From assembly GCA_963855995.1 (NCBI GenBank), contig OY979731.1, forward strand, positions 3,063,001-3,127,000: 64,000 nt of DNA, given 5' to 3'. The notes beneath the pieces were generated by a model. The model had not been told where the DNA came from. It was given only the letters and a program-made list of their open reading frames with translations, and ran no database searches. The stretch comes from Muricea muricata. Taxonomy: Eukaryota; Cnidaria; Anthozoa; Malacalcyonacea; Plexauridae. A program made the position numbers and the translations under genes. Each line of letters starts with the position of its first letter. The stretch's first letter is position 1. Positions 1-64,000 of the stretch are shown here, one piece after another.

Positions 1-1109
1 AAACATAAATTTAACGAAAACGCGAGAACTGAGGACAAGTTTTGGACATTTCGAAAAGTAAACGCGGACAGAAGCTTATTGGTAAGCACTCGTGATCAGT
101 TAAACCTTATGGGGGGGGGGGTACACTTGATAATTCTAAAATATAGCAAAACAAATTTTGAGTCAAATAAAGAAACAATTGCAATAGTCGAACTGTTGAC
201 GGTCATAATTGATCCCGATTTTATGGGTAACATAAGGGGACCTGCCGAGACCATTCTGTTGGAAGGAGTTTGTAGAAATATTCTCTACAAACAGTGAATT
301 GACTACATGATTATCCGTGGTTTGAATTCTATTCGATGGCAAGCAAATGCCACGATTAAAACGTTGCTAAATTCGTAATTTTTAAACTTGAAGTTTACGA
401 GGGAAGTTAACCAGTAATCGCAATTATCGCATTGACTCCTCGTAAATGTCTAGAAATCAGGACTTCAGGGCATTTTTTAAGAGATTCGTTTAAGAGGAAT
501 CAACCCCCCTGTTAAATAAAATTAATGCGACCAAAAACATAAAAGCATGTTTTGCGCACCAAATAACGTTTTGACAACACTTCGAAAAAATAGACAGGGG
601 GAGGTATAGCCACAGTAGTGATATACACACAGTAGTGGGCAACCACCCTCCCCCCCGTTGTTTGTTGTGAAATATTGTAAAAAGTTACTTCGTGCACAAA
701 ACATCCTTAAATTTTTTAATTACATTGCTTACATATTTAGCGGGGGGGGGGGGGGAGAGTGCCTCTCAAGCCAACCTGCACAGAATTTCGTTCGTTAGCA
801 CGCAGTGCTTGGCTTAAACTAAAATTTCTAGACATGCCAAAATGTTTTTGCCTTTAGAATGGTCGACCTGAACCTGGGCGGAATTTTGCAATGATCCCGT
901 GAGGAAATCTTACACTAGTCGACTATGCCGTTTAAAGCCGGTTTTTCACTGGGAGAATTTGCGCACGTGATAATTAGTTTGCTCGATTTTTTCAAAAGCT
1001 CGGCTCTTTATCATCTCATTATTTTACTAAATCAGGTTATGGTTCCAAATCAGTGCGAGAATTCTGCTATCTATCACGTGCGGATTGATAACCGGTTTTG
1101 TTATTTTAG
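1..1109. other. Non-coding flank and last intron of the leftmost matrix-gene copy
   Basis: I see no supportable exon here. The last ~180 bases (about 925-1109) resemble 15485-15633, the end of the last intron of the complete gene, so this is intron of a copy whose upstream exons lie outside the window. Poly-G runs sit near 111 and 740. Around 545-700 there is a weak inverted repeat (tgttttgcgcac / gtgcacaaaaca) that may be a small MITE. Confidence 0.5.
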
Positions 1110-1753
1110 ATTTATTTGGTTTAAAATTATTTCCTGGAAAGTCGTGTAAAGACATCTTAACCAAACACACCTCCCCAGTCTCAGGAACTTACTGGATCAA
1201 GCCCGCTTCCAATAAAACCTTTCAAGTTTACTGTGACATGGAAACTCGCGGCGGAGGCTGGACCTTGGTTTACAGCTACACCTTTACAATTACAACAATT
1301 TTGACTCAAACAGTAATACCGTCACCCCCCGCCCAAACTGGCCTTACTTCGTCGCTAATGTACGAATCTCAACTACTCCTCCACTCAATGAGTCATCACT
1401 TGGGGCTGTCGACTGGAGTGTCTGGAAGGATATTGGGAAAGAATTCATGATCAAATCCAACATAAACGATTGGATAGTTTGTCAACCAAGTGGCGGAAGT
1501 ATAGTTACACACAAAACATGGATCACTAAACTGTCAAAACATAAAGAACGTGGCGACAGCTTGTAGTGGTCGGGTTCCAAATGGAATGGAGTGGTATTTT
1601 GGAGGACCGTTACTTTATATTTTCCCATCGCTTTATTATTATTTTGATGGAGACACCCGTAATAGTTGGCCAACTCATGATCCTTGCGGGAGAAGTCAAC
1701 AAAATCACAAGAAAGGAGTCAGCAACCCTGGTGGACAAATCTATCTCCGTTAG
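1110..1753 (+). pseudogene. Terminal fibrinogen-like exon of matrix-gene copy 1, frameshifted
   Basis: The exon starts after a polypyrimidine tract and AG at 1108-1109 and reads FPGKSCKDIL, SGTYWIK, then CDMETRGGGWTLVYSYTF, the same module as 15634-16268. The frame is lost soon after (near 1285-1330) and later pieces (KSNINDWIVCQPS and the ACSG region) appear in other frames. The tail ends in the shared CGT-TAG. The family module resembles the start of fibrinogen-related domains, as in coral skeletal matrix proteins. Several indels make a functional product unlikely, though a single bad stretch of assembly cannot be excluded. The upstream exons are off the window. Confidence 0.75.
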
Positions 1754-2978
1754 AAAGGAAAGCTCAGCATTCAGTACAGTTTGTTTTACACAACATAATG
1801 ATATACAACATGGACAAGAAATTACAACACAGATATAGTTTTCTGTATATAATCTGTGATGTCTAAGAGGCTTAATCAAAACTGCTTGCAAAGCAGTTTT
1901 ATAATTGCAATGATTGAATGTTGTACAAGTTACTGGAGAAAATTATATAGTCTCGTTGTAGGTATAATCTGAACATTGCTAAGAAAGTAAAAAGTTGTTT
2001 CATGTCTTTAACTAAGTAAATTATTATTATTATTATAAAGAATTATTATTATTTTATTATTATTATTATTCAGAAGCAGTCGACAAGTTGTGTTCCCACA
2101 GTTTGTCTATTGTCACTGTAACAAAATTGCATATATGAAAGTTTCCGGCAGCTGTAATTACACAATCCCGGTGTAACAGGAAATATGACCCCCCCCCCAA
2201 ATAAAATTGCCCCTCGTGCTATTTTTTATAGGAAATATGGCCCGGGGCGAAATATCCTACGAAATTTCCCCCCCCGTGCGGAAACCCTAACCCTAACCCA
2301 AATTTCATAAGAGGGGGACATATTTCCTAGGAAGTATGGCCCCCAGAGGGGCCAAATTTCCAAGAAAATATGACCTGCGGGCCATTTTAAAGGGGAGACA
2401 TATTTCCTGGGAAACCGCACTAGTTTTTCCCAAATTCATTTTTATATGCTTCCGATAGAAAAATCATATATCTGTTTACACTATACACTACTTTACTCAA
2501 GGTCTAGTTAGTACTGTAATATACTCCAATAAATTCAAAATAGCAATATTTTCGTGGGTATTATAGCTACAATTGCCATTGAACTTGGTCTGAACTTTGC
2601 TTTTGTGTGTCTAGATTTAAAATTACGAGAATCTTTAACATTAACACTGCTCTTTGAAAGGCAACAGCCAGTCGTGTAGTCGTGCTTACGTTTTTGACAG
2701 AAAAAGCAAATATTTTTGATAGGCAAGGTATACCAGACCACTTTAGTTAAATTTCAAAGAAAGAAATCGACCCTGCTAGTTTAATATAACGGTCGCACTA
2801 ACGGGCATATCTACAGGACACAGTGCAACCGAACAAAACAGTCGTGCCTCGTAGATTGGTCTTAATATTGCGATGAAAAATTCTTATATGACACCAATTG
2901 TCATTTCCTTTTATTATTACGTACCTACATTAAATTTCCATGGGCTCAAAACCGTGCGCCTTACAAGTATTTTCATGA
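1754..2978. other. Intergenic, duplicated downstream flank of the matrix genes
   Basis: No gene is seen. The stretch just after the stop and the blocks near 2040-2160, 2430-2700 and 2860-2970 are repeated at 16269-17080, so this is the 3' flank duplicated with the gene. It contains a TAT/ATT microsatellite (about 2019-2070) and the GC-rich degenerate repeat annotated separately. Confidence 0.55.
2160..2410. repeat. Degenerate 'aggaaatatggccc' repeat with a short telomere-like run
   Basis: Successive variants of aggaaatatggccc / gggccatatttcct alternate on the two strands. Near 2283-2300 there is a short (CCCTAA)n-like run. The duplicate flank at 16650-16735 holds a much shorter version, so the block expanded or contracted after the duplication. 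Confidence 0.55.
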
Positions 2979-3161
2979 GGTGAGGTTCCAAATAGAATGT
3001 ACTGGTATTATCGAGGACCTTCACTTCATGCTTCATCGAAATATTATTACTTTGATGGAGGCACCCGTTATCAGTGGCCAACTCATGATCCTTGTGGGAC
3101 AGATCAACAAAATCACAAGAAAGGAGTCAGCAACCCCGGTGGACAAATCTACTTTCGTTAG
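2979..3161 (+). pseudogene. 3' scrap of the matrix-gene terminal exon
   Basis: This matches the last ~180 bases of the terminal exon (the segment from GGTTCCAAAT to the final CGT-TAG). No upstream part of the exon sits beside it. It is an orphan fragment left by unequal recombination or partial duplication. Confidence 0.65.
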
Positions 3162-4069
3162 AAAGAAAACCTTAGCATTCAGTAGAGCTTGTTTTATATA
3201 ACATAATGATGTATAACATGGAAAAGAAATGACAACACAGATAAAGTCATTCTGTATATAATCTGTGATGTCTAAGAAGATATTATCAAAATTGCTTGCA
3301 AAGCGCAGTTTCATAATTGCAATGAACGTTGTACAAGTTACTGGAATTATATAGTCTCTTTGTAGGTACAATCTGAGCATTGCTAAGAATGTAAAAAGTT
3401 GTTCCATGTATTTAACTAAGTATGTTTATTCACAAGCAGTCGACAAGTTGTGTTCGCACAGTTTGTCTATTGTTACCGTAACAAAATTGCATATATGAAA
3501 GTCTCCGGCAGCTGTAATTGTGTTTTAAAATGTTCATATTAATTACCACATGACATCAGTTTTTTTTCGATATTGCATTTACGTGTTTATATTTATCGCT
3601 AGCCTGCTTGCAGGCTAATTTATCGCCATGCACATGGATAAGATCTTACGATATCGAATTAAGGAATTAACAAGTCTACCCATGAGATTTTTCGATATCA
3701 GTTAATTATATCTATCGTATTTACCATGTGCTTAAAATCTTTCAATTTTCTATATCAACTCGTATTACAAACAAATACCAAGCTCCTGACCACATCAATA
3801 AATTCATTGGACTTTAAAAAGCTTGCCTTACACGAGAGATCTTGACTGAGATCAAGACCTGGCGAGGCAGTATGCTTAGATCTTCCGTGTCTATAAGATT
3901 TTTGTTGGAAATTTTACCTCGTACATGCATCATTTTAAAAATTTTATCTCAATGCACATTTTAATGAAAGTCCAATCTGTTTTAGTAGATCTTTCTTCGG
4001 TTCTTCCGAACCTTTCTTAAGAGATTGCCAGAGAGACATCACCCTCTTTGTTATATTTAAGAATTAGTA

Positions 4070-4325
4070 GAATCATACTAGTATTCTATTGCAAATGCTG
4101 TAATTTGATTGGTTACTCTACTCGCTATCTATTCCTCGATAGATAGCGAGTAGCGAAACAATCATCTTTCTATAGAGATTTCTTTTAAAAAAATTGCTTA
4201 AAAATCAAATTTTTTGTTGAATATTCCATGTTTGACCTCTGATTCTACTAAAACAATTAGATTACTCGCTCTCGATTTTTATGCGGTGATATTTGCATAG
4301 AAATCTTGAGCTCGTAATCTAATTG
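4070..4325. repeat. MITE of the 'caaatgctgtaatttgattgg' family
   Basis: It begins near 'attgcaaatgctgtaatttg', contains a hairpin at the 'actcgctatct' motif (about 4116-4153), and ends near 'gagctcgtaatctaattgtt'. The same family recurs at 32367-32680, 39340-39490 and as a fragment near 61240-61285. Confidence 0.55.
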
Positions 4326-4490
4326 TTAAATATAAAACATTTTCCGTGTTGATATAACTCCGTGTTGATATACAGTTATATCAACACGAGTGGAAATTGG
4401 AAACACGAGAAATTGTGTGGAAACCAACATAGAGTTATATCAACCCGGCTCTTAGCCAATCAGCGTTCAGAATTTACAAATGCTATATTA
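4320..4490. repeat. MITE of the 'ccgtgttgatata' family
   Basis: Inverted copies of a 'gttgatata / tatatcaac' motif flank the insert, which ends with 'cggctcttagccaatcagcgttc'. A related copy is at 52049-52215. Confidence 0.5.
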
Positions 4491-4525
4491 TATATACAAA
4501 TTACAGCAGTTTTTATTCAAGAATG

Positions 4526-4614
4526 TTGCTGGCCAACTCATGATTCTTGTGGGAAAGGTACTAAACTACAGCAAAGAATTCATCAACCCTGGTGGACAAA
4601 TCTATCTTCGTTAG
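4526..4614 (+). pseudogene. Short 3' scrap of the matrix-gene terminal exon
   Basis: About 90 bases match the final codons of the terminal exon, from the WPTHDPCG-encoding stretch to the stop. It is too short to function and records a further copy or rearrangement. Confidence 0.6.
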
Positions 4615-5260
4615 AAACCAAATCTTAACATTCAGTAGTTTGCTTTATTGAAAACATACATTATATAACATGGACAAGAAATGGCACATAGAAATAACAA
4701 CATGTAATATAGAAGCTTCTTTATATAATCTGTAATGTCTCAGTATATAAATATATAAATATAAATGTGATCAATAACATTCAAATCACAATATCCTAGC
4801 ATTGTCATTAATGCTCGGCAAGTTACTGCAAAAAGAATTTTTGCAATTTCGCTGTCGTCAAAACGTTCTTGCTGGCAAGCAGTCGACGAGTGGTGCTTGC
4901 ACAGTTTGTTTGTTGTAGTTGTAACAAAATTGCACATATGAAAGTTTCTGGCAGCCGTTACAAAAATTAGCTTTTTTCAGGATTAATTTTTACTTTGTTG
5001 GAAAAATCATATTTGTTTACACTATACCCCTTTAGTATAATTTTTTTAGTAAATAATAGTTTTCAAGCATTTTGATTGGTTACCTGGCCAGTAATAAAAG
5101 AAGTGTATTTTATACACATTTTACTGAAGAAATTATACTAAAATAATTATTCGCCTCTGGCTTAGCGATTATGGTGAATAATAATCACTTCGCCTTCGGC
5201 GAATTAAAAGTCAGGCTGTAGTTAGTTCGTATTGTTGTCACAGAAACACCAGCTGATCTG

Positions 5261-5505
5261 ACCGTGAGTAAAAGGCCTGGAACTAGCTACCAAATAGAAA
5301 TCCATTTTGCTGTTGTTAATCACTTATATCTTTTGTTTTGATTTGTGAAACCTGTTGAAACTCGGTAACGGTCTTTAATAAAGAAAATTATAAGTCTGCC
5401 AGAAATTTAGAAACAAATTATATTATATCTCATGATAAAAATTTGATAATTTGGATCGAAAAATGGATTTCTATTTGACAACTAGTTCTAGTACTTTTCC
5501 GTGTA
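5261..5505. repeat. Uninterrupted copy of the 'caaatagaaatccatttt' MITE
   Basis: The arms contain caaatagaaatccatttt and its inverse aaaatggatttctatttg, with outer ends 'accgtgag' and 'ttttccgtg'. The same element in inverted orientation occurs at 28308-28500 and 31138-31195, where a hAT element splits it. This copy shows the empty site. Confidence 0.7.
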
Positions 5506-7013
5506 TTCAGATAAAGTGGAGTTATTAACTTTTGAGATCTACTCAAATCTATTCAAAACAAACAATGCTTTCTTGCATGGGCATCAATAGCAAAAATTGT
5601 CATTGAATTTCATCTTGAGCTACGGCAAGAGCTACGGCTCTTATGTCTGTGTTTACAGTTTAAATTTACCAACATCTTTAACATAAACATTGCCCTATGA
5701 AAGGCAAGAGTCAGTCGTGTACTCGTGTTCAGGCTTTTCATCAGAAACAACAAATATATAGTTGATAGATAAGATAAACCTGACCTAACAGAATTACAAA
5801 ATCTACCCCAGACTAAAAAAATTGATTATACTGAAGTACTCTATGAGAAATGAAGCGAATTCGGTATTTCTAAATTCATGAAAGATTGCTAGCATATGAT
5901 GATCTATCCCTCACACAATACCAAAAATACTTACTGGGACTTGATCATGTTCTCAGAAAAAATACAGGGTGTCCAAACTGAGAAAGCGGACGCTATTGAA
6001 TTCAGCTATTGCCAGAAATAGAACAAGCCTAGCATTATATTAGTACGGCAGAGTATCCCTGAAGAACGGATGCTGCTGAAATCATCTAAATGTATTGTTA
6101 GAGTTTGAATGGCCTGGAAATAAGCTGAGCCTATTAAACCGATTGTTTAATTAAGCCTGGAACATAATTAACGGGCATCCATTGCCAGTTGCACATTGAT
6201 TGAGTGCGTCTATAATTCATAACATTAAGAAAAACTATTTCGTCTTTACTAAGTTGAACTATCATCTCACAAACGGGTCAAAAGATTAATATGTAATTTT
6301 ATCATTCCTTGTACAGTTATTTTCTTGATTACTTACCAAGCTACTTTATATTCCGCAAGGCATCGAATCATGCGCTTAACGAGTATTTTCATTTCAGTTT
6401 TAAGTATCTAGCGTTCAGCCTAGTGCTAGGTCGTGCTTGTCCTGGAAGGGGAATGGATTGGCAACTTTTTGCTTTGTGTATTTTATCTTCACTCTTGCGA
6501 ACCGGAACCTTGATAATAAAAATAAAAGTTATCTATTGTTTTATGGTCTTCGAGTAGGGCATACAGCAAAAACTACCGTATACTCGTTTTGTAACAGTTC
6601 TTAAACAAAACTTTCGCAGGTCTTTAGAAATGCCTAAAGATATTTTATTTTTTTTACATTTCGATCCGCATACAGATTAAACACATTGCTCAGATATTCC
6701 AAGTTTCGGTATCCAGTTAACAAATCTATAGTGTTTTGAAATGTTCCTATTAATTAACACGTGGTATAAGTTATTTCGATATTGAATTAACAGAGCTGGC
6801 TTTCTTGCAATGAATTTTTGTATTTATCGCCACATGGATGAGATGTTTCGATATTGAATTAAGGGTTGAGCAGATTTACCGCGTTGAAATATGAAATATC
6901 AGGTTATTATGTCCATATGTTTGATGTCCATTACCACATGGTTAAGATCTTTCAATTCTCTGCATCAAAAATATTAAAGTTTATGAGTTTTAAAGTAAAT
7001 TCATTGGAATCCT

Positions 7014-7255
7014 TACTTTAATAAAATATAAGAAAAAACACATTGCGAAAAACAACATCTTGTAAACTCAAGATTCGGGCTTTTAAAAACAAGACAAAAT
7101 TTTTGCGGTGATATTTCGACTCTATTTCAAATTCATTGTCAAACCAGAATGAAGAGGCGTATATCACTGCAAAATTTTTGTCTTGTTTTTAAAAGCTCGA
7201 GTCTTAAGTTTACAAGATGTTGTTTTTTGGAGTGTGTTTTTTTTATGTTTACTTA
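7014..7255. repeat. Foldback MITE
   Basis: Two arms of about 85 bases are inverted copies; each contains the 'aaaaacaagacaaaattttt' motif and 'acatcttgtaaact' or its complement. A loop of about 60 bases separates them. Confidence 0.65.
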
Positions 7256-7897
7256 CTTTATTGGGAATTTTACCTTTATACACATAATTTTCTATCAGTA
7301 CGCATTTTAATGAAACTTTAGCCTGTTATAGAGTTCTTTCCTAGATGTTCTACTTATAAGTCAACAAGGTGCACTTACATATAGCATCTATGTCAGCGTA
7401 CATAAATTGCTTACTTATATAGTGTCTATGTCAGCCTACATAAATTCTATAATTGCCAAGTTAAGTTTAAAAACATGGTTTTGGCCAAGTACCAAAAGTT
7501 TCATATGATGACATATAGAAAATTAATTTGATTTCGCCTGTTAGAAAGCGACATAATGCAAATTTCATCGATGCACCCTTCACAAGTTGTCACTGCACAT
7601 TTTAGTTTTATCACTTCAGAAATTGGTTAGGACTTTATTATAAAAGTAGGTACAGCGTCGCGAGGCTGTAAGACAAAGTTCCATCATGTTACTTGAACAA
7701 CTTACTAAACTACGATCTCCTGTACTCTTAAGCTCAATCAAGCGGCTGATTCTAGGACAATATCAATTATATACATGAAGTGTTTACGTATTTTCACAAT
7801 ATTACGAGAACACTGATAACACGGGGACTAAACATTTTTCTATCATTTACCTACATGCATTGGTGAAGGATAGAAATCTGATCAAATTTTCAATACG

Positions 7898-10800
7898 ATG
7901 AATTCTCTAGTATCACAAAACGCTGTTCGTGCAGGAGTGCTAGTCCTCTTATTGATATCTCTACAATGGTTGATAGCTGAGGCAAAGGTATAGTAACAGC
8001 GCACATTATAGAAGCAAAATATTTTCCGTTTAATTGTGGAGCCCGAAAAGCGTAGCAAAATTCTCAACTTGATAGTTACAGCGTCGTAGCTCAATGGTCA
8101 AAGCTGTACAAGGAATTAGAGTAATGAGTTTTCAGGCCTCAACTTTTGCCTGTTAAATTTTAAAATGCTCGAACCAATTACTTAAACAAATAATTGGACC
8201 AAATCAAAGAGAATTCACCAAGTACAACAAATAAGATGGGCATAGTATTACTTATACGTACTCAGAAAGACAAAAATCATGACAACACTTAAGATTACAT
8301 TGATATCAAAGAAGATAGACCACGAAATAATCGCGTATTCGAATCGATCTTACCGCGCAGTTCGGTTGGCAGAGCATTGAGCTAACATTACATTCCAAAG
8401 GTCTTATGCTCGATTCCTGCCATGGCCAGGTACATTTTATGCATTAAAAACAAGTTGGAATAACAGAAAGAACTCGGAAGCTTTATAATTGGTTATACTG
8501 AATTATGCTGAAAATGTTGAAAATTATCATATATCTGCTGGACAAAATAATGCGTGCTTTAACTTTAATTGCATGAATAAGGTGCTAGTTAGTTCAAGGA
8601 ATGAAGTGAAGAATACCTTAACTCTAGTTGTTTAGCCAATGTACTGCTTTTCCTGTTAGCTTGTATAGTCATCTTCCCCCCCTCCCCTCCCTTGAATCAT
8701 CTTTCAATATTTCATGGCCCACGAGGGAGATTAAATTGGTCACTTTCGTTTGGCCAAATAAAGCCAGTTTGATTATCTTGGCGCACACACATCGCAAAAA
8801 TCTTTGCTAAGCCCAGTGAGCTCAATATACATATGTAGAGCATACGGACAAAACATGGCGAATGCAGACAGACATGGTGGACAAAACATGGCGAATGATG
8901 ACCTCTAACAATGAAGAAATTTGTTCGTAACTTTTTCGCATTCCATCTAGTTTCACATTTTTTAACAGCTTGCATTGCTAAACAAGTTACCAGCTTATAA
9001 CATATTTAATATGTTTAAAACAAATTAAAAACCAAGATAAAATGCCAGAAAACAAATGAGAAGTTTTATTGTAGATAACACTGATTCAGGCTCATTGATT
9101 CATTGTCAGGCTGATCATTACAATAAATATGTGTGCAAAATCTTGTATGCACTTTCCTATGATTACACGAATAAGGTGGTAGTTTAAGGAAGGAAGTGAG
9201 GAATGTTAAGTGCCTATAGCTATTGCATTATTTTTCGTAGTTACCCGTTTGTTCCAAGGCGACAGAAGGGAACTACACTTTGTATCGCAAGATTTCAGGA
9301 GATGATAGAGTTGTGATCTGCCTCAGAAACAATGGAAAATATTTGTGGAAATTTCTGGATGGTAAGATGAACAGGACAGGAGAATTAGTTTAGGAAAATA
9401 AGAAGAGTTTGAATACCTCTCCACGTTTACCTCACTGGATCTATAATTATGAATACTTATTATCACTTGACAAACGAAATACTGCATGTATAAATACTAC
9501 GCATGCAGTATATAAATGCTGTCAAAAACAAGTCGTGTAATTCTTTTTAGTGAGTACTTGATGGTAATAATACAGTTTTTTAAAAAAGATTTTGATTTAA
9601 TCAACACTGAAACACATGTTCCCATTCATGTTTTAACATCCTTTATAGGTTCCCCAACACTCGGTGAACACTTCAATCCTGCAAAAGATTGTTCTGATAT
9701 CGTAGACAATCTTCGCGAAGCAAAAGATGGTTTTTATTGGATAAAAACTACAGAGCGCAAACTTTCTAAGGTGAAGATAATCCTGCATTCTGATTGGTCG
9801 ACATGCGGTCCGTAAAAACCCGTATCGGACCGTGGTCTGTAAATTTCCGTATTCGGACAGGGCTTTTTCCCAGTGTTTTTAAACGCACTTTTTACTGCTT
9901 GCAATATACTTAGTCATGAAACTAATGTTTTACTGATATGTTTGAAAACTTTGTGTAAAAAATAAAGCTTTGATTAACTTTTTTGTATTCTAATTAACGA
10001 AACCAAGATCAACGTCATTTAAATACAAAATGTCACACTAACTCTGAAAATAACTGCGAGCCATATAATAAACAGTTTATTGACCTCGCTTGTTCGGTCT
10101 GTACCGTGAAATATCGGACTTCGGTTTTTTTAGTACGGACCTCGCTCGCTTGGTCCGTACTAAAAAACCTCAGTCCGATATTTCACGGTACAGACCTCAC
10201 GCTCGGTCAATAATCCTTTATCCATCATTACGATGTTAAAGTTTTTTTTGACATTTGCAGTGATATTTTTTAAGGATTTTCCAGTTTCGTTAGTAAGCAC
10301 ACATCGCAAAGTGTAGCCCCCCATCAACACTTTTTAAGGACCAAAATCAATGTTCTAATTTACTAGCTTTCAAGCACAAACTTGCAAATGTTTGCTTATT
10401 TATGCACGACTAACCACCCCCGGGCTAAGGGTTGCTCCTACATAGCTACATATTCTATGTACAGTATAGCAGATACTGGCATGCATTGGGAAAATAGTTA
10501 AAAAGTGTTTTATATGATCGTTATATAGTCACATCATACTGTACATAAGAAAAGGAGAGCAAATAGTCACCCTTTAAGGGAAAATGGCAACATATTTCTC
10601 ACCGGCTTATTAATAAAAACCTTCGAAGCAATAGTAACATCCGTTGTTAATTTTTCGGTACCATGCTTAGTTTCTGAAACACTGAAGAACAAATGTCATT
10701 AGCCATCCGCCATCTTGTTTTATAATTAGGTCTGTTTTAATGACGTTACAACCTGGGTAGACTGTATAAAACTTGCTGTCAGTTAGTTAAACCTCAACGA

Positions 10801-13800
10801 AATTTCCTTTAACACTTCGCATTTTACGTACAAGTTGTATAAAAATTGTAAGTGTATAAAAATTCAGTTAAATTTCAACATTCAACGTACGTACTTGTTA
10901 ATCGCTTCTTTAAGAGAAAAAAAAAACAATTACCCAGGTTGTGACGTCATGCCAGGTGTTTTGAATATTCAAGATAGCGGATGAGTAGTGTCTTTGTCTT
11001 TCTTCGTCCTTCAGTGTTTCAGAAACTGAGCATGTTGTCAAAAAATTAAAAGCAGGTGTTACGTTTACTGTAAAGGTTCTTATCAATAAGCCTATAAAAA
11101 CATATTGTTGTTTCCCTTTAAATAGTTGTCTCTATAGTATACTGGTCTTCAAAACAACTCATTAATTAATTGACCTTTAGGGATGGTGTAATACACACAC
11201 AGATAATGGTGGCTTTCTGCTGGTCGGAATGAAGAACAAACCAATGATATGGAATGTTCCATCCAATGGCAAACCAGTAGATCCAGTGGGACATCCTCAT
11301 TGGTCGAGTGAGTTTGGAGATATCAGCGTACAAGATTTTGCAGTTCAAATCTCAACAACAAAGAATTTTAAAGACACAAAGGCACATTGGTGAGTCAAAA
11401 TAGGATTTTCAGAAGTAGTTTCAGGAAAACAATCCCATACTACACACCATGGCATAGCATATCACAGCACCCAAAAGCACTCTACACCACACCACACCGC
11501 ATCACACCACACCAGACCACCCAATTATAAGAGAGAGGAATATAATCATATTAAAAGGATGTATAAAACAGTTATCAAAAGTTCCTCTCTTTTTTGCAAT
11601 TGCATCTTTTTATATAAAGAGCCCTGGATAATAAATGCGGATGACCAGCTCTGTATACATTGTATTATTTAAATGTATTATATTGTTTTACGCACAGGTT
11701 ATACAGATTAAAAATAAAACGTCCTCTTGGCGATTTGTTTGGTATCGGAAATGGTGGATGTACAGATTTTCATTCAGGAATTGGAAACGTATCTTATGTT
11801 AAAGATATCCTCACTGAAACAGTGGTCACAAGCAACTTCAACTGCTCAAAATTTGGATCTGATAACGCTCATGGATGGGTAATTATTACAGTGATTGTAT
11901 AAATAAAATGGACAATGTTTGTGTTTAGTACATTATGAGAGCCCTTCAAAATGCAAATGGAAGTGTGAACATATAGGCCACAGGTATATCCAGGTATGCC
12001 TACGCTTCTAAGGGTTCACTAGCTCCATTATCCCCCTGGCAACGTCATCAAACGCAACTATGATCGATGCCTTCTTATAATATGCTTATATTAACGATAT
12101 GTTTCAGGACATATGGAGATTCAGCTCTTAACGAATGTTTCACATGATTGGCTAAAAAGTAACAATTATGATTATACCATTATTATTTTTTTTTACAGGG
12201 AAGGATGAACTATTGTCTGAAAAACAAATGTCCAAAAGGTTATGCATTTATACAAGGATTTCCTCTCAAACTTGACAGGCATGGATCTTTCAGGTAAGCA
12301 GAATTACCACAGACCCTGATCATATTTCATTATTTTCATTAAAGAAAGTACCAGCTTATATACCATAATATGTTCTTAGTTATAGTGCCAGTTCAGAATA
12401 TTCTGGGATCACTCACGATGCTACAGCTTTTGTTGGTTGCGCTAGTGGCAAGGTTTGATCATTTGTTACTTTGACCGAGTATCTAGTGTCACTAAGTGAT
12501 AGCTAGGTTTCAGCCACGCCTGTCGTTTAGCGCTTGATTGTGAACTTCAAATTGAAACACACTAATTGGTTCGAGTGAAGAATTTACTCGCTTTCACAAG
12601 GCATAAAGCGCAATGTGTGTGAAGTTGATCACCAATTAAACGTTATCATACGTAAAAATATTGAAAAACACTCACCTATTTTCGATAATTCTTGATAATC
12701 TTTGTTATTTTTTCAGTGCTGTGCATGTTTTGGTCCTGAAGGTGGAAGAGATCATTATTGTGGCAGAAAATGTAAGGCAGTTAATGGTGGTACTATCCTG
12801 GAAGGTAAAGTTTACGTCTGGTATTGGATACGAACGCGCATGCCTAAACGAATGTGGAAAAGATGTATGGAGTTTAAGATGAAAACAGAAGCTAGCAAAA
12901 TGGAAACATACTACATTGATCGGAGAACTGGTACTGCCAATAAGGTATTGTAAACTTGCACAATTGCTTGAAGCAATGTTGAGTAACTTTCCATATTTAA
13001 TCACTTTAAATTATTTTACATGTTATTTTGCATGCAAGTTTCGTTAGTTTCAATGCCCAACTCAATCTCTCTTCCGTTGCACCATCTCCGTGGAGCACCG
13101 TCACACGCTACCATTTGTCTCACGACTTGCAACACAATGCTATTCTTGAGAGATGTAAAATTGGCAAATACGCGTCTTCATTACATTTTCCTAATATCTT
13201 CATCACGTTTTGCTAATCAAAAATTCTTCACAAGTTAACATCTCATAAGAGTGGAATTCCAGCGTGTGACAAGGCCTTTACTTCTAGATTGTCAGCTTCG
13301 TTAAAATATGAAATTCCCTCTTCTTTAGGGTAAATGTTCAGAACAATTTAACACATTTTTGAATGAAGGTGTAAGTACCATTTATGTATTCTAATATTAT
13401 GTGGTGAACGTAACAAGATGACTGAGACTATGTTTCCACGTATCCGATACTATTCTGAATAATTCTTTTTACTGTTCTCACGTACCGGATACGACCGGAC
13501 ACGATTGAATCTGAATTCGGTTTCCATGTGTCCACTAATCTGTGTCCACTCGACGCTTCGAACACTAATGGCGAAATAAATTTATCTTACGACATGATTT
13601 CAAACGTCTCTGAGTGGAGAAGACACACTTTGCCGTTTATATATTTATGAACAATTAGATTTAAATAAAACACAATAACTGTTAATTGCAAGAGGAAAAC
13701 CAACATTTAATAAAGCGAGTACACAACAATGAACTCCTAGGCGGCATTTTGTATTGGAAATTTTCATCGAATAACCTGTTTCCACGTATCACAAACTCCG

Positions 13801-16268
13801 GAAGAATTATATCTGATAATGTTTATCCACTGTATGTGTCGGGTGCAGGTAGGGTCGTAACAGGCGATTAATTTGATCGTTTACGTGGAAACAAAACACC
13901 CAACCGACTAAAATATTACCTAATTACGTATGTAACTGGCTTCATGGAACTGACTACAATGGACTGATTTCATAGAGTGGACTGACTACAATGGACTGAT
14001 CTTACGGACACCACCGACACGTCGCTATTACGAAGTTACGAACACCCTGCTATTCTAAGGACACTTTTAAATCCCCAGCTAAAACTATTATTAATTGCAT
14101 TGCAATAGCTGTTTTCTCTAAATGCAACATGACAAATGCATACAGCCTTTAGTTAGTAAAACATCCCTTACAAGAGTCCCTTGACAAGCACGCAACTGCT
14201 ACTTGCACTATACTATACCTACACTTATATTTTACTTTATCGACGAACAATAATTGCTGAACTGTTATCCCTTCAGACCCTCTTGGTTAAAAACAAAGAA
14301 GGCTTTAACAATCTTCCACCGCTGCCTGGGATGCTTTCATATCGCGAGGACAACGAAAAACTTTACGTCAACAGAGGAAATAAGTGGGATGAAATCGGTA
14401 GTGAAAAAGAGGTTAGTTGTACTGCAGGTCTTGTTGAGTTTTAAAATGGCGATGTTTCTTGATCAGTCGGGCTGATGAGAAAAATAAAATTATGAATAGT
14501 AAATTTAATAATTCATTATAAAATAAACTTTAGTCAATTCACAAAGGCGCTTGATTGGGGTTGTTGTTGAATGTTTAATATTTTAAAAAGCACCACTTGT
14601 TAAGGCGTGCAAGCAATCTCATTACAGCATTTGGATAAGTTGTGTTCAACCGCTTATTGCGACAAACTTGGTGATATTATGAGCCTTGCTGCATGTTTTT
14701 TAGCAACTTTTACACAATGTGATAAAATAAGAATGCTACAAAATTTTAAGGATATTGATATATTACTAATGCACCAACAGTTGTTAATTTGAAGTTCGAT
14801 ATTCTAGACCGACAATTTAACACTACAAGTTGAAAAGCTACAACAGGAAAACTCCCAGCAAGAAAAACAAATCCAAAACCTTGGCAACAAAACTTCTCAA
14901 CAAGATAACCAAATCCAAAACCTTCGCAACAAAAACTCCCAGCACGAAAAACAAATCCAAAACCTCGGCAACAAAACCTCTAAACAAGACAACCAAATTC
15001 AAAACCTCGGCAATAAAAACTCCCAACAAGATAACCAAATCCAAAACCTCGGCAACAAAAACTCGCAACAAGACACACAAATTAAAATTCTTGAAAAAAA
15101 GTTACAAAAGATTGAAACAGAACTAAACAGTAAGTAAAAATAAAATATAGCGTACCACCGCTTCATCATGGCAAGAAATCATAGACCCAATTAATATTCT
15201 ACCCAATATCATGTTAACCATGACTTCGTTACTAAAAGTAAGCTCCCCGAGGTGCGTTCAATTTTGGATCTGAAAGTATATTTGGTTCTTCTCGAATGTT
15301 TTGTTTGGTTTGGTTCTCCTCCTGATCAAGCACTCATACTCTAAGGCATCATTGCGTTTATCTTATGAATAAATAGCATACGCATGAATGCATGTATGAC
15401 TAATTGTTGTAGTTCACCAGGGTGGAAGCATTGTAAAAAGTAAAGCGGATAATATTGTAAGTTTGAGTCGCACGCACGCAAAATAGAAACGGCATTGTAT
15501 GGTGGTACATTTTATGTCGGTTCGCAAACGAAAGAAAAACAGCTTTTTGCAGCTCTATGGTGCCAAATCATTGTGAGAATTTTACGAACTGTTCCGTGCG
15601 AACTAAAAAAATATTTTTGTTATTTGGATGTAGTAGGTTCAAAATTACATCCTGGAAAGTCGTGTAAAGATATCTTGGCAAGAAAAACTGTCGCCACCTC
15701 AGGAACTTACTGGATCATGCCCGCTTCCAATAAAACCTTTCAAGTTTACTGTGACATGGAAACTCGCGGGGGAGGCTGGACCTTGGTTTACAGCTATACC
15801 TTTACAAATTATAAGAGTTTTGGCTCAGGAAGTAATGCCGTCACCCCCCGTCCAAACTGGCCTGCCAGGAAAGTTAACGTTCCAATCTCAACCACCCCTC
15901 CACCCAATGAGTCATCACTTGGGGCTGTTGACTGGAATGTCTGGAAGGACATTGGAAAGGATTTCATGGTGAAATCCAACATAAACGATTGGATAGTTTG
16001 TCAACCAATTAACGGAAGTATAGTCACAAAGAAACATGGATCAATAAGCTGTCAAAACATAAAGAACGTGGCGACAGCTTGTAGTGGTGTGGTTCCAAAT
16101 AAAATGTATTGGTTTTTTCGAGGACCTTCACTTCATGCTTCATTCAAATACTATTATTTTGGTGGAGGCACCCGTTATTACTGGCCAACTCATGATCCTT
16201 GTGGGAAAGATCAAGAAAATCACAAGAAAGGAGTCAGCAACCCAGGTGGACAAATCTATCTTCGCTAG
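7898..16268 (+). CDS. Secreted coiled-coil protein with two fibrinogen-like modules (12 exons, 750 aa)
   Basis: Exons: 7898-7987, 9241-9361, 9649-9770, 11181-11389, 11698-11878, 12199-12293, 12380-12452, 12717-12944, 13329-13370, 14277-14411, 14808-15129, 15634-16268. All junctions are GT..AG with matching phases, giving 2253 nt. Exon 1 is a signal peptide (hydrophobic VLVLLLISLQWL). Residues ~70-300 hold a first fibrinogen-like module (GFYWIK, WCNTHTDNGGFLLVG) rich in Cys. Residues ~388-432 (PGMLSYREDNEKLYV) resemble the trimerisation segment of collagens XV/XVIII. Residues ~433-539 are a 14-residue-repeat coiled coil. The terminal exon (~540-750) is a second module (GKSCKDI, CDMETRGGGWTLV). 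It is likely a secreted oligomer of the extracellular or skeletal matrix, related to coral SOMP-5-type proteins. The last acceptor is TAGTAG, so it may start 3 nt later. Function is inferred from domains only. Confidence 0.88.
8349..8432 (+). repeat. tRNA-like (SINE-type) relic
   Basis: In intron 1 the sequence has an A-box-like gcgcagttcggttggcagag and, about 50 bases on, a B-box-like gctcgattcc. The pairing is poor and no clean cloverleaf forms, so a tRNA-derived SINE head or dead tRNA fits better than an active tRNA gene. Confidence 0.3.
9790..10215. repeat. 'ggtccgtac' foldback repeat in intron 3
   Basis: A near-perfect hairpin at about 10090-10205 has arms built on 'gtaccgtgaaatatcgga' with the gacctcgct motif at the loop. 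Similar 'cggtccgtaa' motifs at 9805-9870 suggest the left end of the same element. Confidence 0.6.
10550..11140. repeat. Large foldback element in intron 3
   Basis: The arms are inverted copies. The left includes 'ggcttattaataaaaacctt', 'gtttctgaaacactgaag' and 'gacgttacaacctgggta'; the right has their complements near 11090, 11020 and 10935. At about 590 bp it is a non-autonomous DNA element. It holds no open frame of note. Confidence 0.65.
13425..13900. repeat. MITE with 'gtttccacgta' termini in intron 9
   Basis: The left end 'gtttccacgtatc' is mirrored by 'tacgtggaaac' near 13884-13894, with further 'gtttccacgtatc' copies inside (about 13780). It lies between exons 9 and 10 of the complete gene. 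Confidence 0.45.
14850..15105 (+). repeat. 42-bp coding minisatellite (six units) in exon 11
   Basis: Six tandem units each encode 14 residues of the form (N/T)SQQ(E/D)(K/N)QIQNLGNK. Every unit is two heptads, so the repeat keeps both frame and coiled-coil register. The last unit is diverged (QIKILEKK) and leads into the end of the coil. Confidence 0.9.
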
Positions 16269-19200
16269 AAAGGAAACCTCAGCATTCAGTATAGTTTGTT
16301 TTATATAACATAATGATATATAACTTAGACAAGAAATGACAACACAGACATAGTCTTCTGTATATAATCTGTGATATCTAAGAGGATATTATTAAAACTG
16401 CTTGCAAAACAGTTTTATAATTGCAATAATTGTTGTACAAGTTACTGGAAAAAATTATATAATCTCTCTGTAGGTAGGATATAATCTGAACATTTCTAAG
16501 AATGCAAAAAGTTGTGGCTGGTCTTTAACTAAGTACGTTTATTCACAAGCAGTCGACAAGCTGTGTTCGCACAGTTTGTCTATCTATTGTCACTGTAACA
16601 AAAATTGCAAATATGAAAGTCTGCAGCTGTAATTACACAATGCCGGTGTAACAGGAAACATGAACCCCCCAAAAAAAAAATTGCTTCTTCCCTCCGGCGA
16701 TATTTCCTAGGAAATATAGCCCGGGGGGAAATATCATATCTGTCTACACTATACACTACCTCACTCAACGTTTAGTTAGTACTGTAATATACTCCAATAA
16801 ATTCAAAATAGCAATATTTTCTTGGGAATTATAGCTACAATTGTCATTGAACTTGGTCTCGACTTTGCTCGTGTGTTTCTACAGTTCAAATTGACGAGCA
16901 TCTTTAACATAAACACTGCTCTTTGAAAGGCAACAGCCAATCGTGTAGTCGTGTTTAGGTTTTTGTCGTGGATTGGCCTTAATAATGCGAGAAAAAATTC
17001 TTATATGACACCAATTGTTATTTTCATTTATTATTATGTAGCTACATTAAATTTCCAAGGGCACAAAACCGTGCGCTTTACGAGTATTTTCTTTTCTTTG
17101 AAAGTCGTTTTACGCATCTTTGCGTTCAGCCCAGTGCTAGGCCGAGAATTAAGGGGAACGGATTGGCAACTTTTTTGTCTTGCGTATTTCATCTTCAGTT
17201 TTACGAAACAGAAACAAACATTGGACAACTTGGTTAGTAATAGAAATAAAACTTATATACTGTACTATGGCCTTTGAGTACGACATGGTCGCAAACTGCT
17301 CTACTCGTTTGGTTAGCTTAAACAAACACGATCACTCATGTTTTGAAATGTCAGGACTCGTTTAAAAATAAGATATGTAACGGATTAACACACTGATAAG
17401 ATATGAAGATTTTTTCCTAGTTTCGATATCCAAATAAAAAATCTATTATGCTTTGAAATGTTCATATTATTTACCATATGACATCAGTCTCTTTCGATAT
17501 TGCATTAACAGATCTATATTTTTTGCAATGTTTATAATTATCGCTAACCTGATAGCAGGCTAATTTATCGCCACATGGATAAGATATCGAATTCTCTAAT
17601 TCATTAATAATTCATGAGCAATTTATGATGCGCCTTGGATAACCCGGTCAAACACCATCAGAGTACAACCATAGCTCATTGTTGCATACGTAATTAAAAT
17701 ATTTGATGAAAATCACTAGCGATCTTTCTCAGATATCTTAATTACGCATGCAAAATCAAGTCAGCAAACAAATTCACACCTAAAATTGGTTTAATTGTAA
17801 TCAATGTTTGTCGTCTACAACAAAACTAATGCCACAGCCACTAGAAACACACTTGTCGAGTTTAATCCCTCGACCACTAAACACACTTTTTTCAAGAGCT
17901 CCTTCGTCCCCTACTTTGTCATTTACTAAACATTGAGAGCTGACAATAGTATCACATTTCGCGGGACCTAACGCATCAGACACTGTCCGTTGTTGGTCAT
18001 TAGTGCTCTTTTCATAAGCCAATAATGCATTTGAACGGTGACAAAGCCACATCGTCAAACCCCACTTCAGTTATCAATTTTGTATCTCAATAAAGTTCCT
18101 AATTACAATATGCTTGGTCAGAAATTTTATTCAAATCAGCAAACCAAAAAACATCCTGTTACGTCTCGATTTATTTGAGAAGCCATATGAACAATTCGAG
18201 CTCGTGTCCCACCGGGATATCCAAACACTCGAAAATAATGGACAAAAACACTCGCGCTTCGCGCTCGTGTATTCACCATTATTTTCTCGTGTTTGGATAT
18301 CTCGGTGAAACACTCGATCTCGTTGTTCATATATTACTTAAGGAATTAACAAGTCTACCTATGAAATTTTCGATATCATTGATCAGTTTATCATATCTAT
18401 CATGGTTACCATATTATTAAGATCTTTCAATTTTCTATATCAACTCGTATTGCAAACAAATAGTTCATGGCCACATCAATAACTTCATTGCACTTTAAAA
18501 AAACTTGCCTTACACGAGATATCTTGGCTAAGACCAAGACCAGGCGATGCAGTATGCTTAGACCTCCCGTGTCTATAAGATTTTTGATGGAATTTTACCT
18601 AGTACCTACATCATTTTAACAATTTTGTATCAATGCACATTTTACTGAAAGTCTAACCTGTTTTGTACATCTTTCTTACAGGGCCTTTCTTAAGAGATTG
18701 TCAGAGAGACATTACCCTCCCTGTTATATATATAAGGAACTTGACCGAAAATATATGTGTCTCATAAGCCAATGATATTTTTACCACAATTAGTTGACCC
18801 GTTACATCAGCGGGTGAAGCAAACCAAACACCTCTGTTCTTGGTTCACAAAGTCTTACAAATATATCATTGATGCATGTTTATATATTTTTTGGTCACAT
18901 TTCTTATATATTTAACGGGCGATGTCAATGCCTCTCGTGCTAACCTTTGAAAAAGTTCCTTTCTTTAATCAGGTGTTCCACTAAGGTTGACCAGGGAAAC
19001 TTACACAACTACTGTATTCTATAGTGTCTATAATAATTCTTAAAATTAAGCGATGAAAAAATTCAGCGTACATAAACTTTGCAACTGTCATGTTAGAAAA
19101 CCATGTTAACTTCAAAATTGTGAAATCTGTTTTGGTCAATTACCAAACGTTTCGTGTAATGACATGCCTGCCAAGTGAAATAACGCAAATGTCATCAATG

Positions 19201-19527
19201 CAGGCTTCACAATTTACCACTGCAAATTTCGTTATCACCCCAAAAACTGGTTTTTACTGCTCAACAAAATTAGGTACAAAGTCGCAAGGCAAAATCCATC
19301 ATGTTTGTTATTTGAACTACGACCTTGTGTGACGTTTAGCTCAGGCAAGAGCTCTCGTGTGCGGCTGGTTTCAGGTTCACGACAATATCAGTTATGCATC
19401 AAGTGTTTCCGTATTTGCAGAAACGAAATATTACAAAAGCTCAGATAACACGAGGAAGAATGGGTTTTACTATAATTTACCTACATGCAATCGCGAAGGA
19501 TAGAAGTCTGATCGAATCTTCAATACG
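16269..19527. other. Intergenic, second copy of the inter-gene spacer
   Basis: No gene is supported. Blocks match 1754-7897 in the same order: the 3' flank (16269-17080), the middle blocks (17450-18700) and the 5' flank (19000-19527). Several long insertions present at 1754-7897 are absent here. A candidate poly(A) signal aataaa lies at about 16797, but it is far from the stop. A hairpin at 18190-18330 is listed separately. Confidence 0.55.
18190..18330. repeat. Hairpin MITE
   Basis: The inverted arms contain 'ggatatccaaacactcgaaaataatgg' in broken complementarity (left arm ~18215-18241, right arm ~18276-18303), with a short loop holding 'cgcgcttcgcgc'. Stop-free frames on both strands here are by-products of the palindrome. 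Confidence 0.6.
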
Positions 19528-19616
19528 ACGAGTTCTCCACAATCACAAAACGCAGTTCGTGCAGGAGTGCTAGTCTCTGATTGATATCTGTACAATGGTT
19601 GATGACTGAGGCAAAG
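19528..19616 (+). pseudogene. Orphan signal-peptide exon, start codon lost (copy 3)
   Basis: This is about 90% identical by eye to exon 1 at 7898-7987. The initiator ATG is ACG (19528-19530) and one base is missing near 19577, so it cannot encode the signal peptide. The splice donor survives, and four bases later the 4.5 kb element begins its target duplication. Confidence 0.75.
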
Positions 19617-19619
19617 GTA

Positions 19620-19627
19620 CAGTAAAA
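19620..19627. repeat. Left target-site duplication of the 4.5 kb element
   Basis: cagtaaaa here matches cagtaaat at 24121-24128 in 7 of 8 positions. An 8-bp duplication with one substitution, or a 7-bp one plus one base, both fit. Confidence 0.65.
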
Positions 19628-19707
19628 GTAGTCTATCCGGCCTGTTTGGGATCGGAAGTAATTAGTATGTAGGATGGTATTGGCGGCGGAAGTAATTAGT
19701 ATTCAGG
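19628..19707 (+). repeat. Left terminal inverted repeat
   Basis: It begins gtagtctatccggcctgttt and matches the reverse complement of 24041-24120 at 74 of 80 positions. The first 42 positions are identical. Confidence 0.92.
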
Positions 19708-19880
19708 ATGCCGCCGGAAGGTGACGTCATCAAGAAAATCTGGCGAGGGAAGTAATTAGTATGCAGGTATTGTTAAGACCGGAAGTAATTAGTATGCAGG
19801 ATGCCGTCGTCATGAGGAGGGCCCTTTTGGCATCGGAAGTAATTAGTATTCAAGATGGCGCCGGAAGTAATGGTAACGTT
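19652..19880 (+). repeat. Subterminal array of 'ggaagtaattagtat' units
   Basis: Five full copies and one partial copy of ggaagtaattagtatnca occur at the left end, and two in inverse orientation at the right end. Some are preceded by cc, giving ccggaagt, an ETS-like core. Repeated subterminal motifs of this kind are typical transposase-binding or promoter elements. Which role applies here is unknown. Confidence 0.75.
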
Positions 19881-19920
19881 ACCGGGTAATGTTACCAGGT
19901 AATGTTACCAGGTAATCACA
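19871..19920. repeat. 'ggtaatgttacc' palindrome repeats
   Basis: One ggtaacgttacc palindrome is followed by two copies of ggtaatgttacc and a partial ggtaat. They lie between the subterminal array and the 3' end of the leftmost minus-strand frame. Confidence 0.7.
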
Positions 19921-19997
19921 AGTATTAAATTAGAATGTTTATAAAAGAATACAGACATGGTTTTATTTCGTGACACAAGTAAAAGATAACAAATATT

Positions 19998-20444
19998 TTA
20001 ATGCTTTATTTCGTTTTGATAGTTTGAATCGTCAAATGTTTTTTCGACTTTTAAAAGCCGTTGAAACTTTCTCTTGTGTTCATCGGTTTGGTCTTGCTGC
20101 GTTTTTCGTGGTTTCTTTGACAATGGATTGGACGGTAGGCTCATCGCTGTGCCCACCCATTTCGTATGACCTGTAGACCGGTGCTTTAATTTCACAGGCC
20201 AATAATTTTCGCCATTGATCTCAACACCTCCACGGACAGGCTGATAGTTTTCGTTGCGCGATGTGTTGTACATTTCAATGATAACATAGCCTTCGGGAAT
20301 CTTACGGACCCCCGGTACTCCCGAGGTGTATTCTTGCCACTCGGGAATAGTTGCATTGGACCAGGTGACGGTTTGCACAGGCTTCTTCCTTGAAGACGTG
20401 ATTTTGGTTGTTGTGCTGCGTTTGCCTACAGGCTTGGTTTCCAC
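19998..20444 (-). pseudogene. C-terminal frame of the element's minus-strand gene block, unknown
   Basis: About 148 codons are open without an ATG; the frame simply enters from the upstream ATPase frame near 20440-20460. The product is basic (KPVGKRSTTTK at its start, KKPRKTQQDQ near the end), with a compact middle containing YVIIEMYNT and NYWPVKLKHR. It may be the ATPase C-terminus after a frameshift, or a separate protein using a non-ATG start. I do not recognise the domain. Confidence 0.55.
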
Positions 20445-20449
20445 ACGTA

Positions 20450-21147
20450 GTGTTCACACCGAAGTGATAAGCATAGCATTCCCCAAATAGGTCTGCAAGA
20501 ATTTGCTGATCGGCTGGTGTGCCGGGTTTGTTATCCACCAACAAATATCCATACGGTTTTTCGGTCTCTTTGTAATAAGCGTGCATAAAGTGCACTCTAT
20601 TTTTGTTGAACATGCGTTCCCCGATAATTCCAATTTGTGTCCAATCGGAAGAGAACCAAGTACTGGGCATTTTGGCTGATATCCGTATTATATTTCCCTT
20701 TAGGAAACATGTTTTGCAGCAGTAAGATAACGCTGGCGTTTCGATGACGGCCTTGGGTAAACAATCGAGACACTACAGGACAGTCTGTCGCTTCAGCCAT
20801 CAAATCGTCTAGGATGATGATGTTATTGTACCGGGCATTGATTTCACACAGATCTTCGCAGACAGTTCGGGCACACCTCTTTCACATCGGATACTTTTTC
20901 CAAGCGATGTTTTCAACTTTTCGTAACATTCTTGCCATTGATTGTAGTACCAAAAAATGCGAATTTGCTCTTCATACACGATACGATTGTTTTCCAAAAT
21001 TTGTCGGACAAAATACGTTTTTCCACTTTGTGTGGGACCCACAACCAAAAGTGAGAATTTATGGCGGAAGGACAGGACAGGATTTGGTTGCCAAAGATGT
21101 CGTACGCGCTGCTGTTCTTGGTCTTTTTGCGGGTGGCGAATGTTCAC
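20450..21147 (-). pseudogene. Packaging-type P-loop ATPase, frameshifted
   Basis: From an ATG at 21147 the frame reads a hydrophobic strand and a Walker A motif (GPTQSGKT). A Walker B (IIILDD) lies near 20810-20830 in a different frame, followed by GRHRNASVILLLQN, a sensor-like strand-Asn. The next stretch (KGKYNTDISQNAQYLVLF) and the C-terminal part lie in a third frame. At least two breaks, near 20855-20880 and 20645-20665, interrupt the gene. The order Walker A, Walker B, Q/N sensor fits the FtsK/HerA ATPases that package viral and Polinton DNA. As it stands the copy should not yield a complete enzyme unless the indels are assembly errors. The gene overlaps the upstream C2H2 frame by about 90 bases. 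Confidence 0.8.
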
Positions 21148-21370
21148 TTTGTTTTACACGCTTTTGTCCACGCTTCTCAACGTTCATATAGGACATAGTC
21201 ATATGCGGAGACCTTTCGATGCGGGGCTGCCATGACGACACCTGGGCTTGCTTAAGATAGGGCTTTCTCTCCTCAGAAGATAAGCCGTGAACTTGTAAAA
21301 GATGTGTACTGATATTCTTCAAATCAGGTCGTCCGCAAACCGAACAGATCCGGCGAAATCGTCTTTGCAT
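21059..21370 (-). CDS. Small C2H2 zinc-finger protein upstream of the ATPase
   Basis: The frame starts at an ATG (21370) and has 103 codons. Residues ~9-29 form a single finger, CSVCGRPDLKNISTHLLQVH (C-x2-C-x12-H-x4-H), followed by LSSEERKPYLK. The C-terminal half is basic (KRGQKRVK, PPAKRPRTAAR), like a nuclear localisation signal. It overlaps the start of the ATPase frame, so the two may have been one polypeptide before an indel, or two overlapping genes. A DNA-binding or terminus-recognition role is inference. Confidence 0.6.
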   Translation of the reverse strand: MQRRFRRICSVCGRPDLKNISTHLLQVHGLSSEERKPYLKQAQVSSWQPRIERSPHMTMSYMNVEKRGQKRVKQSEHSPPAKRPRTAARTTSLATKSCPVLPP

Positions 21371-21458
21371 GGCTGCTCCAGTAAATGATTCCAGTTTAGA
21401 TAGAAACACGATTCTATATACTATTGCTTTGAGGGAGCAGTGGTGTGGAAATTCTCTG

Positions 21459-21612
21459 AAGCTTCTGTGAAGCTTCTGTGAAGCTTCTGTGAAGCTTCTG
21501 TGAAGCTTCTGTGAAGCTTCTGTCAAGCTTCTGTCAAGCTTCTGTCAAGCTTCTGTGAAGCTTCTGCCAAGCTTCTGCTAAGCTTCTGCGAAGCTTCTGT
21601 GAAGCTTCTGTC
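21459..21612. repeat. 14 x 11-bp tandem repeat in a divergent spacer
   Basis: Fourteen consecutive units of aagcttctgtg (with variants tc, cc, ct and cg at the end of the unit) fill the space between the minus-strand C2H2/ATPase block and the plus-strand acidic gene. The position suggests a bidirectional regulatory array or replication-related iterons. No function is proven. Confidence 0.95.
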
Positions 21613-21681
21613 TTGTTTTTGTGTATAAATAGTCGTACATAGCCGAGAATTTGTTTATTTTGCACTGACATTCGTAAGACA

Positions 21682-22197
21682 ATGGACAGTCAATACAGCG
21701 AAAGCCTCGTAGGCGATGACTACAGCGAAAGTTCCATGGAAACTCATGCCGAAGACGATAGTAGCATTACGACAGAAGACCGTGATGAAAACAGTTCTGA
21801 AGAAGAACAAAGCAGTATCACAACTGAAAACAGTTCTGATGAGGAAATCGATCCCTGGAGTACATTGATCAACGACGCAGCGTCTAAGGTCCGGGATCAG
21901 TACCATGATATCTTGCAAGCGCTTCTCATGGAGGGTCATGACGAAAGCAAAGCGAAAGAGGAAGCCTTTGAAAAAATTCTGCCTGTTTTTCAAAAGGAAT
22001 TGGGCGATGTCTACATGGATAACTTGATGAAAGCGTTGAAAAGAGATCCCATCCACAAAAAGATCATGGCGACCCGAGATGATTATGTGAACAACAATAT
22101 GTTTGATCCGGATGAAGCTATAGCAGCGGCCGTAAAGAAGAGAAAGTTTTTGTTGAAACGGCTATTAGAAGGTCAAGGACGTTTTCCAGAACAATGA
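21682..22197 (+). CDS. Acidic protein of the TIR element (171 aa), unknown
   Basis: This is an intact frame from ATG to TGA and the only undamaged longer gene in the element. Residues 1-55 are Ser/Glu/Asp-rich and low in complexity (DDSSITTEDRDENSSEEEQ). Residues ~60-171 look alpha-helical (HDILQALLMEGHDESKAKEE) and end basic (KKRKFLLKRLLEGQGRF). There is no membrane segment or Cys cluster. It follows the 11-bp repeat array by about 70 bases. I do not recognise it; an acidic activator-like or nucleoprotein role would be speculation. Confidence 0.7.
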   Translation: MDSQYSESLVGDDYSESSMETHAEDDSSITTEDRDENSSEEEQSSITTENSSDEEIDPWSTLINDAASKVRDQYHDILQALLMEGHDESKAKEEAFEKILPVFQKELGDVYMDNLMKALKRDPIHKKIMATRDDYVNNNMFDPDEAIAAAVKKRKFLLKRLLEGQGRFPEQ

Positions 22198-22543
22198 ATC
22201 CAAACACTATAGATAAACTATTGCCCTAAGTAAATGGTTGTAATGAGAAGGCTATATCTTAATAAATATGTGGAAACACAGTTCTCTTTTATATGTTTAC
22301 TCAAGGCGTAACGTTATATCCCTACAAGCCATAACGTATCGCCAAACAGTATAAAACTCACTTCACAACACATACTGGTCAAGATGAAGTGCTTACACGG
22401 AAAACCTTGTGCTCACACAAAAAGGATTAGTAATTGCGAAGTGCTTTTTCGGATGGGTTGAACAAACGCAGAATATGTGTTTTGAAATATATATTATAAA
22501 GCTGTGTACAACAATAAAATGTAGAACGTTTGTAATGTTTCAA
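22198..22543. other. Element-internal spacer
   Basis: Between the convergent ends of the acidic gene (+) and the next minus-strand frame. It holds aataaa on the + strand at about 22259 and 22513, suitable as poly(A) signals. No frame is seen. Confidence 0.4.
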
Positions 22544-23019
22544 TTAGAGCTGTGAGTTGAGATTATTGATAAAGTTTGAGCATTGTTCTTTTCCATTTCG
22601 CTTCGTGAGTGGTCGGGAGAATTCGTAAAAAGACTCTTCGGGCACGCCTTCGAAGTAGTTGCATGAATCTTCTTGAGCACAGAATAAATGATCTTTGTCG
22701 ACAGTTTCTTTTTTGAGTTTACGAACTACGCATGTATCCTTTGTTTACTACAGCTTTTCATTAGACGATGAATTTCTTTTTGATCTATCCCACATAAGAA
22801 ATATAAGCACAGCATTCCCTGGTTATTTCTAAGTCTTCTCATTTCTTTGAGGTCACGGCATGCACCGTCTACCAAATTGTTCAACATCCAGGTTTGTACG
22901 TCAACCCTCCGTGTGCGAAGATATAAAGTAGTCCTCTTTTTCTATAAATATTCAACTCTTTTTCTAGCCTCTGCCACACGCTTGTTCAGGTCATGTAACC
23001 GCGATAAGTTCTCCTCCAT
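22544..23019 (-). pseudogene. Decayed element gene, unknown product
   Basis: An ATG at 23019 opens a frame with a helical start (SRLHDLNKRVAEARKRVEYL) that hits a TAG after 25 codons. The same frame continues for about 70 codons (WMLNNLVDGACRDLKEMRR) to a TAG, and a shifted frame then runs to a TAA at 22544-22546 (DSCNYFEGVPEESFYEF). Continuous protein-like composition across the breaks supports a former gene of about 155 residues. No family is recognised. Confidence 0.6.
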
Positions 23020-23226
23020 TAAATTGACAATCTAAAAGTCTTATCTCTGTGAAAGTTGTAAGCACTATGCTCTCATCGACTCAATATTCTCATTTTATAG
23101 TGAGGATAACTGAAAACCAATCAGACTCGCTTGTACTCGTTCCAAAATCTTCACACAATGAATTCGTTTTGTTTATTCTCTTATCTTTAGGTACTCGTTT
23201 GAACCAATCAGAAGACGTTTAGCGTT

Positions 23227-23365
23227 AGATCTCCCGGGAGATTTGACGTGAGATCTCCCGGGAGATTTGACGTGAGATCTCACGGGAGATTTGACGCCAT
23301 ATCTCACGGGAGATTTGACGCCATATCTCACGGGAGATTTGACCATATCTCACGAGAGATTTTAC
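23227..23365. repeat. 6 x 24-bp palindromic repeats in the second divergent spacer
   Basis: Units centre on atctcccgggagat or atctcacgggagat followed by ttgacg. The core of the first two units is a perfect palindrome, and later units drift to atctcacgagagat. The array lies between the minus-strand gene at 22544-23019 and the plus-strand RING gene starting at 23390. Repeated palindromes in a shared 5' region look like binding sites for a dimeric regulator. Confidence 0.9.
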
Positions 23366-23389
23366 AATCATAACACTCACTCGCTAAAC

Positions 23390-23839
23390 ATGGAGCACGT
23401 CGGAAATCTGGCTGAAGCAGACGATGTCTTATCGCCTACAATCATACCAGTATTCGGCCTGCTGAGCCCTCCCGCCGAACAAGAAGAAACGTGCCACTAG
23501 TGCTTTGAAACCATCGCAAAAGGACAGTTTATGGTACTCAAATTGCCGTGCTGCGGACATCTCGTCCACACCACTTGCTTCAAGACATGGGCAACTACAT
23601 CCCACAAAGAATCCGTCGTACACTGCGCCTATTGCAGAACCGCCTATCCGTACGAAGACACCTGCTTCCTTTGCTTGCAAGAATACACAGAAAAACTCAA
23701 CTGCACAATGTGCTGCCACACGAAACTCCACGCAGAATGCAGCACAGATCTCACAGCCCTACTCCAACTCCTACCCTTCGGCCACACACTAGAATGCGGA
23801 CAACTTACTGAATGTAATCGTCTCTGGGTAGGCGTATAA
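23390..23839 (+). pseudogene. RING-H2-type protein with an in-frame amber stop
   Basis: The ATG is at 23390. After ~36 codons a TAG (23498-23500) falls between the first two zinc-binding cysteines (CH-stop-CF). The frame then continues through CCGHLVHTTC and CAYC, completing a C3H2C3 RING-H2 pattern. A second Cys/His cluster follows (CFLC, CTMCCH, HAEC), and the frame ends at 23839. The length of ~149 codons fits a small viral- or transposon-type ubiquitin ligase. One substitution explains the stop, so the gene died recently, or the stop is read through. E3 activity is inferred from the metal ligands only. Confidence 0.7.
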
Positions 23840-23850
23840 AGCAACTCTAT

Positions 23851-23937
23851 ACCGAACAATCATCCAGTTATTATATACCGAACAATCATTCAGTTATTAT
23901 ATACCGAACGATCATCCAGTTATTATATATCGAACAG
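23851..23937. repeat. 26-bp tandem repeat after the RING gene
   Basis: Units of 'accgaacaatcatccagtta' plus 'ttatat' repeat three times with a partial fourth. They lie just after the RING stop codon and before the right terminus. Confidence 0.85.
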
Positions 23938-24040
23938 TCCTATAACGTAATCTTATATATCGTTCATCATTTATTGTTGTAAACAATTTTATAATATACA
24001 TTTTTTCAAAACATATATCTTGTGTGTCTATTCATTGCTA

Positions 24041-24120
24041 CCTGCATACTAATTACTTCCCTCGCCAATGCCATCCCGCATACTAATTACTTCCGATCCC
24101 AAACAGGCCGGATAGACTAC
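24041..24120 (-). repeat. Right terminal inverted repeat
   Basis: This is the inverse of 19628-19707, with two inverted ggaagtaattagtat motifs. It ends at ggatagactac next to the right target duplication. Confidence 0.92.
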
Positions 24121-24128
24121 CAGTAAAT
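24121..24128. repeat. Right target-site duplication of the 4.5 kb element
   Basis: cagtaaat matches the left flank cagtaaaa in 7 of 8 positions. Confidence 0.65.
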
Positions 24129-24208
24129 GTTAGTTAATTTTTACTAAAGCAGCAACGCATATCGTAAAATAGCAAAACCTTGTCAATGAATAGCAGGGCC
24201 GCAAAAAC

Positions 24209-24275
24209 GCCGTAGCTCAGTGGTCAGAACAGTGCACCGAGTTACAGTAGTAACTGCAGTTTAGTCCTTTCTCGT
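24209..24275 (+). repeat. tRNA-like A-box relic
   Basis: cgccgtagctcagtggtcag is a good tRNA A-box, but the 3' part (cagtttagtcc) is a weak B-box. A tRNA-derived SINE head or dead tRNA is likelier than a functional tRNA. A weaker relative occurs near 8083, next to the exon-1 copy of the complete gene, so it was duplicated with that region. Confidence 0.35.
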
Positions 24276-24482
24276 ATGTTGAAATGTACATTTATATATT
24301 GTTCCATGATACAACATTTTTCGATATATTTGAATTAAATGGCATGGTTTACACTGGCAAACCCAGTAGCTCGGACAATAATGTGTGTAAATTACTTGCT
24401 GAAACGGAAAATTACGAAAACAAACTCATTGTGCCAAGACGTTCGTGGAAGAAGAAAATAGTCTGATGAAAATTTCAATGCG

Positions 24483-24572
24483 ATGAATTCTCTACTATCA
24501 GAGAACGCTGTTCGTACAAGCGTCCTAGTTATCTTCTTGGTATTTTTACAATGTTTGATAATTAAGGCAAAG
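24483..24572 (+). pseudogene. Orphan signal-peptide exon, open and with donor (copy 4)
   Basis: Thirty codons from an ATG encode a signal peptide (RTSVLVIFLVFLQCLI) and end AAG|GTTTTG at the same place as exon 1 of the complete gene. The next surviving exon relics in this copy, 27378-27495 and 31583-32222, are both broken, so this exon has no intact gene to lead into. Confidence 0.7.
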
Positions 24573-25219
24573 GTTTTGTAAAGTAACCTAAATTTACTGT
24601 TACGAAAGAAGCGAGGCTACTAGCAATGTTGATATCTTTCTGTACAAACATTGATTCTTACGAATACTGAGTTGAGCATGCAGCTGAAACTGAACAAATG
24701 AACTTGATCATTGTTTCGAATTATTGTGACAATTGCGGATCAAGTGGTTAACAACTTGCAAAAATCTTGATGGTATTATCAGACTTGTTTTATTACAAGT
24801 ATGTTCTGATACATTATGATATAACAGGAATTTCACGTGGATAGCGACACAAGGTTGTAATAATATCGTCATATCGCGATTAAAGCATCAGAATTGTCGG
24901 CACAGTCTTTGTCCCTTGGTTATACTTATACCTAACTTTGGGGAACCTGTAATTCTGGTCATAACTTGTTCATAAAATCACTATTCGTCCCTATTCGTCC
25001 GGTTATTCATTTTCGCATTTTATGTATTATGCCCTCACCCAATTTCACCCATGGTGAAATAGGTGATATTGTTGGAACGTGGTAGTACTAATTACAACAT
25101 TGGGTGAGGAAGGAGAGAGAAGAACGCCAAGGAAATCTGCCGAACAAATTTCTGCAAAATTTTAATCAATTTTGTTAACAGTTTTGTCGACGACTGCGGT
25201 TATCTTGGATGATGCACCC
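24573..25219. other. Intron relic of copy 4
   Basis: No exon or clear repeat is seen, apart from a short inverted motif around 'acccaatttcacccatggtgaaata' (about 25035-25062). Confidence 0.35.
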
Positions 25220-27030
25220 AATGAAATTATTTTATTATTTATTATTATTATTTAAAAATATTTAGTCACGGTAACCTTTCGGTTTCTTGATTTTCAAAGG
25301 GCCGTGATTATAAAAATTCTAAAATTAGTGCATGCAATATTTAAGTTATCCTCTAATCTCAGTATGTACAAAAATAATTAAATAAAGCGAATCTCAATGC
25401 AAAAAAACAATCAAACAAACAACAAAAGAAAGTGGAATAATTTGTTATTCTTGATAAAACTTAATAGCTCTTGTAAAAAGATTCAAGGAAACATGCTCAT
25501 GCTGCGTAATTTCACATGGAAGTCTATTCCATGCTACTGCTCTACGGTACGAGAAACTTTTCTTACGAAAGTTAGTATGTGGTTTTGGTAAGTTCAGTTT
25601 ACGTCCGTTACTTCTTCGTGCATATTTATTATTTTGGCAGAGAGTAAACATGTCAGTAAGATATTTTGGTGCCAGTCAATGTATTGCCTTGTAAGTCACC
25701 ACTTGTTCACGTTGTTCAAAGGTATTTGAAATAGGTTTCCAATTTAGCTTTTTGAATGTTTCTGCAGATCTAGTTTCGTAGCCTGAGCTTGTAATAACTC
25801 GGGATGCTCGTTTTTGTAATCTTTTAAGTTTGTCAATGTGTTTGAGATTTCCGTTGTGCCACACTATCGAGCAGCATTTGAAGTGCGGCAAAACTAATGC
25901 ATTGTACATTGTGTTAAGGGTATTTTCTGTCATGTAATTTTTCCCTTCTTAAGAGGGCAATGTTTTTCGAGATTTTTGTACATTGTTTGTTGATATGGTC
26001 ATGCCAGTTAAGTTGCTCATCAAGAATCACACCCAGAAATGTTTTATTCGAAACTTTGTTAATTTTGTTGTCTCCCATTACAATGCCTGGATTTGCCAGG
26101 ATTTGATTCAACCGTTGCCTCGAACTAATGATCATGTAGTCGGTTTTTTCAACGCTTAAGGTAAGTTTGTTTGATAGTAACCATTGGTGAACATTATTTA
26201 GGTCGGAATTAATCATTGCCTCAATGGCTGCCGCTGAGTCCGCTTGGCAATGCATGTTAGTATCGTCCGCAAACATGGAGCTTTTGTGAATTTTAAGCAA
26301 TTTGGTAAGTCATTGATGTAAATCAGGAAAAGCAACGGTCCTAGATTTGATCCTTGGGGGACTCCGCAAGTGTTTAATATTGGATTAGACAATTCATGGT
26401 TAATTTTACAAACTTGTTTCCTTCCACTTAGTTACGATGAGAACCATTGTAGTGCATTTCCTCTTACACCGTTACGTTCAAGTTTTGAAATAAGAATTTT
26501 ATGATCTACCGTATCAAATGCTTTCTTAAGGTCGAGGAACAGTACGCCATTTATATGGCCTTTATCCATATTGACAAGACATTGATTTGTTAAGTGTAAG
26601 AGGGCTGTTTCAGTGGAATGCTGCATGACTACGAAACCCAGATTGGTTTATTGAAATTATCTCATTGTATTCTAAAAAAGATTTCAGACTAGTTTTTCCA
26701 AAATTTTGGCAACTGCTGATGTTACAGAAATAGGTCTGTAATTACCACAGTCTTTCTTGTCCACAGATTTGTAAATAGGAGTGATTTTAGTATGTTTCAT
26801 TTCGTCAGGAAAAATTCCCGTGTCAATAGGTAAATTAAAAATATGTTGTAGGGAGGTGATAATGGTTTCTCCGGCAGCTTTTAGTAGTTTATTTGAAATT
26901 TTATCGAGTCCAGCTGATTTTCCGGATTTTGCTTTTGAAATTTCACGTCTTAAATCAGCCTTGGATATATTCGTGAGATCAAATACTTCAGATACTAGTT
27001 TGACATAGCTAAGAGGATCAATGTTATTGG
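25220..27030 (-). mobile_element. 5'-truncated LINE (CR1/jockey-like reverse transcriptase), decayed
   Basis: Minus-strand frames give, in order, SAGLDKISNKLLK and GNYRPISVTSAVAKILE (about 26980-26690), [16 protein letters not shown] (about 26540), the catalytic FADD box (about 26270), TFLGVILDEQLNWHDHI, and a C-terminal IVWHNGNLKHIDKL / LQKRASRVI segment (to about 25680). These are the conserved blocks of a non-LTR retrotransposon reverse transcriptase. Several frameshifts and stops separate them, and no 5' endonuclease is present. The element ends in a TTA/TAA-rich simple repeat at about 25225-25256, which fits the 3' microsatellite tail of CR1/L2-type LINEs. It lies in the intron between the copy-4 exon relics. 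Confidence 0.85.
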
Positions 27031-27377
27031 ATGGTCATATTTTGGTCAGGGAACGTTCGTTCTTTCTTTGCTAACAACCTGAAACATGTTTGAATAGCTA
27101 AACCAACGATCCAACGACCAAATGTTTTTACATCAGTTTACTTCAGACAAGTTTTGAAAGCGCATGCTGTTCCACAGATAACATAGGTAATTTGGCTCGT
27201 CTTCAATCATTAGCCACGACAAAGGTTAAAATCAAAATTTAGTCAACCAAATCTGTCGACACTATTTATGTTAAATGATATGAATCTGAGCAAGATGATG
27301 TAATATTTCCACTGATGCTACATTAAATATAAAAATATAGTGAAAGCGCCTATTACCTACCTTAATCTCTTTCGTAG

Positions 27378-27495
27378 TTACCCGTTTGTTCATAAGCGAC
27401 ACTGAAGGAAACTCCATTGTATATTGCAAGATTTCAGGAGATGACGGTATTGTTTTCTGCCTCAAAAACAAAATACGTGTGGGCATTTCAGGATG
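27378..27495 (+). pseudogene. Exon-2 relic of matrix-gene copy 4
   Basis: This matches 9241-9361 (TTACCCGTTTGTTC through the donor GGATG|GTAAG). One extra base near the start creates an in-frame TAA after four codons. The splice acceptor and donor remain visible. Confidence 0.7.
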
Positions 27496-28307
27496 GTAAG
27501 TTTGGTAGATGATTAATAAGCATCCTTTGCAATCAAGCGCTAGTTCAAATTTGAACTCCCTAATAAGCCCATTCTGTGTTATTTTTAAGGAACAAATCTC
27601 TATGCATACATAAAATTATCTAATCGGGGAATTAAAGCATTCAAATAAAAGCTAATACGGTAGCTTTACATTCAATATGCTTCACCACGCGAGAAGAGTA
27701 CTTCAGATCTTTTAATCCACCGTGAATCCGTGATGCGTGTTTGAAGTGCTCTCATCAAAGGTTATACAGGGTGTCCCACTAAAGGCGGACGCTTTTAAAC
27801 TCAACTATTGTTAGAATTTGAATGGTCCAGCAGTATAATCGCTCCAGAGTGCCCCTGAAATATGACGCCTTTGAAATTACTTATTAGAACTTTGAATGGC
27901 CCAGTTGATTTCAGCAGGGTCATTTTTCAGGGGCACTCTGGAGCGATTATACTGCTAGGCCACACAAGTTCTAACAATAATTGAATTCAATAGCGTTTGC
28001 CTTTTATGGGACATCCTGTAGAGGTCGAATCAACTCTAAAATTACAGTACTGAGACCCTGTGCTCTTTAGATCTAACCCAAAAAATTTTCCATTATAAAA
28101 ATAAATCGTGTGCATCAATACTTTGGCATTATGACATCCTAAAAAGCCTTTGTCCCACAACAATCTTTCTTCGTCCTCTGTTATTCCTACTCTAAAATAT
28201 CAATAAATAATTGATATTTTTTTAAAAATTTGTTATGTTTATAGTTATGTTATGGCTCTATTTAAAGCTGTTGTCTGGGCTTTGATATTTCTCCAGTTGA
28301 TCTAAAA
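27496..28307. other. Intron relic with a MITE
   Basis: No exon is seen. The MITE at 27765-28020 is listed separately, and the remainder is AT-rich sequence of no recognised type. Confidence 0.35.
27765..28020. mobile_element. Tc1/mariner-like MITE with 'tacagggtgtccc' ends
   Basis: The left end 'tacagggtgtcccactaaag' is mirrored by '...atgggacatcctgta' at the right, and both begin or end in TA as expected for a TA target. The interior is also largely palindromic (gcgattatactgct...). It has no coding capacity. Confidence 0.7.
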
Positions 28308-28500
28308 GCACGGAAAAGTACTGGCACTAATTGTCAAATAGAAAAATCCATTTTTCGAACAAAATTATCAAATTTCTCATGAAATATAATTTATTTTGTT
28401 TGTAAATTTCTGGTGGACTTATAATTTTCTTTAATACAGACAGTAACTAAGTTTCAAGAAGTTTCACAAAGGAAAACAAAAGATATAAGTGATTAACAAC
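28308..28500. repeat. Left part of a MITE split by the hAT element
   Basis: This is homologous, in inverse orientation, to 5261-5505. It stops at the hAT target duplication and continues at 31138-31195. Confidence 0.7.
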
Positions 28501-31137
28501 CAGGGTCGTTCAGAGAAATTTGGGGGCCCAGGGCAAAAATCAATTTAGGGGCCCTTCCCATATAGACATACTCCAATCACATTTTTATTTGACGGTATCT
28601 ACGTACAAAATAATTTGACAAAATTTTTAACAGTGAATTTAATATTAACAAGTTGTAACGATGCTTTACGCGCACACTTGAATGCAAACGATTCAAAACG
28701 TCATCATAGTTAATTTTTCTTGCTATGTCACGTTCACATGACAGCATGATCAGACATGACAACCTGCCCCATTGTGGACCTTCGACAATTCTTAACTATA
28801 CCAAGTTTGCTAAAAGATCTTTCTCCTGACGAAACAGACACAGGTATGCACACAAATAACCGCAGAGCAACAGAAACTTGAGGAAGAATGAAGGCCCTTC
28901 TCATATATCTTGTTCAATAATGCAATAGAAGTTATTTTTTCATCCAAAATATCACTTTTCTGCAACCTTTCCAGAAACCGCATCTCTTCGAGAAGCCCTT
29001 GCTCATTTAAATCACGTGGATAAAAGTTTGAAAGGTTTTTGAAACAAATTTCTATTGTTCTTTCTGCTGCTTCGTTGTCGTCTGTGCTTGTACCTTTAAT
29101 TTAGAGAAATTCCACAAAAAGGAAAACATGTCGTTTACTTGTTTATACTTTTTTCAAATCTACGGCCTGTCTCGGAAATCACTCTATCCAAAGCAACATT
29201 AAATACATTAACTTGGAATTCCCGTTCCTGATTGTGCTGTTCATGTTCACTGTCTCGTGGTTCATCGTGGAATCGTGTAAAAGTTCTTCGCTTTTTTCTC
29301 TCTAAAATGCTCACTTAACCAAGAGAAAAAGCAACAAGCTTCGATTCCACACTGATGACACTCCACGACTCTCTCACGCGTTTTAAATCATCTTTCAGTG
29401 ATTCAATGAGACGCAATTCTTCATCAATGGTGATCTTCGAACCTTGAAGCAAAACGCTAACATCATTTATGGTGTGTAATATCTTAAACCAAAAGGTTAT
29501 AAGTAAGACAAACTCGAGTGATTGCAACCATTGGATAAGGTTTTCGACATCAATACACACGTCACCAGGCAAATCATGATTCCTCAAGCTTTCAATGCAT
29601 CTAAAAATTCTCTTAGCCTCTTTGCTAAATGTTTAACTGCCTCTATTCTGGCACTCCAGCGACTAGAAGATAAGTTATGTAAGGACATACCAGCAGACTC
29701 TTGCAAAATCTTCCAACGAGAAGGACTAGAGCTGAACAAAGTGTATAACCTCTGAATGCTTCCGAAGAAGCTTTTAACAGCAGCTGATGACTCTGCTCCA
29801 TGTACCCCACAAAGATTAAGAATATGTGCGCCGTATGGGGAAAATATGGATTTTTCTCCAAAATTGCTTCAGAATTGTAAATTCCAGCCATTTTTGCACC
29901 ATTGTCATAACCTTGACATCTACAGTTCTTGAATTCAATATCATGTTCTTTAAGGACTCTGTATATTAACTCAGCAATATCCCTCCCTTTTTTTGTCACA
30001 ATCTTCCATTCTCAGAATTCTTTCACAGATCTCACACACTTTTTCACTCAAGTTCACATATCTTAAGATGAATATTATTTGTTCTGTGTCTGTGTGGAAA
30101 ACGTCCGGCGTACCGTCAACAATGATGTCATAGTACAATGCTTGCTTAAATTCTTCCACAATAGTATTGAGAACTACTTCCGAGCATTCATCAATAAATT
30201 CGTTTTGTGAACGTGGCGATAAATAATGCGCTTGCATTCGGCTGTTGCTTTCGTGATACTTTTTTACTTCATCCAGATGTGACGTTAAAATTTTATTATG
30301 ACCACTAAGCAGTTCCAAGTTTCCTAGAAATAAACCATTACTTGGATTATTACATTCAGTGGTTGATCCGGGAAAGGGAAGTTGTCGCTCCGACAAAAAC
30401 AATACAACGACCAATATGCATAAAAATATTTCACGCCATTTTGATACTTCGCTTTCAAACTGCGACTGAAGTTGCTGACAATCCCAGCTGTTTTAAGTAC
30501 GGTTTTTCGAGTTCTTTCCACGAGATATAGCATAACACATGCGACGAACTTCGCTGGTGAGCTTCGACTTTCCCCTACAATTTTCGCCAGTTGTCTTCAT
30601 GTCCTAAATCAGGTCACGTTTTTGTCAGCTTAGATGTTTTGGGTGTCACCTCTTTTTGTAATATATCTTGAAACAGAAAACATGGGAAGCAAAACAGACT
30701 TTGTCTTGATATGCTCCATACCAACCAATCTCTTGTTACTTTTTCTCCATTTGTCATTTGCTGACAAAAAATGTTTTGAGGAAAGTTGCGGCCAGAGCTG
30801 TCTCTAAGGAAAGACTTCGAATTTTTTGGCGGGCCAATTTTGACGATATCTCTTTGTCTTGTTCAGTTAGATTTTTCCAGCTTGAAGGATCGTTTCATAA
30901 TGAAGGTGAAATTATTCTTTCAGCATCAAATGACCTCACTTGAAATGGTATAGTCTCACCAATGGTTACTCCAGTTTCTTGACTAGCCATTCCCTCATCC
31001 AGATCAGTAGCAGTGTGTGTAGTATCATCCATATGCGTGGTATCATCTTCACACACAACTTCTAATGTTCTACGAGATTTTGCTTGGGCCCGGGCAAATT
31101 GCCTCTTTTGCTCCTGCTCTCCCTCTGAACGGCCCTG
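28501..31137. mobile_element. hAT-family DNA transposon (2.6 kb), decayed
   Basis: The termini are cagggtcgttcagag and ctctgaacggccctg, inverted repeats with one mismatch over 15 bases. They are flanked by a perfect 8-bp duplication ttaacaac (28493-28500 and 31138-31145). These are hAT hallmarks. The minus strand carries the remains of a transposase. The insertion splits a MITE whose intact copy at 5261-5505 has ttaacaac once. Confidence 0.93.
29315..30600 (-). pseudogene. hAT transposase of the ZMYM1/DUF4371 type, broken
   Basis: Fragments in several frames read, from the 5' side: VVLFLSERQLPFPG (about 30400), GNLELLSGHNKILTSHL, YYDIIVDGTPD and IIFILRYVNLSEKV (about 30130-30030), CRCQGYDNGAKMAGIY (about 29920), PHTAHIFLIFVGYMEQS, and a helical C-terminal piece. 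The VDGTPD acidic block and the CxCQGYDNGAxM motif match DUF4371 hAT transposases. A family-typical zinc finger and C-terminal dimerisation domain are not clearly preserved. Frameshifts and stops show that it is inactive. Confidence 0.85.
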
Positions 31138-31195
31138 TTAACAACAACAAAACGGATTTCTATTTGGCAGCTAGTTCCAGCTCTTTTACTCACGG
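31138..31195. repeat. Right part of the split MITE
   Basis: It continues the element interrupted by the hAT insertion and ends near 'ttttactcacgg', the inverse of the end at 5261. Confidence 0.7.
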
Positions 31196-31582
31196 CCAGT
31201 CAGCCAGCTAACTACGCTGGTATAAATTAATACCCGATTACTTCCACAGTTAGAAAAGTATACAAATTGTAAAAACGTTCATGGCCATTATATATATTAT
31301 ATTTGTCCATGAAATTTTGCAATTGTACTAATCTTAACGCTAAAGTTGTTTCTTGACATTAACGAGAAAGAAAAACAAGATCTATAGCGTACATTGATTT
31401 GCTGAAAATCTCGGTATATAGTAATTAGCTAAACGTTCACTAAGAAAGTCCGTGAGCTGTATTGTCGTTATTTTAATTATTTCTTCTACAATTAGCTTTT
31501 TACCATTTTTTCTTATTTTTGCTCAATAACGTTACGGTTCTATATACTAACGTGTATATGTTATAAACATTTTTTATTGCAG
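31196..31582. other. Intron relic before the copy-4 terminal exon
   Basis: No exon is seen. The sequence from about 31490 resembles the stretch before 38203 (ttctacaattagcttttta / tccacaatcagcttttgta), so it is homologous last-intron sequence. Confidence 0.4.
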
Positions 31583-32222
31583 AATATGAATCAAAAATAC
31601 TTCTTGGAAAGTCGTGTAAAGATATCTTAGCAAGAAAAACCGTCGCAGTCTCAGGAAATTACTGGATCAAGCTCGCTTCCAATAAACTCTTCCAAGTTTA
31701 CTGAGACATAAAAACTCACAGAGGCTGAACCTGGAGTTTACTCCTACACCTTTACAGATTACAACAGTTTTGCCTCGGGAAGCAATGCCGTATAACCCCC
31801 AGTCCAAACTGGCCTATCTTTAAGTCCATATCTCTATACCATTCCTCCACTCAACAAGTCATCGCATGGGGCTGTTGGCCGGAATGTTTGGAAGAACATT
31901 GGAAAGGATTTCATGGTTAAATCCAACATAAACGATTGGATTGTTTGTCAATCAAGTGGCGGAGGTATGGTCACAAAGAGAAGCGGATCAATAGTTTGTA
32001 AAAATGTAAAAAAAACGTCGCAACAACTTGTAGTGAAGTAGTACCATATAGGGTGCTTTGGTATGCTCGAGGAGTTTGTCTCGCTACTTCTGTGTATAGG
32101 CTAATTATTTCTTCAACACAGTGACAGATCATAACTGGCCAACTCATGACCCTTGTGGAAAGATAGCTCAAAATCACAACAAAAGTGTCATCAACTCTGG
32201 TGGACAAATCCATCTTCGTTAG
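31583..32222 (+). pseudogene. Terminal fibrinogen-like exon of copy 4, heavily mutated
   Basis: It follows a good acceptor (tttttattgcag) and aligns along its whole length with 15634-16268. GKSCKDILARK and SNINDWIVCQSS are readable, but a TGA replaces the Cys codon in the CDMET motif (about 31702), and several indels follow. The final CGT-TAG is kept. It is a pseudogene. Confidence 0.8.
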
Positions 32223-32366
32223 GAACCACCCTTAACATTCATACAACATGATATAGCATGAAACAGAAATCACAACTTGTACATAGTAACAAAGTTTCTA
32301 CATATCCAACTCTTAATTACTACTCTTTTGATGCAATCAATCCTATGTTATGTTGGCTGATTGCTA

Positions 32367-32680
32367 TTTAACAAATGGATTACGAGCTCGAGATTTCTAA
32401 GTATGCGGTGATAGTTGATGAGGGCGAAGCCCGAATCAGCTATCAACCCATAGACATAGAAAGCGAGTAATCTATAATTGTTTTACTGGAATAGTAGAAT
32501 AATTGATTTTTAAGTCATTTGCTAAAAAAAACTATTACAAATTTTTGTTCATCTTGAATCAACCATTGAATTGAAAAATACACCAGAAAAATTTTAGTTT
32601 TGCTAATAGCTATCTAGCGAGCAACAGATAGCGAATAGAACAGTCAACCAAATTACAGCATTTGCATTATAGTATGGTTC
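32367..32680. repeat. MITE of the 'caaatgctgtaatttgattgg' family
   Basis: It begins 'atggattacgagctcgagatttct' and ends '...accaaattacagcatttgcattatagtatgg', inverse to the copy at 4070-4325. Confidence 0.6.
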
Positions 32681-33344
32681 CACAAATGTAATTTAGTAGT
32701 TGATCTGTACTTCTTGCAATAAGCTTGTGTATTTAGGCTGCCGTCGCCTGTTTTTGTTAAACGCATACGTATAAAATGGGAATCCGTTGCCATGCTTCTT
32801 TCGAAAATTGATGTTTTTAGTCGTATTGTTAATATACTACTTAAATCTTGGTTTCTTTTTAACAGTTGCAAGTGCATATTTGCACGTCCGTCCCATTTTG
32901 ACTTTCGAGTGACACGGGACCACCAAACCCAAAATAAAAATAATTCTAATAACTTTATTAATTTATACAGCGCACCATACATGGCGAGATGATCTATTGC
33001 GCTTGCCTGTGAGCATTGTTTTGTTTGACATTTGAGGGCCCTTGCAACTGAACTAAAATTAATTTGAATAAAAATAATTTTTATTATGAAATAATCTTAC
33101 TCGGTTAATTCCAATCTGGCGGCTTCTCTAGTGGTGAAGTTTCTGATATTATCGACGGCGCTCAAGTTTCAAAATTAGCTATTAATGTCGTCGTTGTTAT
33201 GGAAGTATCCTCGACCAGCAGTGGTTTCTGGGACTGTGATTATTCATGATCACACTCCAATTCTTAAATAATTTTAAGTTCACTGTATAACGTCACACCA
33301 CCATAAGGAATAAATAGTAGGGCCACGTAAGATACAGCTAATTT

Positions 33345-33565
33345 AATCATGGTGAACATCGACAATAGTCAAATGTGCAATATGAGAGACAAACAAATGA
33401 CGGGAATAATCACAGTTTTACATGCAAATGTAAAGAAATATCATTCTAAATACTACAGTCAGAACCCCGCAAGGCAATTGCCGTGTTGATTTCTTTCAAA
33501 ACTATATTTTGCTCATCATTCTTTTGTCGCTAATATCGCACATGTGACTATTGTCGTTATCAATC
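33345..33565. repeat. Small inverted-repeat element
   Basis: Arms 'acatcgacaatagtcaaatgtgcaatat' (33356-33383) and 'aatatcgcacatgtgactattgtcgttat' (33532-33560) are imperfect inverted copies. Confidence 0.5.
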
Positions 33566-34519
33566 TTAATTGAATTAGTAATTAATAAATTTGCAATTAA
33601 CATGCCTAATGAACGTTATTAATGAATATAATGGACATGTCCAATGCGACATGCGCAGGAACACAACTTGAAAGGTTCCGACTAGACTTGTCCTTTAGTT
33701 CGTAGTTCACTTCAATCTTCTTCTATAGACGCGGCTTTTTATTTTATAGGCGGCGAGGCTTCGAACGTTTAAGAACATATTCAAACATTGCCTAATTAAA
33801 GGAAGCTAAATAAATGCAAATTTGCCAAATGCAATTCCGCAATTGAGTCTAAATTCAACTTTTTAATGTAAACATTTAATTAAGTGTGTTATGATTAACG
33901 TGGTGGCACAGTGCGTCTTTATAACGTCAGAACTTTTTAATCGACTTTGTTATATATTTGGAGACAACGTCGAAGAAGTAACAGAAAGTGGTTAATAACC
34001 TGTGTTTTATCACGACGAAACATGAAACATTTCTTTACAAAAGCGTTCTCGTGCGTAAAATTCCTAATTTTCTTGCCATTGACGGTGAAAATTGAAAAGG
34101 AGAAATACCTGAATACCTGCAAGCCTGAAGATTCCAAGGATGTTGCAATTCCTTTTCTTCCGTTGGAGAAAGGTATATTTCATTTTACCATGCATTAATA
34201 CAAGTAACTACAATGTCCAGTATACATAATCTCAAATTTTTTAAAAGCGGAACAGCCCAACTCCTATATATGCAACATGCTTATTTCAAGTTGTGAACGA
34301 AAATGCACTATAATAGTTTCTGAATAGACCCAGATCAGTGAAGACCTAAAAATTTGAAATCAGGATTTGTTGTCAATGCTTTAGAATAAAAAATACTTAA
34401 AATTCAAACAATATTTCTAGGTTGCGTATGCTAGACATATAGCAGGTGTAAAAAACAATATAAAAAAATAATAAATTTAATAAAATAAGTTGATGAGTTC
34501 ATTAAGTCGATCGATGTTG

Positions 34520-34860
34520 CCTTGGCTATTTAACAATTAGTCGCCGAAGGCGAGGTAATTGCAAGCCAACAATCACTGAGCCGAAGGCGAAGCGAATGTA
34601 AGCTTATAATCACTGAGCCTAAGGCGGCTAATTGTTTTAGTATAAATTTCCAGGTATTTACAAATAATAATCAACAAAACTTTACAAAAATTCACCTCAA
34701 ATTCATTACTGTATAAAAAAAAGCAAAAAGGGAAAACCTACAGTCACTGGTCAGCGGCTATCAGTGACTATCACTTCAGGTAAAGTGAACTTTGGCCAAT
34801 CAGAATGCAGGGAAAAACAGTAGTCACCTGGAAATTTATCTTAATGCAACAATAGCTTGT
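34520..34860. repeat. 'gccgaaggcga' MITE in the first intron
   Basis: It runs from 'caattagtcgccgaaggcgag' to 'gtcacctggaaatttatctta' with inner 'aaatttccaggtatttacaaa'. A relative lies at 53506-53755, and fragments of the same motif occur near 5150-5210, 42500-42900 and 53104. Confidence 0.55.
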
Positions 34861-35410
34861 GGAAATCATGCACACAACAGCCTAAGCTGACACTATAAAC
34901 AGAGTATCCGCAATATCTTTCCCATATCATGATGTCATGATGACATGACATCAACCTTTACCAAATTACCTGTAATTATAGCCGATCTGGGATTTTGTCT
35001 CATGATAAATGACTGAGGCAATAATTATTCATTAATTGGGTTTTATAGATGTTTGTCCTTTAATTGAAAACGTGCTGTCTGAAGAGACGTTTGAATCCGC
35101 ACTTCACTGTTCGATAAAATGCCTGCAGGATCCGTTCTGCGCTGGATGTAACTTTAAGTCTGAACACGAGAAAAACAATTGTCAGTTTACACACACACTC
35201 CATCACAACTTTAATGACTGCAACGCTGACGGAAGGCTGGATTTTTTATCATCCCCTCGCACCACGAAAGGTAAACACTATCTTAACGGTTTTGCTACAG
35301 GCTATATGAGTGAAGACAAAAAATATTTTCTAAGTAATACTTACAACACCAACGTCCGTGTTGTATTGAATATACAATCGAGCGTCCGTGTTGTATTGAA
35401 TATATAGAGA

Positions 35411-35562
35411 TTACTTCATGGTTGGTGAGTGCGTACGATTTTTATTCACGAGTTGTGAAAGATCGTTAAACGAACGAGTGAGCGCAGCGAACGAGTGAGT
35501 TTAGCGATCCTTCACAACGAGTGAATAATAAAAATCGTACAAACGAACCAAACATGAAGTAA
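35411..35562. repeat. Hairpin MITE after the PAN exon
   Basis: Arms starting 'acttcatggttggt' and 'gtacgatttttattcacgag' are mirrored at 35495-35562. The centre holds 'gaacgagtgagcgcagcgaacgagtgag'-type repeats. A second, looser inverted pair occurs at 35566-35600 and 36015-36040. Confidence 0.65.
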
Positions 35563-36146
35563 ATTGTTTATTATATGAGTGTAAAGATGAGTATAGAGAT
35601 ACCAAATATTTGATATACTGACGGACAACAAAATACAAGCGAAATATAAAAACAAAATTTCTTACCATTTAACGATTTGTTTTCGTGCAGAAAATACAAC
35701 CATGAGGTTTATTTCATGTTAATGAAACCACAAATGTATTTCTTCATGATCTTTCGAGATTTTTTGCAGACAAAATATCATAAATCTCTCTCCTCAGTAA
35801 GTTGACAAAATCGGACTCCATGTTTACATTAGCCTGCGAACAGGCGTTGAATTTTTGGGTAAGAAAATGTCAGCCAATCAAAACGCTCATACGACTTTTT
35901 TCACATGTGAAAAAATATCGTACAACCAATCAAAACGCTCATACGACTTTTTTCACATGTGAAAAATATAGTATGCAGTGAAATACGAGTTTTATTTCAG
36001 CCGAATACTACACGTAAATCTCTATACTCATATAATAAACAATTATACTGCCTTTTCTTATAAAGTGGTTAGAGTAAACTAGACATTGTTTTGGCAGCGA
36101 GAGGGCGAGTAGCTCAAGTTAGCCAGTATGATGGAAGGGGCTGAGC

Positions 36147-36225
36147 GGTACAGCCTTTGACGGCAAAGGAAGAGCGGGTTTTTGACGGCAAAGGAAGAGC
36201 GGGTTTTGACGGCAAAGGAAAAGCG
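36147..36225. repeat. Three 26-bp tandem units
   Basis: 'tgacggcaaaggaagagcgg' recurs three times with 'gtttt' spacers. The last unit is altered. Confidence 0.7.
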
Positions 36226-37667
36226 GTTTCATTTGTATCGGTTACACAGGAGCGTGCATGTGACGCCATCTGTGAAATTTCATTGGGTATAACCATTAAT
36301 TATTCATGAATTTCACAAGTGATTTTTTTTGGGTCAGAGAACACAGTCTATAACTGCATTGAAAGATTTCGATTGTGGTATTAATGTGCGAGTTATTGTC
36401 AGTGATTATTCCAGATTCAAGAAGAATATTCACAAAGGATTTTAATCGCTAGTGATTACCGACAATAGTCGTTGCCGATGTCGGCAACATATGAGGACAG
36501 GATAAGCAATAGTGGCTGAGCAGGCTCGAAATAGAACGAAAAAAGTATGACCTGCCAAAGCAATTTTTTTTCGCAGCATTTTTTCTTACCTGCCGAAAAC
36601 ATGGTGAGGTCTAGTATGTTTGTAGAAATGAATGTTTTCATGATGGATTTATTTTTAGTTTTATTGCCCTACTAAACTAGTATATTTGACTGTAGTAATC
36701 TTGGATGAATGTAGGTGCAAATATACTGTACCAAAATATTTAGACAGCAAAACGATCTACATTTCTACTGAGCATTTCAGCTACGAGCTAAAAATTCAAC
36801 GTTTTTCAGTAGTCGTTGCTCCTTACGAGTTATGGTAATCAAATGAAACAAACGGACATTAATTGAATTTCGCTTGCCTTTTTTTCAATTTGGCAGTCCA
36901 GTTATATTTTCGCCTGCCATCTGTAAAATATGGCCTGTTTTGGCCATTGGCAGCCCGCTATTTCGAGCCCTGAGTGGCTGAACGTTACGTATACTCTAAA
37001 TTTTGTATAGATTCCATGTCATAAAAGAAAAAACTGTAAAAATGGTGGAAAGACAATAATTTATCTCAAAGATGGACGAGGCTCGGATCCTTACAGGTGC
37101 AAATGTACTGATGGATACCGTGGAGATCTTTGCGAAATTGGTAGGTATTGCCGGAACTTTATCCCTTTTCATTTTTATCATTTGACGCGGTACGAGTAAA
37201 AACAGACGCGAATCAAACTTTGTTTTCAGGTTTTGTTCTCTTATTATTCAATAACATTATCTTGCACGTAAATCGCTGCAACTTGGCACTACCTTTGGCA
37301 CCCAAGTAGCACGCCATTTTTTCCAATGTTAAAAGGTCGGAATAGTCGTGCTGTCTTTTCCGAAATGCCATTTATGTATGGTAAAGAAACTCTTACACGG
37401 GTTTCAGTCGTTGGTTTGTTTTGTTTGTCCGATGTACAGGTAGTCGGTTTGTTGTTGTATTTGCTTAACATTTTGTTCATAAAATGTACCGGATAGCTGT
37501 TTTTAAAAAAAATTGAGTAAAGATAGTTGCGTTCCTCTGTCTTCGTTTGTTCAGTGTTGCAATGTGTGTTGATGCCGTTAATTAGGCTCGAAGGACCAAG
37601 TCGAAAGCTCAATAAAAGTAATTATTTAATCCAGAGAACTTACTATACAATCATAATATACCTGGAT

Positions 37668-37865
37668 TACAAATCCTCAAATATATCAAGCAGACATATG
37701 GGATAGATACTCTCAGAAGCACCAGAAAATGGGAATTTTTCGCAAGAAAAGAATCATCTACGTTTGAGCAACTACACTTCCTACATAACTGTAAAAGACG
37801 CAACATTCTACAGAATAGCATTATTAAACTATCAATGGCCAATCAAGACCATCTTAGCTCAACGA
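37668..37865 (+). mobile_element. Possible retroelement fragment
   Basis: One frame reads KYIKQTYGIDTLRSTRKWEF and then LHFLHNCKRRNI, reminiscent of the N-terminal region of Penelope-like or related retroelements. It is short, with no reverse transcriptase motif. It lies between the EGF exon and the terminal exon of the preceding gene. Confidence 0.3.
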
Positions 37866-39339
37866 ATAGCCCAAAGTAATGGCCCCCGTATGCTCAACCA
37901 CCTCATTACTGATTCCCACAATCGTCTACGAATTTACCAACAAAAAATGCATGGATATCGCAGCTCAGTGATACAAAATACAACCACAACTGATGCAAAG
38001 TCTTTAGACAACGGCATAAACCAACAAAGATTTATCATTTGATAAACCAACAAAGACAGTGAGCTGCATGTATTGTTAGTTAATCTAATGACTTGTTCCA
38101 CAATCAGCTTTTGTATCTTTTACTTATTTTTCCTAAACAAAGTCATGGTTCTGTGAAAATCATATCGTGTATATATGCTAAACAACATTTCTGTTCTTAC
38201 AGAATATGGCTCAAAATTATTTCCTGGAAAGTCGTGTAAAGCCATCTTAGTCAAAAAATCATCCCCAGTTTCAGGAACTTATTGGATCAAGCTCGTAAAT
38301 TCCAATAAAGCCTTTCAAGTTTACTGTGATATGGAAACTCACGGGGGAGGCTGGACCTTGGTTTACAGCTACACCTTTACAAATTATAGCAGTTTTAACT
38401 CAACCAGTAATGCCGTCATCCCCTGTCCAAACTGGCCTATTTCTCATGTCCACGTTCCAATTTCAACCACTCCTCCACTTAACGAGTCAACACTTGGGGC
38501 TTTAAACTGGACGTCTTGGAAGGACATTGGGAAAGAGTTCATGGTCAAATCCAACATTAACGATTGGATCGTTTGTCAACCAAGTGGCGGAAGTATAGTT
38601 GCAATGTGAAAAACATCGCAACAACTTGTAGTGGAGTAGTACCATATAGAGTGCTCTGGTATCCTCGAGGAGTTTGTCTCTCGGCTTCTGCGCATTACTA
38701 TTTCTTCAAGACAGCAACAGATTTTAGATGGCCAGCTCATGATCCTTGTGGAGCATTTGATCCAAATCACAAGAAAGGCGTCATCAACCCTGGTGGACAA
38801 ATCTATCTTCGCTAGGAACCACCCTCAACATTCAGTAGTTTGTTTCGGACAACACATGATATAACATGCACAAGAAATCACAACATGGACATAGTAACGA
38901 AGTTTCCATACATGTAACTCTTAATTACTACAGAATGTATGCAAAGCAATTTAGAATTTGCTTCGGCAATATCGAAACATAATAATAATAATATTTAAAA
39001 CTTATATAGCGCAAATTAATTAGCATGCTCATATGATCAAATGCACTTTCATTCATAATTCAATTTAATTCATAACATGCAAAAAGTAAACAATTAAATA
39101 TAGTATTATATCATTGATTTGAGTGTGACGATTTAAGGTGTTTACAGTAATATGTTGACGTCTAATACGGACAATGTCCAAATAAACCCAGCTGCAATTG
39201 TTGTAAGTCTGCAAACACGACTCAATACAGGTAATACTTGCCAATAAGGTGTTGGCAAGCTCTCTCCAGTACATGCATAGACATGCTGAAATGTACTAAT
39301 TTGAGAACTGTCTTCATGTTAATACAGTATACCAATGAC

Positions 39340-39490
39340 CTTATCAGTATCCTGGATAATTAGATATAATAGTGGAATACCATTAGATCACGAGCTCAAG
39401 ATTTCTATTTTGTGATAGTGAAAGAGGGTGAAGCCCAAAGTAACCAATCAAATGACAGCATTTGTAATAGCATACTAGTATGATTCTATT
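39340..39490. repeat. MITE relic of the 'caaatgctgtaatttgattgg' family
   Basis: 'attagatcacgagctcaagatttcta' and 'caatcaaatgacagcatttgtaatag' mark the two sides, as at 32367-32680, but shorter. Confidence 0.5.
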
Positions 39491-41199
39491 AATGATCCTC
39501 AGTTCGTTTTCTAGTCGGTTTTCTTATGATACCACTGACGGTATCTAACTCCGATATTGACATTCAGTAAATAATTTGGTTCAAATTATGATGAAATTTC
39601 AAAAAATCTTGGCTCTAAATCTTTAAAAGGTTATACGTTGGTTATACGCGGTGATACCATTTCTTTATCTTCATTTAAATCGCTGCTTAAAGATTATTAT
39701 CAAAAGGATGTCCATCTTACTTATGATCTCAAAGTTGCAAGATAGATAAGTAAGATAAATACCGCGAAAGTCGTGATTTTTATTTATGTCATATGTTTAT
39801 GACATGAATCCCTTCTTCTTCAAAATACTAAACACCTCATTGGTGTTTATTTGCATTTAAATTATATAATAAACATGAGTGAAAATTGGAAAAACGACAA
39901 ATTGCGATTTGCGAGGATAAACGACGCCTACATGGCAGAGTGTTTTCCTGCAAATTTTTATAATTTTTTATGGGAGACTGTGGCTGGAAATATTCAGTGT
40001 TGACAATTAGTTACATCAACACAAGTCTTAATACAGTTCAGTACAAAACATTGATACCCTTATTAGTGCATGTTTTATATGATGTGATAGTGATACGAAA
40101 TACTAATACCCTTAAATATTCGCTACAATTTCACACAAACTTCTAACTATCCAATTAGCATTTTGCTAGTATAATTCTATACAGAATGATAATCTATTTA
40201 AATTAAGAATATGGTTATCCTCAACACTCTGACAATGGAGGTGTTTTATCACATATCATAAAACAGCGGATTTGACTTCGCATTTTTCTAATAAATATTT
40301 AATTTTTATAGATGATGTTACCTCATATATGTTAACTGTGGACTTTTTTCAAAGTTTTTCCTGTGAATAACAAACAAGATTTTTTCAAATTATGACCAGT
40401 AATCTTTTTATTAACTTGTACAAATCAGGCTTGTCAAAAGTGTTTTCAATGCTCCAAACTAACTTTTTGAAAGAAGATTAGTATTTGGGCAATTGTGTGA
40501 AGTTTCCAGACTAGTGAACTCTGACATTTCATAAACCGGCCCAGATAGCATGATACCACAGGATTTCTAATGCTTGAACATTGTGTTATGTAAGACAGAA
40601 ATATTTACTCATTTGTTTCTGGTCAAGTAATAGAATATCATTTGTTTAGGATTAGAATTCACTCTTTACACTTCTTATCAGGATCATACCAAGGTCAGGA
40701 TGCTAGAGGGGGGGGGGGGGAGGGTGACACCCCTCTCTAGTTTGTAGATGATCAGCTAGTACAACAAGGATAAAACAGAAAAAAGGAGAAGGAAAAAGTG
40801 TTTGGTCAGTAAACTTATTGACAATGGTCGGTAAATTGATGATATTATAATATTTAATAGTGGCTTTGGTATACTGCTGCTTCCTATTTGTCTCAATATC
40901 ACATGCCAGAGATATCCAGCAGAAGACATGGGGAGGCAACTTCCCTTCCTTGTTTTTTTTTTGGGGGGGGGACAAAATAAATTTACTCTAAGCAAATATA
41001 ATTTCCCTATTAATGACTTAGCCCCTCCCCCTTCCTACTCGGCAATCCACAGACAACAGGTCATGTATGAGCATTGAATTCTGTATTTCTGTTGGAAATT
41101 AATTTATTCAAGCCATATGCAACAAGCTGTGTATGTATATATTAGAGTTGCACAATGAGCAAAAGAAAATCATATGAGCTGTCATGTACACAGTCATAT

Positions 41200-41640
41200 A
41201 AAAATCTCAAAACTTGCAGCAAGCTTTCAACAAGTTGTGCCAACACTGTTTGTCCCACATTGCCAACAAGTGCAGAACAACTTTTTGACAACTTGAAGCA
41301 AGCTTGACAAGGATAGCTTGATACAGATCTGTTGTAACACGTTTGTGGTAACCTGCTGTAACAAGACTGTCATTGTGACAAGTTGACAACACAAGGCTGT
41401 ATTACTACTGTTAGTGCTATATTAAGACTGCATCAGTCTTCTTGGAACAACATTGTAACAAGTTGTGATAGTCCTACCCAAGCTTCTTAGATACAATGTA
41501 AGCTGTTAATAGTTTGTGTCAACAAATTTATTGAAACACAGCCAGTCAACAGTTTGTGAGGAGACTTGTTGCAACTTGTTTGCTTGTTATATAACTTGAT
41601 TTTGAGGCACTTTCCTTGATGTTGTATAATTTCAGATCCT
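41200..41640. repeat. Low-complexity 'caacttgttgcaac' repeat field
   Basis: Many degenerate copies of acaagttg / caacttgt in both orientations (ctttcaacaagttgtgccaac, ttgttgcaacttgtttgc and similar). It is non-coding. Confidence 0.6.
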
Positions 41641-42076
41641 GAGGACCTATAGTCAAACAGGTATGATTTCCACTGGGCATTGTAAGAAATTTACAATTTA
41701 GAAGACTTTGCAACTAAAATAATTATATTACTCAGCAACAACATTTTCAAATGGTAATTTATAACAGACTGCAACTTCTTTAATACTACCGAATTTCACC
41801 AAAATGTCGGTAAATAAACTCTAGATAAAAAAACACGCAGCGTTCTCTGGGCTACGATGGATAAACTGTCTGTCCAAAGGTCAACACGTGCAATACACAC
41901 TCGCGCAAAATAAACAACATTAAGAAGCTAAATTCCCAGGAAAATTCACATTTTAAAACTCAAAAACCACAAAATGTTCATGTAGAAACGAAGACTTATA
42001 CTTACAAAGGCATTGCTTTCTTCGACAAAGAACAAGACACTACGGAAACGTTTTTCTCAGCCTTCCTAGATTTCGA

Positions 42077-42252
42077 GTGATGACATTATCACAGAGCATA
42101 CAGAGGTTCATTAATACGTACCCATACACGTACCCTTTCGTCCCCTTGCTTAGACAGGTATTAAAAATGGCCAAGGGGGAGAGGGCCTCTTCTTATCGCA
42201 CTGGCTAAGCTCTGAGAACTTGAACCTCTGTTTGCTCTGTGACATTATGATA
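42077..42252. repeat. MITE with 'cagaggttca' inverted ends
   Basis: 'tgacattatcacagagcatacagaggttca' is mirrored by 'tgaacctctgtttgctctgtgacattatgata' 150 bases on, and the middle is unique sequence. Confidence 0.6.
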
Positions 42253-42914
42253 GGATGCAGAGGTGCAAAACAGAACCAAATACAAAAAAATGTTTTCAAT
42301 AGTATGCGAAAATACATTATGTGGTGCAAATCTTTGCGTTTTGAAAATGTGTTGTTTGATCAGATAATACTAATTTTGTAGACATTTCTTTCGTACATGG
42401 GATTGTTTTGTATCGTTTTGCTAAACAACACATGTATTTCATTTTTTAACCACTTTCATGAAATCACCTGCATATGTTTATACACCAGTAGTAACGCAAT
42501 TATTCGCCTCCGGCCGAGTGAACATAGGTGAATAATAGCTTCGACTACACACAATAGTTTTACAACAAAAACAACAATCTAATTATAGTTACTGTGGCAA
42601 AATATATCTTATGTAATTAGCTTTAACCAATCAAAGATACTCTTGCTAGAAATAAGCCAATCTATGGAAGCCCAGGAGGCTCACTTCAACTTTTTATTTT
42701 TACCTTTCAACTTTTTTTTACCTTTCAACATTTTATTTTAGTGTTTTAACTTTTTTTTTCAGAGTTACAACCGAAATCTGGTTGTAATGGCACAGACATT
42801 TGATAACATTTGTATCAGGCCTTTATCTAAATAAAGGCTTGATCGCAGGTTAATCTCAGCTATACTTCACCAACATTCACTTCGCCTTCGGGCCTTTTTT
42901 CGGTCAATACTTGT

Positions 42915-43105
42915 AAAGTAAAGGGAAACACCACGTAAGTTTACCATCGCAAAGCTTTCGATCCGTAAGCTCGGAACTTCATTACTATTACTATTATCAC
43001 TGACGAATTATTATTATTGACATCATTATTATTAGCACTGATGAAGATCCGAGCTTACGGGTCGAAAGCTCTGCGATAATAAACTTACGCACGTGGTATT
43101 TCTAC
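42915..43105. repeat. Foldback with 'cgtaagctcgga' arms
   Basis: Arms 'ccacgtaagtttaccatcgcaaagctttcgatccgtaagctcgga' and its inverse flank an ATT/TATT simple repeat. Confidence 0.7.
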
Positions 43106-43303
43106 AAAATTCTATTTTAATTTGATATTCGCCATGCAAACATACGTGCAGGAACTTAAACTAAATGTTCTCTGAAAAAAGGCACGAAAAGACAAAAAAC
43201 AAACGCGCAACTGCATGATACGAATTAGATCATTTAATGTATTCCTGACCACAGGAGAAAATTACACTTCTTAAATAAAAATTATTCCATAATTTGTCAA
43301 TTT

Positions 43304-46300
43304 TTAATGTAATATGTCAATTTCCATGTCGTCATCATCATCATCATTATCATCGCCACCATTAAGTTGATCATTCCCCTGACTTGACTGTTGTAGATTT
43401 TTTGATATCGAGATCACCTAAAATGAAACTAGTTTTATCAGTTCAAAGTTCTACTATACTATCACGGGCTTTAGGACCAATTCGGTTCGTCTATTGTGGT
43501 GTTTAATTTAGATCTATTTACTTTGTATGTGACCTGAATGCACTGATCAGAATTGTTCAATATCTTGCTTGTAAGTACTTCAAAAATACAACCCTCAAAA
43601 TTGCCTTTATTCGAGAAATATGTAAATTTTTAGGGTGAATTTTGTAAATATCTACTTTTGAAACAGCCATATTTATTTGCATTAGAACCCAAGCTTCAAA
43701 CGGCGCAAAAGGAATAATAATAAGGTGACAATCATGAATAATGAGAGGATAGGATCGTTATGACGTAACCGAAGACTGATTTTGGAATGATAAAATATTC
43801 TGGGGACACGTTTGTGCCATATATGGAAGTTGGGAACACCTTTGTGCCATATATGGTAGTGTCGTTTTCTCTCGCTTCGAACGATTTGATAATCAGATGA
43901 TCCTACCCTCTCATTATTCATGATTGTCACCTTATTATTATTCCTTGTGCGCCGTTTGAAAGCTTGGGTTCTAATGCAAATAAATATAGCTGTTTCAAAA
44001 GTAGATATTTACAAAATTCACCCTAAAAAATTACAAATTTCTCGAATAAAGGCAATTTTGAGGGTTGTATTTTTGAAGTACTTACAAGCAAGATATTGGA
44101 CAATTCTGATCAGTGCATTCAGGTCACATACAAGGTAAATAGATCTAAATTAAACACCACAATAGACGAACCGAATTGGTCCTAAAGCCCGTGACACGAT
44201 AGAGCCTAATCATCTGCTATCTGTAACTACAGAAGGAACCTAAACTAAACTAACTTTATTTATACTGAAAAACATACCGAATAATTCTGTCAGTTCTAAA
44301 CTGCTCATACTAGCGGTTCAGGAGGGATCATCTCTTAAGGCCGGAACGCACAAGGTGACAAATCAATCATTGCAGCGATAGGTTGCAGAGCAAATACAAA
44401 TAAAATTGTCGGTCCAAATCGCATTTTTCCACCGTTGGGAATACATCGAAAATCCGTAGAAACAATCCATTTGGGAATTAAAATTGACAAATTTTAGCTT
44501 AGGTGGGTACAATTAAAGCATCTTATTAATGACGTTAATTGTTTCTCGTGACAGGTAAATGATCAATGGATTTTAGTTTTAATTAATATTTTGTCGCTGT
44601 GACAAAATTAAAATGGTTTGATTTTGTGCGATCTGTTGTAGCGACAAAAATTCCGATAAAATTCTCCTGTCCAAACAATGAAATTTGTTGCTGCGACTGC
44701 AGCGATTGACAGGGACTGCGTTACAGTGATTTGTCGCCTCGTATGTTCCGGCCTTCATTGATCCAGCGTTACTACAGGGAAAAAATGTTTATACTAAATA
44801 GCCGTATTAGTCCCAAACTAACTTTCCCAGAGATTAGATAGCTGCATTACTTCTAAACTACTTTCCCCTGGTTATGATCATTTGTTATTGATCCACAGAG
44901 ATAAAGAAGGAAACCTAAACTAAACTCGCTTTATTTATACTGGTTAGCCTTAAGCCCGCTTTCCACTTCAATCGTATCGTAGCGAAACGCAGCGTATTTC
45001 ATTGCGTTCAAATCATTTGTTTTGCCTAAGTATCCACGAATCAATGAAATACGCTACGTTTCGCTACGATACGATGGGAAACAGACTTTATTATGCAGTT
45101 CTATACTGTTCTTCCTAGACGTCCAGTAAGGATCATCTCTTATTGATCCAGTGTTACTACAGGAGGAAACCTAAACTAAACTAACTTTATTTATACTGGA
45201 TAGCTCTATCAGTTCTAAACTGTTCTTCCTAGAGGTCCAGTAAGAATCATCTCTTATTGACCCAGTGTTACTACAGGAGGAAACCTAAACTAAACTAACT
45301 TTATTTATACTGGATAGCTCTATCAGTTCTGAACTGTTCTTCCTAGAGGTCCAGTAAGGATCATCTCTTATTGATCCAGTGTTACTACAGGAGGAAACCT
45401 AAACTAAACTAACTTTATTTATACTGGATAGTTCTATCAGTTCTAAACTGTTCTTCCTAGAGATTTAGTAAGATCATCAGCTATTGATTCAATGGCATGA
45501 CAGAAAGGAACCTAAATTAAACTAACTTCGTCTATGGCTGGATAACTCTACCAGGTCCATACTGTTCTTAACTAAGAATGATCTCTTATTGAATCAGTGT
45601 TACTCCAATGCATACCTGTTCATTATGAAATAGTCCACTCCGTTTTTCTTTCAATAACTGCTTGTAGACGCGTGACAACAACGCATTTTGTTCCTTATCG
45701 GCCTTGACTTTATTTCGGTGAAGATTTAAATCTTTTCTCTAGATAAAGTACAAGATCAGAAATTACTCAAGACACCGCCTGCATCAGAAACGTAGTTACA
45801 TGAAGAATAAAATTGAAAATGACAAATCATAGGATCTTTTGCCTGAAAAGAATGGATATAAACAGCAGTAGCAAGTATGTACGAGAATTACCTTTGTTTT
45901 CCTCAGTGAACTTTGGTTGTTGTTCTTTGAGCTTTTCCCTAAATGAAATAAGTAGACAGATGATTTAAGTCAATTTTGAACATCGGTTATGTTGATAACA
46001 AAAGGGGATCATTAGATATAAGCATCGCCCAAATTTGTTTAGTGTATGCATCACAAAATACTGGAATGTTTCAACTTAAAGACAGAGGAATACTTGAAGG
46101 ACGAGTTACTGAAATACTAAAAACGTCTTGATTGTCTATTTTGATTCAACGTTGGAATAGAGATCAAGCGTTGAATGACGATTTTTTCATGACAGAGCAA
46201 CTCTAAAGAAGCTGTAACTACAAATATGGCAGCCAAAATTATATCTGGGCAAGATGAATGAATTTTATAATATTACCTGTTTGTACACCGTGTTGTTTTA

Positions 46301-49300
46301 CATATTCCCGTATTCTTTCCAATTTTTCGCAATTTAATAATTCCAAATCTGAGCATAAAACAATTGAAATTTTAACAATGGTTACGATACATACTAACCT
46401 CAAACGTTTAACAATGATACTCTGCACAAATTTAATCGGGGTCCATGCATGCACACAAAAAAAGGTAAAATTCAAGAACACTTTAAGAACTTTCAAGGCC
46501 ATATATCAGGAAGTTCAAGGACTAAAATGAGCATGTGAAATAATGCTCTGTAACTGCAACTTAAATGAATTTGAAACAGATTTAGAATCACCGCAATTTG
46601 ATTGCTAGGGTCAAAAAATGTCCAGAAACTAAAACAAGACGAACTCGAAGAATTTTAAGGACTTCTTAATAAATTCAAGAACTTTCAAGGCTTTGAATTT
46701 TTATTTTCAAATTCAAGGACATTTAAGGACACTTAAGTTTAGTGTGAACCCCTTTATAACTGTAAATTGTATGCTTATACAAAGGAAAATTTAAATTTAC
46801 TGTTCGAATCTCTAATTCTATCCTTATTCTACTATGGAATTGAAGTCTGGGGATCTGCCTTACAGAATAAATATCTACAAGGCATTGATAAATTCTTTCG
46901 GCGTGTTTACAGATTTGGATACACCTTGCAAGAGTATAAAATATCGCACCTGGTTGAGGGAAGGGATAAATCTTTATTCGCAAAAATTGTGAACAGTGAT
47001 TCAGATCATATTTTATATGATCTGCTCCCCGAGAAGAAAAGCAGATACTTAAGAGAAAGAAAACATTCTTTTATCTTACCTAAAATCAAAACTGAAAGAT
47101 TTAAACGTTCATTCTTAAATAGAGGTCTATTTGACTATTTTAATTAGATATTTTTACTCATAAATTTTCACTGTAAATATAGCGTATAAATTTATTCTGT
47201 AATTTTTCCTTTTACCACTGAAATGTAAAGGCAAACATTTGTTGCGCCTCTATTATTAAAGACTCAATAATAACACCATACATATCACATACCTATTTCA
47301 AATTCAGTATCCGCTGAAGAAACAACGGCTTGAGGATTGACAATTCTGATGACGTCAAGTTGTTCACGTAATCCCATACTGGATGAAACCACTTGTGTTA
47401 AATGTTCTATCGTCTCTCTTTGCTGTGATGACGTCATCTCTTTCCTAAAATAACCAAAATGGTTTCTTTTTTTAGAAAAACATGGAAAAAAGTTAAAGGT
47501 TTACATTGTTTTATTACGTCATTAACTAAACATAACCTCAAAAATACCATGTTTCCTTCAATACCAGTAAGAATCAGATAAAATAATCAAAGATGCATAA
47601 AGAATTGCTTTGTAACAAAAATATTTTATCATGATGTCTCACAATGGATTTAATATTATACTTCAAACTGATATTATTTTTTTATTTCTAGTTTTTAATT
47701 GCATGCATTTACCATGATAATTTGTCCAGATTCTTCCTCGTTTTGGTGGTATTGCATTTTCTTTTTGATTTTGTCTGTGATTTTTGTGTACATGTCTCAT
47801 TATCTGACTCCACCTCAGTTGTCGTACTGTTTACCCAGGAATTACATCTGTTCCAATAATCATCTATGGCAAAAGATAATCTATTAGTTTAATAAATAAT
47901 AAAGGACATCAATTTTTGTATTTTTCAGACATTCACCCCCCCCCCCCTTCCTTGATGACTGTAAGTTATTCTTTCTGGCAGTTCAGATTGACAGGTTTCT
48001 TTTTGTTATACTGGATAGCTCTATCAGTTCTTAGGATTCTTCCTTGAGGACCAGTAAGGACCATCTCTTATTGATCCAGTGTTACAACAGGAGAAAACCT
48101 AGTCTAAACTAACTTTATTTATACTGGATAGCTCTATCAGTCCTAAGGGTTCTTCCTTGAGGTCCAGTAAGGATCATCTCTTATTGATCTAGAATTACTA
48201 CAGGAGATAACCTAAACTAAACTAACTTTATTTATACAGGATAGCTCTATCAGTTCTAAGCGTTCTTCTTTGAGGTCCAGTAAGGATCATCTCTTATTGA
48301 TCCAGTGTTACTACAGGAGGAAACCTAAACTGAACTAACTGTATTTATACTGGATAGCTCTATCAGTTCTAAACTGTTCTTCCTTGAGGTCCAGTAAGGA
48401 TCATCTCTTATTGATCCAGTGTTACTACAGGAGGAAACCTAACCTAAACTAACTCTATTTATACTGGATAGTTCTAACAGTTCTAAACTGTTCTTCCTAG
48501 AGGTCCAGTAAAGATCATCTCTTATTGATCTAGTGTTACTAGGGAAACTAATCAACACTAATATTATACTGGATAGTATAGTGTTTAGCATAATTTATAT
48601 TAATTAATTATTACATAAATTATTGACCACGAGGCAGGTAAAGAAAGATGGCGACCTGACTACTGTAAGTTTAGAAACATTATAGATAGCTCTAAAAATT
48701 ATTTATACTCCTCATATATTATGCTAAATAAATATATTTATCTGACTGGTATATGACTACTGATTAGTGAAATTCACACCCCTCTCCAAAGAAAAATTTG
48801 TCAACACCACAAGGATACTGACAGGAACACATTGCCACAATGTTAGTCATATTACATGTAACATTAACATACCTGTACAAACAATATCTGATTGAGAACT
48901 CTCTCCTTCTGTTTGTCTATTTCTACATTCCTTTAAGAATAAAAAATTCCAGTTTAAACTTCCAGGAAGTTTAGAGATGTGCGATCAATCATCAAGCAAT
49001 GTCAGTCACTTTTTTTTCAAAACAAACTTTATAAATGAACACTTTAGGGAACACTTCAGCTGAGAGAGAAACAGAACACACAGTAAAACCACCTATAAAG
49101 CTCAGTACTTCCATGTTAAAAAGTAAACAGACAGTGAGAATAAAAAACATCCACAAGGAAAATGTAACACTTCAATTTGACAAGTGAAGACAAAAAAATA
49201 TATCCTTTCAAATACTTCAATACTCACACTGAGTGAAAATTCGGCTATTGTGTCTCCAACATTTGCAAGACTTGCCCAGGGTAGTGATGATGAAGAATGC

Positions 49301-51799
49301 AAGTCAACATCAAGATTTATTAAACATTGTTCATAAAATGACAACTCTTCATTGTCTGTTAAGTCTTTTGCACTAGTAATAGGAAAGATATAAATCATAA
49401 GTCATGATGATTTTTAACTCCCTGAGCCAGTAAACAGACCGTCTTTGGAGAATTGTAGGGGTTTAGAAGTAAGGTGAAGGGGAAAAAGACTACAGACAAT
49501 GTAATATAAATTAGTCTCTCTAGTCCACATGATGGACTATGGTTCTAATTGGCTACTGCATGTCTGATTAGCAGGCTTGTGATTTTGCATAACTTACCCA
49601 CAAATGAACAAGTTTTGGAAAAATTCTGATGCTGTTTATACAACCTAATATGCATTAATTTTGAATCCTGTTGAACTTTGCAAAACATTTAAGGGCTTTG
49701 TATTTAAACATATTTCAAACAAGAATAATATATAATGTCTTTAGAGCAACTGATTTTAAAAATTCTTTTGAATGAAACAAATACTTAATGATTGTAGAAG
49801 TTACTTTGACATCATAAATATGACCATCACATGTTGGTTAAAAAGGATTTTATTCTTAAAACTGATGGTTTTGCAAAGACATTACTGTTTTCGTTTAAAA
49901 TACATGTACATGGTGATACAGTCCTTAAGAGATTCAACATACAGTGCTGCCTTTTAACACACTTTGTTAAAAGAAAACAGTCTGCAATATTCAGGGCAAA
50001 TTATGGACAGCTTTGATAACTTCATTCGAAAATTTACCAGGCCCCCTCTTCTTAGTTTCACCCTGCTTCAAAAATAGTTTGCCTCTCCTGTGCCCCACCA
50101 ACACTTTCAAAAAACATGTATCAAAGGACTGATAGAAGCCTCTATGTCCAGGATGTGTCTTAGGTATAAAAAAATTAGGGTTAGCTGAAGACAAATGGCT
50201 GTACTTATTTAGACTTAAAAAAGAGGTGGTTTGTTTCCACTTACATCTCCACTTCAGCTGCAACATTCGGGTCATCAATGCAACTGCTTGCCGGAGAATT
50301 GTACGCTGTATAAATGTCTGATTCTTCAGAAAAATATTCACTCTGATCTAACATTGGACACCTAGAATGAAGGGAAAATAAATATATGAATAAAGGTAAA
50401 TAAACTAGAAATACATATTTCCTACGGATAGATTTACCGGTAGGCAATTTTTTGTTGTTTTGTTTATGCATCTACTGTAATCATGAAACAGCTCACAAGA
50501 CATGTTACCGGCATGTACTTGTGTCACATATATTATGTGTATTTAATAGTTTGTCTTAAATCAAGACGTAAAATAGGGTCGCACAGTCAGTAATAGGGTC
50601 AGCAGAAAAATTAAAGTCTGTCAGGTGTCCAACCCTTAGGCCTAGTTTCTCTTGTGCTGTGAAATGATTTCCAATCAGTTTTTTTCTTAATTTCCAGGTT
50701 TTTAAGTTTCAACTGAAAATTAATTTCCATTAGTAACACATTTGACTCAAACAACTTCTTGGAACTGTACTGAACACATTGTTTAGAAGATTGGGTTTCA
50801 CAACTGAATTCAGGCCTGAGTTTTTTTGGGTTGTTTTACATTCCTAAAATGCCCTGAGAAACTCTGCTCAAGTCTTATCCACACAACGCAATTTGTCATA
50901 GACAATTCTTAACCATATGTGATCGAATAATCACACATAATCTGGAAAGATATCAAACTTTCCGGTTAAATTAAAATCAGCAATAATCTGACGTTGGAAC
51001 TGTATATTCTATATATACTTGATAACTTATATTATTTTACAAAACAATTCTTACTATGTAGATGCATATCAAATAAAGTTGAATGTCTCGTCAATAAAGC
51101 AGGTTAAAAAAACTCCACCTTAGAAGTTGAATTGTCATTTTTACCCATGTATAAAATGCACTCAACGAAATGAAATATATGTTGTACAAATTTTGCTTTC
51201 TAGACCAACATCTTTTCTAACATGGTGCATGCCACCCTAATCGAGCTAATAGACAAATAGTTTCCAGGAAAACAACTTCCTGACCGCAACGAGGAACTTA
51301 AATAATCACATTTCGAATGTAAATCCAACCTTGACCAATAATCTGTCTTGCTCAACTTAGAGCTTCTTGATAAAATACACTAAACTATTTATGACAAAAC
51401 TGTACTTGAATACTTAAAACAAGAACTAAACCCATGGATAATATCAAAATGTCGTGTTTAAAAACTGATCAACTGTGGCTTTGTGATAACACGTCAACAT
51501 TTCTTTTGCGAACAAAGAAATTGAGCCTAACAAAACACTTAAAACCGATCAAAGGTTTGATAAAAACGTTCAGAACCCTACCCTTTCATAGCAAATACAA
51601 ATTCACAAGGCATTAGGCACGAGCAAGTTACAAAACAGGCGAAAATTTTGCGATAAGCGAAGCAAACAATCGTTCCATGTGTGTTACACGTGAAAAATTA
51701 AGCCGGTGTACTTGAATGAATTTGTGAAAGAAAATGCTTTGAATTCTCGCTAAAATCTCACCGCTCAACGGCGCCCAAGTCCTCTAACAACGCCAACAT
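43304..51799 (-). CDS. FAM199X: FAM199X-like protein (9 exons, 286 aa)
   Basis: Exons 5' to 3': 51762-51799, 50245-50361, 49228-49372, 48873-48930, 47293-47439, 46277-46348, 45892-45938, 45616-45738, 43304-43417. All have GT..AG borders and phases that join into one 861-nt frame from ATG to TAA. The exon-5 acceptor used is AAAG, five bases inside a stronger TTTTAG, because only it keeps frame. Residues ~120-185 (MTSSQQRETIEHL, SMGLREQLDVIRI, DTEFEIDL, EKLERIREYVKQH) and ~230-250 (KEKRSGLFHNEQV) match the conserved blocks of animal FAM199X as I recall them, and the C-terminus is acidic (DDDDDDMEIDIL), as in the human protein. The N-terminal half is diverged. FAM199X is metazoan-wide with no settled function. 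Introns hold satellites, MITEs and a LINE scrap. Confidence 0.88.
43459..44195. repeat. Giant foldback element in the last FAM199X intron
   Basis: Arms of about 290 bases, beginning 'atcacgggctttaggaccaa' and ending 'ttggtcctaaagcccgtgac', are nearly identical inverted copies. The central ~140 bases contain two tandem 'cacctttgtgccatatatgg' units. The high arm identity suggests recent insertion or gene conversion. Open frames on both strands are palindrome artefacts. Confidence 0.9.
44339..44756. repeat. MITE inserted inside a minisatellite unit
   Basis: Ends 'aaggccggaacgcacaaggtgacaaatca' and 'tgatttgtcgcctcgtatgttccggcctt' are inverted copies. The flanks rejoin as 'ggatcatctctt' + 'attgatccagcgttactaca', a normal minisatellite unit. 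Confidence 0.8.
44948..45090. repeat. Hairpin MITE inside the minisatellite array
   Basis: 'ttccacttcaatcgtatcgtagcgaaacg' and 'cgctacgtttcgctacgatacgatggga' form the arms. The satellite sequence resumes after 'gactttattatgcagttcta'. Confidence 0.75.
46750..47150 (+). mobile_element. LINE C-terminal fragment
   Basis: An open frame (about 46767-47147) reads ILSLFYYGIEVWGSALQNKY, GIDKFFRRVYRFGY and a basic tail. This is typical of the post-reverse-transcriptase end of non-LTR elements common in cnidarian genomes. No catalytic domain remains. It lies in the intron between FAM199X exons 5 and 6, in opposite orientation to the gene. Confidence 0.65.
48000..48560. repeat. 114-bp minisatellite, array 2 (in FAM199X intron 4)
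   Basis: Five units of the same 113-114 bp repeat as at 44225-45600, in the same orientation ('ggatagctctatcagttcta', 'gatcatctcttattgatcca'). The spacing measured between 'acaggag' motifs is 113, 113 and 114. Confidence 0.93.
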
Positions 51800-52048
51800 A
51801 ACAGCGCGGTTTGATCACTCCAAAACTCTCACAAACTTCGAGCAGAAACGACGAAGATTTTGAACAAAATTACTTGTTGAATCGTCCTTCTGTGATTTTA
51901 TACAACGCTAGAGCCCATGCCCCACTCTACCCACGTGGCATTCTTGCATCGCGATTGCGCAAACCAGGAGTTTGTTACCCGGGTGTCATGCTTCCGTACG
52001 GGTTTTGTTCACAGGAAAAATCCTCCTAGATAGATTGATAATAAGATT
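51800..52048. promoter_or_regulatory. FAM199X: Probable 5' flank of FAM199X
   Basis: The short region upstream of the FAM199X ATG is less AT-rich than its surroundings and lacks repeats, as expected for a 5' UTR and promoter. No TATA box or defined motif could be assigned. Confidence 0.35.
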
Positions 52049-52215
52049 TATAATAAAGCATTTGTAAATTCTGAACGCTGATTGGCTAAGAGCCGTGTTG
52101 ATATAACTGTATGTCAACACGGAAAATCTCCCGCCACTCTTCTGTTAAAGTTCTTTGTGCTATATTATAAAAGAAATATAAAACATTTTTTCCGTGTTGA
52201 TATACAGTTATATAC
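52049..52215. repeat. MITE of the 'ccgtgttgatata' family
   Basis: 'gaacgctgattggctaagagccgtgttgatataact' and the distal 'ccgtgttgatatacagttata' parallel the copy at 4320-4490 in inverse order. Confidence 0.5.
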
Positions 52216-53780
52216 TGACATCACATTGTATGTTTTTCCAATGTTTTTCAAAAGGTCCTGACAAAATATTAAAACATAAAGCTCTGTACTATAAAATACG
52301 TATGCAAAATATATTACATAAAGATATATGATAAACAATAGAAAAAAGAACTACGTCTAAGATAATTATTTATTACAAGGAAAAAGCCATAGATATCTCA
52401 TATACACTAGATAGCGCATCTGTATATCAAAAAGTGCAGGCATTTTCATCTCAGCGGTACCCCCTTATAACAATAGGTGCCTTAAAATAGCAACAGGTGC
52501 CTTAAAATAGCAACAGAAGCCTTAAATACCTTTTAGCTTATTGTTAACTTTGTCAATTTCCGCAATAAAAAATACACAAATTACCATGCTCCGTGTCAAC
52601 TCCGTGGGAACGACCAGCGCCTGCGATCTGTCTTCAACTTTCGCCTGCCCACAGTGTAGGATGCACCATCCAGTGTATATGAGATATCTTTGGAAAGAGC
52701 AGAGAGTTTTAACTTTCAAAATCAGTTTCATTATGTCATGGATGGATATAATTATAAGATAGTAAAAAGTATCTTACGAAAACTAGCTGATTGAAGGATT
52801 CACTTGATATTAATATATGGTCTAGAGCGTCATACTCCTTGCATGCCTGATACAACAATTTCTACTTTGCCAATTGGTTCATGGTTTGCTGAGGTAGATA
52901 TCGTTTCTTTGACACTGTTTACAGAAGAGCAAAAGTTTCTCGATTCGTAAAAATATCCGAACCCCTTGTCTTTCAGGTCTACGGCGTTTACACCGCACAG
53001 TCTCACACTATGATTGCCAATACATGAAGCACAACCGTGATTCTACTAATCTTATTTTGTGATCATTTTGACCGATTTTGAAATTTATGGCAATATATTT
53101 GTAAACTATACATATTAGTCGCCGAAGGCGGGGTGATTACCTTTTATATAATAATACGTATTCATTCTGCATTTTCATTGGTCGCGAGCTGTGTGTTATT
53201 AAAGTACACAAGCACGCATAACGTCAACTGATGGCGTGATCTAATTTAGCTGATTTATTTCGCGGGTCTTCGCATGATTTTTGTCAACTTTATTATAATA
53301 TAAAACAAATAGGTTTCATTTTTTTGTGCTTCTGTACTGTAATAGATCACAGATGACGCTATAGCGTGTGAAGAACAAAAAGTCACGCACTCGACTGCGT
53401 CTCGTGCGTACTTTTTTGTTCTTCACATGCTATGACGTCATCTGTGATCTATTATAGTACAGACGCAGGCAAAAATGAAACCTATTTGTTAAATACTAGA
53501 CCATATTCACTGAGCCGAAGGCGAAGTTAACATAGGCTTGTAATCACCGAGCCCGAAGCGACTAATTAACAAATTTCCAGGTGTTTACAAATGATAATCA
53601 AGACAAACTTTATAAAAAATTCACTTCAAATTTATCAAAAAGCAAAAAGCTATATAGTCACTGGTCAGTGACTATGCTTCAGAGACAGTGAATTTTAACC
53701 AATCACTGGAATGCAGGAATCAATAGAGTCACCTGGAAATTTATACTAAATATGATTATTACCGTAGTTAATAATAAAAA
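52216..53780. other. Intergenic with several small repeats
   Basis: It holds three 21-bp 'caataggtgccttaaaatag' units (52470-52530), a hairpin at 53334-53464 and a 'gccgaaggcg' MITE (53506-53755). The frames at 52522-52762 are discussed under rejected items. No gene is supported. Confidence 0.4.
53334..53464. repeat. Long near-perfect hairpin
   Basis: Arms of about 55 bases ('tgtaatagatcacagatgac' and inverse) meet at 'actcgactgcgtctcgtgcg'. It sits inside the 'gccgaaggcg' repeat context, between 53104 and 53506. Confidence 0.8.
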
Positions 53781-53979
53781 AAGATGGTTTGGAAACTGAT
53801 TAGGATAAGATTATAACTCTTTATCTATGCTGGTCAACCTTTATTCAAAAATATAGTCCTTCATCGTCGCCTTCACCGCACGCATTGTGTTTTTGCCAAA
53901 TCCGCCAATAGCAATTATTTGGTCGCCTTTTTGAGGTGTGCAAAGGAACCTTTTTTGAATTAGATGTATAAGGCTGATA

Positions 53980-54124
53980 GAACGACGCATTATATAAACA
54001 GTTTACATGAAGTACTGCGTTGTGGCGTAAGCGCGCAAAGGAAGATGAAACTTGAAGGGCGTCCTTTGCGCGCTTACGCCACAACATAGTACGTCATGTA
54101 AACTGTTTATATAATGCGTCGCTC
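53980..54124. repeat. Long near-perfect hairpin
   Basis: Arms 'gacgcattatataaacagtt' ... 'ttgtggcgtaagcgcgcaaa' and their inverses are separated by only ~25 bases. It has the form of a palindromic MITE. Confidence 0.85.
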
Positions 54125-54179
54125 TATCAACAAGCGCTTGGGGACGAGTCATTCGCCAGCCTCGTGTGCACGTAGTCTA

Positions 54180-55086
54180 AGGGCCTGTTCATATGGGAAG
54201 AAGTTTTCCCGGTTAGCGCGAAAACATTTCGACAAGTTTACAAGCGAGATCTCGCCTTCTTACGAAAATAGTATGAAAAGTTACCTTGCGTTCATATGAG
54301 ACGAAAAGTTTTCCCGTTAACCGAGATCTCGCTTGATGACAGGCGAGATCTCGGTGACCGAGATCATTTTATCCCATATCATATGAACACAACTTTCCCA
54401 CTTAGCGGGAAAACTTTTTGTTTGCACTTTACAAAATCTACATCACCGCGAGACACTTTACCCGGTGAGTGGGAAAACATTTCTCCATATAAATAGCATT
54501 ATTTGACCTGTCGAAATGTTTTCTCGGGAACCAGGACACAGAATAGAAATAAACAGAAAGGCCACTGGAGTCGGAACCTTTGAAGTTTGTGTCTCCACGC
54601 TTGTCTCATTACGCATGTTCATTATGCAGGTTCTGGCCAGTCAAATGCCTTTTCTGGCCAATAGGAACGCTGAACTGCATGGCCGTTCCGCCATTATTCT
54701 GGCCAGTCAATTGCATAAAAATTGGGGGACATGTTGTACTGCTGAGTGGCCCTACTGTTTATGCCCTATACCAAAGAGTAGAGACTACAAAGAGGGACCA
54801 CTTCATTCAAAAAAGCGTAAGGTGTTGTCGTCATGATTCGTCATGGGTGCCATGTTCCTAGCCAGTGCCCTAAACAGAAGAAGTCACCTCCCTGAAATAT
54901 TAAAAATGGCTACTAATACCTGGGGGAAATGCTTCTGTTTAGGGCACTGGCTAGGAACATGGCGCCCATGACGTATCATGACGACAGCACCTTACGCTTT
55001 TTTGAATGAAGTGGTCCCTTTTTGTAGTCTCTACTCTTTGCCTATACTATGACCAGGATAACTTCTGCCCATATGAACAGGCCCTA
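54180..55086. repeat. Nested foldback element with 'agggcctgttcatatggg' ends
   Basis: The outer ends (54180-54198 and 55068-55086) are inverted copies. Inside, a second inverted pair of about 145 bases (54757-54900 and about 54930-55060) carries 'agtgccctaaacagaag' and 'gaccacttcattcaaaaaag'. Between the outer left end and this inner pair lies a 'gcgagatctcg' block and sequence resembling the repeats at 57060 and 63790. It is composite. Confidence 0.7.
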
Positions 55087-55202
55087 AGTCATACATCAAT
55101 GGACAATCATAGTACCACTTTCGTTGCGAACAAAGTCAGCCCATTACTCCCTTCCATTCTATCATTTTTTTATAAAATTGTCAAGTTTCAAAAGTGATGA
55201 AA

Positions 55203-55400
55203 CAATAAAAGTCCTAAACAGGACCGCAAAAATTAATTTGGAATAAACGCCGATTATCACTGAATCGGATTAAACATTAACAACGATGATAAAGTATGTT
55301 GAAGTTTATAAATCACACGTTCGATTGTAATTATTACGGTGCGCTGAAATTTCTTGAAATGCGTTTTAAGTGAGCATGCGCAGTATAACAGGATGGCACA
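55203..55400. repeat. Dispersed repeat, copy 1 of 3
   Basis: 'gtcctaaacaggaccgcaaaaatta', 'gtaattattacggtgcgctg' and 'gagcatgcgcagta' recur in the same order at 57425-57640 and 58255-58440 (acaaaaatt, ttacgg, gcgcatgtgcaa). Three diverged copies lie within 3.3 kb. It is non-coding. Confidence 0.5.
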
Positions 55401-55569
55401 CGTCACACTGCTGAGTGCATAGAGATTATAAATAATACTAGAGTGGCCATCGACGGCAAAGAAAGGGAGCGCGGCTATTGGGGGGGGGGGGGGGGCAAAT
55501 TCCAGTCCCGGATGTTCACGATGTCCCCAGCATCACGACCATTTACAACATTAGCGTCCACGTTATTAG

Positions 55570-55660
55570 ATATATTAGAGAGCTAGCCGTTCTCGTTTGA
55601 AATCATGAACGTGAAAGTTGACTGACTGCCGTTGTTGATTTCAAACAAGAACGGCTGACG
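55570..55660. repeat. Short hairpin
   Basis: 'agccgttctcgtttgaaatca' and 'tgatttcaaacaagaacggctg' are inverse copies about 35 bases apart. Confidence 0.6.
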
Positions 55661-55828
55661 CCATCATTTGCCATCAATAACGACGCAACTTACTTCCGGC
55701 TGCCGTCCGTGTTGACAAAAACGTCGCTTGCTTAAGCTCTCTATTTGTAAATCCGATACAACACGGCTAATCATGCATGTTGTAAACATGTAATAAGCAC
55801 ATGTAAATATCTGCCTGTAAATTTTGGC

Positions 55829-55989
55829 AGCAAGCTGTAGTTGCAATTGCGATGATGGTGGCTCCGAGTGTACGTCTTCTTATTCAGTTCGAGATTTAGC
55901 TAACACAAGTGCCGTTGCAAAGAGGCTAGTTAAACAATTTGTATTTTCTAACCTCAATGATGGCAGAGGCAGTGGACGCGTGACTGCTG
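55829..55989 (+). other. Possible isolated exon
   Basis: A stop-free stretch after tttggcag reads CNCDDGGSECTSSYSVRDLA, then VAKRLVKQFVF, and ends at a consensus donor (ACTGCT|GTAAGT). It looks protein-like but has no ATG and no partner exon could be found. It may be an exon of an unrecognised gene or chance. Confidence 0.25.
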
Positions 55990-56164
55990 TAAGTAACAGC
56001 TGGTGTAATAAATACATCTCTTGGTATGTTTGGTAACGGTATGTGAACCTCTATAAATGTTTAGATTTTTCGATATTTTGATTTTGTAAGTTTATGTGCC
56101 ATAAACATGTACCATTTATTCAGTTCAGACTTCACGCATGTCTGAAAGATCTTGCTGTGTGAAT

Positions 56165-57250
56165 TAAAGATCTTGCGCCGTTTTTCAAATTATTATTTCA
56201 ACTTTCAAGGTATTTCGAGCTGTCAAAATGACACAGCAGATTGTGGCTGCTTTTTTTTTTGGGGGGGGGGGGGGGGTAGGGTCTGTTTATAAATTGTAGT
56301 ACTTGTTCCCACGTTTGTCTTTAATTCAGAAGGTAGCATCAGGGCTATCGCTGGGGCGTTAATTGGGGGGTTGAATATTCATATTTTTATGTTATGCCCG
56401 GTTGATTTCTTTTCAAATCAAGTTGATTTCAAAAGAAATTAGTCGGGCATAACACAAAAATATGAATATTCAACACCCCAATTAACGCTCTAGTGACGGC
56501 CCTGGGTAGCATTGCGATAATCAACATACGATATTGTTAAATTTTGACTCGAGAGATCATACACCTCCTTGCTTTACGAAAAAATTAGCGTTTTCAACTT
56601 GAGCAGTAAGTTTAATTTCAATGAGCCCTCTCGACCGGGCAGGCAGTCCGAGGGGGGTGGGGACATTGGAGAAAGTTTGAATTATTTTTAAAAAATAACC
56701 AGCCAGGGTCATAGAATAATTGCTTATGTAAAACTAAATTTGTAATTATATTTGCTGGACCCTTATAGACAGGATAATAAATGGAAGCAACATGATCATA
56801 CTCAACAGAAGGCCCAGCCTAGTCCCAGACTCTCTCTGCCGCTGCTTTGATATATTTAAATAGGTTCTATCAGTTTATGCACATTGTACAGTGACGTCAC
56901 ACCTAGGTTCGAGTCACATTGATTGATAGATGATAATTTGATTTGCGAATACTTTTATTTACGCTACGTGCTAATAGCTTGCACATCTTGCCTAATCGAA
57001 GGAATTATAAAATTTGGTTGTAGGAGCCCAATGCACAGTGTAAGGAATGCTCAGTAGGGCCACTCAATTGAAGTTTGTGCGTCCACGCATATCGCATCTC
57101 ATAATTACCATCATGCTAGTCAGTCAGTTGCATTTTCTGGCCAATATGAACGCTGAAATGGCTGGTGGCAGCCAATGAAATGCATAATTATTAAGCGCCG
57201 TTTTGCACCGCGAGTGATCCAAAGGCAGGTCGACTGTGCCCAAGGCAGGC
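56165..57250. repeat. 1 kb dispersed repeat, copy 1
   Basis: It aligns in order with 63085-64000: 'gcgccgtttttcaaat', 'tcgagctgtcaaaatgacacagc', a poly-G run, 'tttaattcagaaggtag', 'tgcacattgtacagtgacgt', 'gtccacgcatatcgcatctc' and so on. It carries a 165-bp MITE (56340-56504) that the other copy lacks. No coding capacity is seen. Confidence 0.8.
56340..56504. mobile_element. hAT-type MITE with 8-bp target duplication
   Basis: The ends cagggctat and gacggccctg, with a largely palindromic interior ('ttgaatattcatatttttatgt' and inverse), are flanked by ggtagcat on both sides (56332-56339 and 56505-56512). The homologous repeat at about 63290-63310 has no insert. The cagggc termini resemble those of the hAT element at 28501-31137. 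Confidence 0.88.
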
Positions 57251-59460
57251 GTTTAGTGCGTTATCTCACTAACCAACCTGGAAACCTAGCTGGCTGATCC
57301 TTACTACCATTTGCAACCAACTGTCAACCGTGACTAACCATTGTTTTATGTTTATTTTGCATGACGTTTGGGCGCGTGAACCTCATGTTTTCTCGCTTAT
57401 TTTAACTCTTTATGTCATTTTACAAATTTAAATAAACGTCCACGAAGGACGACAAAAATTAATTATTTTGATATTTTCTCCAATAAAAAACATGAAACGG
57501 AATAACTCACAAATACGTGAACAGATTTCCGTCTTTATAAATCACACTTTCAGACGTAATTGTTACGGTACGCTGGTATTTGTAAAACTTATTCGCGTAG
57601 CGCGTCAATATTGCGCATGTGCAACGATGACACACCACATATTTACAGCAAACTGAGCAAGTGCCTTCTCATTCTAAAATTTTTATCACATTATGAGCAA
57701 GAAATTTTAAAACTGTGTTTACAAGTTCAGAAACGTTTGTGTTTCAGAGCTTCAAAGATACCGATACACCCCACTAACGTAACACTTTGCATAAAGAGTT
57801 CCCATAAAATAGCCCATAAAGTTGTGATAGCGAAAGCCTAAAAAATAAATGATTATGTTTTGGCGTTAAACTATATATCATATCAATAATTCAAGAATTG
57901 TTCTCATTAAGGACATAGATAACTCCTATTCAACAACAACTGGTTATGCAAAGACAAAAGTGTGAGGGGGAAAAATTCAAACTGAAATATTTCGTCAACA
58001 AAGCACTGTAATTTAACACAAAAGAGAACTAGTATTACAGTTCTGCGTCATCCAACAAAGAAGAACTGGAACGCAGCCACGCACTGATACTTCATGAAAG
58101 AACAAAAATTTGCGAGCGCGCTGCCCAGTTCAGCCTGCCTAGCAAGTATTTCAGTTCTCAGCAGTGCGTCGCGGTGTTTTCGCAGACTAACCCTTATGTA
58201 AAGGGCGGGGGGGGGAGGCAGGTTAACCTTTCCCTTGTGTTGCATAATTAAACAAAACGTCCAAAAAGATGACAAAAATTCACAAGTAGTATTTAATTAA
58301 AAACTATGATTTGCAGAAAGAACTGCAATTTGTGTCATTATAAATTCCGCTTCAATCCTAACTTTTACGGGACGCGTTTTACGTTTCAATAGTGCGCATG
58401 TGCAATGATGATAACCATACAATTATTGCTCAAAACTACCGTTTTTTCCTAAACTTTGATGTTTTTTGGCTAATTTTGTCTTTTATGTATTATAGTTACA
58501 GACAACTTAAGACCAGTGCCAAGCCTGTTCGACAAATGAAGGACGGGGCGGGGGTTTCAGTAGCCAAGCCAGCCCACAATTTAGTCATGCTATGCAAATT
58601 TAAATCATGATCATTATTCATTTCATTAAAAATGATTCCTTGTATGGTCTATAAGCACACACATTTGCATTTGCATGACCAAATGTCAGGCTGGCTTAGC
58701 AATTGGGGGAGGGGGGTCATTTATTAGTGTTCTGCAAATAAATTAATATATTTACTTAACCAGTCAAAAATTAGTCCTGTTGTGCAAATTTTAAATGATA
58801 GTTGTCACACAAAAAGCACTTAAAATATAATTGAACACTCCTCCTGTGTGTAACTTGGTTTATTGTGATCAATTATGAATAAACATTCAGGAAGGACTAG
58901 ACCATAAAATTGTTAAAAACGGATAATGACATGAATCCTAATGACAACTGTAGCCACTACATACACTGGCAATGTTAGTTCAAGATATTATTATTCACTT
59001 ATTTAGAAATTAATAGTTTTCACACTCAATGTTTTCACAGTTAAATTAGATTCTTGTAAGACCCCCTTAATCGAGGTTCCTGTCATGAGCATGACACAGG
59101 AGTGGATCAGGCTGGCTGTATAATTCACAGGCTATGTTTCTCTGTGCAGTGTAGACACAAAAATTATCTACAGTTACATGTGTATAGGTACACTTACTAT
59201 AGCATCACTGTTGTTTGCACATTGGAGTTAACACACAGATACATGAAATTTACCTTTTCAAAAATTGACCTGGCTTATACATTGCCCCCTCCATATAAGT
59301 CACTAAAAAGTTCTCCCCCCCCTAAAATGTTTCAAAGGAAAATATAACCCCCTCCTTTCTGACCAACCCAGCCCTTCTATGGCATAACAATCAGTCCCTA
59401 AGGCAAAAACACATGCGAAATTATTTGCCTCTAGATTGCAATGTAATTGCATAGCTACCT
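57251..59460. other. Intergenic, includes two further copies of a small dispersed repeat
   Basis: Copies 2 and 3 of the 55203-type repeat lie at 57425-57640 and 58255-58440. No gene is recognised. The last ~400 bases are the 3' flank of the RING-Kelch gene. Confidence 0.4.
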
Positions 59461-61101
59461 CTAAGGAACTAAAACTGCAGCTATTTTATATTTCTCTTCA
59501 CTCATGGATGGAAGTTCATACCACACCTGATCATCAAGGTCAAAGCACTCAACTGAGCTTAAGTATCCTTGCTCCTTATTGTATCCTCCCATCACGAACA
59601 CTTTGTTGCCAGAAATGACAGCAGCACATTCTGATCTCTTGTGTTTCATTCCTGGCAGTTGCTCCCATTCATTCTTCTTGCAGTTGTACTTGAAAACTGT
59701 GTTCAAATACTCACCATCTTTGTTGGTTCCACCAACAATGATCACATCTTCACCATGTTTAGCGGTTGCCATGTCAAGCATTGGGAACGGCAGTGGATGC
59801 ATTTCTCTAACTGTATTAGTGACCGTATTGAACAACAAAACGGTGTCAACAGCATCACGACTCATTCCTGTTGTTGTTCCTCCCATGATTAAAAGATTGT
59901 TGCCACAAACTATTTCCATACCATGGAATGAAAGTGGTCTTTGCATTTGATACTTGACCACATAGCTACTTAACAAATCAGTAGGTGTCACATGAATAGT
60001 CTTGAAGGATTGAAGTTTACTATTAATCCCACTAAGGCCTCCAACAACCCACAGACAATCCTTTACGATAGCTGTCTTGTGACCAAAGCTTTCAAAAGGC
60101 AGCTGCTGTACAAGCAAAGATTTTTGTCTTGATCGTCTTTCTCTGCCATACCCACTTGGCAAATTAGTTTCTTTCTTAATTTCAATGTATTCAATATCTT
60201 TTGATACTTTGATTCTGCTATTGCACCCTCCAGTAACCATGACTTGACCATTGTAAACATGTGCAGTGGGGGCTGCTCTTTGTTCCTGCATCGGTGCTAA
60301 TTTACTCCATGTCCTGGTAAACAGAGAATACATTTCAACAGAATTAAGCCAACTACTGGGTAATAACATACCATTTTGTCCACCAACGACAACAATGTTT
60401 CCCTGTTGTTTTGCTTTCGGTGTTGCTGAAGCTTCGACTTTCGCCGTGTTCACTTCACTTAGATTTTTCATTGCCTGGTACATTTCTTTCTGCGTTTTGG
60501 CGATTTCTTTCTGCGTGTTAGAGATTTCTTCCTGCGTGTTGAAGATTTCTTTGACTTGGGCTTGTACCTGAAGCAATGCTACTTTGATTGCTTGGACATC
60601 TTTGCTGATAAAGCAGCCATGTTTGCCATATTTCTTGACAGACATGTCCTCGCCGCATTCGTCGCAGTAAACTTGACGATATTCACAAACCTCGCTCGTG
60701 TGTTCTTCGAAATCCGCCAAGTTCATAATCTTTGCGCATTTCTCGTTAGGGCACGTCACAGGTCTGTATTCGCAGACAGAAATGTGAGCTTCAAGACGAA
60801 CAAGCTCGAGTAGTTCGGTACACCCTCTCTCGCTGTGGTCACAATTGATCATCAGACCATCCAGATAGCCAGTTACAATTCTTGGTGGTTTACTTAACGT
60901 TTCTTCCGTGACTTTTTCCATACAGACGGGGCAAGTCTGCGCATTCTTGAGATGTTGTGTTATACACGCCTTGCAGAAGTAGTGTTGGTTGTGGCATTGT
61001 ACTGGATCCTTTAAAACTTCGTGGCAAATTGGACAAAAGAAATTCTTATCAACTGAGGTTTGAAAACGATTTTTGTGATGTCCACCACCGCAACAAGCCA
61101 T
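59461..61101 (-). CDS. RING-TRAF-type zinc finger-coiled coil-Kelch protein (546 aa, intronless)
   Basis: One frame runs from ATG (61101) to TAG. Residues 23-60 form a RING (CPIC ... CKACI ... CPVC), and ~85-165 hold TRAF-type zinc fingers (CDHSERGC, CPNEKCAKIM, CEYRQVYCDECG, HGCF). Residues ~168-215 are a coiled coil with heptad-like TQ(K/E)EI units, and ~230-546 are Kelch repeats (VVVGGQN, VTGGCN, WVVGGLSG, IMGGTTTG, IIVGGTN, VMGGYN). It is probably a cytosolic E3 ubiquitin ligase whose Kelch propeller binds substrate, with oligomerisation through the coil. The RING suggests E2 binding, but activity and target are unknown. A single exon, in a genome where neighbours have 9-12, suggests a retrocopy origin or an intronless expanded family. 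All metal ligands look intact. Confidence 0.92.
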   Translation of the reverse strand: MACCGGGHHKNRFQTSVDKNFFCPICHEVLKDPVQCHNQHYFCKACITQHLKNAQTCPVCMEKVTEETLSKPPRIVTGYLDGLMINCDHSERGCTELLELVRLEAHISVCEYRPVTCPNEKCAKIMNLADFEEHTSEVCEYRQVYCDECGEDMSVKKYGKHGCFISKDVQAIKVALLQVQAQVKEIFNTQEEISNTQKEIAKTQKEMYQAMKNLSEVNTAKVEASATPKAKQQGNIVVVGGQNGMLLPSSWLNSVEMYSLFTRTWSKLAPMQEQRAAPTAHVYNGQVMVTGGCNSRIKVSKDIEYIEIKKETNLPSGYGRERRSRQKSLLVQQLPFESFGHKTAIVKDCLWVVGGLSGINSKLQSFKTIHVTPTDLLSSYVVKYQMQRPLSFHGMEIVCGNNLLIMGGTTTGMSRDAVDTVLLFNTVTNTVREMHPLPFPMLDMATAKHGEDVIIVGGTNKDGEYLNTVFKYNCKKNEWEQLPGMKHKRSECAAVISGNKVFVMGGYNKEQGYLSSVECFDLDDQVWYELPSMSEEKYKIAAVLVP

Positions 61102-62633
61102 CGTAACAACAAATCAGTCGGGTTTTAAAGCCATTTTGTCGTAAGATACTAGCTGCCTTGACAAGGTTGTTGACCAACACCTTGATCAGATCAAGTGCTA
61201 TTCTTGACTTCAACTTCAACATCACTGGACTCAAAGGGGCCAATCCAAATACAGCATTTGCAATAGTATGGCTCTACTAAAGTGACATTAGATTTGGATC
61301 GTCCAACACTTTGGTCCGTTTGCAAAATAAATAGTAGGAAAATCGTATACATGTGCTGACGATTTTCTTTTTGATAAACTTACTTTATTGGCCATCAAAT
61401 TTTAGTTTCCGTAGCATATAATCAAAACTTTAGGAAGTTCGTCCAAAAACTCCTAGTGTATTCAAGCTCCTAGTGTACACAACGGATTCGTAAAGCACAC
61501 TAAATTTCCAGCTAGATTCATCTGCTACGGTAAATTTTGCCCTAGTTTTAAAACGAACAAAATCGAATAATATTGAGATTTTTGTCAATCTGTCATCTGC
61601 GGCGATACCTCCGTCCTCCGTGTTACGAACGAACAGCCCCCTCGGATTCAAATCACATCCTCAATCCTCAATCGTCCGTTATGACCATTTGAATTCAGAA
61701 TGAGAATTGAGGATATGATTTGATTGGGGGGGGAGGGGAGGGGGTAAGCGGCCGTAACACGGAGGTGACGCCACGGTTGTGAGATTGCCAAAAATTTGAA
61801 TATTGTTTGATTTTTTGTTTGAAAATGAGGGCGAAATTTACCGTAGCAGATGAATCTAGCAGGAAATTTAGTGTGCTATACGAACATTTCATGGCGATCC
61901 GACATTTTATGCGATTTTCGGAGTAATTTCGTGTGACACACGTGGTCTGTCAGGCGTGAAGTCTCCAGCCTTCTCTATTTCTATGTACATAGTATGCGTG
62001 TATCGCGCGCGTGTTTTAACTGTTTGTCATTGTCTGAAATACGCACAAATCACATGGAAAACATAACAACAAAGTCAAGGACACAATTTAGAAGCGGTAG
62101 GCGAAGAAATTTCTCAACATACTACAGTATTTTGGCAATTTTGTAACAAATATGTTCACATATATATGAACGCATCAAGTACTTGATGAGTAATCCCCCC
62201 CCCCCCCCCCACCACCACCACCACCAAAGTTGGCGGGGTAACCCGTCCATATCATGCTGGACCATCCCTAATAGACTAAAGAAAAATAGAAGGCCTTAGG
62301 TCTGGGCCGGCAAGTTTGATTCTGGTGTACAAGATGCTGTTTATCAAGGGCCTGAAACCTAATGAAATTAAACACTAAAACAGAGTCGCTCACATCCAAA
62401 ATATACTTAGTTATGTTTTGGGGTTTAATAAATTGTCTTATTAGTTATGTAATCCTTTTACATTGAAATTGGACTTGACAATAATGGACATGCATAAATG
62501 CTTAATATGATTTCTATTCGACAATATGAAAATATATAAAAATGGTGTAATCCAGACTCAAGGGTCGCCGGGTCGGTTATAATCCGGTAGTAAAGTACTA
62601 ATGGACTGAGAGATACCTTACAAGAAACGGCTA
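61102..62633. other. 5' flank of the RING-Kelch gene and intergenic repeats
   Basis: Upstream of 61101 there is a fragment of the 'acagcatttgcaatagtatgg' MITE (61240-61285) and a foldback (61455-61885). A poly-C run followed by CCA repeats is at about 62190-62226. No gene is seen. Confidence 0.4.
61455..61885. repeat. Foldback element upstream of the RING-Kelch gene
   Basis: Arms contain 'agcacactaaatttcc', 'agattcatctgctacggtaaatttt' and 'tacctccgt..ctccgtgttac' on the left and their inverses on the right. The centre has 'aatcctcaatcctcaatc' and a poly-G block. Confidence 0.75.
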
Positions 62634-62836
62634 TTGTCTTTTAGCGTTAAGCTACGATAGAGAAACCAAGGACTTGACATTCTTTTATAAAGCTTTATTT
62701 TGTTTTGTAAACCTGAACTTGAGTGTAACCCCATTGAGAAAGATTACTACATTCCAATCCTCTTGCCACAACGCATCGTGAAGATCTGGAACACTGTAAC
62801 ACCAGAAGTATCTTACGACACTTCCAATCTCTAACC
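62634..62836 (+). mobile_element. LINE C-terminal tail fragment
   Basis: Two frames joined by one shift read LSYDRETKDLTFFYKALF and then DYYIPILLPQRIVKIWNTV before a TAA. This is the usual C-terminal end of cnidarian LINE polyproteins. It has no catalytic part. Confidence 0.65.
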
Positions 62837-63084
62837 TATAAATAGTTGTATTAAATGCTATATTTATCTAAAGCACAAATACTTAAAACTGACTGCATGA
62901 GTCTAATTATCATGTAGGCAAGTCTTACACGTGATCTTTGATCCGGGACTGTCCTTGTCACAGGTCCCTAAATGCATTAACATTATGTAATTCTGATTTG
63001 GCGGCTCGAAATTTTGGCATCGGGGTATTGTCCTTACGGGAAATCTATATAATCGTACCAAAATTTCCATCGTGAAAAATCTTG

Positions 63085-64000
63085 CGCCGTTTTTCAAATC
63101 ATTGTTTCAGGTGTATTTCGAGCTATGAAAATGACACAGCGGATTGCAGCTGTTGTGGGGAAAGGGTCTGCTTTTTTTGTGCGCCCTGTATAATATAAAC
63201 TTAATACAGCATAATTTAGTTTTTTAAGTCTGGAACGTGCATTCGTGTTTTATAATTTGTACTACTTTTTTCCCACATTGGTCTTTAATTCAGAAGGTAG
63301 GACATTGCGATAACCAGCATAAGATATTGTTACATTTTGACTCAAGAGATCATACACACCTCCTTTGCTTTACGAAAACATAAACGTTTTCAACTTGAGC
63401 AGTAAGTTTCAATGAGCTCTCTTGATTGGGCTGGGAGTCCGAGGGGGGGGGGGGAGTATTGGAGAAAGTTTGAATTATTTTTGGCCGAGAATATAATTGA
63501 ACCAGGGTCATAGAATAATTCCTTGTATAAAATTAACTTGTAATTATATTTGGTGGACCCAATAAACAGGATAATAAATGTAAGCAACAGGATTATACTC
63601 AACCCAGTTAAATAGGTTCTATAAGTTTATGCACATTGTGCAGTGACGTCACACCTAGGTTCTAGTCACAATGTTAAATGATGATTTGATTTGGGAGTAT
63701 TTTACGCTACGTGCTAATGACTTGCACATCTTGGCTAATCTAAGGAATTATAAAAGTAGAAGCCCAAGGCACAGTATGGGGAATGGACAGTATGGCCACT
63801 CAATTGAAGTTTGTGTGTCCACGCATATCGCATCTCATAATTACCATCATGCCAGTCGGTCAGTTGCATTTTCTGGCCAATATGAACGCTGAACTGGCTG
63901 GTGGCAGCCAATGAAATGCATAATAATTGAGCACCGCTTTGCACTGCGAGTGATCCTACTTTCATTCGCTATACTGTGGCCAAGGCAGGCAATTACTGCA
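63085..64000. repeat. 1 kb dispersed repeat, copy 2 (cut by the window end)
   Basis: Homologous to 56165-57250 and running off the window. It lacks the MITE at 56340-56504 and so preserves the pre-insertion state. Confidence 0.8.

What the first reader, a model, noticed from the sequence alone, without database searches (positions are those of the whole stretch)
19628..24120. A 4.5 kb TIR element with a packaging-type ATPase but no integrase, polymerase or capsid
Seen: matched ~80-bp inverted ends, a 7-8 bp target duplication, and six gene slots including a Walker A/B ATPase, a C2H2 protein and a RING-H2 protein. Known: FtsK/HerA ATPases of this style belong to Polintons, adintoviruses and related DNA elements, which are normally 10-20 kb with a 6-bp duplication. 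Inferred: this is either a strongly reduced relative mobilised in trans, or a separate compact family in cnidarians. I cannot name a described family with this gene set, ends and duplication size.
Basis: partly seen in the sequence, partly recalled or inferred. Interest (0 to 1): 0.9.

Follow-up and report, generated by a model that had tools for sequence, protein, structure and literature searches.

The report
Small satellite-like relatives of Polinton viruses
The 4.5-kb element is a worn-out member of a large family of small DNA elements that carry the ends of a virus-like Polinton transposon together with their own distinct DNA-packaging motor, and so look like parasites (satellites) of Polintons in corals and sea anemones.

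Summary
The element is real: 80-bp inverted ends, 93% alike. The 7-8 bp duplication is a register error: the ends read AGTAGT.../...ACTACC and the duplication is 6 bp, AGTAAA/AGTAAA, the published Maverick/Polinton rule. In the same genome 8 of 10 two-ended elements have flanks matching at 5 or 6 of 6 positions (control 4 of 90). Full-size Polintons with the same end type occur there. The window's right 1.8 kb is largely degenerate Polinton-type DNA; its left 2.7 kb matches a separate element type, mostly 2.6-3.4 kb, with two genes: a C2H2-ATPase-CTD protein (about 445 aa, Pfam Pox_A32) and an acidic protein (about 173 aa). ATPase matches lie at 124 or more places. Sampled open copies show purifying selection (pooled pN/pS 0.37 and 0.26). 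The ATPase is a separate lineage from the resident Polinton's; relatives are named in Exaiptasia, Actinostola and Porites. Best reading: protein-coding Polinton satellites, moved in trans by Polinton integrase and perhaps packaged by their own motor. The window copy is a mosaic with a broken ATPase gene.

The parts
19621..19626 (.). left copy of 6-bp target duplication AGTAAA
19627..19707 (+). left TIR, begins AGTAGTCTATCC (Polinton/Maverick end motif AGTAGT)
   Evidence: rule in PMC8097293 (passages)
19654..19871 (+). subterminal repeats around GGAAGTAATTAGTATGCAGGATG (about five copies)
19872..19916 (+). GGTAATGTTACCA tandem array, also in L012
19998..21373 (-). broken gene for a C2H2-ATPase-CTD protein (A32-type packaging ATPase); four changes of frame. 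Pieces: zinc finger 21059-21373, Walker A piece 20809-21147, Walker B/sensor piece 20597-20803, C-terminal ATPase piece 20302-20670, CTD 19998-20453
   Evidence: pieces; relatives; the window pieces themselves do not reach the Pox_A32 profile
21452..21611 (.). 11-bp tandem array between the divergent ATPase and acidic genes; shared with other copies
21682..22197 (+). open gene for a 171-aa acidic protein (493 proteins at E <= 0.001 in the protein collection)
22211..22302 (.). repeat that flanks the cassette as inverted copies in several small elements (inner part of their long TIRs)
22627..22734 (-). remnant of a Polinton zf-GRF gene
   Evidence: 80-81% to L018 and L016; Pfam Zn_ribbon_GRF for those genes
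22746..23125 (.). further DNA shared with L023 (RING-bearing element) and L018 (Polinton)
23223..23362 (.). 24-bp tandem/inverted array upstream of the RING gene, shared with Polinton-type ends and with small elements
23390..23839 (+). RING-H2 gene (often 149 aa in relatives), one in-frame stop here; also in Polinton-type stretches L016, L017
24041..24121 (-). right TIR, reads GGTAGTCTATCC inwards
24122..24127 (.). right copy of 6-bp target duplication AGTAAA

Best explanation
The window holds a decayed mosaic copy of a family of small, protein-coding satellite elements of Polintons (Mavericks). SHOWN: the family has Polinton ends and 6-bp duplications; the stretches read hold no detected integrase, polymerase or capsid gene; it carries an A32-type packaging ATPase fused to a C2H2 finger and a C-terminal domain, plus an acidic protein; sampled open copies of both genes show the mark of purifying selection. 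SHOWN for the window copy: its left 2.7 kb is of this type, its right 1.8 kb is largely Polinton-type DNA, and one pair of 6-bp duplications flanks the whole. INFERRED: the Polinton integrase recognises the shared ends and inserts the element; the Polinton polymerase copies it from the shared inverted ends; the element's own ATPase, guided by its zinc finger and helped by the acidic protein, loads element DNA into Polinton-made capsids in competition with the Polinton ATPase.
For: Ends and duplications: of 14 paired elements, 4 have lost the end motif on one side (L012, L013, L014, L022); of the other 10, 8 have flanks matching at 5 or 6 of 6 positions in strict register (4 perfect), control 4 of 90 cross-pairs (an earlier version without L026: 7 of 9, control 2 of 72). 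The motif and 6-bp rule are in PMC8097293 (passages). Same-end Polintons: a 28-kb element (L033, L045, L034) has inverted ends 98.7% alike over 153 bp and matches to PolB, integrase, chromodomain, penton, MCP, protease and Polinton-ATPase pieces; Pfam confirms rve, DNA_pol_B_2, Chromo and zf-GRF for the pieces of the 20-kb element used as queries. Separation: 13 of 37 fetched stretches carry the cassette or part of it, 0 of 13 a detected core gene; 10 carry core genes, 0 of 10 the cassette at 50% identity or more. Seven cassette elements have end-type sequence on both sides within 2.6-4.7 kb. Selection: pooled pN/pS 0.26 (acidic, 43 of 45 pairs scored, all 43 below 1) and 0.37 (ATPase, 26 of 36 pairs scored, all 26 below 1); third codon positions differ most. 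Number: 150 scored rows of 445 candidates fall into 124 places. Separate motor: 24-27% identity over about 200 aa to the broken Polinton ATPase L034, 41-47% in short in-frame pieces. Conservation: 441-aa relative in Exaiptasia at 68%.
Against: No transcript, particle or new insertion was examined, so movement in trans and packaging are inference. Contexts were read for 13 cassette stretches only, found through similarity of their ends, against 124 ATPase places; a full-size Polinton using this ATPase elsewhere here or in other hexacorals is not excluded, and the genome-wide tally that would show it did not complete. Stretches were 1-10 kb long, so absence of core genes holds only within them and at tblastn E <= 1e-4. 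The 20-kb element's flanks do not match (3 of 6), so its two ends may not belong to one insertion; the 28-kb Polinton's match at 5 of 6; L016 fails in strict register (2 of 6; AACATG on both sides only with a one-base shift). Four of 90 control pairs also reach 5 or 6. ORFs used for pN/pS were chosen because they were open, and pairs are not independent. The long shared TIR is clear in only some copies. The Polinton ATPase piece does not reach the Pox_A32 profile. No structure could be predicted.
Confidence: 0.68

Rival explanations
1. Plain deletion derivatives: a Polinton lineage not yet seen uses the C2H2-ATPase as its ordinary packaging motor, and the small elements are non-autonomous leftovers. 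Selection acted on the full-size parent.
For: Non-autonomous derivatives are common for DNA transposons (general knowledge). The window copy itself is a mosaic with Polinton-type DNA. The two ATPases are homologous. Only 13 cassette contexts were read.
Against: The small elements read share one order of parts and similar spacing rather than scattered deletion endpoints. 0 of 13 cassette stretches hold a detected core gene. The two full-size elements read have their own ATPase and not this one.
Confidence: 0.22
2. An independent transposon family whose ATPase and acidic protein carry out transposition themselves (an AAA+ helper of TnsC/MuB type), with ends similar to Polintons by convergence or recombination.
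For: No integrase in the element. Weak AAA and TniB profile hits at the P-loop piece, all below cut-off.
Against: Three satellite-type ATPases pass the Pox_A32 cut-off (E 1.9e-05 to 1.1e-07), and six align from Walker A to the C-terminal PYGYLL motif with a Polinton ATPase. End motif and 6-bp duplication are those of Polintons.
Confidence: 0.04
3. The window element is only a chance composite of old repeats, not one mobile unit.
For: It is a mosaic, its ATPase and RING genes are broken, and none of the 37 stretches holds both the ATPase cassette and RING. A genome search for its internal junction did not complete.
Against: Perfect 6-bp duplication in strict register directly outside the two inverted ends.
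Confidence: 0.12

Closest known systems
Polinton/Maverick elements (polintoviruses)
   Same: End motif AGTAGT//ACTACT, inverted ends, 6-bp duplications; packaging ATPase family; RING and zf-GRF material shared with resident Polinton-type elements.
   Different: 2.6-4.7 kb instead of 15-25 kb; no detected integrase, PolB, capsid or protease gene; ATPase of a separate lineage with a C2H2 N-terminus and an extra C-terminal domain.
Adintoviruses and other animal Polinton-related viruses
   Same: The resident 20-28-kb elements have that kind of gene set (recalled for adintoviruses) and could supply the missing functions.
   Different: No capsid or polymerase here; five IMG/VR scans found no relative of the ATPases or the acidic protein.
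Phage satellites (P4, PICI, cfPICI, PLE)
   Same: Small elements that depend on a larger virus and encode their own packaging or capsid-diverting proteins (recalled; papers seen only as listings).
   Different: Eukaryotic host, transposon-like ends, Polinton helper; dependence not tested.
Virophages and transpovirons
   Same: Dependent DNA elements in eukaryotes (recalled).
   Different: Virophages have their own capsid genes; helpers are giant viruses (recalled).
Poxvirus A32 / NCLDV packaging ATPases
   Same: Pox_A32 profile above its curated cut-off in three satellite-type ATPases.
   Different: C2H2 and C-terminal domains; no NCLDV gene noticed alongside in the stretches read (not searched for as such).

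Membership tests
Polinton/Maverick (autonomous) | Inverted ends with AGTAGT//ACTACT motif | tested here: met
   the window's right end has one changed terminal base
Polinton/Maverick (autonomous) | 6-bp target duplication | tested here: met
   AGTAAA/AGTAAA; 8 of 10 two-ended elements at 5-6 of 6
Polinton/Maverick (autonomous) | Retroviral-type integrase | tested here: not met
   no match in the 13 cassette stretches; none among the window element's ORFs
Polinton/Maverick (autonomous) | Protein-primed PolB | tested here: not met
Polinton/Maverick (autonomous) | Major and minor capsid proteins, adenovirus-like protease | tested here: not met
   (by similarity to resident Polinton pieces; Pfam has no hit for the MCP and protease pieces)
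Polinton/Maverick (autonomous) | Packaging ATPase | tested here: met
   homologous but a separate lineage
Non-autonomous Polinton derivative | Polinton ends without the mobility genes, plus resident full-size Polintons with matching ends | tested here: met
Viral satellite | Own genes maintained by selection | tested here: met
   open ORFs only, pairs not independent, and selection on an unseen full-size parent is not excluded
Viral satellite | Dependence on a helper and transmission in helper particles | not testable with these tools
   needs particles and an active helper
Adintovirus | Full gene set with capsid and PolB | tested here: not met

The most novel reading that the evidence does not exclude
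Corals and sea anemones harbour a long-lived class of satellites of animal Polinton viruses: two-gene elements of about 2.7 kb that borrow the helper's integrase, polymerase and capsid but bring their own zinc-finger-guided packaging motor. They would be animal counterparts of phage satellites and would imply that Polintons really form particles in these animals.
Probability: 0.45. Interest if true: 0.86.

Novelty: new variant of a known kind. Interest (0 to 1): 0.7.

Why it matters
Whether Mavericks/Polintons make particles is an open question (their particles have not been observed, according to the abstract of PMC8097293 listed). A parasite of Polintons that keeps a packaging motor under selection only makes sense if there is something to package into, so this family turns the question into a direct test: look for DNase-protected small-element DNA. 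It would also extend satellite biology (hijacked capsids, competing motors) to animal DNA viruses, and gives a class label for a high-copy hexacoral gene family whose few named members are called 'hypothetical', 'unnamed' or 'uncharacterized'.

Tried and rejected
Rejected: hAT, P, Mutator and other 7-8-bp duplication superfamilies (their duplication sizes are recalled), because in register the duplication is 6 bp and the ends carry the Maverick motif. Rejected: a stand-alone C2H2 gene, because it is the ATPase N-terminus. Rejected: helpers lacking their own ATPase, because both full-size elements have one. Led nowhere: IMG/VR scans (no relative by tblastn E <= 1e-3; records very near the window's genome may be left out there); PHROGs (best E 0.0053); PDB by sequence (best E 0.092); Rfam and tRNA scans of the window (none); phrase searches for non-autonomous or satellite Polintons. 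A genome-wide tally of capsid genes near the ATPase places, the copy count of the window's internal junction and that of the acidic gene could not be obtained because the genome search did not complete.
Full report
OBSERVATION. The duplication was misread. The left terminus is AGTAGTCTATCC and the right one, read inwards, GGTAGTCTATCC; the six bases outside both are AGTAAA. This is the published rule for vertebrate Mavericks: most common end motif (AGT)2//(ACT)2 and 6-bp duplications (PMC8097293, passages).

GENES. Three genes are recognisable, not six. On the minus strand, five pieces in changing frames match one protein that is unbroken elsewhere (for example 441 aa in Exaiptasia, 443-495 aa in unnamed contigs): a C2H2 finger (C9, C12, H23, H28 nearly invariant in 23 aligned proteins), an ATPase with Walker A and Walker B (IIILDDLM) motifs, and a C-terminal domain with a conserved YWPV block. 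Pfam scores Pox_A32 above the curated cut-off in the three satellite-type proteins tested (P0199, P0303, L013) and lists PF04665 for many of the 120 shown relatives; the window's own pieces do not reach it. On the plus strand, the 171-aa acidic gene is open (493 proteins at E <= 0.001, itself included) and the RING gene has one stop. A piece at 22627-22734 is the remnant of a zf-GRF gene found in resident Polinton-type stretches.

THE SAME GENOME. The window lies in an unnamed 453-Mb genome. A search with the left end gave 52 matches (40 of 239 candidates scored). I fetched 37 further stretches (L009-L045). One search sorts them: 13 carry the ATPase/acidic cassette or part of it (L010-L014, L021, L022, L025, L026, L028, L032, L035, L042); 10 carry Polinton core genes (L017-L020, L033, L034, L039, L040, L044, L045); 3 carry only a diverged acidic protein at 37-54%, one of them with RING (L009, L015, L024); 4 carry RING without these (L016, L023, L036, L038; L016 also zf-GRF); 7 show no match (L027, L029-L031, L037, L041, L043). 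No stretch holds both cassette and core genes; L034 matches the cassette ATPase at 27-38% through the Polinton's own ATPase. Several core stretches belong to the same element (L017-L019; L033, L045, L034). Stretches are 1-10 kb, so absence holds only within them.

POLINTONS WITH THE SAME ENDS. A 28-kb element (C2:57.64-57.67 Mb) has ends 98.7% alike over 153 bp, flanks CATTTC/CTTTTC (5 of 6) and matches to PolB, integrase, chromodomain, penton, MCP, protease and Polinton-ATPase pieces (integrase 69% to L018). Not all of it was read. A 20-kb stretch has window-type ends and a decayed gene set, confirmed by Pfam for rve, DNA_pol_B_2, Chromo and zf-GRF, but its flanks do not match (3 of 6), and another Polinton lies just beyond its right end, so it may not be one insertion. 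The names MCP, penton, protease and pVI rest on my recall of Polinton proteins and on mutual similarity; Pfam gave no hit for the MCP, pVI and protease pieces, and the penton piece was not submitted.

DUPLICATIONS. Of 14 paired elements, 4 have lost the end motif on one side (L012, L013, L014, L022). Of the other 10, 8 have flanks matching at 5 or 6 of 6 in strict register: window, L010, L011 and L026 perfect; L009, L015, L028 and L033/34 at 5. Misses: L016 (2; a one-base shift gives AACATG on both sides) and L017/19 (3). Control: 4 of 90 cross-pairs reach 5 or more (one search is the same without L026).

A TWO-GENE ELEMENT TYPE. Seven cassette elements (L010-L014, L022, L028) have end-type sequence on both sides, six of them 2.6-3.4 kb apart and L011 4.7 kb. 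In one search the TIRs match over 371-587 bp in L014, L022 and L028, in two blocks (80 and 386 bp) in L010, over 115 plus 170 bp in L013 and 141 bp in L011; L012 was not run. Window 19872-22337 is collinear with L012 at 90%, so the window's left 2.7 kb is of this type. Its right 1.8 kb is largely DNA shared with L016, L017-L019 and L023. The window is therefore a mosaic, yet one pair of 6-bp duplications flanks it.

SELECTION AND NUMBER. Pairwise comparison of naturally open stretches gives pooled pN/pS 0.26 for the acidic gene (10 sequences; 43 of 45 pairs scored, 43 below 1) and 0.37 for the ATPase (9 sequences, one with stops gave no scored pair; 26 of 36 pairs scored, 26 below 1). Differences at codon positions 1, 2, 3 are 5.9, 4.3, 10.5% (acidic, 10 sequences) and 8.2, 5.6, 11.1% (ATPase, 8 sequences). 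These are open ORFs by choice and pairs are not independent. The genome holds ATPase matches at 124 places (150 scored rows of 445 candidates, rows under 1.5 kb apart merged), a lower bound for matches but not a count of complete elements; open copies exist. The protein collection has 693 relatives at E <= 0.001; among the 120 shown, three carry species names: Actinostola (79%, 310 aa), Porites lobata (72%, 330 aa, no finger) and Exaiptasia diaphana (68%, 441 aa), i.e. Actiniaria and Scleractinia. Element context in those species was not seen.

A SEPARATE MOTOR. The resident Polinton ATPase (L034) aligns with satellite-type ATPases of six relatives at 24-27% over about 200 residues, from Walker A to PYGYLL (E-values there are for a tiny database). 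That gene is itself frame-broken, so the figure is somewhat low: short in-frame pieces reach 41-47% over 32-49 residues. Within the small elements the ATPase is far more alike. So the small elements carry their own motor lineage, not a recent copy of the resident Polinton's. Two versions of the N-terminal finger occur on nearly the same ATPase core in one genome.

HOW IT PROBABLY WORKS. Shared ends imply use of the Polinton integrase, and inverted ends suit a protein-primed polymerase supplied in trans. Keeping an ATPase of the packaging family under selection, while lacking every other virion gene looked for, is best explained if the ATPase acts on the element's own packaging. The finger and acidic protein may give specificity. 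These steps are inference. Polinton ATPases belong to the packaging family (PMC4028283, passages), and Polintons are typically 15-25 kb (PMC6431247, section 10).

KNOWN OR NEW. Phrase searches for non-autonomous, Polinton-derived or satellite Polintons found 3 papers, each with one occurrence of 'Polinton-derived' (passages not read); phrases for miniature, short or defective ones found 0. Broader searches showed nothing of this kind in their listings. Only open-licence PMC papers are held, and Repbase is not; I recall but did not check that Repbase may list non-autonomous Polintons. Bellas et al. 2023 note that cnidarian capsid genes alone among metazoans fall outside the main Maverick-Polinton cluster (PMC10120064, passages; author name recalled). 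A 2017 survey removed ATPases that grouped with polintons before analysis (PMC5294986, passages); its table names Exaiptasia pallida for one NCLDV marker whose column I could not identify. I class this as a new variant of a known kind.

Noticed in passing
L015 1865-2470, L009 4803-5240, L024 479-1185: A second small-element type with Polinton-like ends whose protein joins a C2H2 finger to a diverged acidic domain (37-54% identity; finger seen in L015 and L024), without a detected ATPase.
   Followed up: partly
L011, L042 versus L010, L012, L013, L014, L028: Two different N-terminal zinc-finger modules (MPYKHKR.. and MQRRFRR..) sit on nearly the same ATPase core in one genome, as if swapped.
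   Followed up: partly
L026 about 140-2020: A 1.9-kb two-ended element with a perfect 6-bp duplication (GTTGTG) that contains two inverted copies of the C2H2 N-terminal region and no other detected gene.
   Followed up: partly
L019 622-954 and L044: A second Polinton lies directly beyond the right end of the 20-kb element, suggesting nested or tandem Polintons.
   Followed up: no
window 24209-24260: tRNA-like start (GCCGTAGCTCAGTGGTCAGAACAG) close to the right duplication, possibly a SINE; ARAGORN finds no tRNA.
   Followed up: no
window 21452-21611: 11-bp tandem array between the divergent ATPase and acidic genes, with matches in copies L010, L012 and L013.
   Followed up: no
window 1031-1450, 15453-16268, 38157-38609: Several related open frames with a repeated 'GGGWTLVYSYTF' block, recalled as fibrinogen-like; looks like a local host gene cluster.
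   Followed up: no
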